Below, piece by piece: positions 1 to 64,000 of a stretch of 64,000 nucleotides of DNA. The notes under the pieces are model-generated. The model did not search any database and was not told the origin of the DNA. It saw only the letters and a program-made list of their open reading frames with translations. The stretch's first letter is position 1. Every line of letters starts with the position of its first letter. This stretch comes from Candidatus Saccharimonadota bacterium (GTDB taxonomy: Bacteria; Patescibacteriota; Saccharimonadia; Saccharimonadales; UBA4665). The DNA lies in assembly GCA_003164595.1 (NCBI GenBank), contig PLTT01000017.1, positions 1-64,000 of the forward strand, written 5' to 3'. The translations under genes and the position numbers were made by a program.

Positions 1-325
1 CTGGTAATTGTACGGTAATCCCTGAAGTTCCAAACTCTGAGATCACTTCATTCTTATAAGGCGATGGTCCTAGATCTTTATTTGCATATTCATATGTATA
101 CTTTTTTATTACCTTTGCTTGGCTTGCAAATGGAAAACCTCGTTTTTTTAACTGAGCTACTGATACCAGAGGGGCATGATAATAGAGTACATCATCACTA
201 GAATATATTATATTGTTCGGTGAAGTTGTAGCCTTTGTATAAAAATCAGTAGCTAAGGTAGTAATTAGCCCCAATACTATTGCCAATAAAATTACTAAAA
301 TCCTTAGTATGGTTTTATGGTTCAT
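1..325 (-). CDS. Membrane-anchored hypothetical protein, N-terminal part only
   Basis: The reading frame starts at an ATG at 325 and is still open when it leaves the window's left edge after 108 codons. It begins MNHKTILRILVILLAIVLGL. Residues about 5-25 form one hydrophobic segment, either a membrane anchor or an uncleaved signal peptide. The rest is polar and probably extracytoplasmic, with a YSSDDVLYYHAP stretch. I do not recognise the family. No Shine-Dalgarno precedes the start. Instead an extended -10 element (TGCTATCAT) ends 6 nt before the ATG, so the mRNA may be leaderless. The gene lies just downstream of tRNA-Tyr on the same strand but seems to have its own promoter. Confidence 0.7.
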   Translation of the reverse strand, partial: MNHKTILRILVILLAIVLGLITTLATDFYTKATTSPNNIIYSSDDVLYYHAPLVSVAQLKKRGFPFASQAKVIKKYTYEYANKDLGPSPYKNEVISEFGTSGITVQLP

Positions 326-331
326 GGCTAA

Positions 332-340
332 ATGATAGCA
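332..340 (-). promoter_or_regulatory. Extended -10 element for the left-edge CDS
   Basis: On the minus strand this reads TGC-TATCAT, an extended -10 (TGn plus hexamer). It is followed by six bases and then the ATG at 325. That spacing puts the transcription start at or next to the start codon, as in leaderless genes. No convincing -35 was found. Confidence 0.45.
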
Positions 341-346
341 TAACCA

Positions 347-431
347 TGGTGCAGGGTGTAGGACTCGAACCTACGGAGCCCGAAGGCGGGAGATTTACAG
401 TCTCCTGTAATTGCCACTATACGAACCCTGC
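347..431 (-). tRNA. tRNA-Tyr (GUA)
   Basis: The minus strand folds as a class II tRNA. The acceptor stem GCAGGGT pairs with ACCCTGC, the anticodon loop reads CTGTAAA with anticodon GTA, and there is a long variable arm with a CCGCCTTCGGG hairpin, as is normal for bacterial tRNA-Tyr. The T arm is GGTTCGAGTCC. The discriminator is A and CCA is encoded at 347-349. It follows tRNA-Thr on the same strand by 18 nt, so the two are probably co-transcribed. Confidence 0.96.
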
Positions 432-449
432 GCATATATTATTAATGAG

Positions 450-525
450 TGGAGCCGATGACAGGGATTGAACCTGCGACCCACGGTTTACAAAACCGTT
501 GCTCTACCAGCTGAGCTACATCGGC
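450..525 (-). tRNA. tRNA-Thr (UGU)
   Basis: The minus strand gives a class I cloverleaf. The acceptor GCCGATG pairs with CATCGGC, the D arm is AGCTCAGCTGGTAGAGC, the anticodon stem-loop CGGTTTTGTAAACCG carries anticodon TGT, and the T arm is GCAGGTTCAATCCCTG. CCA is encoded at 450-452. A Thr-Tyr tRNA pair also occurs near tuf in many bacteria. Here it lies upstream of an unrelated membrane protein. Confidence 0.96.
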
Positions 526-558
526 ATTCTACTCCAAAGCAGTTTACCAAAACAGAGG

Positions 559-1212
559 TTAAAGCACAACCCGACGCGGCCGCAGAATCCGTTTCTTGGC
601 TTTGGTTGAGTTTTTCATTTTAGCCATCTTGCTTTCCAATATATCAGCTTCTTCAACCATGCCGTTGTCCCGGTAGGCTCTTAGCAGTAATGAATAAGTT
701 TCTTTAGTAGGCTCCAACTCAATGGCCCGATGCAGAGACTCAAACATGGCTTTGGAATTGTTTAATTTCTCCTGAACTTTGGCGTGGGCAACGTGCCTGG
801 CTGCCAATTGATCTTCGAGCTTTAAAGCTTGTTGGAATGCTATGGCGGCTTTATCATAATTCTCGGTTTCGTAGTAGATTAACCCCAGGTTATGAAGGCT
901 GGAGGCCGACGGGTCAATACTGCTGGCGATTTCAAAGCAATCAATAGCATCGCGGTATTCTTTTTGTTTAGCATATAAGATTCCTAGGCGGTTGTAGGCA
1001 GCGGCGTTTTTCTCATCGATCTTTAGAATAGTTAGAAGGGCTTTTTCAGCTTTCAAAAAGCGGTTTTCGCGCATGCCTTGGTGCGCAATATCCCAGAGCT
1101 TGCCCAAACGGTCACTTAACTTTCTTGGGACTTTAGCAAATTCATCATCACGCAGATTAATGTGATAATAAGCCATACCGGCAAATAACGCGATAATCAG
1201 TAACTCAATCAT
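559..1212 (-). CDS. TPR-repeat protein with N-terminal membrane anchor
   Basis: This 217-aa protein starts with a hydrophobic stretch (residues 1-18, MIELLIIALFAGMAYYHI) that would anchor it in the membrane. From about residue 37 to 205 it is built of roughly five tetratricopeptide repeats, for example AAYNRLGILYAKQKEYRDAI and SLHNLGLIYYETENYDKAAI. The tail is basic and rich in Lys and Arg. TPR proteins act as protein-interaction scaffolds; the partner here is unknown. The gene is 8 nt downstream of the clamp-loader gene, so the two are likely co-transcribed, but a functional link is only inferred. The ATG at 1212 is the first in frame and fits the membrane-anchor topology. Confidence 0.85.
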   Translation of the reverse strand: MIELLIIALFAGMAYYHINLRDDEFAKVPRKLSDRLGKLWDIAHQGMRENRFLKAEKALLTILKIDEKNAAAYNRLGILYAKQKEYRDAIDCFEIASSIDPSASSLHNLGLIYYETENYDKAAIAFQQALKLEDQLAARHVAHAKVQEKLNNSKAMFESLHRAIELEPTKETYSLLLRAYRDNGMVEEADILESKMAKMKNSTKAKKRILRPRRVVL

Positions 1213-1220
1213 TTCTACTA

Positions 1221-2087
1221 TTATACCAAATTTAGGAATAAATCAGTTAAGACCAGCTTGGCATTGGCGTTATGATCAAGCGCTTCACGTGCTTTAACGG
1301 ATACATCTTGAATGTTTATCCATCTCTGCGCTACCGCCTCATCACTCTTCGTGACTGCCGAGTCAATACTAACACTGGCCATTCGGGCTAGCACCTCTAG
1401 GAACAGCTTGGTATCGGCTTTGTCGGTCGATAGCTCATTAACAGAAGCCAACCTTTCAAAACTTTTTTTACCAAGTATATCCCGGACTTTGCCTAAGGCG
1501 ACCATTACCGGATGATTCTCCGGGTCGGCGTGAATCGATTCAAGTAGCCCAGGTAATCCGCTAGCTAGTAAGTAAAATCTATCAAAATTAGGGTCATCCT
1601 TATCAAATAGGGTACTAAGTTGCTCCTTGGTGGGTACCTTAATAGTGACTGTCTGAATTCGCGATAGAACCGTCGGCAAGATATCCTGGGTATTGTCTAT
1701 AGTCAGCATAATCATTGTGTCTTTAGGTGGTTCTTCAAGAAGTTTTAACAGGGCATTTTGGGCCTGAATAGTCATTTGGCCAGCGTTCTCAATAACTATA
1801 AAACGCCTATAGCTTCCCGTACCAATGGTTCTTAATTTAACGAATTCGTTAATTTCGCGGATTTGCTCAATTGTTATCGAATTATTGTTATCGCTGACTA
1901 TTAACTTGGTCTTCTGATTTTCTCCCAGTTTTAACTTAGGATCCTGGGCAATATTTCTTATTATCCACTCGGCCAGCGTTATCTTGCCGATGCCGGTTTT
2001 TCCTATTAACCCGAGCGAGTTTGGGGGGGACGCCACTAAACTCTGCAGTAGTTTAGCTGTTACCGGGTTAATTACTGGGTCTTCCAC
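1221..2087 (-). CDS. holB: DNA polymerase III delta-prime-like clamp-loader AAA+ subunit
   Basis: The 288-aa protein has the RecA-like fold of clamp-loader AAA+ subunits. A P-loop GKTGIGK lies at residues 29-35, a degenerate Walker B FIVIENAGQM at 96-105, the QNALLKLLEEPP helix typical of HolB/DnaX, and an SRx motif (LSRI) at 141-144. The position after the P-loop lysine is Ile, not Thr/Ser, and the Walker B acidic pair is lost. ATP hydrolysis is therefore doubtful, as expected for a delta-prime stator. The DnaX-type zinc module is absent. It would help load the sliding clamp at replication forks. It follows the pseudouridine synthase gene by 5 nt. A short DnaX paralogue is the alternative. 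Confidence 0.85.
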   Translation of the reverse strand: MEDPVINPVTAKLLQSLVASPPNSLGLIGKTGIGKITLAEWIIRNIAQDPKLKLGENQKTKLIVSDNNNSITIEQIREINEFVKLRTIGTGSYRRFIVIENAGQMTIQAQNALLKLLEEPPKDTMIMLTIDNTQDILPTVLSRIQTVTIKVPTKEQLSTLFDKDDPNFDRFYLLASGLPGLLESIHADPENHPVMVALGKVRDILGKKSFERLASVNELSTDKADTKLFLEVLARMASVSIDSAVTKSDEAVAQRWINIQDVSVKAREALDHNANAKLVLTDLFLNLV

Positions 2088-2092
2088 CGTAT

Positions 2093-2950
2093 TTAGACCA
2101 TCATAGCTTTAAATTCATCCGGCAGCGGAACCTCAAAATACATGCGCTCTTTGTTGGGCAACATAATATCCAGGCTCAGGGCGTGAAGATACATACGGTC
2201 GCCACTGGCGCCTTCATACAAGGGATCGCCCAAGATTGGATGCTCTAAATAGTGCAAGTGGACACGCAGTTGGTGAGTCCGGCCGGTTGTTGGTTTTAAA
2301 TCCAGCAGTGAGTACTTGTCGTTCCGCTGAATTACCTTGTAGTGGGTAACCGAAGCTTTGCCGTTAACATCAGCCCTAAATTTCGATGGTTCTTTAGGAT
2401 TACGCCCAATAGGTATGTCAATAATCGCCTCACTGGGCTCTATATCCCCCTCTACAATGGCGATGTAGTGCTTTTCAACCTTACGGGTGCTGAATTGTTT
2501 TTGTAGCCAGGTAGAGGCCTCAGCGGTCTTGGCGCAGATCATGACTCCGGACGTGGCCCGGTCAAGACGATGAACTATGCCTGCCCGATCACCAGACATA
2601 TCTTTTACCCGCGTACTTAACCAGGTAGCCACAGTGGCTTCTGGATTGAATGATCCCTTAGAGTGGCTCAACATGCCGGCCGGCTTATTAATAACCACAC
2701 AATCATTGTCTTCGTAGATAATCGGGAGGTCTACGGTTGGAATTTTTTTGTCATCTTCGGCGTTATATTCGATATCAACTGCATCGCCTAACTTCAAAAG
2801 ATACTTGTTTTTGATCTCTTTGCCGTTAACCAAAATTTTATTGTCAGCTAGCAGCCGCTGAATAGACGAGCGGCTAAGTTCGGGATAGAACTTAGAAGCA
2901 AAGACGTCTACTCTTAACTTTACTGATTCTTCGTCAACTATTATGTGCAT
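2093..2950 (-). CDS. rluD: RluA/RluD-family rRNA pseudouridine synthase
   Basis: The 285-aa protein has an N-terminal S4 RNA-binding domain (about residues 14-62, LSRSSIQRLLADNKILVNGK) and a pseudouridine synthase domain with the RluA-family catalytic motif GIVHRLDRATSG. Asp130 in HRLD is the predicted nucleophile. Downstream are the family segments KPTTGRTHQLRVHL and HPILGDPLYEG. The S4-plus-RluA layout fits RluD (23S rRNA helix 69), but RluC-like specificity cannot be excluded from sequence alone. The gene lies 13 nt downstream of trpS and 5 nt upstream of holB in a compact minus-strand run. Confidence 0.9.
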   Translation of the reverse strand: MHIIVDEESVKLRVDVFASKFYPELSRSSIQRLLADNKILVNGKEIKNKYLLKLGDAVDIEYNAEDDKKIPTVDLPIIYEDNDCVVINKPAGMLSHSKGSFNPEATVATWLSTRVKDMSGDRAGIVHRLDRATSGVMICAKTAEASTWLQKQFSTRKVEKHYIAIVEGDIEPSEAIIDIPIGRNPKEPSKFRADVNGKASVTHYKVIQRNDKYSLLDLKPTTGRTHQLRVHLHYLEHPILGDPLYEGASGDRMYLHALSLDIMLPNKERMYFEVPLPDEFKAMMV

Positions 2951-2963
2951 AAAATCCTATCGA

Positions 2964-4073
2964 TTATTGTCTTAAGCCAATGGCTGAGTGAACTTTGGCT
3001 ATCTTAGCATTAGCAATGGCATTGACGGTCACTTCATCGCGAGCAACCTTGTCCAAGATTTGCTGATCATTGATGGTCGAATATGTTTCCTGGAGACTAG
3101 TAATAAAGGTCTTGGTCTTTTCAGCGACAGCCGATTTAAGCTCACTATAACTGGTTCTACCAACCCAAGTTGTTAAGACGTCATCAAGACTCGAGCCACT
3201 AAGTAACGCCAAAATCTGCATCAAGTTATGTACGCCAGGTTGTTTATCTGGGTCAGAGCCGATTAGGCCCAAGTTATCAGTCGTAGCGCTCATGATTTTT
3301 TTAGCAGATTCATTCGGATCGTCGTTTAGGAAGATAACTCCCCGGTCGCTCTGGTTTGATTTGCTCATCTTTTTATCCGGACTAATTAGATCCTTGATCT
3401 TAAGAGGCGCAGAGCGGTTAAAGAATTCATTTTGTTCTTTAATACTTTTTGGTATGGTGAATAGCTCACCATGAGAAATAAATTTATTATTAACGTGCAT
3501 GGCTAAATCACGGGTAAATTCCAAGTGTTGAGTCTGGTCAGCGCCGACCGGCACGTATGTAGCGTCGTAGAGAAGTATATCGGCAGCCATAAGCACCGGG
3601 TAGTTAAATAACCCAACGCTAACGGTATTTAATTGCTGGTGGGTTAACGATTGCCTAAGCACCAAATGCTCGTCGGAGTCTTCCTCGGCTTCATTGTCTT
3701 TTAGAAGTCCGGCTTTATCCTCAAATTGTTGCATCCGGCGAAGTGCCGAGAAGGTCGTAAAGTTATCCAAGATCCAGGTAAGCTCACTGTGGGCTGGAAC
3801 AAAACTCTGGCGGTATAGCAATATATTGTCGTTATCTATCGGCAGGCCGGCAGCGACGTAGAGTTTAATGTTACGAATCGTCTGTTCATAGAGCTTGCTA
3901 TGGTCAATTGGCGTAGTAAAACTATGCAGGTCAGGCACAAATAGATTTATTTGATAATCGTTTGATGAATATTTGTGGGCTAGCTCAATAATTGGCAGGA
4001 GGGCACCAAAATAATTACCAATATGTAAATCATTATTGGCTCTTAGGCCGGTGAGAATAACTGTCTTGTCCAC
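2964..4073 (-). CDS. trpS: Tryptophanyl-tRNA synthetase
   Basis: This class Ic synthetase (369 aa) charges tRNA-Trp in the cytoplasm. The HIGH-type signature is HIGN at residues 17-20 and the KMSKS loop is intact at 235-239. GADQTQHLEFTRDLA is the conserved TrpRS segment. An acidic insert near residues 126-136 (DNEAEEDSDEH) is unusual. The start is a GTG at 4073. It has no Shine-Dalgarno, and a perfect TATAAT ends 6 nt upstream, so the transcript is probably leaderless. Length is slightly above the usual 330-350 aa. Confidence 0.96.
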   Translation of the reverse strand: MDKTVILTGLRANNDLHIGNYFGALLPIIELAHKYSSNDYQINLFVPDLHSFTTPIDHSKLYEQTIRNIKLYVAAGLPIDNDNILLYRQSFVPAHSELTWILDNFTTFSALRRMQQFEDKAGLLKDNEAEEDSDEHLVLRQSLTHQQLNTVSVGLFNYPVLMAADILLYDATYVPVGADQTQHLEFTRDLAMHVNNKFISHGELFTIPKSIKEQNEFFNRSAPLKIKDLISPDKKMSKSNQSDRGVIFLNDDPNESAKKIMSATTDNLGLIGSDPDKQPGVHNLMQILALLSGSSLDDVLTTWVGRTSYSELKSAVAEKTKTFITSLQETYSTINDQQILDKVARDEVTVNAIANAKIAKVHSAIGLRQ

Positions 4074-4079
4074 CAGACT

Positions 4080-4085
4080 ATTATA
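4080..4085 (-). promoter_or_regulatory. -10 element of trpS, leaderless spacing
   Basis: The minus strand reads TATAAT, then six bases, then the GTG start codon of trpS. Transcription from this hexamer would begin at the G of GTG. The sequence about 17 nt further upstream does not match a -35 well. Confidence 0.5.
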
Positions 4086-4108
4086 CTATAAATATACAGG
4101 TTCTTTGG

Positions 4109-4516
4109 TTAACGCTTTGTAAACTGTCGTTGCTTACGAGCACCCTTAAGACCGAATTTCTTTCGTTCTTTCATTCGAGGGTCGCGGCCAAGCAAGTCAG
4201 CGCGCTTTAGAGTGGATCTAAGATCTTCATTAACTTCTACTAGGGCCTTGGCAATACCAAGTCGGATAGCATCGGCTTGACCTTCGTGACCACCACCGGA
4301 CACGACAGCAGTTATAGCAAATTTATTCTCTTGAGAGATTGCTATAAATGGTTCGTTAAGCTTGCTTAGAAGGTATTTGCTATCGGCAAAATATACCTCA
4401 GCCGGCTTAGCGTTGATAACGATTGTTCCCTTGCCGGTTGATAAACGAACACGGGCAGTAGCGCTTTTGCGTCGTCCAAGAGCGTAAAAATAGTTGTTTG
4501 CTGTAGTTTTAGCCAT
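4109..4516 (-). CDS. rpsI: 30S ribosomal protein uS9
   Basis: The 135-aa protein contains YALGRRKSATARVRL near its N-terminus, SGGGHEGQADAIRLGIAKAL in the middle and a basic C-terminal tail ending RKQRQFTKR, the tail that reaches the P-site tRNA in uS9. It ends the ribosomal block. Its ATG overlaps the uL13 stop codon by one base, the usual rplM-rpsI pairing. The pair is attached here directly to the alpha operon. Confidence 0.97.
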   Translation of the reverse strand: MAKTTANNYFYALGRRKSATARVRLSTGKGTIVINAKPAEVYFADSKYLLSKLNEPFIAISQENKFAITAVVSGGGHEGQADAIRLGIAKALVEVNEDLRSTLKRADLLGRDPRMKERKKFGLKGARKQRQFTKR

Positions 4517-4956
4517 TATTGCAGTTCCTTTATAGATATCTTGACAGGTTGTTGGGCATTGTGTTGATGTTCGCCATCATTATAAATCTTCAGTCGCGCT
4601 AAACGACCATCACGTAGCTTATTAACAGGTAACATGCCGCGAACTGATTTGAAAATAATGCTAGATGGATCTTTGGCAAGCTTGTCTTTTAGAGCTGTCT
4701 CAGTTAGTCCGCCCGGGAAACCGCTATACTTGTAATAGATCTTCTTGGTAGCCTTTTCGCCAGTAACTATTAGGTCTTTGGCGTTAATAATCACTACGAA
4801 ATCACCACAATCAATGTGATGTGTATAACTTGGCTTCATTTTACCGGTTAATAGCTGAGCAACATAAGTCGATAGTCTTCCAAGTGGAAGTTCGCTGGCG
4901 TCTACTAAGTACCATTGTCTGGTAATATCAGCTGGTTTTGCACTATAAGTCTTCAT
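4516..4956 (-). CDS. rplM: 50S ribosomal protein uL13
   Basis: A 146-aa uL13 with the family landmarks RQWYLVDASELPLGRLST, HIDCGDFVVIINA, YYKYSGFPGGL and VRGMLPVNKLRDGRLARLKIY. It is an early 50S assembly protein. It shares one base with the stop of rpsI downstream and with the stop of rplQ upstream, so the three genes are probably translationally coupled. Confidence 0.97.
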   Translation of the reverse strand: MKTYSAKPADITRQWYLVDASELPLGRLSTYVAQLLTGKMKPSYTHHIDCGDFVVIINAKDLIVTGEKATKKIYYKYSGFPGGLTETALKDKLAKDPSSIIFKSVRGMLPVNKLRDGRLARLKIYNDGEHQHNAQQPVKISIKELQ

Positions 4957-5477
4957 TATTTGGCCTCTACTTTCTTGGCAGGTGTCTTAACAGGGGCCTT
5001 CTTAGCTGCTACCGGCGTAGCTTTTGGCTTTGCTGTAGTGGCCGCTTTCGGCTTTATTGCAGCAGTAACTTCGACTTCTGCCGGAGCTACAGCTTTAACG
5101 GCTGCTGATTTCTTGGTTAAATCGTCAACAAAACTTACCCTGGCTAACTGGGCCTGATCACCGCGGCGAATTCGAGTTTTGGTAATCCTTAGATGTCCGC
5201 TGTCTCGACCTTTTAGTAAGGGGGCTATCTGATCGACTAGTTTATGGGCACTCTCCAGAGTTTGAAGATCGGCAATAATCTGACGGCGGTTGTGCAAATC
5301 GCCAATTTTTGCCTTGGTTATGAGCTTCTCAACGTAGGGAACAATTTCCTTAGCTTTCGTGACGGTAGTCTCAATAGACTCGTACTTGATTAGTGAATCA
5401 GCGAGACCCTTCATCAGAGCTAACCTTTGGTCAGTCTCTCGATTGAATTTACGACCTTTGTATCCGTGACGGTGCAT
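4956..5477 (-). CDS. rplQ: 50S ribosomal protein bL17 with low-complexity tail
   Basis: The first 115 or so residues are a normal bL17 (MHRHGYKGRKFNRETDQRLA, EKLITKAKIGDLHNRRQI). The 173-aa protein then carries an Ala/Lys/Pro-rich C-terminal extension of roughly 55 residues that the core family lacks. Such tails recur in this genome's ribosomal proteins. It follows rpoA directly (2 nt apart). Confidence 0.96.
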   Translation of the reverse strand: MHRHGYKGRKFNRETDQRLALMKGLADSLIKYESIETTVTKAKEIVPYVEKLITKAKIGDLHNRRQIIADLQTLESAHKLVDQIAPLLKGRDSGHLRITKTRIRRGDQAQLARVSFVDDLTKKSAAVKAVAPAEVEVTAAIKPKAATTAKPKATPVAAKKAPVKTPAKKVEAK

Positions 5478-5478
5478 G

Positions 5479-6423
5479 TTATAGTTCCAACTCCGATAAT
5501 TTCTCTTTAACTTCGTCTAAAGCTTTGCTGCCGAACCCTTTAAGGTCACGGAGTTCTGCGTCACTTAGGCTGAAAAGATCCTTTAGGGTATGGATATCAT
5601 TGTTAACTAATGCATTAGTGGTTCGAGCTGACAGGTTCAGGTCTTCGATAGAAGTATTAAGCTCATCATTGGCGTCTTCAACAAACTCGTCGTTAGCTGA
5701 AGGAGTATTTAGGCCCTCGTGAACCTTTGATTCAACTCGAGTTTGTCCGGCTAGTGCAGTGTATTGGTTGATCAAAATTGCTGCGGCTTCTTCAAAAGCG
5801 TCGCGCGGTGAGATAGAACCATCAGTATCAATAGTGATCAAGAGCTTATCAAGGTCGGTAGCTTGGCCAACACGGGTGTTCTCAACTTTGTAGCGTACTC
5901 GAAGTACTGGGCTAAAAATTGCGTCAAGAGCGATCATGTCACTAGCCTTACGAGCAGTTTCCTCTTCGATCGTTCGGTAGCCACGTCCTTTTTCGACAGT
6001 GATGTCCGCTACGAATTTGGCTTTAGGATCATCAAGAGTTGCAATAACGTGGTCTGGGTTAACAACTTCAACATCAGCGTTTAGCTTAATGTCTTTGGCT
6101 TTAACTACGCCCTTGCCAGTCTTGGAAATACGTAGAATTTGTGGCTCGTCGGAAAATACTCGGAAACGTACACCTTTTAGTTGAATCATAATATCAACAG
6201 CATCTTCTTTAACGCCAGGAATGGTAGTAAACTCGTGGGTTGCACCCTCGATTTTGAAACTTGTTACAGCAGCACCGGCGATGCTTGATAATAATACACG
6301 GCGTAGGCTGTTGCCAAGGGTCATTCCATAACCATTGTGCAAAGGCTCAACGGTGAATGTGGCACTCAGGTCACTGTGATCGTCAATCTTCACAAGTCCT
6401 GGTACATGAATAATATTTGACAT
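5479..6423 (-). CDS. rpoA: RNA polymerase alpha subunit
   Basis: The 314-aa alpha subunit has an N-terminal dimerisation domain (EPLHNGYGMTLGNSLRRVLL, a core contact of beta and beta-prime) and a C-terminal alpha-CTD with LSARTTNALVNNDIHTLKDL and LKGFGSKALDEVKEKL, the helix-hairpin-helix that binds UP elements and activators. An acidic linker (NDEFVEDANDELNTSIED) joins them. It sits at its usual place between rpsD and rplQ. Length matches the family. Confidence 0.98.
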   Translation of the reverse strand: MSNIIHVPGLVKIDDHSDLSATFTVEPLHNGYGMTLGNSLRRVLLSSIAGAAVTSFKIEGATHEFTTIPGVKEDAVDIMIQLKGVRFRVFSDEPQILRISKTGKGVVKAKDIKLNADVEVVNPDHVIATLDDPKAKFVADITVEKGRGYRTIEEETARKASDMIALDAIFSPVLRVRYKVENTRVGQATDLDKLLITIDTDGSISPRDAFEEAAAILINQYTALAGQTRVESKVHEGLNTPSANDEFVEDANDELNTSIEDLNLSARTTNALVNNDIHTLKDLFSLSDAELRDLKGFGSKALDEVKEKLSELEL

Positions 6424-6438
6424 TTATGCTCTCCTTAT

Positions 6439-7062
6439 TTAGCGTGAGTAATACTCAACAATTAATTGTTCGTTAATATCTAATTCTGCATCTTCTCGAG
6501 TAGGAAGACTTACTACAGACAACTGTAACTTTTTACGGTCAGCTTTTAGCCAGCTAGGTATGTCACTTGGCGCTGGACTAATGTCATCAAGGTTGGTGAA
6601 ATAACCTGATTTAACTGAATGTGGTCGAACTACTAATACGTCACCGGCAGACATTCTAATTGAAGGAATATCAACTCGTTTACCGTTAAGCATAAAGTGC
6701 CCATGGGTCATTAACTGGCGGGCTGCGCGGCGTGATGGAGCAAATCCGGCTCGGTATACAACGTTATCAGCTCTTTGCTCCAATAATCTAAGCAAAATTT
6801 CGCCTGATAGGCCTCGACTCTTGGTGGCTTCAGACATCAAATTGCTAAACTGCTTTTCAAGAAGTCCATACAATCTTTTAACTTTCTGCTTCTCACGAAG
6901 TTGAAGTGAATATTGGCTAGGCTTGTTTCGGCTGTTTCGGCCGTTTTGGATTCCGCCTGGAGGTGTAGCGCCACGCTTGAGTAATGCTTTGTGAGCCTTA
7001 GGGTGCAAGGCATAGCCTTCACGTCGGCTCATCTTTACGATTGATTGTGTATCTCGTGCCAT
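6439..7062 (-). CDS. rpsD: 30S ribosomal protein uS4, zinc-free type
   Basis: The 207-aa protein has an uS4 N-terminal domain followed by an S4 RNA-binding domain (LLEQRADNVVYRAGFAPSRR, ARQLMTHGHFMLNGKRVDIPS). uS4 initiates 30S assembly by binding 16S rRNA and can act as a translational repressor of its operon. The N-terminal CxxC-type zinc knuckle of many bacterial uS4 proteins is absent, and the region has no cysteine. It starts one base after the rpsK stop codon. Confidence 0.97.
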   Translation of the reverse strand: MARDTQSIVKMSRREGYALHPKAHKALLKRGATPPGGIQNGRNSRNKPSQYSLQLREKQKVKRLYGLLEKQFSNLMSEATKSRGLSGEILLRLLEQRADNVVYRAGFAPSRRAARQLMTHGHFMLNGKRVDIPSIRMSAGDVLVVRPHSVKSGYFTNLDDISPAPSDIPSWLKADRKKLQLSVVSLPTREDAELDINEQLIVEYYSR

Positions 7063-7551
7063 CTAAACTCTCCTAGCCTTCCTGGGTCGAACGCCGCCGT
7101 GGGCAATACCAGTTACGTCAGTAATACTATTTACATGAATATTCAAACCAGACAGTGAACGTATAGCAGCGTCTCGGCCTAAACCGATGCCTTTTACGAA
7201 CACGTCAACGCTACTTAGGTTATAAGTTTGTCGGGCATTTTGTCCGGCTTTCTCGCCAGCTACTTGGGCAGCATAAGCCGTACCCTTCTTTGAACCACGG
7301 AAACCGCAGGCACCAGCACTGGATACCGTCAAAACGCCACCATTGTTATCAGTGAAAGTAACAATAGTGTTGTTGAATGTTGCCATGATATGTAGTTGAC
7401 CAGCTGTCACCGATCGCTTAACCTTCTTTTTCTTAACAGGTTCTGTGGCTACGGCAGTTGTTGCGGCAGCGGCAGGTGTATTAGGAACTGCAGTCTCGAC
7501 TGCAGGTGCTTCTTCAACTTTAGGAATAGTTTGCTTTGTTGTATCAGCCAT
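7063..7551 (-). CDS. rpsK: 30S ribosomal protein uS11 with N-terminal extension
   Basis: From about residue 45 this is a standard uS11 (GQLHIMATFNNTIVTFTDNN, SSAGACGFRGSKKGTAYAAQ, GLNIHVNSITDVTGIAHGGV, RPRKARRV). The preceding ~40 residues are Ala/Thr/Val/Pro-rich (ETAVPNTPAAAATTAVATEP) and absent from typical 125-130-aa uS11. The ATG overlaps the rpsM stop by one base, which supports the upstream start. A shorter start at an internal Met is possible but lies inside the core. Confidence 0.95.
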   Translation of the reverse strand: MADTTKQTIPKVEEAPAVETAVPNTPAAAATTAVATEPVKKKKVKRSVTAGQLHIMATFNNTIVTFTDNNGGVLTVSSAGACGFRGSKKGTAYAAQVAGEKAGQNARQTYNLSSVDVFVKGIGLGRDAAIRSLSGLNIHVNSITDVTGIAHGGVRPRKARRV

Positions 7552-7937
7552 TATGTTTTAGATGCTACTTTCTTTGCTGTTCCACCAACAGTTACTTTCT
7601 TGCCTCTTCGGGTACGAGCATTGGTCTTTGTTCGTTGCCCGCGTGATGGTAAATTCATCTGGTGTCTAATGCCTCGGTAGGACTTGATGTCTTTAAGTCG
7701 CTTTATGTTGGTGCTGACAATTCTCTGTAATTCACCTTCAACTGTATATTTCTCATTAATAATGTCTTGGATCTTGGAAATCTCGCCGTCTGTTAGGTCT
7801 TTAGTGCGAACAGTCTCGTCAATTTTTGCACTTTTCAATATATCTCGGCTGGTCTTAGGGCCAACTCCAAAAACATATGTTAAGGAAACCGAAATGATCT
7901 TCTCGCTGGGAATTGTAACTCCGGAAATACGTGCCAT
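7551..7937 (-). CDS. rpsM: 30S ribosomal protein uS13
   Basis: The 128-aa protein shows the uS13 landmarks MARISGVTIPSEKIISVSLT, the helix-two-turn-helix YVFGVGPKTSRDIL, SYRGIRHQMNLPSRGQRTKT and the NARTRRG tail that contacts tRNA. It follows rpmJ by 2 nt and overlaps rpsK by one base. Confidence 0.97.
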   Translation of the reverse strand: MARISGVTIPSEKIISVSLTYVFGVGPKTSRDILKSAKIDETVRTKDLTDGEISKIQDIINEKYTVEGELQRIVSTNIKRLKDIKSYRGIRHQMNLPSRGQRTKTNARTRRGKKVTVGGTAKKVASKT

Positions 7938-7939
7938 AA

Positions 7940-8056
7940 CTAACCCTGCCTCTGCTTATGCTTTGGTTTGAGTTTGTTGATAACATATACCCGACCTTTA
8001 CGTCGGACAATAATATCATCAGGACTAATCTTTTTTACACTTGCACGCACTTTCAT
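7940..8056 (-). CDS. rpmJ: 50S ribosomal protein bL36, zinc-free form
   Basis: This 38-codon gene reads [20 protein letters not shown], then [18 protein letters not shown]. The start MKVRASVKK and the end KHKQRQG are diagnostic for bL36, and it sits between infA and rpsM as usual. The zinc ligands of the canonical protein (CxxC in the first half, a later Cys and a His) are replaced: ISPDD stands where MCRNC would be. This is therefore a C-minus paralogue, and no C-plus copy is seen in the window. Confidence 0.95.
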
Positions 8057-8101
8057 GCGGATCACACTTCCTTTCAGCGGAGTAATGACTCACTGCTTAG
8101 T

Positions 8102-8323
8102 TTATGATTTGCGATACGTGATTCTTCCCTTAGTTAGATCATAAGGGGTCAACTCGACAGTAACGCTGTCACCCGGTACGATGCGAATGTAATGCTTTCT
8201 CATCTTACCGGCAACATGAGCTATAATTTTATGGCCGTTCTCGAGTTCGACACGAAATTGAGTTCCTGGTAGGGTCTCAATTATAGTTCCGGATAGCTCG
8301 ATTACTTCTTTATTAACTGCCAT
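8102..8323 (-). CDS. infA: Translation initiation factor IF-1
   Basis: The 73-aa OB-fold protein has the IF-1 signature segments [39 protein letters not shown] and [20 protein letters not shown]. It binds the 30S A site during initiation. Length is normal. It lies 70 nt downstream of secY. The adk and map genes that often separate secY from infA are absent. Confidence 0.97.
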
Positions 8324-8393
8324 AAATGTATAACAACACCTTATTGTACTAAATCCGACAGATAAAGTAAAGTGTTTCTTTCATTAAAAATGA

Positions 8394-9917
8394 CTAGGAT
8401 GCGGCGTTGGCCTCATCTGGTAGCGTGTCTACTTTTGGTTTACGTCGACCGAACTTCAATCTACGTGCGCCTAAAGCCGCTTCAGCGGAGTTACCGGGAC
8501 CATAGAAAAAGTCAGGTTCATTATATTGATCATAAGTCACCATCAGCGCTCTAGACTCGATAGATCGTAGCGTTTCAAGAGATACAGACACAAGTATCAG
8601 GACACTCGTACCACTCAAACTAATACTGGCGTTAATAAACATCTGAGCAATAATCGGCAGTAAGGCCAGCATGCCTAGGCTAAATGCGCCAAACAATGTC
8701 ACCCGGTTTACGAGCGAGCTAAGATATTTTTCGGTCTGCTTGCCGGAACGTATTCCTTCAATAAAGCCGCCCTGCTTTTGAAGATTCTCGGCAATGTCTT
8801 TAGCGTTGAAGGTTACGTTGGTGTAGAAGAAAGTAAAAACAAAGACCAGCGTAAAGTAAACAGCCGGGTACAGGAAGGGTCTCCAGCCACCGGCAGCAAA
8901 AGTAGCCTTGGTTGGTTGCTGGAACCACTGGGTCAGGAAAGCCCCAATGTGCTGAAGGTGAACCGATTTCATACCGCTCATTAATTGCCCCGCGAAGCTA
9001 GGAACGCTCAAGAAAGCCACGGCAAAGATGATCGGAATAACTCCTGCGGTAATCAATTTTACTGGCAATGTTGTTGTCACCCCGCCATAAGAGCGGTTAC
9101 CCTGAACGCGTTTGGCGTAGTGAATCGTGATTTTCCGCGCAGCCTCATTGAGCATCACAACCAACCAAGTAAGTATGATTACAGCTACAGCAATAATAAC
9201 TGTATATAGCGCCGTCTTACCGGTAAATGGCATCTTGACACCGAACACAGTGAGTTTATGGGCCTTGCCAACTAGCGTCGACAAAATACTCTGTAGAGTG
9301 CTAGGCAGTCGACTGACGATTCCAACAGTAATAATCAGCGAGATACCATTACCGATTCCTTGCTCAGTAATTAACTCGCCGAGCCACATCAATATCATTG
9401 ATCCACCAGTTAGGGCCGATACCATCAGTACCCACTGCAGGAATGATGAATGAGCAGTTATGTCACCAATGCCACCGATGCTTTGAGCAGTTTCACGAAT
9501 TAGATAAATCGAGCCGATCGATTGGACAATAGCTAACGGGAATGTCAGCATGCGTGTCATCTGGTTGATCTTCTTCTGACCAAACTCGCCTTCTTTTTGA
9601 AGAGCTTCCAGCCTAGGCAAAGCTTTGGTTAGCAGTTGCATAATAATCGAGGCATTGATGTATGGCCCAAGTCCAACTAACATAATCGAGAAGTTTGCCA
9701 GGGCTCCACCAGATAGAACGTTCATGAAACTTAGAAACTGTGAGGTATTGGTGCTGCTATAGAGATTGGTAAGTAACTGTTTTAGAGTTGAGGGATCAGC
9801 TAGTGGTACAGGTATGTGAGCCATTAAACGGAAAACGAGTAGCATTCCAAGAACAGCAAGTATTCGCTTGCGCATATCCTTCTGTCCAAGTGAACGTCCG
9901 ATTATTTTCCAGTTCAT
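8394..9917 (-). CDS. secY: Protein translocase channel subunit SecY
   Basis: The 507-aa membrane protein has the ten-helix SecY pattern. Recognisable parts are the plug/TM2 area (FLSFMNVLSGGALANFSIML), the TM2-3 loop GPYINASIIMQLL, the KEGEFGQKKINQMTRMLT segment, the LGELITEQGIGNGISLII signature, the cytosolic loop HYAKRVQGNRSYGG and the C-terminal SecA-binding loop region GKQTEKYLSSLVNRVTLFGA. It forms the channel with SecE/SecG, neither of which is in the window. The C-terminal tail is longer and more charged than in E. coli (443 aa). Confidence 0.97.
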   Translation of the reverse strand: MNWKIIGRSLGQKDMRKRILAVLGMLLVFRLMAHIPVPLADPSTLKQLLTNLYSSTNTSQFLSFMNVLSGGALANFSIMLVGLGPYINASIIMQLLTKALPRLEALQKEGEFGQKKINQMTRMLTFPLAIVQSIGSIYLIRETAQSIGGIGDITAHSSFLQWVLMVSALTGGSMILMWLGELITEQGIGNGISLIITVGIVSRLPSTLQSILSTLVGKAHKLTVFGVKMPFTGKTALYTVIIAVAVIILTWLVVMLNEAARKITIHYAKRVQGNRSYGGVTTTLPVKLITAGVIPIIFAVAFLSVPSFAGQLMSGMKSVHLQHIGAFLTQWFQQPTKATFAAGGWRPFLYPAVYFTLVFVFTFFYTNVTFNAKDIAENLQKQGGFIEGIRSGKQTEKYLSSLVNRVTLFGAFSLGMLALLPIIAQMFINASISLSGTSVLILVSVSLETLRSIESRALMVTYDQYNEPDFFYGPGNSAEAALGARRLKFGRRKPKVDTLPDEANAAS

Positions 9918-9967
9918 CTACTACCCTCTTTTATCTCGAAACATTATTTGCTTAATTATCATCTAAC

Positions 9968-9989
9968 GACAGGCTTTTTTCAACCTGTC
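9968..9989. repeat. Inverted repeat between rplO and secY
   Basis: GACAGG at 9968-9973 and CCTGTC at 9984-9989 form a perfect 6-bp stem around a loop containing six identical bases. In the mRNA (minus strand) a run of U precedes the stem rather than following it. It is therefore more likely an mRNA structure or processing site than an intrinsic terminator. Confidence 0.45.
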
Positions 9990-10005
9990 TAAAAAATCAC
10001 TCTAC

Positions 10006-10491
10006 TTATTTACGACTTTCAGCAATCCTCTTGGTAGAAGTTTTGGGTCGATAAGTAGCAGCAACTTTAGTAAAAGATCCACCAGCACTTTCAAGGCTAG
10101 CAGCAGCAGAAGCTGAGGCTAGAAATAACTTAACATCGATTTTTCGGGTAATATCACCCTTGGTTATCAGCTTAACGCGGACATATGGGTTGGAAATTAA
10201 TTTGGCTTTAGCAAGAACTTCGGAGTCAATTACTTTGTCACTCAAGTCGTTTAGCTGGCCAGTATAGACAACTTCATTGCGAACAGCGTGTGAAGTAAAG
10301 CCGCGTAGTTTTGGCAACCGTTGTAATAGTGGATTTTGTCCGCCTTCGAAGCCTGGTTTACGGCTTGAACCGGTTCGACTCATCTGCCCCTTGGTTCCTC
10401 GTCCGGCAGTTTTTCCCTGTCCGGCAGCAATACCACGGCCAACACGGTTGGTCTTCTTGGTAGCTTTGGATGTTAATTCGTTATATTTCAT
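10006..10491 (-). CDS. rplO: 50S ribosomal protein uL15
   Basis: A 161-aa uL15 with the Gly-rich N-terminus NRVGRGIAAGQGKTAGRGTK, GFEGGQNPLLQRLPKLRGF and a C-terminal Ala/Ser-rich domain ending KRIAESRK. It binds 23S rRNA late in 50S assembly. It follows rpsE directly after 25 nt; rpmD (uL30), which normally lies between them, is missing. Confidence 0.96.
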   Translation of the reverse strand: MKYNELTSKATKKTNRVGRGIAAGQGKTAGRGTKGQMSRTGSSRKPGFEGGQNPLLQRLPKLRGFTSHAVRNEVVYTGQLNDLSDKVIDSEVLAKAKLISNPYVRVKLITKGDITRKIDVKLFLASASAAASLESAGGSFTKVAATYRPKTSTKRIAESRK

Positions 10492-10516
10492 TTTCTAAAC
10501 TCCTATTATCGGACAA

Positions 10517-11209
10517 TTATTTCTTTACAACTTTCTTAACTGCGGTCTTCTTGGTAGCTGTAGCTTTAACAGTCTTTACTGGCTCAACAGCTTTTTTGAC
10601 AACCTTTTTGGGCGCGGTGACTTTAGGCTCAGCGGCTTTGGGTTCAGCAATTTTAGTCTCCACGGCCTTGGCTGGCTTCTCGGGCTCAGCTTCCTCGATC
10701 TTGATGTTACGGCGCCACTCACTGGCTGGCTTTATAGATTGTAGTGCAGCGATGGTCGCATAGGCAGCATTGGTCTTATTTGTTGAACCGAGTGATTTGC
10801 TGAGCGCATCACGTATACCGGCAACTTCAAGAATAATTCGAACTACTCCGCCGGCAATCAGTCCGGTACCTGGGCTAGCTGGCTTGATTAGAATGTGAGC
10901 ACCACTAACTTTACCTTCAGCTTCATGAGGCACAGTGCCCTTGTAGATGGCAATCTTAACCAAGTGTTTCTTGGCGACTTCGGTTGCTTTGGTAACAGCA
11001 GTAGTGACATCGGCGCCTTTTGCGGAACCAACACCAACCTGCTTCTTATGGTCACCTATTACGACTAGGGCACGGAACCTAAAACGGCGGCCGCCCTTTA
11101 CTACTCGGGCAACTCGGTCAATATTAATAACTCGTTCGTCAAATTGCTTTTCTTCCTTCTTCTCTTCAGGACGAGGTCGTTTGTGCATTGGCTTAGAATT
11201 GTTGTCCAT
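10517..11209 (-). CDS. rpsE: 30S ribosomal protein uS5 with C-terminal extension
   Basis: The core (about residues 25-175) is uS5: [40 protein letters not shown], the S5 C-terminal fold with [20 protein letters not shown] and [17 protein letters not shown]. The last ~60 residues are a Lys/Ala/Pro/Val low-complexity tail outside the normal family. uS5 contributes to decoding fidelity at the mRNA entry site. It lies 2 nt after the rplR stop. Confidence 0.96.
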
Positions 11210-11211
11210 AT

Positions 11212-11568
11212 TTAAAACTCCAGTCCTTCCTTACGAGCAGCATCTGCAAGTGTTTTAACCCGACCATGATATAATTTTCCACCTCGATCGAAGACTACGG
11301 TCTTAATTTTCTTCTTCTTGGCTTCAGTAGCAATTTTGGTTCCGACCCACTCGGCTCGTGCGGTCAAATTTTCGGGAACATCTTTGACGCCGACGCTTGA
11401 TGCGTAAGCCAGTGTATTGGAATTACTGTCGTCAATAATCTGAGCAGTTACGTGATAGTTACTGACGTGTACTGATAGTCTTGGTCGCTCAGTTGTACCG
11501 ACGACCGTTGAACGAACGCGGTTGCGTCGTAATTTATTGTTTAATACTTTGTGAGTTAATCTATTCAT
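11212..11568 (-). CDS. rplR: 50S ribosomal protein uL18
   Basis: With the start at 11568 (MNRLTHKVLNNKLRRNRVRS) the product is 118 aa, normal for uL18. It contains TTERPRLSVHVSNYHVTAQI and GGKLYHGRVKTLADAARKEG. The frame stays open upstream into rplF, but the ATG at 11568 lies 1 nt after the rplF stop and gives the conserved N-terminus, so I chose it. uL18 brings 5S rRNA into the 50S subunit together with uL5. Confidence 0.95.
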   Translation of the reverse strand: MNRLTHKVLNNKLRRNRVRSTVVGTTERPRLSVHVSNYHVTAQIIDDSNSNTLAYASSVGVKDVPENLTARAEWVGTKIATEAKKKKIKTVVFDRGGKLYHGRVKTLADAARKEGLEF

Positions 11569-11569
11569 T

Positions 11570-12109
11570 TTATGCTTCCTTACCAGACTTACCGCTCTTA
11601 CGGATGATGTGTTCTCCCACATACTTAATGCCTTTACCCTTATATGGTTCCGGCTTCTTAAACTCACGAATCTCAGCAGCTACTTGGCCAACTTGTTGTT
11701 TGCTGATTCCGGTGACTGTAATAATGTTCTGTTCAACAGCAATCTTGATTTCTGGTGGGATACTATAAATTATATCGTGAGAAAATCCTAAGTTTAGCTT
11801 CAGAGCGTTGCCAGTCAAGGCTACGCGGTAACCTACTCCGTTAACTTCTAGTTGCTTAGAAAAGCCTTCAGTTACACCGACAACCATGTTGCTAGTAAGA
11901 GTACGCATCAGCCCGTGCTTAGATCGGCTTTGTCGTTCTTCATTTTCTCGGGTAACTAATAATTGATCGCCGTCCTGGGCAATATTAATACTAGGGAACA
12001 TCGCTTGGCTTAACGAGCCTTTAGGCCCAGTAACTTGGACTAAGCTGTCGTCAATAGTGATTGTCACACCTGCTGGAACTTTGATTGGTAGTTTTCCTAT
12101 TCGACTCAT
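11570..12109 (-). CDS. rplF: 50S ribosomal protein uL6
   Basis: A 179-aa uL6 with two tandem homologous domains: MSRIGKLPIKVPAGVTITID at the N-terminus, TSNMVVGVTEGFSKQLEVNG in the linker, and the signature KKPEPYKGKGIKYVGEHIIR near the C-terminus. It sits at the GTPase-factor side of the 50S subunit. Spacing to rpsH is 10 nt. Confidence 0.97.
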   Translation of the reverse strand: MSRIGKLPIKVPAGVTITIDDSLVQVTGPKGSLSQAMFPSINIAQDGDQLLVTRENEERQSRSKHGLMRTLTSNMVVGVTEGFSKQLEVNGVGYRVALTGNALKLNLGFSHDIIYSIPPEIKIAVEQNIITVTGISKQQVGQVAAEIREFKKPEPYKGKGIKYVGEHIIRKSGKSGKEA

Positions 12110-12119
12110 AAATAATTCC

Positions 12120-12521
12120 TTAAAATACCTTACAAATTAATTCGCCGCCAATATTTTGTTTCTTGGCTTCATCACCGGTCATTAGACCTTTTGAAGTTGA
12201 AACAATAACCAAGCCTCGGCCTCGTTTGACCACAGGTATCTCATTGGCGCGAACATAATGTCGGCGACCAGGCTTAGATAGTCTAGTAATCTCAGTAATA
12301 TAATTAGTGGTCGTGCCGGAATTGATAGTCACAACCAGTGTTTTACCAACTGTAGCATCAACAACTGCCACGCCTTGAACAAAGCCGTTCTTCTTTAGAA
12401 TTGTGGCTACGGCTTCTTTAAGCTTGGAATGAGGCATATTGACTTCATTTTTCTGTACAGCCATAGCATTCCGGATTCGGGTTAGCATGTCTGATACTGG
12501 ATCTGTAGATGTTTGACTCAT
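12120..12521 (-). CDS. rpsH: 30S ribosomal protein uS8
   Basis: The 133-aa protein has the uS8 N-terminus DPVSDMLTRIRNAMAVQKNE, the PHSKLKEAVATILKKNGFVQ helix and the C-terminal signature GLVIVSTSKGLMTGDEAKKQ. In many bacteria uS8 binds its own spc-operon mRNA as a repressor; no such site was identified here. Confidence 0.97.
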   Translation of the reverse strand: MSQTSTDPVSDMLTRIRNAMAVQKNEVNMPHSKLKEAVATILKKNGFVQGVAVVDATVGKTLVVTINSGTTTNYITEITRLSKPGRRHYVRANEIPVVKRGRGLVIVSTSKGLMTGDEAKKQNIGGELICKVF

Positions 12522-12531
12522 ATATTGCTCC

Positions 12532-12801
12532 TTACCAACTCGACTTTGTTATGCCGGGGATTTCTCCCTTTACGGCGTGTTCTCTAAAACTGATTCGACT
12601 TAGGCCGAACTGACGCATATAAGCGCGTGGCCTACCAGTTTCAACACAACGATTCTTCCAACGCGTAGGACTTGAATTTCGAGGTAACTTAGCTAGACCC
12701 TCAAGATCACCCAAGGCCTTTAGCTCAGCTCTCTTAGCCGCATACTGCTTAATCATGCGCTTTCGTTTTTCGTCTCTTACAACGATGGACTTTTTAGCCA
12801 T
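12532..12801 (-). CDS. rpsN: 30S ribosomal protein uS14, zinc-free form
   Basis: The 89-aa protein matches the long, zinc-independent uS14 class: [60 protein letters not shown] and the end GITKSSW. Where zinc-type uS14 has CxxC...CxxC only one Cys remains. It shares one base with the stop of rplE. Confidence 0.97.
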
Positions 12802-13376
12802 TATTCAGTTCCTTTCTCAAACGGCATACCAAAACCAGTTAATAGTGCTTTGGCGTGTTGCATTTCTTTACACTTAATTACTAATATAACTTGCAGACCA
12901 TGTGGCGTAGTTGTCTCTTCGAAGCTTAATTCAGGGAAAACTGACTGATCGGTAAAACCAATACTGTAGTTTCCTTGCTTATCAAAGGCTGTCAGGCTAA
13001 CGCCGTGGAAATCTCGTAAACGAGGCAATACAATGTTAATCAGCCGGTCTAGGAATTCGTACATACGGGCATCTCGAAGAGTAACTTTAAGGCCAATAAC
13101 ATTGCCTTCTCGCAGCTTAAAGCCGGCGATTGATTTGTGAGCTTTGGTTTCATTTGGCTGTTGGCCAGTAATCTTCCTAAGAGTATTCTTGGAGGTTTCC
13201 ATGACTTTCTTGTCGTCTTTAGCTTTGCCCAGTCCAATGTTTAAAACAATCTTCTCTAGTCGTGGGACTTCGTGAGGATTCTTAAGATTAAGTGACTTCT
13301 GTAGCCCAGGAGCAAGTCTCTTGTTGTAATCAACCTTTAGACGTGGTTGTAGGTCAGCGACAGGTTTGGTAGCCAT
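12801..13376 (-). CDS. rplE: 50S ribosomal protein uL5
   Basis: The 191-aa uL5 has the landmarks [60 protein letters not shown] and the [20 protein letters not shown] segment. It binds 5S rRNA and touches the P-site tRNA. It overlaps rplX and rpsN by one base each. Confidence 0.97.
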
Positions 13377-13720
13377 TACTTTATCTCCTTAGAACTTGAC
13401 TTATAAATACGGGTCTTGGTGCCGTCTTTGACGACGTAACCGATGCGGGTAGCTTTTTTGGTCTCAGGGTCAACGATCCCAACCTTGCCAACGTGCATTG
13501 GCTTGGTAATTTCCTGAATTCTTCCAGGATTTTGAGTGGTCGGCTTGATGTGCTTCTTGATGATGTTAATACCTTCAACTGTCACGGTATTGGCTTTAGG
13601 TTGAGTGGCCACGACTTTGCCTGTTTTGCCCTTATACTTACCAGCTAGAACGATAACCTTATCGCCCTTTTTGAGCTTAATCTTGTAAAGCTTGGTTTCT
13701 TTGGGTGCAAATTTACGCAT
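13376..13720 (-). CDS. rplX: 50S ribosomal protein uL24
   Basis: A 114-aa KOW-domain protein. KLKKGDKVIVLAGKYKGKTG is the KOW motif near residue 17, followed by VEGINIIKKHIKPTTQNPGR and KPMHVGKVGIVDPE. It initiates 50S assembly. Its ATG shares a base with the rplN stop codon. Confidence 0.96.
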   Translation of the reverse strand: MRKFAPKETKLYKIKLKKGDKVIVLAGKYKGKTGKVVATQPKANTVTVEGINIIKKHIKPTTQNPGRIQEITKPMHVGKVGIVDPETKKATRIGYVVKDGTKTRIYKSSSKEIK

Positions 13721-14088
13721 TATAGGACCTCCGGGGCTAAGCTAACGATCTTAGCATAACCAAGTTCACGCAGTTCGCGTGGTACGGGACCAAATATTCT
13801 TGTTCCCTTTGGCAGTTTATCTTCGCCGATAATTACGGCTGCGTTGTCATCAAACTTGATAGATGAACCATCTTTGCGGTTAATAATGTTGGTAGTTCGG
13901 ACAACCACGGCTCGAACGACAGACTTCTTCTTAACCGTGCCGGTAGAATTGGCAGATTTAACGGTTGCCACAATTACGTCACCAACGTGAGCATAGCGGC
14001 GCCTGGTTCCACCAAGAACACGGATACAAAGTATCTCCTTGGCTCCCGAGTTATCACAAACTCCTAAACGAGTTTCTTGCTGAATCAT
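13720..14088 (-). CDS. rplN: 50S ribosomal protein uL14
   Basis: A 122-aa uL14, the exact usual size, with [60 protein letters not shown] and the end [16 protein letters not shown]. It forms an intersubunit bridge and is the docking site of silencing factor RsfS. Its ATG overlaps the rpsQ TGA (ATGA), a coupling arrangement that also shows TGA is a stop codon here. Confidence 0.98.
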
Positions 14089-14375
14089 ACTTCAACCTCA
14101 GTTTCGTTTATGGTCTTCTTATCGTCTTCATTTAAGGCAGCTTTCTCAAGAACCTTGACCAACTTAAACCTTTTAGTGGCGCTAATCGGACGAGTTTCAA
14201 TGATCTCAACGCTATCGCCAACTTTGGCTTCATTCTTCTCATCATGAGCCGCAAAACGGTTGGTTACGGTATATTGTTTGCGGTACAGCGGGTGTGTTTT
14301 ACGAACTGGAATAGAGACAATGATAGTCTTATTAGATTTGTCTGAGGCAACAATACCTGTAAATTTCTTAGCCAT
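14085..14375 (-). CDS. rpsQ: 30S ribosomal protein uS17
   Basis: The 96-aa OB-fold protein has [39 protein letters not shown] and [20 protein letters not shown], all standard for uS17, plus a short acidic tail. It ends in TGA inside the ATGA overlap with rplN and starts directly after the rpmC stop. Confidence 0.97.
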
Positions 14376-14576
14376 TTAAATCTTCTCCTTTAACAGTTGT
14401 TCACTAAGGGCGGTTAGCATTCGAGCTAAATCTTTACGCTTCAATCTAATCAGTCGGGTATTCTGGACTTCGCCCATGTGAACACGTCTTTTAAGCTCAG
14501 CAATTTCTTCTCGCAGGTTGGTGGTATCAACTGTTAGTTGAGCTGTTGGTAGTTTACGAATTTCGCTAATTTTCAT
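14376..14576 (-). CDS. rpmC: 50S ribosomal protein uL29
   Basis: With the start at 14576 (MKISEIRKLPTAQLTVDTTN) the product is 66 aa, the normal uL29 size: two helices with LREEIAELKRRVHMGEVQNT and RLIRLKRKDLARMLTAL. An ATG 15 nt further upstream would overlap rplP; the 14576 start lies one base after the rplP stop and matches the family N-terminus. uL29 is part of the exit-tunnel platform. Confidence 0.93.
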   Translation of the reverse strand: MKISEIRKLPTAQLTVDTTNLREEIAELKRRVHMGEVQNTRLIRLKRKDLARMLTALSEQLLKEKI

Positions 14577-14577
14577 A

Positions 14578-14991
14578 TTAAGCATCCTCACGAACTATGA
14601 ATTTAGTTTTAATCGGTAATTTATGGGCTGCAAGTCGCATGGCTTCGCGGGCAACTGCTTCGCTAACACCCTGCATCTCAAACAATATTGTTCCAGGCTT
14701 TACTTTGGCTACGAAAAATTCTGGGTTGCCTTTTCCACTGCCCATCTTAACGTCAAGTGGCTTACGGGTAACAGGAGTGTGAGGGAAAATACGGATCCAG
14801 ATCTTACCGCCACGTTGAATATGACGAGTCATAGCTTGACGAGAAGCCTCAATCTGTCGAGACGTAATACGCTCACCTTCTTGGGCCTGCAAAGCATATT
14901 CGCCATAAGCAATGTAATTGCCACTGGTAGCAACACCGGTGATCCGGCCTTTTCGTACTTTGCGATATTTTGTGCGCTTTGGGACTAACAT
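14578..14991 (-). CDS. rplP: 50S ribosomal protein uL16
   Basis: The 137-aa uL16 carries [20 protein letters not shown], the [20 protein letters not shown] helix, the [20 protein letters not shown] arginine-containing loop region and the [20 protein letters not shown] segment. It organises the A-site side of the peptidyl-transferase centre. It shares a base with rpsC. Confidence 0.98.
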
Positions 14992-15620
14992 TAGGCTGTC
15001 TCCCCTTTATAAATCCAAACCTTAACTCCAATAACACCGGCAGGAGTTTGAGCAGGAACAGCAGCATAATCAATATCGGCACGAATAGTGTGCAAAGGAA
15101 CACTGCCTTGGATCTCTTTTTCGCGACGGGACATTTCGGCACCGTTAAGTCGCCCGGCTACTTCGATTCGGATACCTTTGGCACCAGCACGCATAGTGGC
15201 AGCAGAAGTTGACTTAATGGCACGACGGAAACTAATTCGGCGCTCTAGTTGGTGGGCAATATTCTCAGCAACTAATTTGGCATATAGTTCAGGTTTTTTA
15301 ACTTCTTCAATGTTGACTCGGGTAGGAAGGGAATAAATTGCCTGAATCGCATCTTTTAATTCCTGGGCACCTTGACCGCCACGGCCGATCACAACACCCG
15401 CCTTAGCAGTATGAATGGTAACAGTAACGAGGTTTGGTGAGCGTTCGATGTCTACCTTATTGATGGCGGCACGAGAGCCTAGTTTGGTAGAAATTATCTT
15501 ACGAACCTTCAAGTCATCACCAAGGAACTTAGCGTAATCGCGCTTGTTTACAAACCATTTGCTGCGCCAGTCCTTATTGACCTGCAAGCGCATGCTGATT
15601 GGATTTACTTTTTGTCCCAT
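14991..15620 (-). CDS. rpsC: 30S ribosomal protein uS3
   Basis: A 209-aa uS3: [20 protein letters not shown], a KH domain with [18 protein letters not shown], and the C-terminal domain ([53 protein letters not shown]). It lines the mRNA entry channel. Its first and last bases are shared with rplV and rplP. Confidence 0.98.
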
Positions 15621-16039
15621 TATGCTTTCTCCTTAGTAGAGTCTTTATCGGTTGATACTGCGGCAGCAGCAACTTCTTTTGCAGCGATTGGCTTCTTTGG
15701 TTGACGCTTTTCACCATCAACAATAACCCGGATGTGACTTGATTTGATTTGGAAAGGCAGGGCACGTCCACGGGCAGCCGGCTTGAATCTCTTCAATCGT
15801 TTGCCAGGAGTAACACTAATTTCAACAATTCTCAGAGTATCAGGCTTGTAGTTATGATTATAATCAGCGTTGGCCTTGGCACTTTCAATAGCCTTGCGAA
15901 CAGGAATAGCAGCTCGTCGTGGAGTATACTTCAAAATCGTCAAAGCGTCTTCAACAGTTTGTCCACGAACTAATGCGGCAACAACAGTTACCTTGCGCGG
16001 GCTAATTTGGACTCCTTTGGCTGTAGCTATTACTGACAT
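15620..16039 (-). CDS. rplV: 50S ribosomal protein uL22 with C-terminal tail
   Basis: With the start at 16039 (MSVIATAKGVQISPRKVTVV) the protein is 139 aa. VRGQTVEDALTILKYTPRRA and the beta-hairpin RFKPAARGRALPFQIKSSHI are diagnostic; the hairpin reaches into the exit tunnel. The last ~30 residues are an Ala/Lys/Thr-rich extension. The frame is open upstream into rpsS, but a start there would lie inside the rpsS coding end and add non-family sequence, so I rejected it. Confidence 0.95.
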   Translation of the reverse strand: MSVIATAKGVQISPRKVTVVAALVRGQTVEDALTILKYTPRRAAIPVRKAIESAKANADYNHNYKPDTLRIVEISVTPGKRLKRFKPAARGRALPFQIKSSHIRVIVDGEKRQPKKPIAAKEVAAAAVSTDKDSTKEKA

Positions 16040-16049
16040 ATGCTTCTCC

Positions 16050-16319
16050 TTAAACCTTTGCCAACTTACCGCCATGACGGCGGAACTTACGGGTTGGCGA
16101 AAACTCACCTAATTTATGACCAACCATATTTTCTGTAATGAATACTGGGACATGAACTTTTCCATTGTGGACAGCGATAGTCTTACCGACAAATTCAGGA
16201 GAGATTGTAGAGGCTCGTGCCCAAGTTCGGATAATAGTTCGATCATCACTAGCTAGAAGACTTACTTTCTTAGCAAGTTTGAAATCTATAAATGGACCTT
16301 TTTTTAGTGAACGACTCAT
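16050..16319 (-). CDS. rpsS: 30S ribosomal protein uS19
   Basis: The 89-aa uS19 begins [20 protein letters not shown] and contains [40 protein letters not shown] and [14 protein letters not shown], all signature segments. It lies in the 30S head near A-site tRNA. The position 2 nt after rplB and 10 nt before rplV is canonical. Confidence 0.98.
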
Positions 16320-16321
16320 AG

Positions 16322-17176
16322 TTATCTCCTCTTAGCCTCGTGACGACTTTTAACAATAAATTTGGTAGTACTCTTACGGCGCCTGGTCTTGTACCCAAGG
16401 GTTTTCTGTCCCCAAGGGGTCTTAGGTGCTGTACCCCAGTTCTTACCACCACCGATACCGTGACGTCCACCGTCACCACCGCCGTGCGGGTGATCAACAG
16501 CGTTCATAACAACACCTCGAACTGATGGGCGAATTCCCTTGTGACGATTACGTCCAGCCTTACCAATCTTAATATTCTGATGTTGTTCGTTACCGATAAC
16601 ACCAATACTGGCCATACATTCCATATTAATAAGGCGAACTTCGCCGCTAGGCAAACGAACTTGGGCGTAATCTTCTTCTTTGGCAAGCAGTTGAGCGCTA
16701 TTTCCGGCGCTGCGAGCTATCTGACCGCCGCGTCCCGGGAATAGTTCAACGGAGTGAATCAAACTGCCAAGAGGGATGTTCTTTAGTGGCAGGCGATTAC
16801 CGGTTTCAATTGGAGCTTCTGGGTCGGAAGTTATGACCTGTCCAATTTTCATGTCATTAGCGGCTAGAATGTAGTGATACTCACCTTCGGCAGTCTTAAC
16901 TCTAGCGATACGAGCTGAACGGTTTGGATCATACTCGATTTGCTCGATTGTCGCTGTAGTGCCGGCGATAAACTTAAAATTAACCAGTCGGTAAAACTTA
17001 CGAGCACCACCGCCTTTGTGACGAGTAGTAATGCGGCCTTGGTTGTTACGACCACTGCCACGGTTTTTAACAGCCAAGAGTGAACGTACCGGCTTGTTAG
17101 TGGTAATTTGGTCAAAGTCCTGAGTGGTCATACCTCGTCGGCCAGGAGTCGTCGGATTGTGTAGCTTTATAGCCAT
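16322..17176 (-). CDS. rplB: 50S ribosomal protein uL2
   Basis: The 284-aa uL2 shows [40 protein letters not shown], the OB/SH3-like core and the universally conserved [17 protein letters not shown] loop containing the histidine near the peptidyl-transferase centre. It ends with the basic [20 protein letters not shown] tail. It is essential for subunit association. It shares a base with rplW. Confidence 0.98.
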
Positions 17177-17604
17177 TATTTTGTCTCCTTAGGCTTGCGG
17201 CGCAAACTTAGTCGGGGTTTCTTGTCGGTCTTCTCAGCGTTCTTAGCTGCTGCCTTATCAATCTTCTGCTGAGTGGCGACCTGTTTGGTCTCTTCTTCTT
17301 CAATAGCGTCAAAGAAAGGTAGCTTCTTGTTATCTTTAAGGGTAACGTAAGCCTTCTTTTGGTCAGAACGCTTGCCGCTAGAGTTGCTAGATCGCTTACC
17401 GTTTAGATTAATGGTTCGCTTGGACTTGCCCTTAACGTTGATAATTCGGACTGAAGCGACTTCAACGTCGAACTGGGCAGTAATGGCCTTGGCAATAGTG
17501 TCTTTGTTGTGACTCTTATCGACATCAACTACGTAGACGCTAGAGTTACTCATGGCATAGGTCTTCTCGGTGAGACGTGGCTTCAATACAATTTGCTTAA
17601 GCAT
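17176..17604 (-). CDS. rplW: 50S ribosomal protein uL23 with C-terminal tail
   Basis: The first ~95 residues are uL23: [40 protein letters not shown], the RNA-binding loop and [20 protein letters not shown]. uL23 is the trigger-factor and SRP docking site at the tunnel exit; tig is also in this window. The remaining ~45 residues are a charged Lys/Ala-rich tail. It abuts rplD without a gap. Confidence 0.95.
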
Positions 17605-18240
17605 CTACTTAGTCTCCTTGAGCCACTCGGTAATAATCTCGATTGATGGCTTGGTTATGACTAGACTGTCGGCATTAAGTAGGTCAAAAACATTTAGATA
17701 CTTGGCTTGAACCAATTTAACTTTGTCCAAGTTGCTGGCAGAACGAATCAAGACGTCAGATTTGTTATCAACAACAACCAAAATATTTCGAGTTGCTTTG
17801 ATCTTATTTAGTAACTTAGCTAACTCGGCAGTTTTTCCGGTTGTAGTGATATCTTCAATAATAATTAACTTATTCTCGCTAACGGCTAGGCTTAGGGCCT
17901 GCTTTAAAGCTTTGCGCTTCTCGGAAGTAGTTATATATTTCTTGTAATTTTCGTTGCCAGTTGGCCCAAAAACAACACCACCACCACGCCAAATTGGAAC
18001 TCGGCTAGAACCGAAACGTGCCCGGCCGGTACCCTTTTGCTTCCAAGGCTTCTTACCGCCACCGCTGACTAATCCACGAGTCTTGGTTACGGCTAGGTTT
18101 TCGCGGCCGTTAGACATGTAGGCAACGTAGGCACTTTTTAATAAATCATGATTAGCGGCTACTTCGCTAAATACATCTTTGTCGAGCTTGACGGCGGTAG
18201 TTGATGCGGCACCTGATTTCGTAAAGTTAGGTGTAGACAT
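17605..18240 (-). CDS. rplD: 50S ribosomal protein uL4
   Basis: A 211-aa uL4 with the tunnel loop GGGKKPWKQKGTGRARFGSS and VPIWRGGGVVFGPTGNENYK, followed by KALKQALSLAVSENKLIIIE and the globular C-terminal part (DLLNADSLVITKPSIEIITE). In E. coli uL4 autoregulates the S10 operon; whether it does here is unknown, though a structured leader precedes rplC. It shares a base with rplC. Confidence 0.97.
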   Translation of the reverse strand: MSTPNFTKSGAASTTAVKLDKDVFSEVAANHDLLKSAYVAYMSNGRENLAVTKTRGLVSGGGKKPWKQKGTGRARFGSSRVPIWRGGGVVFGPTGNENYKKYITTSEKRKALKQALSLAVSENKLIIIEDITTTGKTAELAKLLNKIKATRNILVVVDNKSDVLIRSASNLDKVKLVQAKYLNVFDLLNADSLVITKPSIEIITEWLKETK

Positions 18241-18848
18241 TATTTTGTCCCCTTGATAATAATGATGCCTTTTCGGGGTCCTGGGACAGCTCCGCTGACT
18301 CCAATAATCTTGTTCTCTTGATCAATCAATGCAACTTTAAGATTCTCGACTGTTACTGTTTCGTGGCCCATTTGGCCAGACATTTTCTTTCCCTTAAAAA
18401 TCTTCTGTGGGTACATTGATCCGATTGATCCTGGTCGTCGGTATGATCGACCACCGTGGGTCTTACGACCGCGCTTGAAGTTATGGCGCTTGATTGTACC
18501 AGCAAAACCTTTACCCTTGGAAGTCCCTTGGACATTAACATTATCGCCAATCTCAAATACGTCTATGTCAAAGCTTGTGCCAACTGTCATGTCTTCTTCA
18601 AACTCATCAACGCGGAATTCTCGGACAACTTTAGGAGATGACTTGCTTTTAGCAAAATGTCCGCTTAAAGCTTTGCCATTCTTTCCAGCTCCGGTGCCGA
18701 CTTGGACAGCGTTATAACCATCTACTTCAATGTTCTTGATCTGGGTAACAATGTTGGGCTCTGCAGAAAGTAAGGTAACAGAAGTCAATACACCATCTTG
18801 GCTGATGATGCTGGTCATACCAACTTTACGAGTTATAAGTGATTTCAC
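18240..18848 (-). CDS. rplC: 50S ribosomal protein uL3
   Basis: The 202-aa uL3 starts MKSLITRKVGMTSIISQDGV and contains VQVGTGAGKNGKALSGHFAK, the GTSKGKGFAGTIKRHNFKRG finger, THGGRSYRRPGSIGSMYPQK, FKGKKMSGQMGHETVTVENL and the end VPGPRKGIIIIKGTK. It is the first gene of the long rplC-rpsI run. It is separated from rpsJ upstream by 240 nt that hold a promoter and a structured leader. Confidence 0.97.
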   Translation of the reverse strand: MKSLITRKVGMTSIISQDGVLTSVTLLSAEPNIVTQIKNIEVDGYNAVQVGTGAGKNGKALSGHFAKSKSSPKVVREFRVDEFEEDMTVGTSFDIDVFEIGDNVNVQGTSKGKGFAGTIKRHNFKRGRKTHGGRSYRRPGSIGSMYPQKIFKGKKMSGQMGHETVTVENLKVALIDQENKIIGVSGAVPGPRKGIIIIKGTK

Positions 18849-18889
18849 TGTAAAATATGTCCTTCTTAGTTACCTATAAACAATAAAAT

Positions 18890-18947
18890 ACTTGGTTAGC
18901 GGTGGTATCTGTCATTTTGTTTTCGCAGACCTGCCATCAAACCAAGT
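18890..18947 (-). promoter_or_regulatory. Candidate structured mRNA leader before rplC
   Basis: Between the promoter at 18969-18998 and rplC the minus strand holds ACTTGGTT and, about 40 nt later, its perfect complement AACCAAGT. Inside lie a shorter GCAG/CTGC hairpin and a TCTG/CAGA pairing. The closing stem is followed by a U-rich stretch (ATTTTATTGTTT). This could be a ribosomal-protein leader that binds an operon product, or an attenuator. The ligand and mechanism are not known. Confidence 0.4.
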
Positions 18948-18968
18948 TACTTTTTGATAACTTCATAT

Positions 18969-18998
18969 AGATTAGCACGATGAGCTTACTTCTGTCAA
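18969..18998 (-). promoter_or_regulatory. Promoter for the rplC operon
   Basis: On the minus strand TTGACA (18993-18998) and TAATCT (18969-18974) are separated by 18 bp. Transcription would start about 110 nt upstream of the rplC ATG. The long rplC-rpsI block therefore has a promoter separate from tuf-rpsJ. Confidence 0.6.
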
Positions 18999-19088
18999 CT
19001 TGTAGCTGATTGCACAACAACTAAACTAGACAGTTTATGACTGGTTTTAGACGATATATTTAGGTAAGTTCTTAGGAGTGACGAATGA

Positions 19089-19436
19089 TTACATCTTGAT
19101 TTCGACGTCGCAGCCAGCTGGCAGACTGAGATTCATCAGTGAATCAATAGTCTTAGGTGTTGGCTCGAAAACATCGATGATACGCTTGTGGACACGCATT
19201 TCAAACTGCTCACGACCCTTTTTGTAGACGTGAGGCGATTTTACCACTGTAAAAGAACTGCGTTCTGTGGGTAGAGGAATTGGGCCAGCTAGGTTTGCGC
19301 CATTACGAAGTGCGGTATCAATGATTTGCTTAGCGGCTTGATCAATAACCTTGTGGTCATAAGCCTTCAAACGAATCCGAATACGCTGTTTGGTATCAGG
19401 TGCTTTGGTTACTGCTGGTGTGGTTGTGTCTGGCAT
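19089..19436 (-). CDS. rpsJ: 30S ribosomal protein uS10
   Basis: From about residue 17 this 115-aa protein is uS10 ([60 protein letters not shown]). Besides its 30S role it is NusE in transcription antitermination. A short Thr/Pro N-terminal extension is present. It lies 26 nt downstream of tuf, away from rplC, so it is more likely co-transcribed with tuf than with the S10 cluster. Confidence 0.96.
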
Positions 19437-19462
19437 TGTAATTTTTCGGTTTGGTAATCGAA

Positions 19463-20647
19463 CTATTTAACGATCTTGGTTACGACACCGGCACCAACGG
19501 TTCGGCCACCTTCGCGGATAGCGAAGCGTAGTCCTTGATCCATAGCGATAGGTGCAAGTAATTTAACTTTGAAAGTGATTGTGTCGCCTGGCATAACCAT
19601 TTCTTTGTCAGCAGGTAATTCAACTTCACCGGTTACGTCAGTGGTTCGGAAGTAAAACTGTGGCTTGTATCCCTTAAAGAATGGTGTGTGTCGTCCGCCT
19701 TCTTCTTTAGTTAGGATGTAAACTTCTGAGTCAAATTCGGTGTGAGGGGTAATTGTACCTGGCTTAGCTAGGACTTGTCCTCGTTCGATATCATCTCGCT
19801 CAATTCCTCGGAGTAGAATTCCAACGTTGTCGCCGGCTTGTCCTTGGTCTAGGTTCTTCTTGAACATTTCAACACCAGTTACGACACTTTTGGATGTGGG
19901 TCGGATGCCAACAATTTCAACTTCTTCGTTAATTTTTACAATTCCCTGTTCAATACGGCCGGTAGCAACTGTACCACGACCCTTGATGCTGAAGATGTCT
20001 TCGATAGGCATAAGGAATGGCTTGTCTAGGTCGCGCTTAGGTTGTGGGATGTATTCGTCCATAGCGTGAACGAGGTCCATAATCTTCTGTTCGTTTTCTG
20101 GATCGCCAGCAAGAGCCTTGGTTGCAGAACCGGTGATAATAGGACAATCTCGGTCAAAATCGTACTTAGCTAGTAAGTCACGGATTTCTTCCTCAACTAA
20201 TTCAACTAGCTCAGGGTCAGCAATGTCCATCTTGTTTAGGAATACTAGGATTGATGGTACGCCTACCTGCTTGGCCAGTAGAACGTGCTCACGAGTCTGA
20301 GGCATAGGGCCATCAGCAGCGGAGACAACCAAAATAGCACCGTCAATTTGAGCAGCACCGGTAATCATGTTCTTGATGTAGTCGGCGTGACCTGGCATGT
20401 CAACGTGAGCATAGTGACGCTTTTCAGATTCATATTCGTTGTGTGATGTTGCGATGGTGATTCCGCGGGCTTTTTCCTCAGGTGCGTTATCGATTTCATC
20501 GTACTTTACAGCTTTGTTAATACTACTTGGAAGTTTCTTAGAAAGAACTGTAGTAATTGCTGCTGTTAATGTAGTTTTACCGTGGTCGACGTGGCCCATT
20601 GTGCCGACGTTTACATGCGGTTTGCTTCGGTCAAATTGCTCTGCCAT
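19463..20647 (-). CDS. tuf: Elongation factor Tu
   Basis: The 394-aa GTPase has G1 GHVDHGKT near residue 18, G2 in [16 protein letters not shown]3 DMPGHADY, G4 NKMD and G5 GSATKAL, followed by domains 2 and 3 ([53 protein letters not shown]). It delivers aminoacyl-tRNA to the ribosome. Length is the family norm. A strong promoter lies just upstream and the start has an AGGAG Shine-Dalgarno. Confidence 0.99.
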
Positions 20648-20719
20648 TTAGCTAGACTCCTAATTAATTTAAACTTATTTTTAGCATGAGACTCAAATGC
20701 CCACACTAGTTACCGATGT

Positions 20720-20748
20720 AGTATAGACAATTTCATTATATTTGTAAA
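20720..20748 (-). promoter_or_regulatory. Promoter of tuf-rpsJ
   Basis: On the minus strand TTTACA (20743-20748) and TATACT (20720-20725) are separated by exactly 17 bp. The hexamers match the sigma-70 consensus at 5 of 6 positions each. It lies in the 129-nt gap between fusA and tuf, with a leader of about 65 nt. Confidence 0.65.
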
Positions 20749-20776
20749 GGGTTGTATTAGCGTAATTGTTTTAAAA

Positions 20777-22864
20777 TTACTTACTGTTTTTTGCAATGAT
20801 GGCTGTAGCCACATTACTAGGAACATCAGCGTAGTGATCAAGCTCCATGCTTGAGCTGGCTCGGCCTTGGGTCATTGAACGTAGGTTGGTGGTATAACCG
20901 AACATTTCACCAAGTGGTACAAAGCCGGTTATTTCCTTAATACCTGGGTTTAGATCTTCCATGCTTTCAATGCGGCCTCGCTTAGAGTTGAGGTCACCGA
21001 TGACATCACCCATGTAAGATTCTGGGCAAATAACGACTACTTTCATGACTGGTTCAAGTATCACTGGGTTGGCTTTCTTAACACCGGCTTGAAGAGCCAT
21101 GGATCCAGCAATATTAAAGGCCATTTCAGAGGAGTCGACATCGTGGTAACTACCATCGTATAGTTCAGCTTTAACGTCTACAACCGGATAGCCGGCTAGA
21201 ACTCCATTGCCCAGGGCTTCTTCAATACCTTTGCGGGCGGCTGGGATGTATTCACTAGGGATGACACCGCCTTTTATGGAATTGATAAATTCAAAACCGG
21301 CCCCAGGCACGTTTTGGCTTAGTCTAATCCAGACGTCACCATACTGACCACGTCCACCACTTTGGCGAATAAATTTACCTTGGGCTTCGACGCCATCTTT
21401 ACGGATAGTTTCGCGGTAAGCAACCTGTGGTTGGCCAATATTGGCGTCAACACTAAATTCTCGGCTCATACGGTCAACAATAATTTCAAGGTGTAACTCA
21501 CCCATTCCACTAATAATCGTTTGGCCGGTTTCTTCATCAACACGAATTCTAAATGTTGGGTCTTCTTCAGCTAAGCGCTGCAAAGCAATTCCCATTTTTT
21601 CCTGATCAGCCTTGGTTTTTGGTTCAATAGCGATCGACACGGGAGGTTCTGGGAAAGTAATGCTCTCTAGGACTATTGGATGAGCCAAGTCAGATAGAGT
21701 GTTACCGGTTGTAGTACCCTTAAGGCCTACAATGGCGGCAATATCTCCAGCCATAACGCTCTCAATATCTTCTCGTTTATCGGCTTGCATACGAACAATT
21801 CGCCCAACCCGCTCACGTTCACCAGTTGAGCTGTTCAAAATATATGATCCTGATTCCAACTTTCCAGAATAGACTCGGAAGTATGCCAGCTTACCGACAA
21901 ATGGGTCAGTGGCAATTTTGAAGGCTAAGGCAGAGAATGGTTCAGTTTCGTTGGGATGACGTTCAACTTCATCGCCGGTTTTGGGGTGAGTACCCCAGGT
22001 GCTACCTCGGTCGAGAGGGCTAGGTAAGAAATCAATCACGGCGTCTAGAACTTTTTCAACAATTACACCTCGGCCATCACCGCCAGTTACAGCATAAAAT
22101 TTTCCGGTTAATACGGCACTGCGAACAGATTGCTTAATGTCGGCTTCGGTCAAACCTTCTTCGCCAACTTCAAAGTACTTCTCCAACATGGCTTCGTCTT
22201 CAGCAACGGCGTTCTCGATAAGTAAACTGCGGTACTTCTTAACTTCGTCCATCATATCAGCCGGGATTTCACCTTCGACCAGTTCGTGGTCGGTAAAATC
22301 TTTGTAGGTATAGGCTTTCATGCTGATAAGGTCTACTAGGCCGTTGATACTCTGTTCAAAGCCAATTGGTAAGTGAATCGGAAAAGCTCTTTTGGACAGT
22401 CGGTGATGGATCGATTCAAGTGATTTGTAGAAATCACCACCAGTTTGATTAATCTTATTTATGAAACAAATTCGTGGAACATTATATTTGTCAGCTTGTC
22501 GCCAAACAGTCTCGGACTGACTCTCAACACCCATCTTACCGTCGAAGACAACTACAGCGCCATCAAGCACTCGAAGACTTCGCTCTACTTCAACAGTAAA
22601 GTCGATGTGTCCGGGAGTATCAATGATGTTGATCTGGTTATCTTTCCAGTAACAAGTAACAGCAGCACTTACAATTGTAATACCACGCTCACGTTCCTGG
22701 GCCATCCAGTCAGTAGTCGTTCCGCCTTCGTGAACGGCACCAATTTTGTGCTTTAGTCCGGTGCGGTAGAGTATACCCTCGGTGGTTGTAGTTTTACCAG
22801 CGTCAATATGTGCAATGATGCCGATGTTACGCAGCTTGTCTAGAGGATAGTGTTTGGTGGCCAT
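20777..22864 (-). CDS. fusA: Elongation factor G
   Basis: The 695-aa translocase GTPase has G1 [13 protein letters not shown]2 [13 protein letters not shown]3 DTPGHIDF and G4 NKIN. Note Ile at the last G4 position, where Asp/Met is usual (NKMD). Domain IV contains [19 protein letters not shown] and domain [21 protein letters not shown]. It moves tRNA and mRNA after peptide transfer. It follows rpsG by 35 nt in the str operon. Confidence 0.98.
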
Positions 22865-22899
22865 TTATTTCCCTGAAAATTAATTAATATTATATTTTG

Positions 22900-23379
22900 T
22901 TAAAATCGTGCAAAGTGAGCAAATGCCCTGTTTGCTTCAGCCATCTTGTGAGTATCTTCACGTTTCTTGATGGCAATTCCCTGGTTGTTGTAGGCATCAA
23001 CTAGTTCGGCTGCAACACGATCTGCCATGTCCATACCGGAGCGTGAACGGGCGGCTGCAACGAACCACATAGCGGTCAAATGGCTTTGTCTTTGGCCCTT
23101 AACTTCAAAAGGTATCTGGTAGTTTGCGCCACCAACTCGCCTTGAGCGGGTTTCCATGTGCGGCTGGATGTTGTTCATGGCTTGTTCAAATACTTCAAGA
23201 GGGTTCTGGACTTTAAGCTTGTCAGCGGCTTTTTGCATGCCAGTGTAGACAATCTTCTCGGCTAACTGTTTTTTGCCATCTAGCATGACACGGTTTATCA
23301 GCTTCTGTACTTGGACTGAATTGTATATACGGTCTGGGTTAATATCACGGACTAGTGATTTGGTCTTTTTTCTAGGCAT
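22900..23379 (-). CDS. rpsG: 30S ribosomal protein uS7
   Basis: A 159-aa uS7 with [40 protein letters not shown], the NNIQPHMETRSRRVGGANYQ beta-hairpin and REDTHKMAEANRAFAHFARF at the end. It nucleates the 30S head. It overlaps rpsL by one base in the usual str order. Confidence 0.98.
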   Translation of the reverse strand: MPRKKTKSLVRDINPDRIYNSVQVQKLINRVMLDGKKQLAEKIVYTGMQKAADKLKVQNPLEVFEQAMNNIQPHMETRSRRVGGANYQIPFEVKGQRQSHLTAMWFVAAARSRSGMDMADRVAAELVDAYNNQGIAIKKREDTHKMAEANRAFAHFARF

Positions 23380-23792
23380 TATTTAGTCACTTTCTTAGCG
23401 CCATATTTACTACGGCCTTGTTTTCGGTCAGTTACACCCTGTAAGTCGAGTGCCCCGCGAACGATGTGGTATCGAACACCTGGAAGGTCTTTGACTCGTC
23501 CGCCACGTACTAAGACAACAGCATGTTCTTGGAGGTTATGGCCTTCGCCACCAATGTATGCCCAAACTTCTTGGCCATTGGTTAAGCGGACTCGGGCAAC
23601 TTTACGTAGGGCAGAGTTAGGCTTCTTTGGAGTCTTGGTGGTAACTTTAACACAAACCCCTCTTTTGAATGGTGAGTGTTTTTCATAGTTACGGTTTTGC
23701 AAGTTATTGGTAACACGAAGCAAGGCTGGAGATTTTGTCTTTCCAGATTTGGAAGTTCGTGGCTTGCGGATTAGTTGATTAATTGTTGGCAT
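23379..23792 (-). CDS. rpsL: 30S ribosomal protein uS12
   Basis: A 137-aa uS12 with [20 protein letters not shown], the decoding-centre loops [20 protein letters not shown] and [20 protein letters not shown], and [19 protein letters not shown]. The Lys of [11 protein letters not shown] at the streptomycin site is present. It lies 21 nt after rpoC. Confidence 0.98.
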
Positions 23793-23813
23793 ATCTCGGT
23801 TATCCTAACATCT

Positions 23814-26800
23814 TTAGTTTTGTTCGTCAATTGGTTCGAGTTCATCAGAATCATAGTCGTCGTTTGAACGATTAGCGTTATAGCCTGTTCCAACAGGGAT
23901 CTTGCGACCAAGGATAACGTTTTCCTTTAGTCCAAACAATTTGTCGACTTTTCCACTGGTAGCTGCGGCGATAAGAACGCGAGTAGTGTCCTGGAAACTG
24001 GCAGCTGATAGGAATGAATCGGTACTTAGTGAAGACTTGGTAATGCCAAGTAGTAATTGTGTAAAGTGAATTTGCTGTTGACCTTTTTCTAGCAGTTGCT
24101 CGTTGGCTTCGACGGCAGCGAGTTTACTAGCAACGTCACCGGTAACAAATTGGCTGTCACCGACGTCTTCAATCTGAACTCGGCTGAACATCTGACGAAC
24201 GATGATTTCAAGGTGCTTGTCGGCAATATTTTGTCCCTGGTTTGCGAAGATCTTTAGAATTTCATTCATGATGTAGCGCTGAGTCGCTTCTACGCCCTGG
24301 AAGTTCATTAGGTCATGCAGGTTGATTGAACCAGTTGTTAGTCTTTGGCCAGCAATTACGGTTTGACCATCTTCAATTACTAAAGTCTTGTAGCCAGGTA
24401 TTTGGTAGCGAACTACGCTTTGGTCGTCAGGAGTAATGATGATCGATTTCTTGGTCAACTCAACTTTACCGCTAAATGGTGCGATCAGCGGGCTGGCTTC
24501 CTCGTCTTGGGCGGCCAGGATATCTCCTAGGCTGACTGTGGCATTGTTAGCAATTGATGGTGTTCGGCCACGAAGTGGGAACTCAATAGGCTTTTTCTTC
24601 TTAGCGGTGATTTGAACGATGTATTGGTCACCCTCTTCTGAGGTGTTGGCAATGCCATCGATACCGGCCAGGAAGGCTTGACCTTTAGGCGTTCGCACTT
24701 CGAACAACTCTTCAACACGACTAAGTCCTTCGGCGGTGTCATCGGCAACGGCGGCACCGGACCTATGCTTTGAGTCAAGACTAAGCTGCGTGCCTGGTTC
24801 GCCAATACTTTGGGCGGCAATTACGCCGATTGGGTGGTGGGAGAATACCAGATCACCGGTTGCTGGGTCTAGGCCATAGGATTTCTGTGGTACGCCGCGG
24901 ACAGAATTTGCACTTAGGACGCTCATTATCTTTACGCCATCAAGTTTGGCATCGGCTTCAATTAGCTTAGCGGTAGCCATTGTGATGAGCTCACCCTTCT
25001 TGACATATTTGCCAATGTTTTCAGCGGCAAATCTTCCGGCTAATCGTGACGAATAGTCTACGCCGATTTCGGCGGCATCTTGTCGTAGCATGGAGAAGCC
25101 ATGGTCATCAGAATCATCTTCACTAATAGTAAAGACGTCTTGAGCAACATCAACTAGTCGCCTAGTCAAGTAACCAGCATCAGCAGTCTTTAGAGCGATG
25201 TCAATGACGGCTTTTCGAGCTCCACGGGTAGCCGTAAAGTACTCAAGCTGAGTTAGGCCGGATGTATAGCTTGATTTAACAGGCAGCTCAATTGGCTTAC
25301 CGGAAGTATCTTGGAATACACCAAGCATTCCAACACACATTTTCATCTGGGAAATATTTCCACGAGCACCAGAGGTCATGGCAATGGCCGTTGAGGTGTC
25401 CTGGTTGGCTAACTGGTTGGTTAGCATCTGCTGAACATTGGTCTCAACCTTCTGCCAGTTTTCAACAATTAATCTGTAGCGTTCGTCTTCTGTAATGAAG
25501 CCTTGCTCAAACTGCTCGCTAATTGCTGCAGCTCGAGTTTCTCCACCGGAAATTACATCTTCCATGCCATGTACTTCTTCGAAGTCACCCATACCCATTG
25601 AAAGGCCTGAGGTAGTGGCGTAATAGAAGCCAAGATCCTTTAGATCATCGGCAATCTCTGCGGCCTTTAGTTGTCCATATTTCTGATAAACCTGGGCCAT
25701 TACGTCTAGTAGGCGTTTTTTGGTCATTGGTTCATCGGAGAATGGGAAATCGTCTGGAAAAAGTTCGTTGAACAGTAGTCGGCCAAGCGTAGTTACTCGA
25801 GTCTCACCACGGTAGACCAAGCGAACCTTGCTTTGAAGTTCGATATTGTGAGCGTCTAGGGCCATGATTCCCTCAGCTAGGCTGGAAAGAGATTTGACTC
25901 CCTTGTGAGTAGCCTCAGGACGCTCGTAAGTTAGGTAGTAACAGCCAAGAACGATATCTTGCTCAATGTGCAGGATTGGCGAACCGTCAGCTGGTTTTAG
26001 CAAGTTACGGTTGGCGGCCATGATGTTCCTGGCTTCATCCTGTGCAGCATCACTAAGTGGTAAATGCACAGCCATCTGGTCACCATCAAAGTCGGCGTTG
26101 AAGCCCTTACAAACTAGCGGGTGAAGCTGGATAGCTCGGCCTTCAATCAAAACTGGTTGGAAAGCTTGGATACTTAGTCGGTGCAGACTTGGGGCACGGT
26201 TCAAAAGAACGTACTTGCCTTTGATAACTACATCAAGAGCATCCCAAACCTCTAGGGCGTTAGTTTCAATCATACGAGTTGCAGAACGAATATTGTGAGC
26301 CTGTTCGCGGGCAATCAGTTCGCCAATTACGAATGGCTTGAATAGTTCAAGAGCCATCATTTTTGGCAGTCCACACTCGTTAATCTTAAGTTCAGGGCCG
26401 GAAACGATAACCGAACGACCGGAGTAGTCTACTCGCTTACCTAGTAGGTTCTGACGGAAGCGACCTTGCTTACCTTTAAGCATATCGCTTAGGCTCTTTA
26501 GTCGTCGTCGTTGACCGGTTGCAGCAACAGCACGTCCACCACGGGCATTGTTGTTATCAATCAAAGCATCAACTGCTTCCTGGAGCATTCGCTGTTCGTT
26601 ACGGCGGATTACTTCAGGTGCATTTAGCTCAATAAGTTTCTTCAAACGATTGTTTCGGTTAATAACCCGGCGATATAGATCGTTTAAGTCAGATGTGGCA
26701 AAACGGCCACCAGTAAGTTGAACCATAGGCCTAAGGTCTGGAGGGATAACCGGAAGAACGCTAACACACATTGAGCTAGGCTCAATACCGGCACGCAACA

Positions 26801-27647
26801 TTCCTTCTAGGAGTCGCAGTCGCTTCATTATCTTCTTCTTGCGTTGACCCTTGGTAGCCTCAGCTTCAGCATTTAACTCATCAATAAGCTTAGACAAATC
26901 AATTTCATCAAGTAGTTCTTTGATTGCAGAACCACCCATACCAACCTGAACGATCGATCGTAGATCGTCTGGAAGGTTTCGGTAATCGCTCTCGTTGATC
27001 AGGTTGCGCTTCTCAAGTCCGACTATCTGGCTGTGAGTAATCTCATAGCTTTCAGTGAGTTCTTCAAGTTCTTTGGTTTGAGCTTCAGCCAGGGCTTTAA
27101 CGTTGGCGTCTTCGGCTTGTGCTTCGGTTTCGTAACGCAACTTAATAGCTAATTTAGCAGCTTCAAACTCGGCTTCTTTGTCGGCTAATATTTGATCACG
27201 CTTTTCTGTGTCAACGTTTTTGATGACATAGCTGGCAAAGTAGGCGATTCTTTCTAGGTTCTTAACAGTCATACCGAGTAATAGGCCTACAGCAGATGGA
27301 GTCCCTCGAAGGAACCAAATGTGAGCTACCGGTACGGCGAGCTGAATGTGTCCCATTCGCTCTCGCCTTACAATACTACGAGTAACTAACTCGCCTTTTT
27401 TATCGACAGCCGCTTCACGACTACGTACGCCTTTGTACTTAGAATCGTGAGGGTTGATGTCTTTAACCGGCCCAAATATCCGTTCGCAGAACAAACCGTC
27501 TCGTTCTGGCTTTTGAGTTCGGTAGTTAATGGTCTCAGGTTTAGTAACCTCTCCGTAGCTCCAGTCGAGTATGTCAGAAGGGCTGGCGACAGCTAATCTT
27601 ACAGCATCGAAATCAGCAATGTCAGTCCCGTGTGAGTAATTACGCAT
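23814..27647 (-). CDS. rpoC: RNA polymerase beta-prime subunit lacking both zinc sites
   Basis: The 1277-aa catalytic subunit has the active-site NADFDGD motif at residues 517-523, the clamp/rudder region [20 protein letters not shown], the bridge-helix and trigger-loop parts ([39 protein letters not shown]) and the C-terminal [14 protein letters not shown]. The N-terminal zinc domain is recognisable ([20 protein letters not shown], then [19 protein letters not shown]), but its CxC...CxxC ligands are replaced. The second site is also Cys-free, reading [14 protein letters not shown] before the AAQSIGEPG segment. A charged, coiled-coil-like region lies at about 150-210. It follows rpoB by 2 nt. 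Confidence 0.98.
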
Positions 27648-27649
27648 GC

Positions 27650-30600
27650 TTAGGCCTCCTCTGTTACTTTAATTTCATCATTGTCGCTAGCTGAGACTTC
27701 AGACATTTCCTCAATAGTGTCGCTAATCGACATACTGAGATCAGCAAATTCATCAACGCTAGCTTCTTCAGTCAAATCAATATCTGTAATCGATGGTTCT
27801 GGCACATCAATACTCGAAATGTGAGCGGCCTCGTCTTTAATGCTGTTGGCTAGTACTGCCTCGGCATCGACAACTTTATCAGATGTGATTAGATCTACTT
27901 TAAGTCCAAGTCCCTGGAGTTCTTTAACTAGTACGTTGAAGCTCTCTGGAACTTTTGGCCCGACAATCTCGGTACGCTTAATGATTGATTCATAAGCTTT
28001 GGATCGGCCGTAAACATCATCAGACTTGATAGTTAACATTTCCTGCAATGTATTGGCAGCACCATAAGCTTCGAGGGCCCAGACTTCCATCTCTCCAAAT
28101 CGCTGTCCACCATTTTGGGCTTTTCCGCCAAGTGGTTGTTGAGTAACCATGGTGTAGGGGCCGGTTGAGCGAGCGTGGATCTTATCGGCAATCATGTGGT
28201 TTAGCTTGATCATGTACATTGAGCCAACGGTAGTTCGTTCGGTGAACGCATCACCGTTTCGGCCGTCATATAACTGTTGCTTGCCGTCTTCTGGTAATTT
28301 GGCTTCTTTGAGTAAGTCTTGGATTGTTTTGACATCAACACCATTGAAGGCTGGTGAAGCTACTTTCATACCAAGTACTCGAGCAGCCATACCAAGGTGA
28401 GTTTCAAATAACTGACCAACGTTCATACGGGAAGGCACACCAAGCGGGTTCAGGATAATATCAATAGGGGTACCATCTTCCATAAATGGCATATCCTCGA
28501 TTGGCAGGATTCGGGCAATTACACCTTTGTTACCATGGCGCCCACCGAGTTTGTCACCTACGGCAATTTTGCGCATTTGGGCAACGAAGATTTGGATTTG
28601 CTCAATAACACCAGCTTTTAATTCGTGACCGTTTTCTTTGTTAAAGCGCTTGATTCCAACGACTTTACCGTGCTTGCCGTTACTCATACGCTGGGAGGTA
28701 TCACGGACTTCTTTGGCCTTTTCGCCAAATATAGCTCGTAGTAAGCGCTCTTCGCTACTTAGTTCCTGCTCACCCTTTGGAGTAATCTTTCCAACCAGGA
28801 TGTCGCCAGGGTGCACTTCTGCACCGATATGAACAACACCGTTTTCATCTAGGTGACGAAGACTCTCTTCGCTAACATTCGGGATATCACTAGTCACAAT
28901 TTCTGGCCCTAATTTTGTCTCACGAACTTCTAGCATGAAGTCAACAATGTTGATTGATGTTAGGGTGTCGTCCTGGACTAGGCGCCTGGAAATAATGATA
29001 GCGTCTTCGAAGTTATAGCCAGCCCATGGCATGAAAGCGACTAGTAAATCTTTTCCTAGTGCCAACTCGCCATTTTGGATGCTCATTCCTTCGATCAAAA
29101 CCTGATTCTTGGTAACTTTGTCGCCACTACTGACAACAACTTTCTGATTTATACTTGTACCTTCGTTACTGCGAACAAAGTGCTGTGGTTCGTATGTCTT
29201 AGTAACATCTTTATACTTAACGACGATTTTATCAGCTGTAGCACTTAGAACTTCGCCTGGGCCTTCAGCTAAAACTAGCTGGCCGGTGTTAACAGCAGCA
29301 TCGTGTTCTGTGCCGGTACCAACGACTGGTGAGTCGGGAGTTACTAGTGGTACGGCTTGACGTTGCTGGTTACTGCCCATGAGAGCTCGGTAAACATAGT
29401 CTTTCTCAACAAATGGGATCAAACTGGCCGAAGAACCAATAATCTGATTCCTAGCAGCGTCCATGTGAGTAGTTTCGTTAGCGTCAACATCACCTGACTC
29501 TAGGTAACGACGAGCACTGAGTCGGTCATTTAAGAAATAGCCGTCACTATCAACTTCTTCACCGGCACTGGCAATAATCGAGGATCCCTCGGCGGAAGCG
29601 TCTAGGTAAACGATTTCGTTGGTAACCTTAGCCTTAACTGGCCAGGTAATTTGTTCTTTAATGGTGGCTAATTTCTTGGCATCGGCGGCTGTAATCTTTG
29701 CTCCGGCTTTTACGATTACTTTGCCATTAGGATCACATAGGTCAAAGGCAGCAATATGTCCAACGGCATTGGCGGCAGTAGCGGCGTTAACTACTTTGCG
29801 GTAAGGAGTCTCTATAAAACCATACTCGTTAATACGAGCATAGTTGGCTAGGTTCAAAACTAGGCCAACGTTGGCACCTTCCGGTGTTTCAACAGCACAA
29901 ATCCTACCATAGTGAGTAGCGTGGGCGTCACGGACTTCAAAACCAGCGCGTTCACGGCTTAAGCCACCTGGCCCCATAGAACTTAATCGTCTTTTGTGAG
30001 CAAGCTCGCTCAGTGGGTTGATCTGATCCATGAACTGACTTAGCTGAGAGCTAGCAAAGAATTCTCGAACTGCAGCAACTACTGGTCGAGCATTAATTAG
30101 CTGGCTGGGTGAAACTGTTTCAATCTCACTCATGCTCATGCGGTCTTTGGTGTTTCGTTCCATTCGGAGTAAACCGATTCTGAATTGTCGTTGTACCAGT
30201 TCTCCAACCAATTTAACTCTTCGGTTAGCCAAAGAATCGATGTCATCAGCTGGTTCCTGGGTGTTATTCATGCGAATGATCTCAGCAATGATAGCTTTAA
30301 GATCGTTGAGTTGCATAACGCGGTTCTCAAGAACATTTGGAACCTTAAGGTCAAGGCGTTTGTTAATCTTGTAACGTCCAACCCGACTAAAGTCGAAACG
30401 CTTGTAGTTATAGAACATGTTTTCAATCAAGCTTCGAGCGTTGTCAACGGTCGCTAGATCGCCTGGTCGTAGGCGCCTATAGACTTCGATTAATGATTCG
30501 TTCTGACCATGTGCTGGATCTTTCTCAAGAGTTACGTCGATATAGCTAATGGTACCTTGGTCGACGTACTTGAAACTGGTCTTAATATCAGCATCAGACA

Positions 30601-31201
30601 TACCCAGTGCCCTTAGAAGAGTGGTAACTGGCATCTTTCGCTTACGGTCAATCTTAACGTATAGAGCGCCGTTGGCAGCTGTCTCAAACTCTAACCATGC
30701 GCCTCGGCCGGGGATTACCTTGGCACCATAAAGACCTTTTGTTCCGTGCTGCTCGGCAGTAAAGAAAACGCCACTACTACGAATCAGTTGGCTTACAACA
30801 ACTCGCTCAGCGCCATTAATAACGAAAGTACCTCGTTCGGTCATCCATGGGTAATCTCCAAGATAGATTTCAGCCTCTTTGATTTCGCCAGTTACTTTGT
30901 TGGTTAGTTCAACAGTAGCTTTAAGTGGAGCTTCATAACTAACGTTATTCTCCCTGGCTTGGTTTTCAGAAATCTTGGGCGCCTCAAAACGAGGATCTTT
31001 AAGCTTTAGGCTTAATTTTGTCCCAGTATAGTCATCAATTGGACTAATTTCTTGTAATAATTCAGGAAGGCCTTCTTCAACAAACCATTTGAAAGACTGG
31101 TTTTGATGATCTACTAGATTTGGTAGATCAACTGCTTCTTTATAATCAGTGAAATATGTACGACCGTTTTTTATTGTTGTGAGTTTAGTGCTATTTGGCA
31201 T
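27650..31201 (-). CDS. rpoB: RNA polymerase beta subunit
   Basis: About 1183 aa from the ATG at 31201 (MPNSTKLTTIKNGRTYFTDY). Landmarks are the protrusion and lobe, the rifampicin region SSQLSQFMDQINPLSELAHK with RRLSSMGPGGLSRERAGFEV, GRICAVETPEGANVGLVLNL, the active-site lysine segments (GDKLGGRHGNKGVIARILP), and the C-terminal clamp part GGKAQNGGQRFGEMEVWALE. The acidic tail is longer than usual. An ATG 24 nt upstream (31225) is also in frame; neither has a good Shine-Dalgarno. I prefer 31201 because the extra residues look unconserved. Confidence 0.97.
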   Translation of the reverse strand: MPNSTKLTTIKNGRTYFTDYKEAVDLPNLVDHQNQSFKWFVEEGLPELLQEISPIDDYTGTKLSLKLKDPRFEAPKISENQARENNVSYEAPLKATVELTNKVTGEIKEAEIYLGDYPWMTERGTFVINGAERVVVSQLIRSSGVFFTAEQHGTKGLYGAKVIPGRGAWLEFETAANGALYVKIDRKRKMPVTTLLRALGMSDADIKTSFKYVDQGTISYIDVTLEKDPAHGQNESLIEVYRRLRPGDLATVDNARSLIENMFYNYKRFDFSRVGRYKINKRLDLKVPNVLENRVMQLNDLKAIIAEIIRMNNTQEPADDIDSLANRRVKLVGELVQRQFRIGLLRMERNTKDRMSMSEIETVSPSQLINARPVVAAVREFFASSQLSQFMDQINPLSELAHKRRLSSMGPGGLSRERAGFEVRDAHATHYGRICAVETPEGANVGLVLNLANYARINEYGFIETPYRKVVNAATAANAVGHIAAFDLCDPNGKVIVKAGAKITAADAKKLATIKEQITWPVKAKVTNEIVYLDASAEGSSIIASAGEEVDSDGYFLNDRLSARRYLESGDVDANETTHMDAARNQIIGSSASLIPFVEKDYVYRALMGSNQQRQAVPLVTPDSPVVGTGTEHDAAVNTGQLVLAEGPGEVLSATADKIVVKYKDVTKTYEPQHFVRSNEGTSINQKVVVSSGDKVTKNQVLIEGMSIQNGELALGKDLLVAFMPWAGYNFEDAIIISRRLVQDDTLTSINIVDFMLEVRETKLGPEIVTSDIPNVSEESLRHLDENGVVHIGAEVHPGDILVGKITPKGEQELSSEERLLRAIFGEKAKEVRDTSQRMSNGKHGKVVGIKRFNKENGHELKAGVIEQIQIFVAQMRKIAVGDKLGGRHGNKGVIARILPIEDMPFMEDGTPIDIILNPLGVPSRMNVGQLFETHLGMAARVLGMKVASPAFNGVDVKTIQDLLKEAKLPEDGKQQLYDGRNGDAFTERTTVGSMYMIKLNHMIADKIHARSTGPYTMVTQQPLGGKAQNGGQRFGEMEVWALEAYGAANTLQEMLTIKSDDVYGRSKAYESIIKRTEIVGPKVPESFNVLVKELQGLGLKVDLITSDKVVDAEAVLANSIKDEAAHISSIDVPEPSITDIDLTEEASVDEFADLSMSISDTIEEMSEVSASDNDEIKVTEEA

Positions 31202-31388
31202 AAGCAGCGTTTTTCCCCTGTGCATCTGTGGTTGACCGGTGTTTAGTCGACGCCCACGTTAGAACCCATTGTTAATAAAAATTAGTAATGTTGTAGTTTT
31301 TGCTTGAGAAGAATACTAAGTCGCTGGTTTTTCGTATTATTTTGATACGTCAATAGCACAGCGCTGCTTACACTACTTCTTAAACTCA

Positions 31389-31417
31389 AGTTTGATCGAC
31401 TCCGAGCTAATTGTCAA
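31389..31417 (-). promoter_or_regulatory. Candidate promoter of rpoBC-str operon
   Basis: A perfect TTGACA (31412-31417, minus strand) is followed 17 bp later by CAAACT, a weak -10 match. The resulting leader would be about 180 nt and includes a CGTAT...ATACG hairpin. The 243-nt gap between clpP and rpoB holds nothing else that I can identify. Confidence 0.4.
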
Positions 31418-31444
31418 GTAGATTTTTGCAGGGGCAGATTGAAC

Positions 31445-32062
31445 TTAAGCTTTGCTAGATTTTGGAGGCGATGAAATGACGGCATCAACAATCCCGTAAG
31501 CCTTGGCTTGGTCGGGTGTCATCCATTTATCTCGTTCCATGTCGATTCTAATCGTCTCGACCTTTTGGCCGGTGTTCTTAGCCATTATTTCATTAAGTCG
31601 ATGCTTAATCCTAAGTGATTCCTGAAGATCTATCTCCATGTCCGTTACCTTGCCCCGTGTTCCGGAACTTGGTTGGTGAATCATAACGGTTGAATTTGGC
31701 AAAATAAATCGCTTACCTTTTGCGCCGGAACTTAGAAGGAAGGCGGCAGCTGATGCCTGAATCCCTATGCCGACAGTCTGGATGTCATTAGATAAGTATT
31801 GCATAGTGTCATAGATTGCCAATGCATCATAAACACTGCCTCCAGGACTATTGATATAAATTGAGATGTCCTTCTTGGGATCTTCAGATTGCAAGAATAG
31901 TAGTTGGGCAACAATTATATTGGCAGAAGCTTCGTTAACATCCGTTCCGAGAAAAATAATTCGGTCTTTAAGCAGCCGAGAATATATATCATAAGCTCGT
32001 TCATAACGACCTTCTGATTCGATTACAGTTGGAATGAGTACTTGGGCATTTGGTTTAGTCAT
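31445..32062 (-). CDS. clpP: ATP-dependent Clp protease proteolytic subunit
   Basis: From the ATG at 32062 ([20 protein letters not shown]) this is a 205-aa ClpP. The catalytic triad is Ser104 (in [17 protein letters not shown]), His129 (MIHQPSSG) and Asp178 (RDKWM), and the oxyanion segment NSPGGSVYD is present. The usual ASMGAFLL around the serine reads ASAAAFLL. The frame stays open 12 codons upstream, but a TATATT -10 ends 7 nt before 32062, so the short start and a leaderless mRNA are favoured. It should form ClpCP with the ClpC encoded at 53023-55506, which has the same operator type. Confidence 0.96.
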
Positions 32063-32069
32063 ATAAACC

Positions 32070-32098
32070 AATATACACGCCAAATTGGCACTCGTCAA
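32070..32098 (-). promoter_or_regulatory. Promoter of clpP
   Basis: On the minus strand TTGACG (32093-32098) and TATATT (32070-32075) are 17 bp apart. The -10 ends 7 nt before the clpP ATG at 32062, so transcription should begin at the start codon. The -35 lies inside the CIRCE element. Confidence 0.7.
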
Positions 32099-32111
32099 GC
32101 GTGAGTGCTAA
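32085..32111. promoter_or_regulatory. CIRCE element (HrcA operator) at clpP
   Basis: The plus strand reads TTGGCACTC, nine bases, GAGTGCTAA: the CIRCE consensus TTAGCACTC-N9-GAGTGCTAA with one mismatch. It covers the -35 of the clpP promoter and overlaps the tig stop codon. HrcA binding there would block transcription until heat or misfolding stress. No hrcA gene is in the window. Confidence 0.85.
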
Positions 32112-33388
32112 CTATGGTATGAGACGAGTTTGGCTAGGGTTTTTTCGGTCAAAATTTGGTTGACAAGGTTTCGGCTATTTTCCGGTTTGTCGAGTTCTGC
32201 TTGCATCTGCTTGTCTTGGTATTGGCCTTTTAGTATTTGCAGTCTCATTTCAAGTTCTTCAGGTGATACGGTGACATGCTCCTTCTCGGCGATCTCGCTA
32301 AGTACCAGACCCATTTTTACCAGATTTTCGGCTTGGTCACGGTTGCGGTCGCGATGTTGCTCGGCAGTAACGCCCTCGGCTTTAAGGTGCTCATCCCATG
32401 TCGTACCTCGGTATACCAGGTTTTGCTTTTCATCACGTTCCATAATATCTATTTGTTCGTCAACGAGAACCTTTGGAATGGTTACTTTGGTCTTGGCTGT
32501 GATAGCTAGAACTAGGTCATTTTCGTATTTGGACTGAGTTTCTCGGCTGCGCTCGGACTGGAGCTGTTTCTTTACATCTTCCTTTAGCTCGGCAAGCGAC
32601 TTAAAGGGGCCAACTTTTTTGGCGAAATCATCGTCAATCTTAGATTTTGTCACTGCCTTAACTTGCTTAACGGTTACGGTGAAAGATACTTTCTTATTTT
32701 GCAGAGAACTAACTGAATAATCAGCCGGGAACACGATATCAAACGTTTTCTCGGATCCTTCTTTAAGGCCAATCAGTTCAGGTTCAAAACCAGGTATAAA
32801 CGTATTACTGCCAAGTACTAGAGGGTAGTCCTTGCCGTCGGCACCATTAATTGGTTCGCTAGTTTTCGCATCTACTCCGGCAAAATCTATCCAAACCTCA
32901 TCAGTTAACTTGGCTGCACGGTCGACTTTATCCTTAGTTGCCTCTCGTAGTGCCAACTGGTCTAGAACGCCATCGACGTCCTTAGCGGTCACTGGTAGTG
33001 CATTTTTCTCAACTGTTATAGCCTTATAGTCAGGCAAAGTTATATCACCTATATGATCTACCTCGACAACATACTCAAGAGTTGTGAATGGTACGAATCG
33101 AGTGATATTTACTTCTGGGCGATCAACCGGTCGTATGTTTTCCTTAGTCAGAGCCTCGCCGTAGAGCTTATTAACGGCAGCATCGACAAATTCGTCCTGT
33201 AAGCGATGTTGATCTAGACTCTTTTCAACAATATTATCTGGGGCCTTACCTGCTCGAAAGCCTTGGATCTTTAACTCTCGGCCAAGTTTTTTAACGACAT
33301 CTTTCTTAACAGCAGTAATTTCGGGTAAGTCAGCAGTTATTGTCAGCTTGACCCGGGAATCGGTTAATTTCTCTTTTTTGACGTTCAT
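32108..33388 (-). CDS. tig: Trigger factor chaperone
   Basis: The 426-aa protein has the ribosome-binding N-terminal domain with the GFRAGKAP signature that docks on uL23, an FKBP-type prolyl isomerase domain (about residues 160-245, EVWIDFAGVDAKTSEPINGA, GSNTFIPGFEPELIGLKEGS) and a helical C-terminal chaperone domain. It binds nascent chains at the tunnel exit. It lies directly upstream of the clpP promoter, in the common tig-clpP arrangement. No obvious Shine-Dalgarno precedes the ATG. Confidence 0.96.
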   Translation of the reverse strand: MNVKKEKLTDSRVKLTITADLPEITAVKKDVVKKLGRELKIQGFRAGKAPDNIVEKSLDQHRLQDEFVDAAVNKLYGEALTKENIRPVDRPEVNITRFVPFTTLEYVVEVDHIGDITLPDYKAITVEKNALPVTAKDVDGVLDQLALREATKDKVDRAAKLTDEVWIDFAGVDAKTSEPINGADGKDYPLVLGSNTFIPGFEPELIGLKEGSEKTFDIVFPADYSVSSLQNKKVSFTVTVKQVKAVTKSKIDDDFAKKVGPFKSLAELKEDVKKQLQSERSRETQSKYENDLVLAITAKTKVTIPKVLVDEQIDIMERDEKQNLVYRGTTWDEHLKAEGVTAEQHRDRNRDQAENLVKMGLVLSEIAEKEHVTVSPEELEMRLQILKGQYQDKQMQAELDKPENSRNLVNQILTEKTLAKLVSYHS

Positions 33389-33429
33389 AGTTGTATAACT
33401 TTACCAGACATGGAGTTGCAGCGCAAACC

Positions 33430-33882
33430 CTAAGATCTTAACAAAAAGTATAGACATAGCCCAGTTATGAGTAGCCACGCAATCTCAACCACCAGACCAA
33501 TAGGCTTCTGAAACCACTGAACTTTGGCGTGTAATCTTACAATACCACTGCGTCTTTCTATTGATTTAGATTTTTTACCACTACGCCTATCCCAGTATTG
33601 TCTAAACCACATTAAGTCTGGGCTAGTTGCAATAAAGGCGCACAGTATCGCCAACCACCAATATGGTGGGTGGATAAAGAATATTATTGCTGCCAGTAAA
33701 ACGCATAGACTGAGGTCTCCAAGCAGCAACGCCGTAAATTTGTTATGGCTGAGAGTGTTGTCGTCATGGTGAGGGATTGCATCAAGGGCATAATGTGACA
33801 CAAATGCCAAAGGAATAGCTATAGGCGCAATTACGCTCAAACCAATAATAGCACCGGTTGTGGCGTGGTTAATGGCTCTCAT
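33430..33882 (-). CDS. Small membrane protein, YdjM/DUF457-like
   Basis: This 150-aa protein has about four hydrophobic segments and several His/Asp residues in short motifs (HATTGAIIGLS, SHYALDAIPHHDD, ATSPDLMWF). The pattern resembles the YdjM/LexA-induced membrane-associated metal-dependent hydrolase family, where such His/Asp groups bind metal. It begins immediately after the hisS stop codon, so it is likely co-transcribed. The family call is tentative and no substrate can be proposed. Confidence 0.6.
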   Translation of the reverse strand: MRAINHATTGAIIGLSVIAPIAIPLAFVSHYALDAIPHHDDNTLSHNKFTALLLGDLSLCVLLAAIIFFIHPPYWWLAILCAFIATSPDLMWFRQYWDRRSGKKSKSIERRSGIVRLHAKVQWFQKPIGLVVEIAWLLITGLCLYFLLRS

Positions 33883-35178
33883 TTATTGCTTCTGGGCATT
33901 ATTCTTGATAGTTGTGACTATATCGGCAACAGAGGCTTTTGTTTCTTCTCTAGTTAGCAGATTCTTTAAGGTGAACTGGCCTGAGGAGATCTCCTCGGCG
34001 CCAATGAAGACGACAAAATCTATGCCCTTTTTGATAGCAGTCTTAAGCTGGGAATCCACCGAACGAGTACTTAAATCCACCGCCACGTTCAAGCCAGCAT
34101 CTCGCAGCGATGTAATGACTTGTTGGGTTTGATCGTTAATTTCGTTGACTAGCACGACGTAGGCGTCAGTCTCAGAATGAACTGGCGGCAAAAGATCGTG
34201 AACGATTAGAAAATCGAGCAAGGTCACATCGCCCATTCCGAAACCGACAGATGCTACTGGCTCGGCGCCAAAGAGACCAACCAAACCGTCATAACGGCCA
34301 CCACCAAACATAGCCCTTGGATTATCCGGGTGGTTATCAAAGACTTCAAAGACAATGTCAGTATAGTAATCAAAACCGCGCATCAAAGTTATATCAAAAG
34401 TGGCATTTTCCACACCGTTTCGTGCTAGTAAGCTCAACAAATCTTTAACTTCATTGACAGAAGAATGCTGCTTTATATCTTCGGGTAGACTGTCCAAGCT
34501 AACTGCTTCGAGGACCGACTGCAGTTCAACGGATTTTTCTTCACCTGTCAGTTCGACCAAAAGATTTTTAAATTCATCGTTTTCAATTTTATTTTTTCTA
34601 TCAATTAATCTTATACATTTAAGTACAGTGTCAGACTCAAACTTAAAATAATCCTTCAGGATATATTCCACCAACTTACGACTATTGATTCGTATGACAT
34701 ACATGTCGGGAGTTGCCTTATAGCAAAGTAATAATTTATTGGCCAACTCGATAATTTCAAGCTCGGCCTGCAAGCCGGTCACTCCAAAAATATCAACATT
34801 AAGCTGCCAGTGTTCACGTAACCTGCCACGTTGTGGTCGCTCGTATCGCCAGAGGTTCGGTATCGAATACCAGCGCAGCGGGTAAGCCAGTTCCTGCCTC
34901 TGAGCCGCAACCATCCGAGATACGGTCGGGGTCATTTCTGGGCGCAACGTGACCTTACGTCCCCCGCGGTCATCGAAGGCGTAGGTCTGCTCGTTAACTA
35001 TCTCATTGCTACTCTTAGCCAAGTAGATATCTATCGGTTCGATGATTGGCGCGTCGTATTCCTCGTAGCCGTAACTCTCGGCAACTTTTCGCATGACTGA
35101 GAACAAATATTTTTGGACTCTTTTCTCTGGCGGATAAAAATCCCGAGCACCTTTATATGGTTGTGTTGAAAGCGACAT
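33883..35178 (-). CDS. hisS: Histidyl-tRNA synthetase
   Basis: A 431-aa class II synthetase. It begins with YKGARDFYPPEKRVQKYLFS, has motif 2 in LRPEMTPTVSRMVAAQ and WRYERPQRGRLREHWQLNVD, the HisRS-specific RGFDYYTDIVFEVF, motif 3 in MFGGGRYDGLVGLFG, and a C-terminal anticodon-binding domain (about residues 335-431). Lengths are typical. It is divergent from the accessory island that starts near 35200. Confidence 0.97.
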   Translation of the reverse strand: MSLSTQPYKGARDFYPPEKRVQKYLFSVMRKVAESYGYEEYDAPIIEPIDIYLAKSSNEIVNEQTYAFDDRGGRKVTLRPEMTPTVSRMVAAQRQELAYPLRWYSIPNLWRYERPQRGRLREHWQLNVDIFGVTGLQAELEIIELANKLLLCYKATPDMYVIRINSRKLVEYILKDYFKFESDTVLKCIRLIDRKNKIENDEFKNLLVELTGEEKSVELQSVLEAVSLDSLPEDIKQHSSVNEVKDLLSLLARNGVENATFDITLMRGFDYYTDIVFEVFDNHPDNPRAMFGGGRYDGLVGLFGAEPVASVGFGMGDVTLLDFLIVHDLLPPVHSETDAYVVLVNEINDQTQQVITSLRDAGLNVAVDLSTRSVDSQLKTAIKKGIDFVVFIGAEEISSGQFTLKNLLTREETKASVADIVTTIKNNAQKQ

Positions 35179-35222
35179 ATTCTAATTCCATGATACAACA
35201 TTTAGGAGAAGTAATAATAATT

Positions 35223-35714
35223 ATGGTAGCTTACGTATTAAAGACATTATTATCACAGATGGTGGACGGTGGTGGACACCATTCCAACCCCGTTGGACCC
35301 CTGGAGGAGCTCCTGGAATTGTACAGTGGTCAGGGATTTCCCACGTCCATAGTGCATTCTACGCCACAATCGAAGTTTGTCATACCCCCAAGAGCCAAGC
35401 GACTGAGTCCAGAAACCAAGTTCAAACTAGTCCGGAGATACTTAGAAGGCGAGAGTGCTCTAGCCCTGTCGAAGGACCTGAAGATTCATCGCACCACTGC
35501 CCTAGCCATTCTTGAGGCTGCTGGCGTGAAGCGCTCGTTCCGAGCTCTCACGGAGGCCCAGATTGACATGGTTGTGATCCTCTATCGACTCGGTCGATCA
35601 TGCGCGAGCATCGGTCAGGGATTTGCAGTCAATCCAGAAACGATTCGCAACGCTCTTCTAAGACGGGCAGAGCGAATCCGAGGACCTCACGATTGGCATG
35701 CTCGCGATCACTAG
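35223..35714 (+). CDS. Double helix-turn-helix DNA-binding protein, recombinase-type
   Basis: From the ATG at 35223 the protein is 163 aa. Two consecutive HTH units are visible: LSPETKFKLVRRYLEGESAL with IHRTTALAILEAAGVKR (about residues 61-104), and LTEAQIDMVVILYRLGRSCA with VNPETIRNALLRRAERI (about 108-155). This layout matches the C-terminal DNA-binding part of serine recombinases and transposase regulators common in Actinobacteria; no catalytic domain is present. Coding is clearly richer in GC than the flanking genes. An AGGAG lies 14 nt upstream of the chosen start, rather far. The frame continues upstream into hisS, which I consider non-coding. Confidence 0.65.
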   Translation: MVAYVLKTLLSQMVDGGGHHSNPVGPLEELLELYSGQGFPTSIVHSTPQSKFVIPPRAKRLSPETKFKLVRRYLEGESALALSKDLKIHRTTALAILEAAGVKRSFRALTEAQIDMVVILYRLGRSCASIGQGFAVNPETIRNALLRRAERIRGPHDWHARDH

Positions 35715-35741
35715 TCGGGTAAACCAGACAAGCTTGAATCT

Positions 35742-35784
35742 TGACAAACTGTTAGGTAGCTGACAAACTGGTAAGGTGCCTAAC
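35742..35784. repeat. Tandem 19-bp repeats and inverted arms at the MarR gene start
   Basis: TGACAAACTG occurs at 35742-35751 and again at 35761-35770. The two 19-bp units match at 15 of 19 positions. An inverted pair GTTAGG (35751-35756) / CCTAAC (35779-35784) overlaps them. A TTGACA (35741-35746), 17 bp and CAAACT (35764-35769) could be a promoter 6 nt before the GTG at 35776. The array is a plausible operator for the adjacent MarR protein. Confidence 0.45.
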
Positions 35785-36249
35785 AAAACTGACAAGTCAA
35801 CTATGGAAGCGGCCGGATCGTGGGCTAAGAAGTATTTCCTCGCGAGCCGGGCTTTGATGGAATCCGTCCTGCGTCCGTACGATCTGGGAAACACTCAGTG
35901 GTACGTCCTTTATCTGCTCGCCAATGACGGGCCGATGAAGCAGCGAGACCTGACCCGCATGCTCGAGATTGAACGAGCGACGCTCAGCGCCGTGATCAGT
36001 GCACTCGTGCGCAAAGGACTCATCGATCAAATGCCAGATCCTGATGATCAGCGTCAGAAGGTGCTGGAGATCACGACCTCTGGAAGGAACCTGTGGGAGA
36101 CACTTCCCGATCCGATTGAGCTCATCGCTGCAGTCGCTTTCGATGGAGTAGACGACGAGGAGATTGCGACGGCAAGCCGAGTGCTTAATGAAGCTACTCA
36201 GCGCCTGATTAATTACAAAACAAGAGGGACAAAGTATGAACAAGAGTGA
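35776..36249 (+). CDS. MarR-family transcriptional regulator
   Basis: The 157-aa protein has the MarR winged helix: helices around GNTQWYVLYLLANDGPMKQR, the recognition helix in RDLTRMLEIERATLSAVISA, LVRKGLIDQMPDPDDQRQ (the wing with the conserved DxR-type segment) and a C-terminal dimerisation helix. Such proteins are small-molecule-responsive repressors of adjacent genes. The start is GTG at 35776; ATG at 35803 is an alternative. It overlaps the SDR gene by 14 nt, forming a regulator-enzyme pair. GC content is higher than in the housekeeping genes, suggesting transfer. Confidence 0.85.
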   Translation: MPNKTDKSTMEAAGSWAKKYFLASRALMESVLRPYDLGNTQWYVLYLLANDGPMKQRDLTRMLEIERATLSAVISALVRKGLIDQMPDPDDQRQKVLEITTSGRNLWETLPDPIELIAAVAFDGVDDEEIATASRVLNEATQRLINYKTRGTKYEQE

Positions 36250-37072
36250 TAAAAGTCATGAAATTCTAGTAACAGGCGGAACGGGCCTCGTAGGATCGCG
36301 ACTCTTGAAGCGACTAGTAGAAGCAGGTATTGATTGTCGTGCATTAGTGCGACCTGGCAAGGAACTGCCAGACGGTGTCACGGCAATTGAAGGAGATATC
36401 CTCGATCCCGAATCACTAGCGGCTGCCGTAGAAGGCGTATCCGCAATCATTCACTTCGCTGCGGTATTCCGTACGACCGACGAAGATCAAATCTGGAGAG
36501 TTAATCGTCATGGCACTCATAACCTCATCGAGGCCGTAAAGTCTCACGCACCTGGGGCTCGCTTTATAATGGCAAGCACCTCCAATGTTTACGATCCAGA
36601 CATTTCGCATCCAGGTCGTGAAGATGACCCGGTGACCCCAACACTTGCGTACCCCGCCAGCAAGGTTGAAGCAGAGAACGAACTTCGAAAGAGTGGACTC
36701 AACTGGAGTGTACTTAGACTTGCGTTTGTCTATGGCGACAAAGATGGACATTTGGAATCAGCTACAGGACAACTCGCTGGCATGCATTGGCATCCTGCAC
36801 AGAGGATGAGTTTGATTCACCATCAAGACATCGCAACCGCTGTCGAACTTGCGCTGACTGGAGTAATGGATGGTCGCATCGTCAATATTACTGACGACGC
36901 ACCAACCACGATCTACGAGATTGCCAAAATTGTCGGTGTTTCCTACGAACCATCGGCCGAGCCTCTCACTAACCCTTGGAAGCTTCATATGGACGGGACG
37001 CTTGCCAGAAGCCTCGGTTTCCAGCCAAAAGTTTCAACCGTTTACCAGGCAAGTCGTGAAGGCGCGCTCTAA
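36236..37072 (+). CDS. NAD(P)-dependent epimerase/dehydratase, extended SDR
   Basis: The 278-aa protein has the nucleotide-binding GGTGLVGS (residues 14-21), an active-site Ser in IMASTSNVYD (about 114-116) and the catalytic YPASK (Tyr139, Lys143). The C-terminal part is that of extended SDRs acting on sugar nucleotides, flavonoid-like or steroid substrates. The substrate cannot be assigned. It has a good Shine-Dalgarno (AGAGGGA) and is probably regulated by the overlapping MarR gene. The 65 nt after its stop lead to the convergent defence operon. Confidence 0.85.
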   Translation: MNKSDKSHEILVTGGTGLVGSRLLKRLVEAGIDCRALVRPGKELPDGVTAIEGDILDPESLAAAVEGVSAIIHFAAVFRTTDEDQIWRVNRHGTHNLIEAVKSHAPGARFIMASTSNVYDPDISHPGREDDPVTPTLAYPASKVEAENELRKSGLNWSVLRLAFVYGDKDGHLESATGQLAGMHWHPAQRMSLIHHQDIATAVELALTGVMDGRIVNITDDAPTTIYEIAKIVGVSYEPSAEPLTNPWKLHMDGTLARSLGFQPKVSTVYQASREGAL

Positions 37073-37137
37073 CAAGCACGGGGTAAACGCAGTCTAATTC
37101 TCAAGCCCAGGCTAATCATTCCTCAGCTGCCTGCGAA

Positions 37138-38007
37138 TCAGCCATAGGCAGGAAACTGATGATGGTAGATCACGCCCCAACGTTCAAATGCTTTTTCGAT
37201 CTGGCCGTTCTTTCTAAACTCCTCAGCTTTTCGAGCATTCTCGGCGTCTTCATTCAACATCCGAACTGCCATATCTCTTTCATCTGAGCTCAATTGAACG
37301 TCAATTGCGTTCCCAGATTCCCATGGATCCGCAAATGAGCTTCTTGTCCAACTTTCCATACACCGGAGGGTCTCTGCGACCAGGTATGAATATAGATTTT
37401 CTTCAAAATCACTATTTCTCCAGATTTTCTCTGTCATAAGTTCAACATGGAGTGAGCTCAGATGGTGCCCGTTCGCGATGTTCCAAAACTTCATCAGTTT
37501 GACAAGTACTTTTAACTTGTAGTCGTGTGAAATATTTGCCAGTCTCATGAATTCGGTATGGAATGGAGGATTTGTCGCCATCCATCCTCCGTTTCCGTTC
37601 GGCATAAAATATCCGCCGCCGCTTCGATTAAAGCAAGGCACCACATCCACTGCGAATGTTGAAAAATCTAGCTTCACTGCGACTTTTTTTGAACTAACGG
37701 TTGTTGATCCAAATTCTTCGTTCAATGCGTCTCTGACCATATACAAGAACGCGCTTGAATAATTGTCGTACCGATCCTTATACGTTGGGTAATCAAGTGG
37801 TGCAACTATGTCAACGTCTCGTTCAACTCGGATGATTGTTTTACGGGCATAAGACCCTACTGAAATCGGTGAGTGTGCCATCTCAAAATGTTTGCCCATA
37901 AATTCGCGTATATTTTGAATCTTGGTTTTGGCAAAATCGTCTTGAAGATCGGTCAGATCAAACCCCGCTCTCAATTCATTAAAACCTTGTGCGACGGAAG
38001 TTGCCAT
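37138..38007 (-). CDS. SMODS-type CD-NTase, cyclic oligonucleotide synthase (CBASS-like)
   Basis: This 289-aa protein is a nucleotidyltransferase of the CD-NTase/SMODS family, which makes cyclic di- or trinucleotides in CBASS immunity. The signature is complete: Gly51-Ser52 (SVGSYARKT), the metal-binding pair Asp64 and Asp66 (RDVDIV) and the third Asp121 (FAVDVVP). The family segments GGWMATNPPFHTEFMRLA and LVKLMKFWNIANG follow, and it ends in the typical W-x-x-x-x-hydrophobic-FP tail (WGVIYHHQFPAYG). It shares one base with the SLATT stop (TAATG), so translation is coupled. The nucleotide product cannot be read from the sequence. Confidence 0.9.
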   Translation of the reverse strand: MATSVAQGFNELRAGFDLTDLQDDFAKTKIQNIREFMGKHFEMAHSPISVGSYARKTIIRVERDVDIVAPLDYPTYKDRYDNYSSAFLYMVRDALNEEFGSTTVSSKKVAVKLDFSTFAVDVVPCFNRSGGGYFMPNGNGGWMATNPPFHTEFMRLANISHDYKLKVLVKLMKFWNIANGHHLSSLHVELMTEKIWRNSDFEENLYSYLVAETLRCMESWTRSSFADPWESGNAIDVQLSSDERDMAVRMLNEDAENARKAEEFRKNGQIEKAFERWGVIYHHQFPAYG

Positions 38008-38561
38008 TAAAGTTCAGGCGCCTTCCAGAGAGGGTCGTCTTCGTAATTAGACTCGCCTCGTTCGATCGATGCTTTCGTCTTCTTATAGACAGACTTGTAG
38101 ATATGGCGAGGAAGTTCTTCTCTCAGACCATTGCGTCGCTTGTTCAGATCTTTCCCTCGGTTGACGAGAACATCTATATCAAGATCGGATTTCAAATCAA
38201 CTTGTTGAAATGTCAAAGCATCATTTCGCAAACTAATGTAACGATCTCCTTTGAGCCCATGGAGGTCTGCATTCTCTTCTGGTTTCAGAAATCCTCTAAG
38301 AGACACAAGCAATGCAGAAATTAATGCCAACGTTGCAGTAATCCATCTATGCGCTCCGGCTATTGCTGTAATTCCAGCACCACTTGCCAACAATGCACTC
38401 AGAACAACTGAAGGGATTCCAAGCCATCTATTCAGCTTGTCCCAGAAAACGCCCATTGCTTGGTGCGATCGACCTGAATACGTCGAGTCGATTATCACTC
38501 GGTTAGCATCCTCCCACAATGCTTTAACCGTCGCAGTCTCATCCTTGTCACGATTTGCCAT
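38007..38561 (-). CDS. SLATT-domain two-TM membrane protein, predicted CBASS effector
   Basis: From the ATG at 38561 (GGAG Shine-Dalgarno 9 nt upstream) the product is 184 aa. After an amphipathic N-terminus (EDANRVIIDSTYSGRSHQAM) come two adjacent membrane helices (about 47-68 and 71-88), then RGFLKPEENADLHGLKGDRY and a long helical cytosolic part. This is the SLATT architecture, named for its link to SMODS and SLOG proteins and predicted to form pores or disrupt membranes once the second messenger is made. Pairing with an adjacent SMODS enzyme supports that role. An in-frame ATG at 38615 would overlap the upstream gene. Confidence 0.88.
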   Translation of the reverse strand: MANRDKDETATVKALWEDANRVIIDSTYSGRSHQAMGVFWDKLNRWLGIPSVVLSALLASGAGITAIAGAHRWITATLALISALLVSLRGFLKPEENADLHGLKGDRYISLRNDALTFQQVDLKSDLDIDVLVNRGKDLNKRRNGLREELPRHIYKSVYKKTKASIERGESNYEDDPLWKAPEL

Positions 38562-38587
38562 TGCCAGATTCTCCGTTCTACGGATAA

Positions 38588-39013
38588 TTATCCTCTGACG
38601 GTCGCACGTTTGCAATCATCACCATACATCTGATTATCTGCAAGCGCCAGAAACACACGCGCCAACTTTTCGAGATCAGGTTCTGGGTGCATGATCGATG
38701 TCACGCGTAGCTTCCTCGGGTTTGTGATGATCTTGATGGTCTCAGGACGCGGTCTGGTGAGTTCTACGAAGTGTTTACCGGCTTTGTGAGCGAGACTGGG
38801 CTCAAGCATGCTGATGTAGTCGCGATAACTCGCAAGCTCGTGTTCTTCGATATCAACCGTTGGCAAGAAGTATAGATGTAATTCAAGTTGGGCCGTCGGC
38901 TTCAGGTAACTGAATACTTGTTGGTGCGTCACCCAAAGGTAAAACAGAAGCCCATGACGAATGAAGTATTTCGATCTATTCAAACGCGGCACCGGTACAT
39001 CTACCTCTGTCAC
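38588..39013 (-). CDS. Unknown 141-aa protein, first gene of the CBASS-like operon
   Basis: I do not recognise this protein. It starts with GTG at 39013, since an in-frame stop lies upstream and no ATG fits. It has no Shine-Dalgarno. The N-terminal half is aromatic and mildly hydrophobic (HGLLFYLWVTHQQVFSYLKP), followed by acidic and charged helices (VDIEEHELASYRDYISMLEP) and a basic segment (ELTRPRPETIKIITNPRKLR). No signal peptide, zinc motif or known catalytic motif is evident. It lies 26 nt upstream of the SLATT gene on the same strand. It could be a regulator, an accessory or inhibitor of the system, or a truncated remnant. Confidence 0.6.
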   Translation of the reverse strand: MTEVDVPVPRLNRSKYFIRHGLLFYLWVTHQQVFSYLKPTAQLELHLYFLPTVDIEEHELASYRDYISMLEPSLAHKAGKHFVELTRPRPETIKIITNPRKLRVTSIMHPEPDLEKLARVFLALADNQMYGDDCKRATVRG

Positions 39014-39051
39014 AAAATGACGGAATTATTGTCTCATACGTGTACCGGTGA
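38991..39051. repeat. Perfect 10-bp inverted repeat upstream of the CBASS-like operon
   Basis: CACCGGTACA at 38991-39000 and TGTACCGGTG at 39042-39051 are exact reverse complements separated by 41 bp. The repeat spans the GTG start of the 141-aa gene and the expected promoter area, so it may be a looped operator or an mRNA stem. A smaller GTCA-N5-TGAC palindrome lies inside. Apart from this, the 180 nt between 39014 and tRNA-Val hold nothing that I recognise. Confidence 0.6.
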
Positions 39052-39193
39052 GCAAAACACGCCAGTGGACAACAACCCCGTTCAACAGAGGTGGATCGTT
39101 GTAAGAAAGAAATTCATGTTCGTATTTTAGGGAGAGCGATCGGACAAGTGGTAACAGATACAGAAGTCGAATTAAGTGTACAAAATGTATAAA

Positions 39194-39270
39194 TGGTGGG
39201 TGATGAGGGATTCGAACCCCCGACCCTCTCAGTGTAAATGAGATGCTCTAGCCAGCTGAGCTAATCACCC
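39194..39270 (-). tRNA. tRNA-Val (UAC)
   Basis: The minus strand folds as a class I tRNA. GGGTGAT pairs with ATCACCC, the D arm is TAGCTCAGCTGGCTAGAGC, the anticodon stem-loop TCTCATTTACACTGAGA has anticodon TAC, and the T arm is GGGGGTTCGAATCCCTC. CCA is encoded at 39194-39196. Its 3' end faces the accessory island, a classic integration position. Confidence 0.96.
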
Positions 39271-39385
39271 TAACCAACAGAGTATATCATAAAAAACCCA
39301 CTGATATTAATCACCTAAAACTTAGAATATAAATATTATAGGAGTAGGTAGAACTGATATACTTAGATAACAACTATACGTATAC

Positions 39386-39469
39386 GCGCGAGTGGTGAAA
39401 TGGTAAACACGCTAGTCTGAGGGACTAGTGCCGCAAGGTTTGGAGGTTCAAGTCCTCTCTCGCGCACCA
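39386..39469 (+). tRNA. tRNA-Leu (GAG)
   Basis: A class II tRNA on the plus strand. GCGCGAG pairs with CTCGCGC, the anticodon loop CTGAGGG carries GAG, the variable arm is TGCCGCAAGGTT and the T arm is GGAGGTTCAAGTCCTC. CCA is encoded. A TATACG hexamer ends 5 nt before the mature 5' end. Confidence 0.95.
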
Positions 39470-39517
39470 TTATTCCCGTAAATATTTATTTCTAGAAATC
39501 TTCAATGTTATACATTC

Positions 39518-41152
39518 TTAGCGCATTGGCAAGTGCTCATAGCCAGCACCAACATCGTAATCATGTCTGAGCAGTGCTTTGATGTCATCAACTCCAACAT
39601 TCATTTTAACCCCGGGGTTCATAGTCCCGTAAGGATCAAAAATCTGTTTTACCTTCTGGAACAGGTCATAAATCTCGCTACCATAAATCTTCTCAAGGTA
39701 AGGCCCTCTTAGCCGTCCATCACCGTGACCGGCAGAAGTACTCCCGCCCAGCCTAGTAATCAGAGCTGTGTATTCCTCTAGAAGACGGAATATGGTCTGT
39801 CGATCTCCGACCTGACTCAAGTCGAGGTACGGCTGAATGATAAGATTGGCGTCTCCGACATGCCCCCAGACGGCAGTCTTGATGTGGTTTTTAGCCAACA
39901 TCTGGTAAATGCCATCGAGATAGTCAGCTAGTGACTCTGGAGGGACTATGCCATCTTCAATTATCGGTAAAGCCCTTAAATTACCCCGGTTCTGATTAAT
40001 AATTGCCGCGACGCTTTGCCTGATCCTGTGAAACTCTAACTGCGTCTCTGAAGTTGTGGCAATTTTGATGGCTTTGGCATATTGGGTCAATATCTTTTGG
40101 GCTTTTTTAGCATCACGTTTTTGAGATCGTTCGTTGATATCATCAAACTCTACCAGTAGAACGAAATTAGGATAAGGGTTCAGTAATGGGTCTTTCAGGA
40201 GATTTGGGTGGGTCTCGTGTAATAATTCAAACACACCCTTATCAACCAACTCAATTGAACTTGGCAGTTCCGACATTGATCTTAACTCACGAACAGCTTC
40301 GGCTATGGAAGTTATATCATCAAAGGTTCCAAGTAATAATGTCTTAGAGGGGTTATATGGTATCGTTCTGAAACTAATTTCGCTGATTATTCCCAGCGTA
40401 CCCTCGGAACCAACAAATAAGGGCGTAAGGTCAAATGTATTCTTGGTCTTAACATCCCAAATATCGTAGCCGGCAGAGTTTTTTGTGACGTTCAATTTAA
40501 GACCGGTAATAAGCTTTTCGTTCTCTTCAATTAGGGCGTCCACCCGACGATAGACTTCCCCTTCCAGAGTAGCCAACCCCAATTTCTTGCTAAGCTCTCG
40601 CTTGGCTAGGGGCTTAGTGGTAATAACCTCACCATTAGCCAACACTACTCGCAAACTTTCAACGTATAATCTTGTATCGCCGTACTTAAACGATCGATCA
40701 CCACTGGCGTTGTTGGCTACAGCTCCGCCAACTGTTGAATACTCCATAGAGCTTGGTGCGGCCGGTATGAAATGACCATGAGTCATCAGGGTTTGCTGTA
40801 ATTTACCATAATTTAACCCCGGCTCAACCAATACTTTGCCACCTCGGCTATCAAGCTCTAATATTCTATGCATATGTGCCGGTAAGGCCATTATGATGCC
40901 AGTACCTAGTGCAGCACCGGTTTGATCAGTGCCACTACCTCTAGCGGTTATCGGCAGCAAACGTCCACGCTCAGCCAATTGCCAGGTAAAGCGGGCAGTT
41001 TTTCTAATATCAGCTTCGTTACGGGGGTAAACTGCAAGTGTTGGAGTAATGGTAAAGACACTAGCATCAGTCGAAAAGTATCGTCGGGCATCAGTGGAAT
41101 CCATTACCTCACCTGACAAGTGATCTTGTAGATAGTACGATACTTTACTCAT
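39518..41152 (-). CDS. FAD-linked oxidase, glycolate/D-lactate dehydrogenase (GlcD) type
   Basis: The 544-aa flavoprotein has an FAD-binding domain of the PCMH type (RGSGTDQTGAALGTGIIMAL, VEPGLNYGKLQQTLMTHGHF, GGAVANNASGDRSFKYGDTR, FVGSEGTLGIISEISFRTIP) and the FAD-oxidase C-terminal domain (AVWGHVGDANLIIQPYLDLS, TSAGHGDGRLRGPYLEKIYG, FDPYGTMNPGVKMNV). The family oxidises D-lactate, glycolate or similar 2-hydroxy acids. The Fe-S domain and the GlcE/GlcF partners are not present, so the electron acceptor is unclear. A Shine-Dalgarno (AAGGGG) and an extended -10 precede it. Confidence 0.85.
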   Translation of the reverse strand: MSKVSYYLQDHLSGEVMDSTDARRYFSTDASVFTITPTLAVYPRNEADIRKTARFTWQLAERGRLLPITARGSGTDQTGAALGTGIIMALPAHMHRILELDSRGGKVLVEPGLNYGKLQQTLMTHGHFIPAAPSSMEYSTVGGAVANNASGDRSFKYGDTRLYVESLRVVLANGEVITTKPLAKRELSKKLGLATLEGEVYRRVDALIEENEKLITGLKLNVTKNSAGYDIWDVKTKNTFDLTPLFVGSEGTLGIISEISFRTIPYNPSKTLLLGTFDDITSIAEAVRELRSMSELPSSIELVDKGVFELLHETHPNLLKDPLLNPYPNFVLLVEFDDINERSQKRDAKKAQKILTQYAKAIKIATTSETQLEFHRIRQSVAAIINQNRGNLRALPIIEDGIVPPESLADYLDGIYQMLAKNHIKTAVWGHVGDANLIIQPYLDLSQVGDRQTIFRLLEEYTALITRLGGSTSAGHGDGRLRGPYLEKIYGSEIYDLFQKVKQIFDPYGTMNPGVKMNVGVDDIKALLRHDYDVGAGYEHLPMR

Positions 41153-41193
41153 GTAGCCCCTTATTAGTCCTATTTCGTTTATGCCTATAAATA

Positions 41194-41202
41194 ATCATAG
41201 CA
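41194..41202 (-). promoter_or_regulatory. Extended -10 promoter for the FAD oxidase
   Basis: The minus strand reads TGC-TATGAT, an extended -10 with five of six consensus bases, about 42 nt before the oxidase ATG. No clear -35 was found at 17 bp, which is common with extended -10 promoters. Confidence 0.45.
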
Positions 41203-41316
41203 CGAGCGGCTATGTTCTTGTAAGCCAGCCATCCGCTACGTTCATAAGATATTGATATCGCCTACTTTGGTTATCGGCATGACTTAATTGTAGCAAGCAA
41301 AGTCTATAGCACTGGC

Positions 41317-42144
41317 CTAAAGACCGAAGAGATGCTCTATTACTTGGATATAGAAATCGATAACCTGAGCTCTGTTTTCTGGTGAGGTCAGCGCAAAATG
41401 AGCTAGCCCGAAATTGCTATTGATCTCTAGTACATAGGCCGTACCCTGAGCATCAAATATCACATCAACGGCACCAAGTTTAAGACCGATTGATTGAGTA
41501 GATTGGATGGCGAGACTTTGGGCATCCTCGCCGATGTTAGCGACAGACATAGATTCCGGCGTAGCTCCCAAGTTAAGATTAAACATTCTTAGCCCATCAA
41601 CTTGCACGGGGTTCTTCTTCTCGTAGGCTAGCTCAATCGAATCATCCAAGACAACGAGCCGCACTTCGCGTTGGATATCTATAAAAGGTGAAGCTGCCCA
41701 AGCAACAGTGTCAGTGCCCTCAATATGAGAGATAATATCCTGCGCAGTGTCGAAGCGCGCTACTAGCTGGCCGCAGCGACCGAATAATGGCTTAATTACT
41801 AAACTTTGATATTGTTTCAAGAGTTCTTCTACTGCCACGGGGTCAACCTTGGGTTTATCAACCGTCGTTAACAAGTAATGCGGTACTGCTGCTATACCAG
41901 ATTGGGCTAGCAGTTGGGAGGTGGCAACTTTATCCGTTGCAATTTCAGCTGGAGATTGTGCATTGTAATCAAAAATATTTCCGTAAATGAATCGTTTTAG
42001 GCCATTCTTCTCTAATGTAATTACCCAATCATCGGATAATGTATTGTAGGAGATATCATACTTTTTGCAGGCCCTATAAACTGCTTCTAGTAGGGCACGA
42101 TCTTTGGCTAGGTAATCTGACGACATAATAGTTTTTGCTTGCAT
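41317..42144 (-). CDS. RimK/glutathione-synthetase-like ATP-grasp ligase
   Basis: The 275-aa protein has the ATP-grasp layout: a small N-terminal region, the lid (TDKVATSQLLAQSGIAAVPH), the ATP-binding LVIKPLFGRCGQLV, and the C-terminal metal-binding GAVDVIFDAQGTAYVLEINS, with the conserved E-x-N. Such enzymes join a carboxylate to an amine, for example RimK glutamate ligases. The substrate is unknown. ATG codons at 42144 and 42126 are both possible starts. It is the 164-nt-distant upstream neighbour of the oxidase gene. Confidence 0.8.
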   Translation of the reverse strand: MQAKTIMSSDYLAKDRALLEAVYRACKKYDISYNTLSDDWVITLEKNGLKRFIYGNIFDYNAQSPAEIATDKVATSQLLAQSGIAAVPHYLLTTVDKPKVDPVAVEELLKQYQSLVIKPLFGRCGQLVARFDTAQDIISHIEGTDTVAWAASPFIDIQREVRLVVLDDSIELAYEKKNPVQVDGLRMFNLNLGATPESMSVANIGEDAQSLAIQSTQSIGLKLGAVDVIFDAQGTAYVLEINSNFGLAHFALTSPENRAQVIDFYIQVIEHLFGL

Positions 42145-42153
42145 CCAAGTGTT

Positions 42154-42173
42154 GATGACGAAAAAATGTCATC
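42154..42173. repeat. 6-bp stem-loop just upstream of the ATP-grasp gene
   Basis: GATGAC at 42154-42159 and GTCATC at 42168-42173 form a perfect stem with an A/T-run loop. It lies 10 nt before the ATP-grasp start codon, downstream of tRNA-Leu(UAG). It may end the tRNA transcript or affect translation of the next gene. The U-run is in the loop, so it is not a canonical terminator. Confidence 0.35.
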
Positions 42174-42214
42174 CATCTATTTAAGTACAACATTAGCTTA
42201 ATTTAACAATATCC

Positions 42215-42299
42215 TGGTGGGGATGAAAGGACTTGAACCTTCACGCCTTGCGGCACTAGCTCCTAAGGCTAGCGTGTCTGCCAATTCCACCACATCCCC
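42215..42299 (-). tRNA. tRNA-Leu (UAG)
   Basis: A class II tRNA on the minus strand. GGGGATG pairs with CATCCCC, the anticodon loop CTTAGGA carries TAG, the variable arm contains TGCCGCAAGGC, and the T arm is GAAGGTTCAAGTCCTTT. CCA is encoded at 42215-42217. It shares the GCTAG anticodon-stem and variable-arm sequence with tRNA-Leu(GAG) 2.8 kb away. Confidence 0.95.
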
Positions 42300-42404
42300 A
42301 TGGGTAAAGCATTGATTATATGATATCAGATATCTTGTTGACAAATACAATTACATAATCGATAGTTAAGCTTAATTAATCTAAGAGTACTAAAGGAGTT
42401 AGAT

Positions 42405-43058
42405 GTGAGCGAAACTGAAACAAATTCTAATGAACTGCCAGGTGCTTTTTCACTGTTCCAACCAAGCTGGGAGGCTCTAAGACTCAACCTCGTGACGTTT
42501 ATCGAGCTAGCTTTAATCCCAGTATTGATAATTTTGGTTGGATCACTGCTCAAACACGCCGCTGGCGTTGCACTTACCTCAATTGGAGAAATCTTAGCAA
42601 TTGTATTTTCGCCCGCCGTATATTTGACTCAGCTAAGATCGGCTCAAAATAAAACAATTGATTTTGCTGACGCTCTAAAAGAAAGTTTTCACTATTTCTG
42701 GCGATTTATGGGCCTCATTATTTGCGTGGGCATTATCATAACCATCGGCTTCATATTACTGATTGTCCCTGGGTTCTTTATGATACGAAGATATATGCTT
42801 TCACCATATTATTTACTAGACCGCGACATGAATGTTTTTGATGCCATGAAAGCCAGCGCCGAAGACTCTAAGAAATTTAGTGGCGCAATCTGGGGGTTAA
42901 TCGGAGTAATGGCAATGCTAGTTATAGTTATTGCAATCTTGGAAGCAGTAGTAATCTGGTTGTACGTAATTGGGCTGGTCGTTTACTATACTTATTACTG
43001 CGCACCATCGATACGTTATCTACAGATAAAAAAGGCATCTAAGGCAGTAAAAGATTAG
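42405..43058 (+). CDS. Polytopic membrane protein of unknown function
   Basis: The 217-aa protein has about four to five hydrophobic segments (for example FIELALIPVLIILVGSLLK, FMGLIICVGIIITIGFILLI, GLIGVMAMLVIVIAILEAVV, WLYVIGLVVYYTYYC). A conserved-looking VPGFFMIRRYMLSPYYLLDR segment resembles the DUF975/GlpM-like stress membrane proteins found in many Gram-positives. The start is GTG at 42405 with AAGGAG 7 nt upstream; the ATG two bases earlier is followed directly by TGA. It converges on rsmD, overlapping its end by 4 nt. Confidence 0.7.
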   Translation: MSETETNSNELPGAFSLFQPSWEALRLNLVTFIELALIPVLIILVGSLLKHAAGVALTSIGEILAIVFSPAVYLTQLRSAQNKTIDFADALKESFHYFWRFMGLIICVGIIITIGFILLIVPGFFMIRRYMLSPYYLLDRDMNVFDAMKASAEDSKKFSGAIWGLIGVMAMLVIVIAILEAVVIWLYVIGLVVYYTYYCAPSIRYLQIKKASKAVKD

Positions 43059-43582
43059 CCTCGAAAGAATATCAGCTGAGCATCGCCATAGTTGTGCTCA
43101 GCGACTACTTTTAGCCCCGCAAAAACCGGAACTGGTGTTTTTGCCGGCCAATCAAGTATAAATAAACCGCCTGGTTTAACGTGGTTTATCATTTTAGTAA
43201 CAATGAACAGTTGCAGGTCGTCATAAGGCGGTGCGGCAATAACAATATCAAATTGCTGGTCGGGGTTGTTGTCCGACCAACCACTAGCATTGGCCCGAAT
43301 GGCTTTAATTTTATCCCCTAGCCCGAGGCTCTTGATACTTTCTTGGATAGCTGTTTGCGCCTTTTTATCAATATCTATCGCCACAACCGATTCGGCGTCA
43401 CGGCTGATAGCTTCAAAGCTAAGAGCCCCACTACCAGCAAAGGCATCAAGCATTGTTAGCCCACTAATATCGCCCAGGGCATTGAACAGCCCTCCGCGAG
43501 CCTTATCACTCATCGGGTGAGTTCTATTACTATTTGGCGAGTTGAACGTCCTGCCACCTAGATAGCCAGCGATTATCCTCAT
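43055..43582 (-). CDS. rsmD: RsmD-type 16S rRNA guanine-N2 methyltransferase
   Basis: The 175-aa protein has the RsmD layout: MRIIAGYLGGRTFNSPNSNR, THPMSDKARGGLFNALGDIS, the SAM-binding MLDAFAGSGALSFEAISRDA and the acidic loop VVAIDIDKKAQ. The family methylates G966 of 16S rRNA. The catalytic motif IV, normally N/DPPY, reads APPY at residues 117-120, so activity is uncertain. It overlaps the 263-aa gene upstream by 4 nt. Confidence 0.85.
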   Translation of the reverse strand: MRIIAGYLGGRTFNSPNSNRTHPMSDKARGGLFNALGDISGLTMLDAFAGSGALSFEAISRDAESVVAIDIDKKAQTAIQESIKSLGLGDKIKAIRANASGWSDNNPDQQFDIVIAAPPYDDLQLFIVTKMINHVKPGGLFILDWPAKTPVPVFAGLKVVAEHNYGDAQLIFFRG

Positions 43583-44370
43583 TTGGGAACAGTTATCTTT
43601 TTAGATTCTTTCAAGGCGCTGTACCAGGCATAAGTTACGATATTTACCATCCGTGGCGCTAACTCGCGTTGGACATCCAAAGACAATGAAGGCGTCCAGC
43701 CCTTTTTATAAAAGCGCTCATACATGTGTATGCCATCTATCTCGCTGACAAATAATTTGAATAAGTCTGCTAATCCGTCATAGCCGTTGGCTTTGTTTAT
43801 AATTTCTTTAGGTAATTGAGAGCGGTTCAAGGTTAAGGGTAGAATAATAGTCGCCGCACCAGCTTCAAAAGTTGTATGCGTGGTAAGCAAGCCCTTGGGA
43901 CCAATCAACTGCATACTTTTTCTGATGGTGTCAGAATAGCCACTGCCTTTAACTAACAGGTGTGACCTAACGGTCTCTCTGGTGCTTTTGTTCTCGGAGC
44001 GAATTTCCTGAAGCTCTTCTTCATAAGGGTAGTGATGGGCAGGGGTTAATCCATCGACGAGAGCGTGGGCTAGCCACGCTGCCTCAAACCCCGTCCGATC
44101 CTTATCTCCGGCCTTAAGTTCTTTAACAAGACCATCATAATGCTCTTTAACAACTCTAAAGAATTCATCATTCTTGCCGTCGGGGTCATAAAAATGCCAA
44201 GGTTGTTGGTTAACGCCTTTCTTCAGCTTGGGCGAATCCGGCCCCCTTCGGCCTTCGAAGTGAATAACACCCTTTAGGGTCAAATAATCAGAGCATGGCG
44301 TCAGCTCAGACAAATGCTTGTATGCAACCTTATCTATCTTTTGATGAGCACGTAATACAAATGAATACAT
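43579..44370 (-). CDS. Unknown protein with His/Asp-rich phospholipase C-like segment
   Basis: The 263-aa protein has no recognised family. The central FEAAWLAHALVDGLTPAHHY resembles the helical metal-binding motif of zinc-dependent phospholipase C and S1/P1 nucleases (His-x3-Asp, then paired His). An early HFYDPDGKNDEFF and a late MYERFYKK segment add possible ligands. No signal peptide is evident, so it is probably cytosolic, unlike secreted phospholipases. It sits between recG and rsmD, overlapping rsmD by 4 nt. The metal-hydrolase idea is inference. Confidence 0.55.
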   Translation of the reverse strand: MYSFVLRAHQKIDKVAYKHLSELTPCSDYLTLKGVIHFEGRRGPDSPKLKKGVNQQPWHFYDPDGKNDEFFRVVKEHYDGLVKELKAGDKDRTGFEAAWLAHALVDGLTPAHHYPYEEELQEIRSENKSTRETVRSHLLVKGSGYSDTIRKSMQLIGPKGLLTTHTTFEAGAATIILPLTLNRSQLPKEIINKANGYDGLADLFKLFVSEIDGIHMYERFYKKGWTPSLSLDVQRELAPRMVNIVTYAWYSALKESKKITVPK

Positions 44371-44389
44371 TTGGGATCTATATAAATCT

Positions 44390-46423
44390 TTAATTTAAAT
44401 TAGTAATTGAGCGTAGGACATTAACTGTTTTTGCCAACTCAGTATATTTTAGCAGGCTTTCTTTATTATATATAAATTGTTCGGCAGCTTTACGTGCGGA
44501 ATTGATCAACCCAAGGTCACTTAACTGGGCAATCCTTAGATCTAGCGAACCGTGTTGGACTGCCCCATATATTGCCCCCGGGCCTCTTAATGCCAAGTCT
44601 ATCTCAGCTAGTTTAAAGCCATCGTCGTTAGATTCTAGGGCCCTCAGTCTTTTAGTGGGCGCAGCGCTACTACTGAGTACCAGATAACAATAGCCTTGGC
44701 TTCCATCTCGGCCTACGCGCCCTCGTAACTGATGAATTTGAGCCAAACCATAGTTATCGGCCGACTCTATTAGCATTACCGTGGCATTGGGTACGTCAAC
44801 GCCAACTTCAACAACCGTGGTACTGACCAGAATATCTATCTCATGATCAACAAATTTTTTCATTATGTCATTCTTCTCAGCTCCAGGCATTTTGCCGTGC
44901 AATAAACCGACCCGGTATTCTTTGAAATATTTCTGACGTAGCTCATCATAGACTTGATTCACTGATTTCGCAGATCGAGTCGATTCGTTAATTACCGGGC
45001 AGACGACAAACATCTGCTTGCCCATATCTAGTTGTTTTTTAACCTCCTCGTAGGTTTGGGCAATTGAATTGGGCGACACGATTTTGGTAATTATTGGTTT
45101 GCGGCCCTCGGGTTTAGTGTCTAGCAGTGATAGGTCAAGCTCGCCGTATAGAGTCAGAGCTAGGCTGCGCGGAATGGGCGTGGCTGTCAGGCTGAGTACA
45201 TGCGGCATGTGCCCAGCTTTAGCCATCAATGTTTTTCGCTGTTCAACGCCGAAGCGATGCTGTTCGTCAATGATAACCAGTGCCAGGTTCTTCATATCAA
45301 CTTTTTCTTGTATAAGGGCATGTGTGCCAATAATGAATTTGGTATCTCCTGAGGCAATTGATTCAAGAATTTGGCTTCTGGCTAGGGTCTTTTGGCCACC
45401 AACTAGCAACCCCACACCCTTGTCCAGGCCAAGGGGTTTAAGCAGTGATTGCAGCGTTTCATAATGTTGTCGAGCCAGTAACTCGGTCGGAGCCATTATG
45501 GCGACTTGATAGCCTGCGACAACGACCATTAGTGCGGCCATAGTAGCTACTACCGTCTTGCCCGATCCGACATCACCCTCAACGATGCGGTTCATCGGGA
45601 TGCCTCGCGCCAAGTCCAAGCATATTTTCCAGATCACCTTTCTTTGGGCATCAGTAAGTTTAAACGGTAATTCACCAACAAATTTTTTGGCAGCCTCTTC
45701 GTTGAATGGAATGGTGATTGTCGATTCACTATCGTTTTCATATTTATTTAGTAGGCTGGCTAGGCTAAGACTAAAGACCTCCTCAAAGCCGAGCCTTTGT
45801 TTCGCCTTATCCAGATCCTCCTGATTTAACGGGAAATGTATCGACTCAAGGGCTTCGCTTCTGGGAGACAATCCTTCTTCACTCAGTAGCCACTGCGGCA
45901 GAGTCTCAGGAACTTGACGAATTACCGGCAAAACCTCTCGCAGACTTTTGCGTATCTGGAAACTAGTCAAACCCTTGGTTAGGCGGTATATCGGAACAAT
46001 CCGAGCCGTGTTAATCGGGAAATCACTTACCAACTCCATGCTAGGGTTCATAATCGAGAAACTGCGGTTCCCGAGCTCGAATTGACCCGAGATAAAATAT
46101 TCTGTTTGAGCTTTGAAGCTGCCGGCTCGGTATGGCTGGTTAAACCATACCAGTTTCACACTACTACTGTCATCACTGGCCACCGCTTCTGTTATATGGA
46201 GTCCTCGACGAACATAGCGACCGCTAACCTGTTTAATGACAGCTTTAATGGTCACCGACCCCGGTTTAATGTTTTTAATTTCTAGAACGTTAGAATAATC
46301 CTCGTACCGCGAAGGCAGATGATTAATAAGATCGGCCACAGTCTCTAGGCCAAGGGTCTTATATTTAGCAGCTAGTTCGGTGCCTACTCCTTTAATACTG
46401 GTAAGCGGGCTATCCAAGTTCAT
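44390..46423 (-). CDS. recG: ATP-dependent DNA helicase RecG
   Basis: The 677-aa helicase has the N-terminal wedge/OB domain (LTSIKGVGTELAAKYKTLGL, VWFNQPYRAGSFKAQTEYFI) and superfamily 2 motor domains: motif I GDVGSGKTVVA, motif II IDEQH, motif III SLTATPIPR, motif VI IHQLRGRVGRDGSQGYCYL. The TRG-type C-terminal region is ALRGPGAIYGAVQHGSLDLR. It remodels stalled forks and Holliday junctions. It follows the methyltransferase gene by 20 nt in the tyrS run. Confidence 0.97.
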   Translation of the reverse strand: MNLDSPLTSIKGVGTELAAKYKTLGLETVADLINHLPSRYEDYSNVLEIKNIKPGSVTIKAVIKQVSGRYVRRGLHITEAVASDDSSSVKLVWFNQPYRAGSFKAQTEYFISGQFELGNRSFSIMNPSMELVSDFPINTARIVPIYRLTKGLTSFQIRKSLREVLPVIRQVPETLPQWLLSEEGLSPRSEALESIHFPLNQEDLDKAKQRLGFEEVFSLSLASLLNKYENDSESTITIPFNEEAAKKFVGELPFKLTDAQRKVIWKICLDLARGIPMNRIVEGDVGSGKTVVATMAALMVVVAGYQVAIMAPTELLARQHYETLQSLLKPLGLDKGVGLLVGGQKTLARSQILESIASGDTKFIIGTHALIQEKVDMKNLALVIIDEQHRFGVEQRKTLMAKAGHMPHVLSLTATPIPRSLALTLYGELDLSLLDTKPEGRKPIITKIVSPNSIAQTYEEVKKQLDMGKQMFVVCPVINESTRSAKSVNQVYDELRQKYFKEYRVGLLHGKMPGAEKNDIMKKFVDHEIDILVSTTVVEVGVDVPNATVMLIESADNYGLAQIHQLRGRVGRDGSQGYCYLVLSSSAAPTKRLRALESNDDGFKLAEIDLALRGPGAIYGAVQHGSLDLRIAQLSDLGLINSARKAAEQFIYNKESLLKYTELAKTVNVLRSITNLN

Positions 46424-46443
46424 AGGCTAAAGTATAGGACAAT

Positions 46444-47220
46444 TTAAGACTTAACGACGAGGAAAAATATACTGGGGCCAAAAAAGGTACTTGATAGTAC
46501 TGGCTGCAAGATCCCCTCGATGGCGAGCATCACAGGCTTTGGCACAACTTTTTTTAACCCAGGGTAGCGTAAATTTGAAACGGATAAAATCCGATTAACA
46601 CTCAGTCCAGATTTGGCGAGTTGGGCAATGACAGTATGGGGATTGTGATTCACGAAAGCGATCTCATCTTTACCCTGATGCTCCTTTGAGCGAATATCTA
46701 CCGGCTCGGTTGGAAGCTTCTTACCTTTCAGAAAATATTTAAGGCGGTTTTTAGCGTGCATATAGTTAGCAACTTCGATAATTGCGTAGCCACCAGGTAT
46801 TAGAACCCTGCTAATCTCATCGAATGACTCGGTAGGGTCTGGTAAATGATGCATAACCCGAATCATGACTGCCAAATCTACGCTACCAGATTCAAACTTC
46901 AAGTCATCTGCTTGCATTAATTTTTGGCTAACACCTGGCATTTCCGCTAGAAAATCTTTAGCCATATCGAGTTGTTGTTGGCTCGGCTCAGCCAGAACTA
47001 CCTTTTCGGCATATTTAGCCAACAAAGGGTCAAGTCGGCCATAGCCGCCGCCTATATCAACGGCAAGTTTGAATTTTTTGTTTTTCAGTAACCTTTTTAT
47101 AGCTAATACTTCGGCTTCGTGTTCATAATCTCGACCCTGCCAGTACTTTAAATAGTTGTGATTTGGATCGTTATACTGATCGGCTTTCTTGTTCTTAGGC
47201 ATGCTGGTTTTTTCTGTCAT
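46444..47220 (-). CDS. Class I SAM-dependent methyltransferase
   Basis: The 258-aa protein has the Rossmann methyltransferase motifs: motif I FKLAVDIGGGYGRLDPLLA, an acidic loop at VVLAEPSQQQLDMA, motif II LKFESGSVDLAVMIRVMHHL and RVLIPGGYAIIEVANY. It resembles UbiE/type-11 methyltransferases. The substrate is not predictable; its place between tyrS and recG gives no clear hint. A hydrophobic C-terminus (LSSTFFGPSIFFLVV) may touch the membrane. Confidence 0.85.
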   Translation of the reverse strand: MTEKTSMPKNKKADQYNDPNHNYLKYWQGRDYEHEAEVLAIKRLLKNKKFKLAVDIGGGYGRLDPLLAKYAEKVVLAEPSQQQLDMAKDFLAEMPGVSQKLMQADDLKFESGSVDLAVMIRVMHHLPDPTESFDEISRVLIPGGYAIIEVANYMHAKNRLKYFLKGKKLPTEPVDIRSKEHQGKDEIAFVNHNPHTVIAQLAKSGLSVNRILSVSNLRYPGLKKVVPKPVMLAIEGILQPVLSSTFFGPSIFFLVVKS

Positions 47221-47235
47221 CTGGTCAAGTATACC

Positions 47236-48483
47236 TTATGATTTTAATTCTACAAGCGTAGCGTCTTTGAATGACTTGCCTCGACGCAGTAGTAACCTTT
47301 GATTTTGAAAATCGCCGGCTTCAAAAACATCGCGGTTAACTTTTACGCCGTTGATAGAGACAGCATTATCTGTAATTAATCTGTGAGCCTCAGTATTAGA
47401 TGATGCCAAACCGGAGGTAACGAGAACTTCGATTATTGATCCGTCACTATTAGTGGCTACTGTCGGGATCTCTTTTCTTATATGGTCTAGTATGTCCCCT
47501 GCATCGCCAATTGGTTTTTTGCCAGTAAGAAACTCTGTGACTGCCTCAGCAACCAACATTTTGTCCTTACCATGAACTAGGGTTGTTACTTCCCTAGCCA
47601 GTAGCAGCTGGGCGTGTCTAGCCCCTGGGTTTTGTCGGTGCTTTGATACGGCTTCATCTATTTCTTCTTTAGACAGCTCGGTATATATTTTTAGGTAGCT
47701 CTCAGATCCCAGATCATCAGAGTTTATCCAAAACTGGTAAAACTCTGTAGGGGTGGTCTTTTTTGAGTCTAACCAAACTGCACCATCTTCGGTTTTGCCA
47801 AATTTCTTGCCAGTTGCTTTATTGATTATCAGCGGCAGAGACAGAACATTAACCTCTGCACCACGTTGTCGACGGATTAGGTCAACGCCGCTTAAGCAGT
47901 TACCCCATTGATCCGCACCGCCAATTTGTAAGGTACAGTTATATTCATCATATAGATGCAAGTAGTCTATCCCCTGCAGAATAGTATAGCTAAACTCTGC
48001 ATAGCTGATCCCGGCCCCATCCTCGCCGATACGCTTGGCGATATAATCGCGCTGTATAAGCGGCGTCATACTGAAGTATTTACCGTAGTTACGAAGATAA
48101 TCAATGACGTTCATCTTGTGCGTCCAGGTCAAATTATTCAGAAGCGTAAAATCAAAACCTGTGAATATGCGCTTGATCTGCTCTTCGGCACAAGCCGTGT
48201 TGTGGGCAATTGTCTCAACGCTCTGCAGTTGGCGCTCAGAATCTTTTCCACCCGGGTCGCCAATCAAACTGGTGGCTCCTCCGGCAATAATAAGTGCCTT
48301 GTGACCGTGTCTTAAAAAGCATCTATCAAGCATCATGGCGGCGAGATTACCTATTGTCTGCGAATCACTGGATACGTCGAATCCGTTATAAAAAACGATT
48401 TTTCCTTTATCTAAAGCCGTTAGGTCTTGATAAGTGGTTTGGTTAAGGAAACCTCTCCATACTATTTCTTCTGACAATGTCAT
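47236..48483 (-). CDS. tyrS: Tyrosyl-tRNA synthetase with altered HIGH motif
   Basis: From the ATG at 48483 (MTLSEEIVWRGFLNQTTYQD) the protein is 415 aa: a class Ic catalytic domain with GGADQWGN (188-195) and KFGKTE (227-232) and a C-terminal S4 domain (LVTSGLASSNTEAHRLITDN). The HIGH motif reads TIGN at 43-46, so the first histidine, which stabilises the adenylation transition state in the family, is lost. The frame is open six codons upstream without an ATG. A TATACT ends 6 nt before the ATG, suggesting a leaderless mRNA. Confidence 0.93.
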   Translation of the reverse strand: MTLSEEIVWRGFLNQTTYQDLTALDKGKIVFYNGFDVSSDSQTIGNLAAMMLDRCFLRHGHKALIIAGGATSLIGDPGGKDSERQLQSVETIAHNTACAEEQIKRIFTGFDFTLLNNLTWTHKMNVIDYLRNYGKYFSMTPLIQRDYIAKRIGEDGAGISYAEFSYTILQGIDYLHLYDEYNCTLQIGGADQWGNCLSGVDLIRRQRGAEVNVLSLPLIINKATGKKFGKTEDGAVWLDSKKTTPTEFYQFWINSDDLGSESYLKIYTELSKEEIDEAVSKHRQNPGARHAQLLLAREVTTLVHGKDKMLVAEAVTEFLTGKKPIGDAGDILDHIRKEIPTVATNSDGSIIEVLVTSGLASSNTEAHRLITDNAVSINGVKVNRDVFEAGDFQNQRLLLRRGKSFKDATLVELKS

Positions 48484-48489
48484 AGATAG

Positions 48490-48495
48490 AGTATA
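48490..48495 (-). promoter_or_regulatory. -10 element of tyrS, leaderless spacing
   Basis: The minus strand reads TATACT, six bases, then the tyrS ATG. The upstream -35 (TTCAGC at 17 bp) is weak. The spacing repeats that of trpS and other genes in the window. Confidence 0.5.
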
Positions 48496-48567
48496 TCGCA
48501 ATCCGGATAGCAGCTGAAGTAATATAGGATATTTTGCAAATTAATATACTGTTTATGTCTTTATTTT

Positions 48568-48576
48568 TGCTATAAT
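48568..48576 (+). promoter_or_regulatory. Extended -10 promoter of the PBP gene
   Basis: The plus strand reads TGC-TATAAT, a perfect extended -10. It would give a leader of about 30 nt that contains TGGAG as a possible, rather distant Shine-Dalgarno before the ATG at 48614. The -35 region is AT-rich without a clear match. Confidence 0.6.
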
Positions 48577-48613
48577 ATAAAGCATTCATCTCAAATGGAG
48601 TTAATATTTAGAT

Positions 48614-51577
48614 ATGCCCAGAGCTAGAAAAAGCCCTAGTAGCCCACGACGAGCAAAGAACACGTTTGTTACGCACACTGGTAACACCATAAAGATCAAT
48701 CGATCCATGGGAGACAGGCTGAGAAACAGAAGCGATAAGCTGGCAAGGTTGCGTGCTGAGCGACTGGTCAAACTCCCAAAATCGCGTATCAAGCGTTTTC
48801 TATCAAAACTTACGCCAAAATATCAAGTGACCTACTGGGCTAGCGGTGAGGGCGCGTTAATGGCCTTGAAAGTACTTGGCGTCGGGATAGTCGTATTATT
48901 CGTCTTACTCGTTGGCCTATTCGCTTATTTTAGAAAAGATTTGCCACAACTGGATAATATATCTGGGGCTAACCTGGGCGGAAGTATATCCTATTATGAT
49001 CGAACTGGCACAGTACTGCTTTGGCAAGACTATGATGCCGTTAAGCGTATTCCGGTGCCCACAAATCAAATCTCAACATACGTTAAAGAGGCAACTGTCG
49101 CCGTTGAAGATAAAAACTTCTATCACGAAGGAGCATTTAGTGTTACTGGGACCATACGAGCTGCAGCCCATGACTTTATTAGTGGTGGCGGTGGTCTACA
49201 AGGGGGCTCGACCATTACCCAACAGCTAGTCAAGCTTAACGAAGGATGGACGGACGACCGAACCATTACTAGAAAAGCCAAGGAACTAATTCTGGCGGTT
49301 GATTTAAGCCGCGAGTATTCCAAGAACGATATATTAACCGGCTACCTAAACATCGCTCCGTACGGAGGAGTAGATTATGGCGTACAGGCAGCTGCCCAAG
49401 ATTACTTTAATGAGAACGCCAGCCAATTAACGTTGGCGCAGTCGGCAATGTTAGCGGCTATACCACAGGCTCCAAGTTATTATTCGCCTTATTCTAGCCC
49501 GGTTTATAACCCTTCGGTAACTGTCAACGAGTTTGGCCAATCTGCACTTATCGCTCGTATGGATTATGTCCTCGACCTTATGGCTAAGCAAGGGTATATC
49601 ACCCAGACACAAGCTAATGCAGCAATGAAAGTTGATATCCTGTCCGAGATTCATCAACAACAGACTTTATACGGCGGTATTAAAGCTCCTTATTTTGTAC
49701 TAACTGCCAAACAAGAACTCGAGGACAAGTACGGTGCCGCAACAGTAAACCGTGGGGGCTGGAAAGTGATCACTACTCTGAATATGGGGCTCCAGACAGA
49801 TGCCGAAAGCATAGTTGCATCTAACTACAACAACTCCCTGGAGCATGGGGCTGATGAGGAAGCTACGGTGCTAGAGAACGTCCCAACCGGTGAGATTGAA
49901 GCCTTGGTTGGCGGAGTTAACTTTAACCAACCAGGATGGGGACAGCTGAACTACGCTGCTGGAGTGTTAATACCGCCGGGATCAAGTTTTAAGCCCTATG
50001 ATTATTCAACTCTAATTAACAATAACACCGACGTGGGGGCTGGTTCAGTTCTATATGACTCACAAGGACCATTGCCGGGTTATCCCTGCACCGATAAATC
50101 ATTGCCAGCACCAAATGGCACCGGCAATTGCCTAGAGGACTATGACTTCCTATACCCAGGCCCATTGACACTGCGTTACGCTCTTGGCGGATCAAGAAAC
50201 GTACCTGCCGTAAAAGCCATGTTAGAAGCCGTACCTAACGATACTAGCCCCGGACATGTTGCTTCGATCAACAAAGTTATATCAACAGCCAACACCATGA
50301 TAGACAACCCATACGAAAGCTCCGCTTACAACTGTTACTCGGATGCTGCCCTGACACAGACAACGCAGTGTTATGCTTCTTCTGCCATAGGTGATGGGGC
50401 TTATCTGACACTGGCCGATCACGTTAATGGATTGTCGACACTCGGACGCATGGGTGTTGCGATTCCTGAAACATATATATTGAAAATTACCGACGGTAGT
50501 GGCAATACAATTTTTAACTACACCGTTCCTAAAGGCACCCAGGTAATCAAGCCCGATACAGCCTACATTGTTACAAATATGATGGACGACCCAAATGCCA
50601 GTTATCTCCCAGGATCATGTACGACTACTACGTGTAGCACATTGGCTCGTGGTGGATTTAAGTTCCAGCGTTACAATGGTTGGGATGTCGCAGTCAAGAC
50701 CGGCACAACCAATGATGGTTACGACGGGCTTATGACAGCTACTACAACCCAGTGGGCTGATGTTTCTTGGGTAGGCAACCATACCCGTAACGTTGCGCTG
50801 ACCGAATCAATGGAATATTTAACAGAACCAATAACCCGACCACTTATCCAGGATGCTCTAGATACTTCTGGTACTCCAGTTAACTGGGTACAACCTTCCG
50901 ATATTAAGGTATTACCAGCTTTTGTGGTGAGGAATCACATTCACTACGGCGACATTGAGCCAAGCCCAAGCACAGATTTGTTCCCATCCTGGTATGTAGC
51001 AAAAACTACTAGTTCGACGTCAGAAACAATTGATAAGGTATCAGGATTTCTGGCAACAAGTTGTACGCCTGCGCTAGCCAAAGAGACTGAAGGCGGCGCT
51101 AACGTTAACGCTTTTTCAATCGACATTTTCTACCCAATTGGCACCACAACGAGCATCGGGACAACTGCAACCACACCTGACAACATCCATAACTGTGGCG
51201 ACACGATGCCACAGATTTCACTTAGCTATGCAAATGGAACAGATTGCGGATCCAGCCTTGCGGCATGTGCGCTCACGGTCACAGCCACTCAAGGTACCGA
51301 CCCATTATCTGGCGGAGCGTATACTACAGCGCCTGCTGGGACAGTCCAGATTAGCGTTGACGGCAGCCAAGTCCAGAGCATTGCAATTCCCTCAGGCGCC
51401 ACCAGCCCATATAGTACGACCGCTACGGTCAATGTCGCTGCTGGAGATACGGTAAACGCAGAGGTTATAGATAGCGTTCTCTATCCCGGTAACAGTAACA
51501 CTCTAACTGTCACGGCGCTGAGTGCTGGTACCACCACAGGCGGTGGAAGTAATACAACCGGTAATCTTGGTCACTAG
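48614..51577 (+). CDS. Class A penicillin-binding protein (transglycosylase/transpeptidase)
   Basis: The 987-aa protein builds peptidoglycan outside the membrane. It has a long basic cytosolic N-terminus (residues 1-80) and one membrane helix (84-106). The GT51 glycosyltransferase has catalytic Glu165 in EDKNFYHEG and GGSTITQQLVK at 197-207. The transpeptidase has Ser457-x-x-Lys460 (SSFK), SRN in GGSRNVPAVK, and KTGT from Lys695. The C-terminal ~170 residues are Thr/Ser/Gly-rich with an Ig-like segment. About ten cysteines lie in the exterior part, unusual for a PBP and probably disulphide-bonded. Convergent with radA, 7 nt apart. Confidence 0.95.
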   Translation: MPRARKSPSSPRRAKNTFVTHTGNTIKINRSMGDRLRNRSDKLARLRAERLVKLPKSRIKRFLSKLTPKYQVTYWASGEGALMALKVLGVGIVVLFVLLVGLFAYFRKDLPQLDNISGANLGGSISYYDRTGTVLLWQDYDAVKRIPVPTNQISTYVKEATVAVEDKNFYHEGAFSVTGTIRAAAHDFISGGGGLQGGSTITQQLVKLNEGWTDDRTITRKAKELILAVDLSREYSKNDILTGYLNIAPYGGVDYGVQAAAQDYFNENASQLTLAQSAMLAAIPQAPSYYSPYSSPVYNPSVTVNEFGQSALIARMDYVLDLMAKQGYITQTQANAAMKVDILSEIHQQQTLYGGIKAPYFVLTAKQELEDKYGAATVNRGGWKVITTLNMGLQTDAESIVASNYNNSLEHGADEEATVLENVPTGEIEALVGGVNFNQPGWGQLNYAAGVLIPPGSSFKPYDYSTLINNNTDVGAGSVLYDSQGPLPGYPCTDKSLPAPNGTGNCLEDYDFLYPGPLTLRYALGGSRNVPAVKAMLEAVPNDTSPGHVASINKVISTANTMIDNPYESSAYNCYSDAALTQTTQCYASSAIGDGAYLTLADHVNGLSTLGRMGVAIPETYILKITDGSGNTIFNYTVPKGTQVIKPDTAYIVTNMMDDPNASYLPGSCTTTTCSTLARGGFKFQRYNGWDVAVKTGTTNDGYDGLMTATTTQWADVSWVGNHTRNVALTESMEYLTEPITRPLIQDALDTSGTPVNWVQPSDIKVLPAFVVRNHIHYGDIEPSPSTDLFPSWYVAKTTSSTSETIDKVSGFLATSCTPALAKETEGGANVNAFSIDIFYPIGTTTSIGTTATTPDNIHNCGDTMPQISLSYANGTDCGSSLAACALTVTATQGTDPLSGGAYTTAPAGTVQISVDGSQVQSIAIPSGATSPYSTTATVNVAAGDTVNAEVIDSVLYPGNSNTLTVTALSAGTTTGGGSNTTGNLGH

Positions 51578-51584
51578 GCCAATA

Positions 51585-52961
51585 TTACCCCTTTGCTTTA
51601 GCGTCTTTGTCTCTACCCTCACCCAAATAGGTATTTAGGCCAGTTCGAACGTCTGGAATTCCTTTGAGCATAGGAAATTTATTGCTGCCTCGCTGAACGG
51701 GACCAATTGCCGAAGTAAAGCCCATTTTCTTGGCTTCGTTCAGTCTTTTTTCCAGGAATGATACGTGACGGATTTCACCGGATAAACCTACTTCGCCAAA
51801 GACCACTGAGTTTGTTTTAAGTTGCAGACCTTTAGAAGCGGAACCAATTGCCATACAGATAGCCAAATCGGCCGCTGGGTCTTGGATTCGTATCCCGCCG
51901 ACAATATTTATATATATGTCTTGAGTGGAAAGCTTTAGTTTGGTTCGCCGCTCCAACATAGCGATGAGCAAATTTAGCCGATTTAACTCTATGCCACTAG
52001 CGGCTCGTTTCGGATAACCATAGCTGGTAGGGTTAACCAGCGCCTGAACCTCTACGAGTAGCGGTCTGGTGCCTTCAAGTGTCGCGAGGACAATAGACCC
52101 GTCACTTGGTTGGCGTTCTTCTAGTAAGACTTGTGATGGGTTGGCTACTGGCTGTAGGCCTGACTCAACCATTTCAAAAATTCCGGCCTCGGTTGTCGAT
52201 CCAAAACGGTTTTTACTGGCGCGAAGAATCTTGAAGCCACTGGATACGTCGCCATCAAGCTGCAGAACAACGTCTACCATATGCTCAAGTATTTTTGGCC
52301 CAGCAATTACTCCGTCCTTGGTGACATGGCCAACCAGAATTATGGCAGTATTGGTCTGCTTAGCGACCGAGGTAAGTAGCTGTGTGCTGCCGGTAATTTG
52401 AGATATGGTGCCGGCTGCAGACGACAAGGCATCACAGCGTAGCGTCTGAATTGAGTCAATAATTACGAATTTATATTTCCCTGAGGCAATAGAATCGGCA
52501 ACTTCATCGGCAACATTGCTGGTGACAATTAGCATGTTGTCCTCATCACACTTTAGTCTAAGCGACCTTAGAGCAATTTGGTGGGCCGACTCTTCCCCGC
52601 TGACATATAGGACCGGGTTAGTCTTAGCAATCTCGTTAGCTATCTGCAAAAGTATAGTGCTCTTACCGATCCCCGGTTGACCGGTCAGCAGACTTACGCT
52701 GCCTGGCACGAAGCCCCCACCCAGTACTAAATCAACATCTGATATAGTGGACTTTATCCTTGGATAGTCTGTGATTGCTAAGTCACCAACCGACTGTGGC
52801 TGTAATTTGCCAGTGCTGCGGCTAAGGCCACTAAGAGGCTTAATGGAAATTTCCTCCTGTAGAGTATTCCACTCACCACAAGTCGTACATCGACCCGTCC
52901 AAGCAGACCATACAGCTCCACAATTACTGCAGACAAATCTAGTGCTAGTTCTTTTTGCCAT
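51585..52961 (-). CDS. radA: DNA repair protein RadA
   Basis: The 458-aa RecA-like ATPase has the N-terminal zinc finger (CSNCGAVWSAWTGRCTTCGE, four Cys intact), Walker A LTGQPGIGKST, the RadA-specific KNRFGSTTEAGIF, and a C-terminal Lon-like P domain (QDIYINIVGGIRIQDPAADL, VVFGEVGLSGEIRHVSFLEK). It drives branch migration in recombination. A GAGGA Shine-Dalgarno precedes the ATG. Its zinc ligands are intact, unlike those of RpoC here. Confidence 0.97.
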   Translation of the reverse strand: MAKRTSTRFVCSNCGAVWSAWTGRCTTCGEWNTLQEEISIKPLSGLSRSTGKLQPQSVGDLAITDYPRIKSTISDVDLVLGGGFVPGSVSLLTGQPGIGKSTILLQIANEIAKTNPVLYVSGEESAHQIALRSLRLKCDEDNMLIVTSNVADEVADSIASGKYKFVIIDSIQTLRCDALSSAAGTISQITGSTQLLTSVAKQTNTAIILVGHVTKDGVIAGPKILEHMVDVVLQLDGDVSSGFKILRASKNRFGSTTEAGIFEMVESGLQPVANPSQVLLEERQPSDGSIVLATLEGTRPLLVEVQALVNPTSYGYPKRAASGIELNRLNLLIAMLERRTKLKLSTQDIYINIVGGIRIQDPAADLAICMAIGSASKGLQLKTNSVVFGEVGLSGEIRHVSFLEKRLNEAKKMGFTSAIGPVQRGSNKFPMLKGIPDVRTGLNTYLGEGRDKDAKAKG

Positions 52962-53022
52962 TGTTCCTCAAGTTTAGCATAGGATCAGCTAATGAATTTC
53001 TTACTTTTTCTTCGGCTGCCAA

Positions 53023-55506
53023 TTATTCAGTGGTCTTGATGTACTCAAGTTTACCGTTTTTGGTAGTTACTTGAAGTATGTCGCCCTTGGAGTAATGCTC
53101 ATTTAATATGTCTAGCGATATCTGGTCTTCGAGGGTGTCTTGAATCAGACGCCTAAGCGGTCTGACGCCATTCTTGGCATCGTAGCCGTTGTCTAGCAGA
53201 TACTGCTTGGCTTTATTGGTCAAAACCAAACCGATACCGTGTTTTTGTAAGCGTTGGGACAATTCGTCAATTTGGATATCAATAATCTTGAAGATATTTT
53301 TCTTGGTAAGAGCATGGAAGACTATCGTTTTATCAATACGGTTGAGGAGCTCGGGACGTAGTGACTTTTTGAGTTCTGCAAAAACTTTATCTTTATTGGC
53401 TTCATGCAATTTGGTCAAATCCTTAAGATCATCATCGGTCGAGGCTTGGAACCCAAGTGAAGCTTCTTTTTGGAGCTTTTCAGCCCCAATATTACTGGTC
53501 ATGATAATTATCGAGTTGGTAAAATCAATGCGACGAGCTTTGGCATCTGTAAGATAACCGTCTTCGAGGATCTGCAAAAGCATATTGAAAACATCTGGGT
53601 GGGCTTTTTCGATTTCATCGAATAGTACCAAGCTATAGGGCTGACGGCGGATTTTGTCGGTTAATTGACCACCGTCATCATAGCCAACATAACCAGCTGG
53701 AGCGCCTACGAGTCGGGATATATTATGGTGTTCAGCAAACTCACTCATATCGATCTTAACTAGTGCCGACTCGCTGCCAAAGAATTCTCTAGCCAGCACT
53801 CGGGCCAATTCGGTCTTACCCACGCCGGTTGGGCCGAGGAATATAAATGAGCCAATCGGTCGGTTGGCACTACCAACGCCAATTCTATTACGTCTAATAG
53901 CTTTAGAGACTGCCGTTACGGCTTCCTCTTGACCAATGACATATTTACCGAGGCTTTTTTCTAGGTTAAGCAAGTACTTGGCTTCTGCCCTGATCACTTT
54001 TGATACTGGCACACCGGTAATTCGGGCTACGACTGCCGCAACATCATCACTGGTCAATGCCATTTTTTTGGTAGCCTTTGCGCTAGAAGATAATTTAGAA
54101 AGCTCCTTATTGATCTGGCTAGCCCTTGTCTTGAATCGGGCAGCTCGTTCATAATCCTCACCGTCAACAGCATCATCGATCCGGGTATTAACCAGCTTTA
54201 ACTCTTTTTGGAGCTTGCGCACCTCAGGAGAAGTCTTTACCTTGTTCACTCTAAGATGAGCCGAAGCTTCATCCATTAGGTCGATAGCCTTGTCCGGCAT
54301 AAAGCGTTCGTTAATGTATCTATCTGAAAAATTAACTATATCGCCTAGAACTTCGTCGGTAATTGTTACGCCGTGAAACGCTTCGTAGTGTTTGCGCAAA
54401 CCTTTTAGGATTGATAATGTTTCAGCCGTAGTGGCTTCAGGAACTTGAATCGGCTGGAAACGTCGTTCCAGGGCCATATCTTTTTCAATGTGCTTTGTAT
54501 ATTCGGCGGTAGTTGTGGCGCCAATAACTTGAATTTTACCCCTTGCTAGTGATGGCTTGAGAATATTGCCAGCATCCATTGCGCCCTCGGCTGCGCCAGC
54601 ACCAACAATCAAATGCAGTTCATCAATAAATACAATCGTATTACTGTCATTCTCAAGTTCAGAAAGTACCTTCTTTAGCCTTTCTTCAAATTCGCCTCTA
54701 TATTTGGTCCCGGCAATCATGCCAGCTAGATCTAAAACTACGATTCTTTTATCTATAAGGCTGTCGGGAACGTCTTCGGTAATAATGCGTTGAGCCAAGC
54801 CCTCGACTATGGCAGTCTTGCCCACTCCGGGTTCGCCAATTAAGACTGGGTTGTTCTTGGTGCGCCGATTTAGAATAGTAATCACTCGGCCAATTTGTGC
54901 CTCCCTGCCGACAACCGGATCGAGCTTGCCTTCTTTGGCCTGGGCTGTTAGATCAGTCCCATAAAAATCGAGGGCTGTTTTTCGAGCTTTCCTGGCCGGT
55001 GCCCTTCGACGAGTGGCCGGTTCTGAGGAGGAACCGTCGTATTGCTGACGATTTAGGAATTGCTCAAGCTCGCCAAGTAACGAGTCAATATCGACATTAA
55101 GTTCTCGCAACAGAATTGATGCTCGTGAGTTTTTTTGCGTTAGTATACTGTAGAGGATGTGTTCTGTGCCGCAAAAGTCTTGGTTATAATCTTGGGCAAC
55201 ATCATATGCCATTTTTAGAGTTAATTTGGCGGTTTCGCTCAATCCCTTTGAACCCATATTGATTACCAAAGTCTTGGCATTAACATTCATTGCCAATCGG
55301 GCGCGGTCTAAAGTTACGCCAGCACCTTCCAGAATTTTTGAGCCGATTGAGCTGTCTTGTGCCAGCAGGCCGAGCAGTAAATGCTCAGTACCTATATAAG
55401 CACTGCCGGTAGTACGAGCAATAGCATCAGCATGCTTAAGACTGCTTAGAGCATTGTCTGTCAAAAAGTTTAAAAATTCTTGGAAATCGGGTGATTGTGG
55501 CATCAT
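53023..55506 (-). CDS. clpC: ClpC-type AAA+ unfoldase
   Basis: The 827-aa Hsp100 protein has a double Clp-N domain ([40 protein letters not shown]), AAA+ 1 with Walker [10 protein letters not shown] and Walker [14 protein letters not shown], a short UVR-like middle segment ([20 protein letters not shown]), and AAA+ 2 with Walker [10 protein letters not shown] and [20 protein letters not shown]. The C-terminal D2-small domain has [17 protein letters not shown]. The short middle domain favours ClpC over ClpB. It would feed unfolded substrates to ClpP; both genes carry a CIRCE operator. Two adjacent ATGs (55506, 55503) are possible starts. Confidence 0.95.
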
Positions 55507-55550
55507 TATTGGCTTGTCTCGCTTTCTATTAAGTATAATAGCCTACTACC

Positions 55551-55579
55551 ATAATAGCCAACTAGCACTCACTAGTCAA
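55551..55579 (-). promoter_or_regulatory. Promoter of clpC
   Basis: On the minus strand TTGACT (55574-55579) and TATTAT (55551-55556) are exactly 17 bp apart, giving a leader of about 38 nt. The -35 is embedded in the CIRCE element, as at clpP. Confidence 0.7.
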
Positions 55580-55588
55580 GAGTGCTAA
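55562..55588. promoter_or_regulatory. CIRCE element (HrcA operator) at clpC
   Basis: The plus strand reads CTAGCACTC, nine bases, GAGTGCTAA: CIRCE with one mismatch to TTAGCACTC-N9-GAGTGCTAA. It overlaps the -35 and spacer of the clpC promoter. Together with the copy at clpP it defines a small HrcA-type heat-shock regulon for the ClpCP protease. Confidence 0.88.
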
Positions 55589-55598
55589 TTAATGATTT

Positions 55599-57047
55599 TT
55601 AAACCGCTGCAATAACAGGGGTACTTTTACCGACTGGGAGCTTCTTTTGCTTGATTACAAAGAAAGCTAAAATGCTAGCTGACAGGGCAAAACAGGATGC
55701 CAGATAAAAAGCTGCGTGGAAACCGTGAACTGTAGCAGCATTTCTAGCGGCTAGATCTTTAATTTTGCTGTGGCTCAGGAATAGTGCTGTCGAGGAAGCT
55801 GATACGCCCGTGATAATTGCTAGTCCTAGTGATCCGCCAATTTGCTGTGACGTATTAACCAACCCTGATGCCAAGCCCGAAAGATGACCTGCAATGCCAG
55901 AAGTGGCAGCAACCAGTAGTGAAACGAAAGTAAAGCCTAGGCCGGCAGCCATGACAAGAAGACCAGGCAAAACATGAGTAAAGTAACTACCATTAACTGG
56001 AACGTGAGCTAGCATGAATAACCCGGCAGCGGTCACTATCGGAGCAACAATAAGTATTGGCTTATAACCAATTCGCTTAATAAGCCTAGGGGCTATGGTG
56101 GCACCGGCTGCTATCACAAATGGCATCGGCAGAAAACTCAAGCCGGTTCTTGAAGGCGAATATCCCAAAACATCTTGGATATAAAGTGATACGAAGAAAA
56201 ACACCGAGAACATTCCAGCCGCCGTAAACAGCTGAATAAGATTCGCACCAGAAACATTTCTAATCTTGAATATTCTTAGTGGCACAAGCGGATGCTTAAC
56301 TTTCATTTCATTAATAACGAATGCTACAAGTAGGGCAATACTTATACCAAAGTAAGCTAGGGTTGAATGTGCCGTCCAGCCCTGGACAGGAGCTTTGACA
56401 AGTCCATAAACTAATAACATTAGGCCGGAGGTAACCAAAGCTGCACCCGGTAAATCAAGGGCATTATCTCGCTCCTCAGCTTCGTGAACGGGTACAATTC
56501 GCCAAGCCATGGCGAAAACAAATATTCCGATTGGGACATTGATGAAAAAGTTCCAGCGCCAACCTAGGTACTGCGTCAAAACCCCGCCCAGTAGTAGTCC
56601 AACGGCTGCGCCACCAGAGGCTACTGCACCCCAGACCGATAAGGCTAGGTTGCGTTCGTGACCTTCTTTATAGGTAACCAGAACTATTGATAAAGCAGCT
56701 GGAGACATGAAAGCAGCCGCTAAACCTTGCAGAGCCCTAAAGGATATCAACATACCGCCGGAGTGAGATAGGCCATCGATTAACGAGATAACTGAAAAAG
56801 CCGTAACGCCTATTAGAAACATTTTCCTACGGCCATATAGGTCAGCAGCTCGTCCACCGAGCAATAAGAATCCGCCAAAAGCTAGAGTATAGGCGGTAAC
56901 GATCCACTGCAGACTAGTCGGACTCAACGCAAAGGCGCTTTGGACTTTAGGCAACATCACATTAACGATTGATGAATCCAAAACCACCATAAATTGGGCA
57001 GTTGCTAGCAGTATCAGTATCAGCCAGTGATTGGTTTTCTTTGTCAT
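55599..57047 (-). CDS. MFS drug:H+ antiporter, DHA2 (EmrB/QacA) family
   Basis: The 482-aa protein has about 14 membrane helices. Motifs are FMVVLDSSIVNVMLPK (motif D1 of the DHA2 family), GRAADLYGRRKMFLIGV (motif A), and ALSVWGAVASGGAAVGLLLG with GWRWNFFINVPIG (motif C area). Such exporters remove drugs or dyes using the proton gradient. The substrate is not predictable. The start has a TGAGGA Shine-Dalgarno, and a strong promoter precedes it. Its stop codon is 11 nt from the clpC CIRCE, and no terminator was seen there. Confidence 0.92.
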   Translation of the reverse strand: MTKKTNHWLILILLATAQFMVVLDSSIVNVMLPKVQSAFALSPTSLQWIVTAYTLAFGGFLLLGGRAADLYGRRKMFLIGVTAFSVISLIDGLSHSGGMLISFRALQGLAAAFMSPAALSIVLVTYKEGHERNLALSVWGAVASGGAAVGLLLGGVLTQYLGWRWNFFINVPIGIFVFAMAWRIVPVHEAEERDNALDLPGAALVTSGLMLLVYGLVKAPVQGWTAHSTLAYFGISIALLVAFVINEMKVKHPLVPLRIFKIRNVSGANLIQLFTAAGMFSVFFFVSLYIQDVLGYSPSRTGLSFLPMPFVIAAGATIAPRLIKRIGYKPILIVAPIVTAAGLFMLAHVPVNGSYFTHVLPGLLVMAAGLGFTFVSLLVAATSGIAGHLSGLASGLVNTSQQIGGSLGLAIITGVSASSTALFLSHSKIKDLAARNAATVHGFHAAFYLASCFALSASILAFFVIKQKKLPVGKSTPVIAAV

Positions 57048-57089
57048 TTTTCCTCACGCCCCTCTTTTAATTTCTAAATCAGTCTCTAC

Positions 57090-57118
57090 AGTCTAACTTT
57101 GACTTCTTGTACTGTCAA
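57090..57118 (-). promoter_or_regulatory. Promoter of the MFS exporter
   Basis: On the minus strand TTGACA (57113-57118), 17 bp, TAGACT (57090-57095). A TTGAC...GTCAA inverted repeat overlaps the -35 and could be an operator for an unlinked regulator. Leader of about 35 nt. Confidence 0.7.
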
Positions 57119-57152
57119 CTTAACGAGACGCAATCTTCGGATAGTAGTGCTA

Positions 57153-58328
57153 TTATTCGCCGTGCTCTTCTATAGCTTCTAGAAGGCTGCTTTCCAGTTG
57201 TTCTTTTTTCTTGAGTTTTGGCACTTTTGGCAGATCAACAATGGTGGCTTCCCTCTCGGTTACGGCCTCGGGTGCTGGCTGCTCAGTAGACTTATCAGAC
57301 TCAATATCAAGCTCGTAGCCCGTTAACTTGCTTGCTAGCCGAACATTTTGTCCGCCCTTACCGATAGCAATACTGAGTTGGTCTTCAGGTACCAAAACGG
57401 TTGCTTTCTTATTTGCCTCATGTAAAATAACTTTTTTAACTACTGTTGGACTAAGAGCATTGATAATATATGTCGCTGTGTCTTCGTTCCAAACAACAAT
57501 ATCAATTTTTTCTTGCTCACCGGTCTCGCTCATAACCGCGTTAACTCTTGTGCCATGGCCACCTACGAAAGTGCCAACTGGGTCAACGCCTGGAACTGTG
57601 GAGCTTACAGCCAGTTTTGTCCTGACTCCAGCTTCACGGGCGATAGCTTTAATCTCAACGGCCCCACTCTCCATTTCGGGTACTTCTGCCATGAACAAGC
57701 ATTCTATGAATTTCTCGCTTGCTCGACTGACAACCAGTTGTGGCCCACGAAAACCGCGCTCCACGTCTTTTAGGAAAACTTTAATACGCTGACCAGGATA
57801 ATAACGTTCGCTTTGGATCTGTTCGCTGCGAGGCATGATGCCCTGGGCTCGACCCAAATCAACGCGGACAATATTAGCTTCAACGCGAGCCACCATACCA
57901 TTGATCAAGGTACCTATCTTGTCTTCATACTCTTCCATGATTATTTCACGCTCAGCTTCCCTGAGACGCTGCAAGATAACTTGCTTAGCGGTCTGGGCAG
58001 CAACACGACCAAAGGTGGATACTTTTTGGTGGACTTCAATTTCGTCACCAATCTTAGCGTTTTTCTTCATAACCTGAGCTTCGGGCAGTGAAATCTCATA
58101 AGCAGGTTGAGTTACTTCATCAACAACTTCCTTGGCAACATAGGCGTCGACATCACCGGTATTCAAATTCATTGTTATTCTAATTTCCTGTTCACGCTCA
58201 CCATAATCACGGCGGTAAGCTGCAGCAAGAGCCTGCTCAACAACTTCTTGAACTGTGTCTTCGGGTAAATTTTTCTCTTCGGCTATGGTCTTTATTGCCA
58301 AGGCCAATTGTTTCATATCAAGTTCCAT
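57153..58328 (-). CDS. nusA: Transcription termination/antitermination factor NusA
   Basis: The 391-aa protein has the N-terminal RNAP-binding domain (KQLALAIKTIAEEKNLPEDT, VVEQALAAAYRRDYGERE), an S1 domain (GTLINGMVARVEANIVRVDL, RGFRGPQLVVSRASEKFIEC), and KH1/KH2 (EAGVRTKLAVSSTVPGVDPV, ATVLVPEDQLSIAIGKGGQN). It lacks the acidic-repeat domains of E. coli NusA, as in most Gram-positives. It modulates pausing and termination. A terminator-like hairpin stands in its own leader. The start has a GAAAGGA Shine-Dalgarno. Confidence 0.97.
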   Translation of the reverse strand: MELDMKQLALAIKTIAEEKNLPEDTVQEVVEQALAAAYRRDYGEREQEIRITMNLNTGDVDAYVAKEVVDEVTQPAYEISLPEAQVMKKNAKIGDEIEVHQKVSTFGRVAAQTAKQVILQRLREAEREIIMEEYEDKIGTLINGMVARVEANIVRVDLGRAQGIMPRSEQIQSERYYPGQRIKVFLKDVERGFRGPQLVVSRASEKFIECLFMAEVPEMESGAVEIKAIAREAGVRTKLAVSSTVPGVDPVGTFVGGHGTRVNAVMSETGEQEKIDIVVWNEDTATYIINALSPTVVKKVILHEANKKATVLVPEDQLSIAIGKGGQNVRLASKLTGYELDIESDKSTEQPAPEAVTEREATIVDLPKVPKLKKKEQLESSLLEAIEEHGE

Positions 58329-58377
58329 AATCTTATTCCTTTCGTTAATATCTCAAAATTTGTTGCCCACACCTTAT

Positions 58378-58403
58378 GAAAAAATCCGACCTGGCGGCCG
58401 GAT
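58378..58403 (-). terminator. Terminator-like hairpin in the nusA leader
   Basis: On the minus strand an 8-bp stem (ATCCGGCC with GGTCGGAT, one G-U pair) closes a 4-nt loop (GCCA) and is followed by six U. It is placed between the nusA promoter and the nusA start. There is no upstream minus-strand gene that it could serve, so premature termination or attenuation of nusA is the natural reading. Confidence 0.65.
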
Positions 58404-58418
58404 CATCTACTATAATAA

Positions 58419-58447
58419 AGTATAGCGTCAATGAGTCACTAAATCAA
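58419..58447 (-). promoter_or_regulatory. Promoter of nusA
   Basis: On the minus strand TTGATT (58442-58447), 17 bp, TATACT (58419-58424). Transcription would begin about 10 nt before the leader hairpin. It is divergent from, and just outside, the M1 peptidase promoter. Confidence 0.6.
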
Positions 58448-58453
58448 TAATAA

Positions 58454-58462
58454 TGCTAGAAT
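58454..58462 (+). promoter_or_regulatory. Extended -10 of the M1 aminopeptidase gene, leaderless spacing
   Basis: The plus strand reads TGC-TAGAAT, an extended -10 with five of six consensus bases. It ends 7 nt before the ATG at 58470, so the mRNA should be leaderless. No Shine-Dalgarno is present. Confidence 0.6.
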
Positions 58463-58469
58463 ATTGTGA

Positions 58470-61022
58470 ATGGGTAAACGAATGCGCCGATTATATGACC
58501 AATTTCATCCTAGTACCTACGACTTAGAGCTGTCGGTAGATGATAAAACCATGTTATTCAGTGGCAGTGTTCTAATCACCGGCCAAAAAGTTGGTAGGCC
58601 GAGTCAAAGGTTGACTTTTCATCAAAAGAATCTCAATTTTGAACATGTAACAATTAGCCGCCTGGTTAAAGGTAAAACCGAAAAAATTAAGATCGTACGC
58701 ATCAACAAACATAATAAATTTGACGAGGTTAGATTGCACACCGAGCAAATGCTATATCCTGGGCAATATAGCGTGAGCATTAAATTTGATGGCAAGATCA
58801 GCCGCCAGATGAACGGTATCTACCCAAGTTACTTCGAACAAAAAAAAGTCCAGAAGACCATTCTTGCTACCCAGTTTGAAAGTCATCATGCTAGGGAGGC
58901 CTTCCCGTGTATAGACGAGCCAGAGGCCAAGGCTACCTTTGATTTTAGGATTACTACCCCAGAGTCTAAAACCATAATCGCCAACACTCCGATTCAGTCG
59001 CAAAGGACAGATAAGACCTGCATTGTCACCACATTTGAAACAACTCCGAAAATGTCGACCTATTTACTAGCGTTTGTCTACGGCGACATTGATTTTATTG
59101 AAGCCAAAACCTCAAGCGGTATAGTCGTCCGCTCCTATGCTACCGCAGCAAACGTAAAACATACCAGCTTTGCCTTAGAATGTGCGGTTAAAATGCTGGA
59201 ATTTTACAATGATTATTTCGGGATTGATTATCCGCTGGCCAAATGTGATCTAGTTGCCTTACCGGATTTTGCCTCTGGAGCTATGGAAAACTGGGGTTGT
59301 ATAACCTTTCGAGAGCAAGCACTACTAGTTGACCCAAAAAATACTTCTCTTATAACCAAACAATACGTGGCCTTAGTGGTCGCTCACGAATTGGCACACC
59401 AATGGTTCGGTAATCTAGTTACCATGCGCTGGTGGACTGACCTTTGGCTCAACGAAGGTTTTGCTAGTTGGATTGAGTACTTAGCAGTTGATAAATTATT
59501 TCCAGAGTGGGACGTGTGGACACAATTTATTAGTGACGAACAAGAGCAAGGACTGCGCCCTGATTCGCTGCGTAACACCCATGCTGTTGAAGTCCCCATA
59601 AATCACCCTGATGAAATTCGAACAATTTTCGACAGTATTAGTTATCAAAAGGGTAGCTGCGTAATTAACATGTTACACAAGTATCTAGGAGCCGATACAT
59701 TTCGTAACGGGCTCCGGAGTTATCTAAAAACCCACGAATACGGCAATACTGATACCGTTGACTTATGGAGTGCTCTAGAAAAAGATTCACGAAAACCAGT
59801 AAAGAGGTTTATGCATGCCTGGACTTCTCAGGCTGGCTTCCCAATTATTCATGCCAAAATCAATGACAATAATATTGAACTTGAACAACAACGTTTTTTC
59901 CTAGACCCGATGATTAAACAAGATGCTACTACCTGGCCGATCGATCTTGAGCCCAGTGAAGCGCTAGGAATAGAAATTTTTGATCAGAAGAAAATGACAA
60001 TAAAATTGCCGAAGAAAGTCTCAGCTCCGATATTCAATCATAGTCGTTTCGGATACTACCGGGTTGCTTATGACTCGACTTACCTCGAGATCTTGACTGC
60101 CGACATCCTCAGCGGTAAGGTGTCTCCCCTAGATAGACTAGGTATTCTAAGTGATAGTAGTGAGGCGGCTAAAGCCGGACATCTTAAAACAGTAGGCGTA
60201 CTCAAACTTTTGCAGGCCTATGAGCATGAAGACAGTACGGTCGTTTGGGATATTATTGCCAGTTTAATCGGTAATATTAAGTCGGTAATGGATGAGGAAG
60301 CCCTGCGCGAAGCTATGAAGCCTTTTGTCGCTGAGCTGGTTAGTAAACAGCTAGCGAGATTAGGCTGGGAAATACAAAAGGATGAGAGTTACTTTGACAG
60401 TCTGCTGCGCCCGACAATCCTCGGAATGGCCGCCAGTGCTGATGAACCAGGAGTTCTAAAAACTGCCAGGGACTTATTTAATACGGCGACGAAACCTGAA
60501 GATATTCACCCAGACGTTCGTGGAATAGTTTTTGGCACAATTGCCAGGACCGGTTATGGGACAGATTTTGATAAACTATTGGAAATGTACAAAAAAACTA
60601 AAAATAGCGAAGATAAGATCGTTTTGGCCGGCGCTCTAACTGGGTTTAAACACAAAGAACAGATACAAGCAGCTTTGGATACAATCACTACTGACACAGT
60701 CAAACTACAGGACGTAGGTTACTGGGTTGGCTATAGTTTCATGAATCATCACGCCAAGAAGCAAACCTGGGACTGGATGGTTGAGCATTGGGATTGGCTT
60801 CAAACAAACCTCGGATCAGACCTAAGTTTCTACCGCTTTCCAAACTATGCTGCCAGAGGATTTAGTAATGAAAGTTTTCTACCCATATACAAAGAGTTCT
60901 TCAATGCCCACATGAGCCAAGCCTTTGAGCGATCAGTGGCTCAAGGCGTCGAAACAATTGAATGGCATGTTGCTTGGCAAAAACGCGACATCGAATCGAT
61001 AAAGAAATTCTTTAAGATGTAA
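58470..61022 (+). CDS. M1-family zinc aminopeptidase
   Basis: The 850-aa protein is an M1 metallopeptidase (aminopeptidase N / ERAP1-like). The substrate-anchoring GAMENWG is near residue 270. The zinc site is His306-Glu-x-x-His310 with the second Glu at 329 (HELAHQWFGN...LNEGF), spaced correctly. The N-terminal beta domain and C-terminal helical ERAP1-like domain (from about residue 500) are complete. No signal peptide is seen, so it is probably cytosolic and recycles peptides. It converges on rplS. Confidence 0.95.
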   Translation: MGKRMRRLYDQFHPSTYDLELSVDDKTMLFSGSVLITGQKVGRPSQRLTFHQKNLNFEHVTISRLVKGKTEKIKIVRINKHNKFDEVRLHTEQMLYPGQYSVSIKFDGKISRQMNGIYPSYFEQKKVQKTILATQFESHHAREAFPCIDEPEAKATFDFRITTPESKTIIANTPIQSQRTDKTCIVTTFETTPKMSTYLLAFVYGDIDFIEAKTSSGIVVRSYATAANVKHTSFALECAVKMLEFYNDYFGIDYPLAKCDLVALPDFASGAMENWGCITFREQALLVDPKNTSLITKQYVALVVAHELAHQWFGNLVTMRWWTDLWLNEGFASWIEYLAVDKLFPEWDVWTQFISDEQEQGLRPDSLRNTHAVEVPINHPDEIRTIFDSISYQKGSCVINMLHKYLGADTFRNGLRSYLKTHEYGNTDTVDLWSALEKDSRKPVKRFMHAWTSQAGFPIIHAKINDNNIELEQQRFFLDPMIKQDATTWPIDLEPSEALGIEIFDQKKMTIKLPKKVSAPIFNHSRFGYYRVAYDSTYLEILTADILSGKVSPLDRLGILSDSSEAAKAGHLKTVGVLKLLQAYEHEDSTVVWDIIASLIGNIKSVMDEEALREAMKPFVAELVSKQLARLGWEIQKDESYFDSLLRPTILGMAASADEPGVLKTARDLFNTATKPEDIHPDVRGIVFGTIARTGYGTDFDKLLEMYKKTKNSEDKIVLAGALTGFKHKEQIQAALDTITTDTVKLQDVGYWVGYSFMNHHAKKQTWDWMVEHWDWLQTNLGSDLSFYRFPNYAARGFSNESFLPIYKEFFNAHMSQAFERSVAQGVETIEWHVAWQKRDIESIKKFFKM

Positions 61023-61081
61023 TCTTTTATAGATTATAGAAGAACCCGATTTGGGTAAGTTTATAATTAGTCGTTGGGTTA

Positions 61082-61582
61082 TTATGCTGCTGGAACTTCG
61101 GCAACAACAACTTTGTCATCGATGTTGGTTTTAGCTGGCTCGACCACTGGAGATTCAGTAGTAACATCCACTTGAGGAGCCTCAGCCTTAACCTCTACGA
61201 CTGGTTCTGGTATCTCATTAACTTTATCACGGTCAAAGTCTACGCCAGTTAAACGAGCTGATTTACCAGTACGCTCTCGCATGTAAGTCAGGTAATTACG
61301 TCGAACTTTGCTACGCTTGGTAACTTCAACCTTGGTGACTAGTGGGCTGTGAAGAAGAAAACTCTTTTCAACTCCAATGCCACTGGCAATACGTCGGACG
61401 GTAATTTTACTAGTGTGACTACCCTTACGGTCAGTTCGAATAACTAGTCCTTGGAAAACCTGGACACGCTCCTTATTACCTTCGCGGATTTTTTGGTGAA
61501 CTTTAACAGTGTCACCGGAACGTACATCAACGACCTGTGGTTTCTTATACTTTTCCTCAATTTTCTGAATAACTGATTGCAT
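61082..61582 (-). CDS. rplS: 50S ribosomal protein bL19 with C-terminal tail
   Basis: Residues 1-112 are a normal bL19 (VRSGDTVKVHQKIREGNKER, VQVFQGLVIRTDRKGSHTSK, TVRRIASGIGVEKSFLLHSP, VRRNYLTYMRERTGKSARL). The remaining ~50 residues are an acidic Val/Glu/Pro-rich extension. It lies at the intersubunit interface. The usual neighbours rpsP, rimM and trmD are not present. Confidence 0.95.
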   Translation of the reverse strand: MQSVIQKIEEKYKKPQVVDVRSGDTVKVHQKIREGNKERVQVFQGLVIRTDRKGSHTSKITVRRIASGIGVEKSFLLHSPLVTKVEVTKRSKVRRNYLTYMRERTGKSARLTGVDFDRDKVNEIPEPVVEVKAEAPQVDVTTESPVVEPAKTNIDDKVVVAEVPAA

Positions 61583-61657
61583 ATCTGGTTGATTTTACAC
61601 TATTTTTTCTATCTGTGCAACCACCTTAGGGCCTATGAACGCATTAAACAAGGCAGT

Positions 61658-63265
61658 CTAACCTATGACTCGATAGACTTCTTCGAGAGTTGTTTCACCG
61701 GCAATTATTTTTAGAATGGCGTCCTGCAGCATAGTTGTCATGCCCGATCTTATTGCCGCCGCTTCGATATCTTCAGTGGAAAGAATCGTCGTCTTGGTCT
61801 CCAGTAGCGTCCTGATCTCACCGTTCATAGTGAATTGCTCCCTGATAGCCATCTGGCCTTTATAGCCATATGGGTTTTCCGGCGATGAACCAGGCCTATA
61901 GAGTTGCAGGTTACTAATGTCTGGGCGTTCAATGTTAGCGGGTAGCGTGTTTAATACCTCATGGATTTTAGCCAGCTGGGCCTCTGAAGGAGCATAAGCT
62001 TGTTTGATACTGTCATCGAGCCTACGGACTAGGCGCTGCGCCATAACCAAACGGATTGCCGATACAAATAGTGGGTTCTGACCAATCACATCCATCAGCC
62101 TAGTTAGTGCTGCAGCCGCTGAGCTGGCATGGAATGTCGTCAAAACAAGATGGCCGGTAAGTGAAGCTTGGAGAGCCGTCTTAGCCGTATCATTATCTCT
62201 AACCTCGCCGACCATGATAATATCTGGGTCAAGGCGCAAGACTGCGCGAAGATTATTTGCGAAAATATTATCTTTACCATCCGGATCGCCCGATACTGAA
62301 ATTTGCGTCAGGCCTTTGAATTGGTATTCAACAGGGTCTTCGATAGTAACAAGTTTTCGTTCATCATTATTTAGGGCATTAAGCATCGAGTAAAGCGTGG
62401 TTGTCTTGCCTGAACCCGTCGGCCCAACAACCATAACAAGACCAGCCGGCTTGTCGATAATATCATCAACGATCTTTCTTTCTTTGGGAGATAAGCCCAA
62501 GTTATCGATGTTGTACATATTTTGATCGAAATTAAAAATACGCATCACGACATCTATGCCAGTTATGGTCGTGACCGTTTCTAGGCGAACATTGACATCA
62601 ACACTCGATCCATCGGCCAGTTGGACCTTTTGGGCAATGTGTCCCTGCTGAGGCTCAGCAACGCCAGTTGAGATGTTGCCACTGGCGGCGATTGCCGCCA
62701 ACAGGATTCTGTATTTATCATAACTAAGTCGCGCAATAGGATGAAGTACCCCGTCAATTCTTAGTCTAATTCTGACTGTGCCTTCCTGTGTTTCAATATG
62801 AATATCACTAGCGTTTAATTTGTGAGCTTGCTGGACAAGATATCCCAACATATCGTCAGCTTTGACCTGATCCAACATTGATGAAACTCGTTTGATAAGG
62901 TCTTCATTACCGGCAGTACTAATACTTATATCCTGGTAAACAACTGGTTTTGGCGGATCATAAAGATGCATATACTCGTCGTAGCCAATGTCAGAAATAA
63001 GAACAAATTTTACAATTTGGTCAGTAAACCTAGCTTTCAGATCACCCATTACCTGCTGTGATGTCATGTTGGTAATCCCGAAAAGTATATTACCGGAGTC
63101 CGCTTGAAGCGGAATTACTCGGTCACGATAAAGTTCATCTAGAGCAAGTATATCCTTATACAAAACCTTATCGCGGACAACTGAGGTATCAGAATAGTCT
63201 ATGCCTAAAATCCCGGCGCGACGCTGAGTTGCAATCTCTTGTTCGGTGCGTGCATCAATAGTCAT
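61658..63265 (-). CDS. pilB: Type IV pilus/type II secretion assembly ATPase (PilB/GspE)
   Basis: The 535-aa secretion ATPase has an N-terminal regulatory domain and a C-terminal motor: Asp box KLNASDIHIETQEG, Walker A GPTGSGKTTTL, the Walker B/His box region DPDIIMVGEVRDNDTAKTAL, and LTGHLVLTTFHASSAAA. The tetracysteine zinc knuckle usual after the His box in PilB/GspE is absent, with TLPANIERPDISNLQLYRPG in its place. It powers pilus extension; no other pil gene is in the window. Confidence 0.92.
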   Translation of the reverse strand: MTIDARTEQEIATQRRAGILGIDYSDTSVVRDKVLYKDILALDELYRDRVIPLQADSGNILFGITNMTSQQVMGDLKARFTDQIVKFVLISDIGYDEYMHLYDPPKPVVYQDISISTAGNEDLIKRVSSMLDQVKADDMLGYLVQQAHKLNASDIHIETQEGTVRIRLRIDGVLHPIARLSYDKYRILLAAIAASGNISTGVAEPQQGHIAQKVQLADGSSVDVNVRLETVTTITGIDVVMRIFNFDQNMYNIDNLGLSPKERKIVDDIIDKPAGLVMVVGPTGSGKTTTLYSMLNALNNDERKLVTIEDPVEYQFKGLTQISVSGDPDGKDNIFANNLRAVLRLDPDIIMVGEVRDNDTAKTALQASLTGHLVLTTFHASSAAAALTRLMDVIGQNPLFVSAIRLVMAQRLVRRLDDSIKQAYAPSEAQLAKIHEVLNTLPANIERPDISNLQLYRPGSSPENPYGYKGQMAIREQFTMNGEIRTLLETKTTILSTEDIEAAAIRSGMTTMLQDAILKIIAGETTLEEVYRVIG

Positions 63266-63312
63266 GCGAACTATTATAGACCATAAGCATAATATATACC
63301 GAGCTATTGCGT

Positions 63313-63318
63313 TATAGT
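63313..63318 (+). promoter_or_regulatory. -10 element of the SPOUT methyltransferase gene, leaderless spacing
   Basis: TATAGT is followed by six bases (themselves TATACT) and then the ATG at 63325. The first hexamer has the spacing seen at other leaderless starts in this window. No clear -35. Confidence 0.45.
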
Positions 63319-63324
63319 TATACT

Positions 63325-63837
63325 ATGTCAAAAATTATTTTGGTGGCCCATAATATCCGGAGCACCCATAACGTTGGATCTTTACTTAGAACAGCTGATT
63401 GTCTTGGTGTTGATATAGTTTATCTAACTGGCTACACCCCTTACCCTATTTACGAGAACGACCAACGGTTACCCCACATTTCTAACAAACTTGACGCTCA
63501 AATTCATAAAACAGCCCTTGGAGCTGAGCGAACTGTAAAGTGGCTGCATGCCCCAGAGATCTCTAACACGATTAAGACGTTAAGAATGAGTGGTATACAA
63601 GTCGTCGCACTAGAGCAAGCCAAGGGTTCTATAGCCCTGCCACAGTTTAGCAGTACTCAAAATATTGCGATTATTGTCGGCAACGAAGTGACTGGGCTAG
63701 ACGCGTCCGTCTTAGACATGGTTGATAGCATCGTAGAGATTCCGATGTCCGGAGCCAAAGAGTCATTAAATGTCGCGCAAGCCAGTGCGATATGCTTATA
63801 CCACCTTAGATTTATAAATATCAGCCAAAAGGGTTAA
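63325..63837 (+). CDS. TrmH/SpoU-family (SPOUT) RNA ribose methyltransferase
   Basis: From the ATG at 63325 (MSKIILVAHNIRSTHNVGSL) the protein is 170 aa. SPOUT motif 1 (NIRSTHNVGSLLRTADCLGV), motif 2 (IAIIVGNEVTGLD) and motif 3 (IPMSGAKESLNVAQASAICL) form the knotted SAM site and carry the expected Arg and Ser/Asn residues. It would 2'-O-methylate tRNA or rRNA. The small size resembles TrmL, but the substrate is uncertain. The frame is open six codons upstream but has no ATG there. Confidence 0.9.
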   Translation: MSKIILVAHNIRSTHNVGSLLRTADCLGVDIVYLTGYTPYPIYENDQRLPHISNKLDAQIHKTALGAERTVKWLHAPEISNTIKTLRMSGIQVVALEQAKGSIALPQFSSTQNIAIIVGNEVTGLDASVLDMVDSIVEIPMSGAKESLNVAQASAICLYHLRFINISQKG

Positions 63838-63850
63838 ACCACGACTAACG

Positions 63851-63867
63851 ATTGCATATTGTGCAAT
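63851..63867. repeat. ATTGCA-N5-TGCAAT palindrome before the right-edge promoter
   Basis: A perfect 6-bp inverted repeat spaced by 5 bp, ending 4 bp before the -35 of the next promoter. The position suits an activator or repressor operator. The binding protein is unknown. Confidence 0.4.
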
Positions 63868-63871
63868 GTAT

Positions 63872-63900
63872 TTGACTTTGGTGGTATTATCTGTTATTCT
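63872..63900 (+). promoter_or_regulatory. Promoter of the right-edge CDS
   Basis: TTGACT (63872-63877), 17 bp, TATTCT (63895-63900). It points to the CDS at 63967, with a leader of about 60 nt that ends in a strong AAGGAG Shine-Dalgarno. Confidence 0.6.
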
Positions 63901-63966
63901 CACTTGGATTAGTTCAAACCCGAACTTTTTGCATGCAGAAATGCATTCTTGACAATAAGGAGTAAA

Positions 63967-64000
63967 ATGAAATTTCTCAATAGAAGGAAGTTGCTTGGAG
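63967..64000 (+). CDS. Truncated CDS at right edge, unknown product
   Basis: An ATG at 63967 follows AAGGAG by 6 nt and opens MKFLNRRKLLG before the window ends. The promoter and Shine-Dalgarno argue that it is real. Only 11 residues are visible, so the product cannot be named. Confidence 0.6.
   Translation, partial: MKFLNRRKLLG

Follow-up and report, generated by a model that had tools for sequence, protein, structure and literature searches.

CIRCE operators with embedded promoters point to HrcA control of clpC and clpP in Saccharimonadia

CIRCE operators and promoter-like hexamers at clpC and clpP

The window, that is the whole stretch of 64,000 nucleotides analysed here, corresponds to contig C17 in a genome of 868 kb that is 95% complete. 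It carries clpC and clpP, with the following genes and sites around them:

31445..32062, minus strand: clpP, 205 aa counted from the ATG at 32062
32070..32075, minus strand: predicted -10 of clpP, TATATT, 17 bp past the -35 and 7 nt ahead of the ATG
32085..32111, minus strand: CIRCE operator of clpP, TTAGCACTC-ACGCTTGAC-GAGTGCCAA, 1/18 mismatch
32093..32098, minus strand: predicted -35 of clpP, TTGACG, from position 5 of the spacer ACGCTTGAC into the first arm base
32108..33388, minus strand: tig (trigger factor), upstream of clpP
51585..52961, minus strand: radA-like gene, directly downstream of clpC
53023..55506, minus strand: clpC, 827 aa, with Clp_N, two AAA domains and D2-small
55551..55556, minus strand: predicted -10 of clpC, TATTAT, 17 bp past the -35, assigned from sequence
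55562..55588, minus strand: CIRCE operator of clpC, TTAGCACTC-TTGACTAGT-GAGTGCTAG, 1/18 mismatch
55574..55579, minus strand: predicted -35 of clpC, TTGACT, positions 1-6 of the spacer TTGACTAGT, assigned from sequence and conservation in relatives
55599..57047, minus strand: MFS transporter gene, separating nusA from clpC in this genome
57153..58328, minus strand: nusA, the gene next upstream of clpC in most relatives

The nearest solved relatives of the clpC product are ClpC proteins, and its relatives with names are mostly records called Saccharibacteria. Both operators match the CIRCE consensus TTAGCACTC-N9-GAGTGCTAA, and they are the only two sites in the window with three or fewer mismatches; in 100 shuffled versions of the window the mean number of matches was 0.03, and two were never found together.

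The minus-strand sequence agrees with the original prediction for clpC, namely a CIRCE whose N9 spacer holds the -35, with the -10 following at 17 bp, and the gene coordinates agree with the predicted distance of 21 kb between clpC and clpP. The claim that both genes hold the promoter in the same register fails: within the spacer, the -35 begins at position 1 in the clpC site and at position 5 in the clpP site, and hence the promoters are alike in design and 4 bp apart in register. What stands of the proposed shared design is the -35 in the spacer and the 17-bp spacing at both genes, with the promoter as a whole shifted relative to the operator. Since the clpP -10 ends so close to the ATG, clpP is predicted to give a transcript with little or no leader. 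The same -10-to-ATG spacing is seen at clpP in many relatives. The left arm of the clpP operator includes, at window positions 32108-32111, the stop codon of tig, TAG (32110-32108).

This geometry bears on the nature of the repeat. CIRCE is an inverted repeat that in other organisms can lie in the transcribed leader, where it has a role in mRNA stability, and it might be read here too as an RNA hairpin of the 5' leader, acting in stability or thermosensing, instead of a DNA operator. We regard such a hairpin as highly improbable: the -35 falls within CIRCE and the -10 past its end, which places the repeat ahead of the predicted start, so that a transcript from the predicted promoter would not contain it.

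Conservation across Saccharimonadia

The class was sampled with 61 Saccharimonadia genomes, in which ClpP was found in 57, ClpC in 59 (E up to 1e-150) and HrcA in 59. Three of them provided no clpC upstream region (G006, where the ClpC match begins at residue 213, G033 and G040), and four no clpP (G017, G019, G031 and G033). The exact CIRCE core is present in 58 of the 61 genomes, and a reversed control pattern gave no match. With a site called at no more than 4/18 mismatches in about 300 bp upstream, CIRCE is found at clpC in 38/58 genomes, at clpP in 34/57 and at both in 33/55, counts that are not independent because the genomes are related. The sites concentrate in the order of the window, with 30/32 at clpC and 26/32 at clpP; in the other orders of the class only 8/26 and 8/25, respectively, have one within about 300 bp. 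Within the window's order, two genomes of one genus (G046 and G048) lack CIRCE at either gene, and in four genomes without the clpP site clpP follows clpC directly or one gene on.

The distance limit conceals a further arrangement. In family f9, 10 of 11 genomes have a CIRCE about 1.4-1.6 kb upstream of clpC, at the head of a nusA-clpC unit, with TTGAC or TTGCA in its spacer; counting these heads, clpC has a CIRCE in 48/58 genomes, and 10/58 are without one even then. As this operator with its embedded -35 heads the whole unit (loci L239-L249), NusA may be heat-regulated in this family. A CIRCE at the head of tig-clpP units was considered as a general rule and rejected: G006 has one with 2 mismatches and G001 a weak one with 4, and the other f9 genomes have none.

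Named loci gave a second sample, which may share organisms with the first: from 80 loci we removed 19 distant ones (L071-L089), L064 and L065, leaving 59, and then L029 and L040, which have too little upstream DNA, leaving 57 with 300 bp upstream. CIRCE is present at clpC in 55 of these 57, the negatives being L042 and L058. Gene order is also retained among the 59 loci: 53 have nusA upstream of clpC and 48 have a radA homologue on its downstream side. The clpC-radA gap is usually about 1 kb in the named loci; in the window radA comes immediately after clpC.

The promoter moves along the operator

Among the named loci, every one of the 55 clpC operators carries TTGAC or TTGCA in its spacer region, starting at position 1 in 49, position 3 in two and position 5 in four. 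In the 61-genome sample these motifs occur in 31/38 clpC and 23/34 clpP spacers, against 0.9% of random 9-mers. The candidate -10 follows the register: at clpC it starts 4-6 bp past CIRCE in register 1, 6-8 bp in register 3 and 10 bp in register 5, and at clpP mostly 5-6, 7-8 and 9-10 bp in the same three registers (4/26 exceptions). The promoter thus appears to slide along the operator while its own spacing is kept. At both genes in the 61-genome sample the spacer motif starts at 1, 3 or 5, and even positions are nearly absent; the odd-only registers perhaps reflect shared descent. At hrcA, examined in the best-scoring 30 of the 59 HrcA matches, CIRCE is present in all 30 loci, with TTGAC or TTGCA in 23.

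That the palindromes have no function, being remnants or chance matches, as their absence from some relatives might be taken to suggest, is hardly credible in view of these data: the arms are near-perfect over many genera, the spacer is variable except for the -35, two genes retain the arrangement in parallel, and among shuffled upstream regions only 2/2000 reached the CIRCE threshold.

Distribution outside the class

The wider phylum was sampled with 145 genomes, 11 of them Saccharimonadia, and 79 of the 145 contain a CIRCE within one mismatch. For clpC outside the class we used 40 upstream regions from 26 families, with ClpC matches chosen for starting near residue 1. CIRCE (at most 4 mismatches) occurs in nine of the 40; TTGAC lies in the spacer in only two of these, both of family f33, and in six others TTGACA lies upstream of CIRCE, which is the classical order. 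With so few spacer -35s outside the class, operator-embedded clpC promoters belong, in this sample, mainly to Saccharimonadia. The suggested check for CIRCE at clpC and clpP in other Patescibacteria is favourable in Saccharimonadia; in the rest of the phylum CIRCE is patchy at clpC.

A short HrcA and the other CIRCE-bearing genes

The window genome encodes HrcA on another contig (C8), in the order guanylate-kinase-like gene, hrcA, grpE; the product matches PF01628 over the cut-off and TIGR00331 with 181.9 bits, just under the cut-off of 197.2. The protein is only 237 aa long (L006 2501-3211) and carries the winged-helix domain together with the latter half of the HrcA domain; its homologues in 29 other loci are of similar size (231-247 aa). 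A predicted model (mean pLDDT 88.9) aligns with Thermotoga HrcA, 1stz, at Z 23.2 and rmsd 2.2 over 229 residues of the 323-residue chain, and hence the short protein is predicted to retain the HrcA fold. Compared with the solved HrcA it lacks some 90-100 central residues, which may be those of the inserted dimerising domain described for 1stz.

Two CIRCE-like sites lie at hrcA, one of which has a -35 TTGACA in its spacer and a -10 TACACT 17 bp on. The second spans the ribosome-binding region and the start codon (L006 3200-3265). At groES the layout is classical, with CIRCE downstream of a TTGACA-18-TATGAT promoter. CIRCE thus stands both at the hrcA-grpE unit and at groES, and the proposed ClpCP regulon, borne out insofar as both clpC and clpP have the operator, is part of a wider one.

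Two more sites were not taken into this set. A CIRCE-like sequence ahead of ftsH (2/14 mismatches) sits at the end of the upstream 293-aa ORF (L006 8526-9407) and has no -10 at 16-18 bp from its TTGTCA; we treat it as chance and reject ftsH as a further target. Site C5:15256 (1/14 mismatch) falls within a 78-aa ORF, and no stress gene was recognised there.

CtsR and the case for a second regulator

Neither of two CtsR domain models matched anything in the window genome, in the 61 class genomes or in the 145 phylum genomes; as a control, these models picked up Lactococcus lactis only and failed on Bacillus subtilis, although it carries ctsR, which makes the absence less certain than the counts imply. 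A search for CtsR boxes as tandem heptads, with the heptad given in an excerpt of PMC3842655, yielded best pairs with 4/14 mismatches in the 400 bp upstream of clpC and clpP. Nor does clpC lie in a ctsR-mcsA-mcsB-clpC cluster: its neighbours are the MFS gene and nusA upstream and radA downstream. Within the sensitivity set by the missed control, the predicted absence of CtsR is thus upheld for both the gene and its heptad sites. The further proposal that HrcA takes the place of CtsR is a fair description of function; a history in which HrcA replaced a lost CtsR would be a further, conjectural step.

It is also conceivable that clpC and clpP answer to HrcA together with a second regulator, such as HspR, ClgR, a heat-shock sigma factor or an unrecognised CtsR-like repressor, with HrcA being only one input. 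Dual control of clp genes by HrcA and CtsR is known in some Firmicutes (passages of PMC6305308 and PMC3842655). In several of our genomes ClpC or ClpP is encoded with no CIRCE close by, and the failure of the control on B. subtilis also leaves room for a missed CtsR. We nevertheless consider a second regulator unlikely: the -35 and -10 of clpC and clpP fit the ordinary vegetative sigma consensus, no CtsR-box-like repeats were seen, and the CtsR models matched nothing.

Proposed mechanism

We favour direct control by HrcA, and judge it quite probable from the sequence evidence that HrcA represses clpC and clpP via CIRCE by blocking the -35, and so fills the role that falls to CtsR in Firmicutes. 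HrcA, whose gene shares its separate contig with grpE, would bind CIRCE at both genes; as the operator contains the -35, HrcA sitting there should cover it and keep RNA polymerase out. Such simple exclusion is the likeliest mode of repression, provided that the hexamers in question are used as promoters. In B. subtilis HrcA depends on GroEL to stay active and is set free by unfolded protein (an excerpt of PMC5506225). By that model, unfolded proteins would occupy GroEL, HrcA would lose activity, and ClpC, ClpP, GrpE and GroES would rise together, as on heat induction; if the link holds here, ClpCP synthesis would be tied to GroEL load.

A more specific version is about evenly balanced in our estimation: that operator and promoter have fused, with the -35 of hrcA, clpC and clpP kept within the CIRCE spacer in registers 1, 3 and 5 and 16 to 18 bp from the -10, and that a shortened HrcA, without about 100 central residues, serves as the shared repressor of GrpE, GroES and ClpCP, with no role for CtsR. 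Saccharimonadia are reduced and mostly uncultured, and their stress regulation is hardly described. The finding as a whole would allow much of their proteostasis regulon to be predicted from sequence, and would indicate which promoters HrcA blocks and how.

Relation to known systems

Streptococcus salivarius clpP is reportedly under dual regulation by HrcA and CtsR: it resembles the present case in CIRCE control of clpP and differs in that CtsR also acts there. The class I HrcA/CIRCE regulon of B. subtilis (the dnaK and groE operons) is alike in operator consensus, in an HrcA family repressor and in the hrcA-grpE and groES targets, whereas here CIRCE also stands at clpC and clpP, with the -35 in the spacer. 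The class III system of Firmicutes (ctsR-mcsA-mcsB-clpC; clpP) likewise places clpC and clpP under one repressor, but the repressor and operator here are different ones, with no ctsR or CtsR box found. According to passages of PMC6305308, Bacilli keep the HrcA and CtsR regulons fully separate, and Oenococcus oeni has CtsR alone, with no hrcA or CIRCE; the latter also has one repressor for chaperones and Clp proteins and is thus a mirror image, with CtsR there and HrcA here.

Control of protease genes by HrcA is already known. In Mollicutes the HrcA regulon reaches clpB and lon besides dnaK and dnaJ (excerpts of PMC4245973 and PMC5138195), which is a comparable extension to protease and Clp genes in small genomes, with clpB and lon as targets versus clpC and clpP here; for Mycoplasma gallisepticum this literature places the elements upstream of the promoters, in contrast to the -35 inside CIRCE found here. 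In Firmicutes, Lactobacillus gasseri clpL is under HrcA (an excerpt of PMC3192767). ClgR sites are described at clpP and clpC in Bifidobacterium (an excerpt of PMC9004370), and in delta-proteobacteria sigma-32-like promoters are described at clp genes and HrcA controls chaperones (an excerpt of PMC545781). What look new are the lineage-wide ClpCP regulon and the operator-embedded promoter; among the matches listed from the open-licence literature, no paper treats HrcA/CIRCE in Saccharibacteria or Patescibacteria.

The named loci also include a record titled Chlamydiae bacterium (L010), whose ClpC is 80% identical to that of the window and whose clpC has the same CIRCE; this record is probably mislabelled or derived from a mixed bin.
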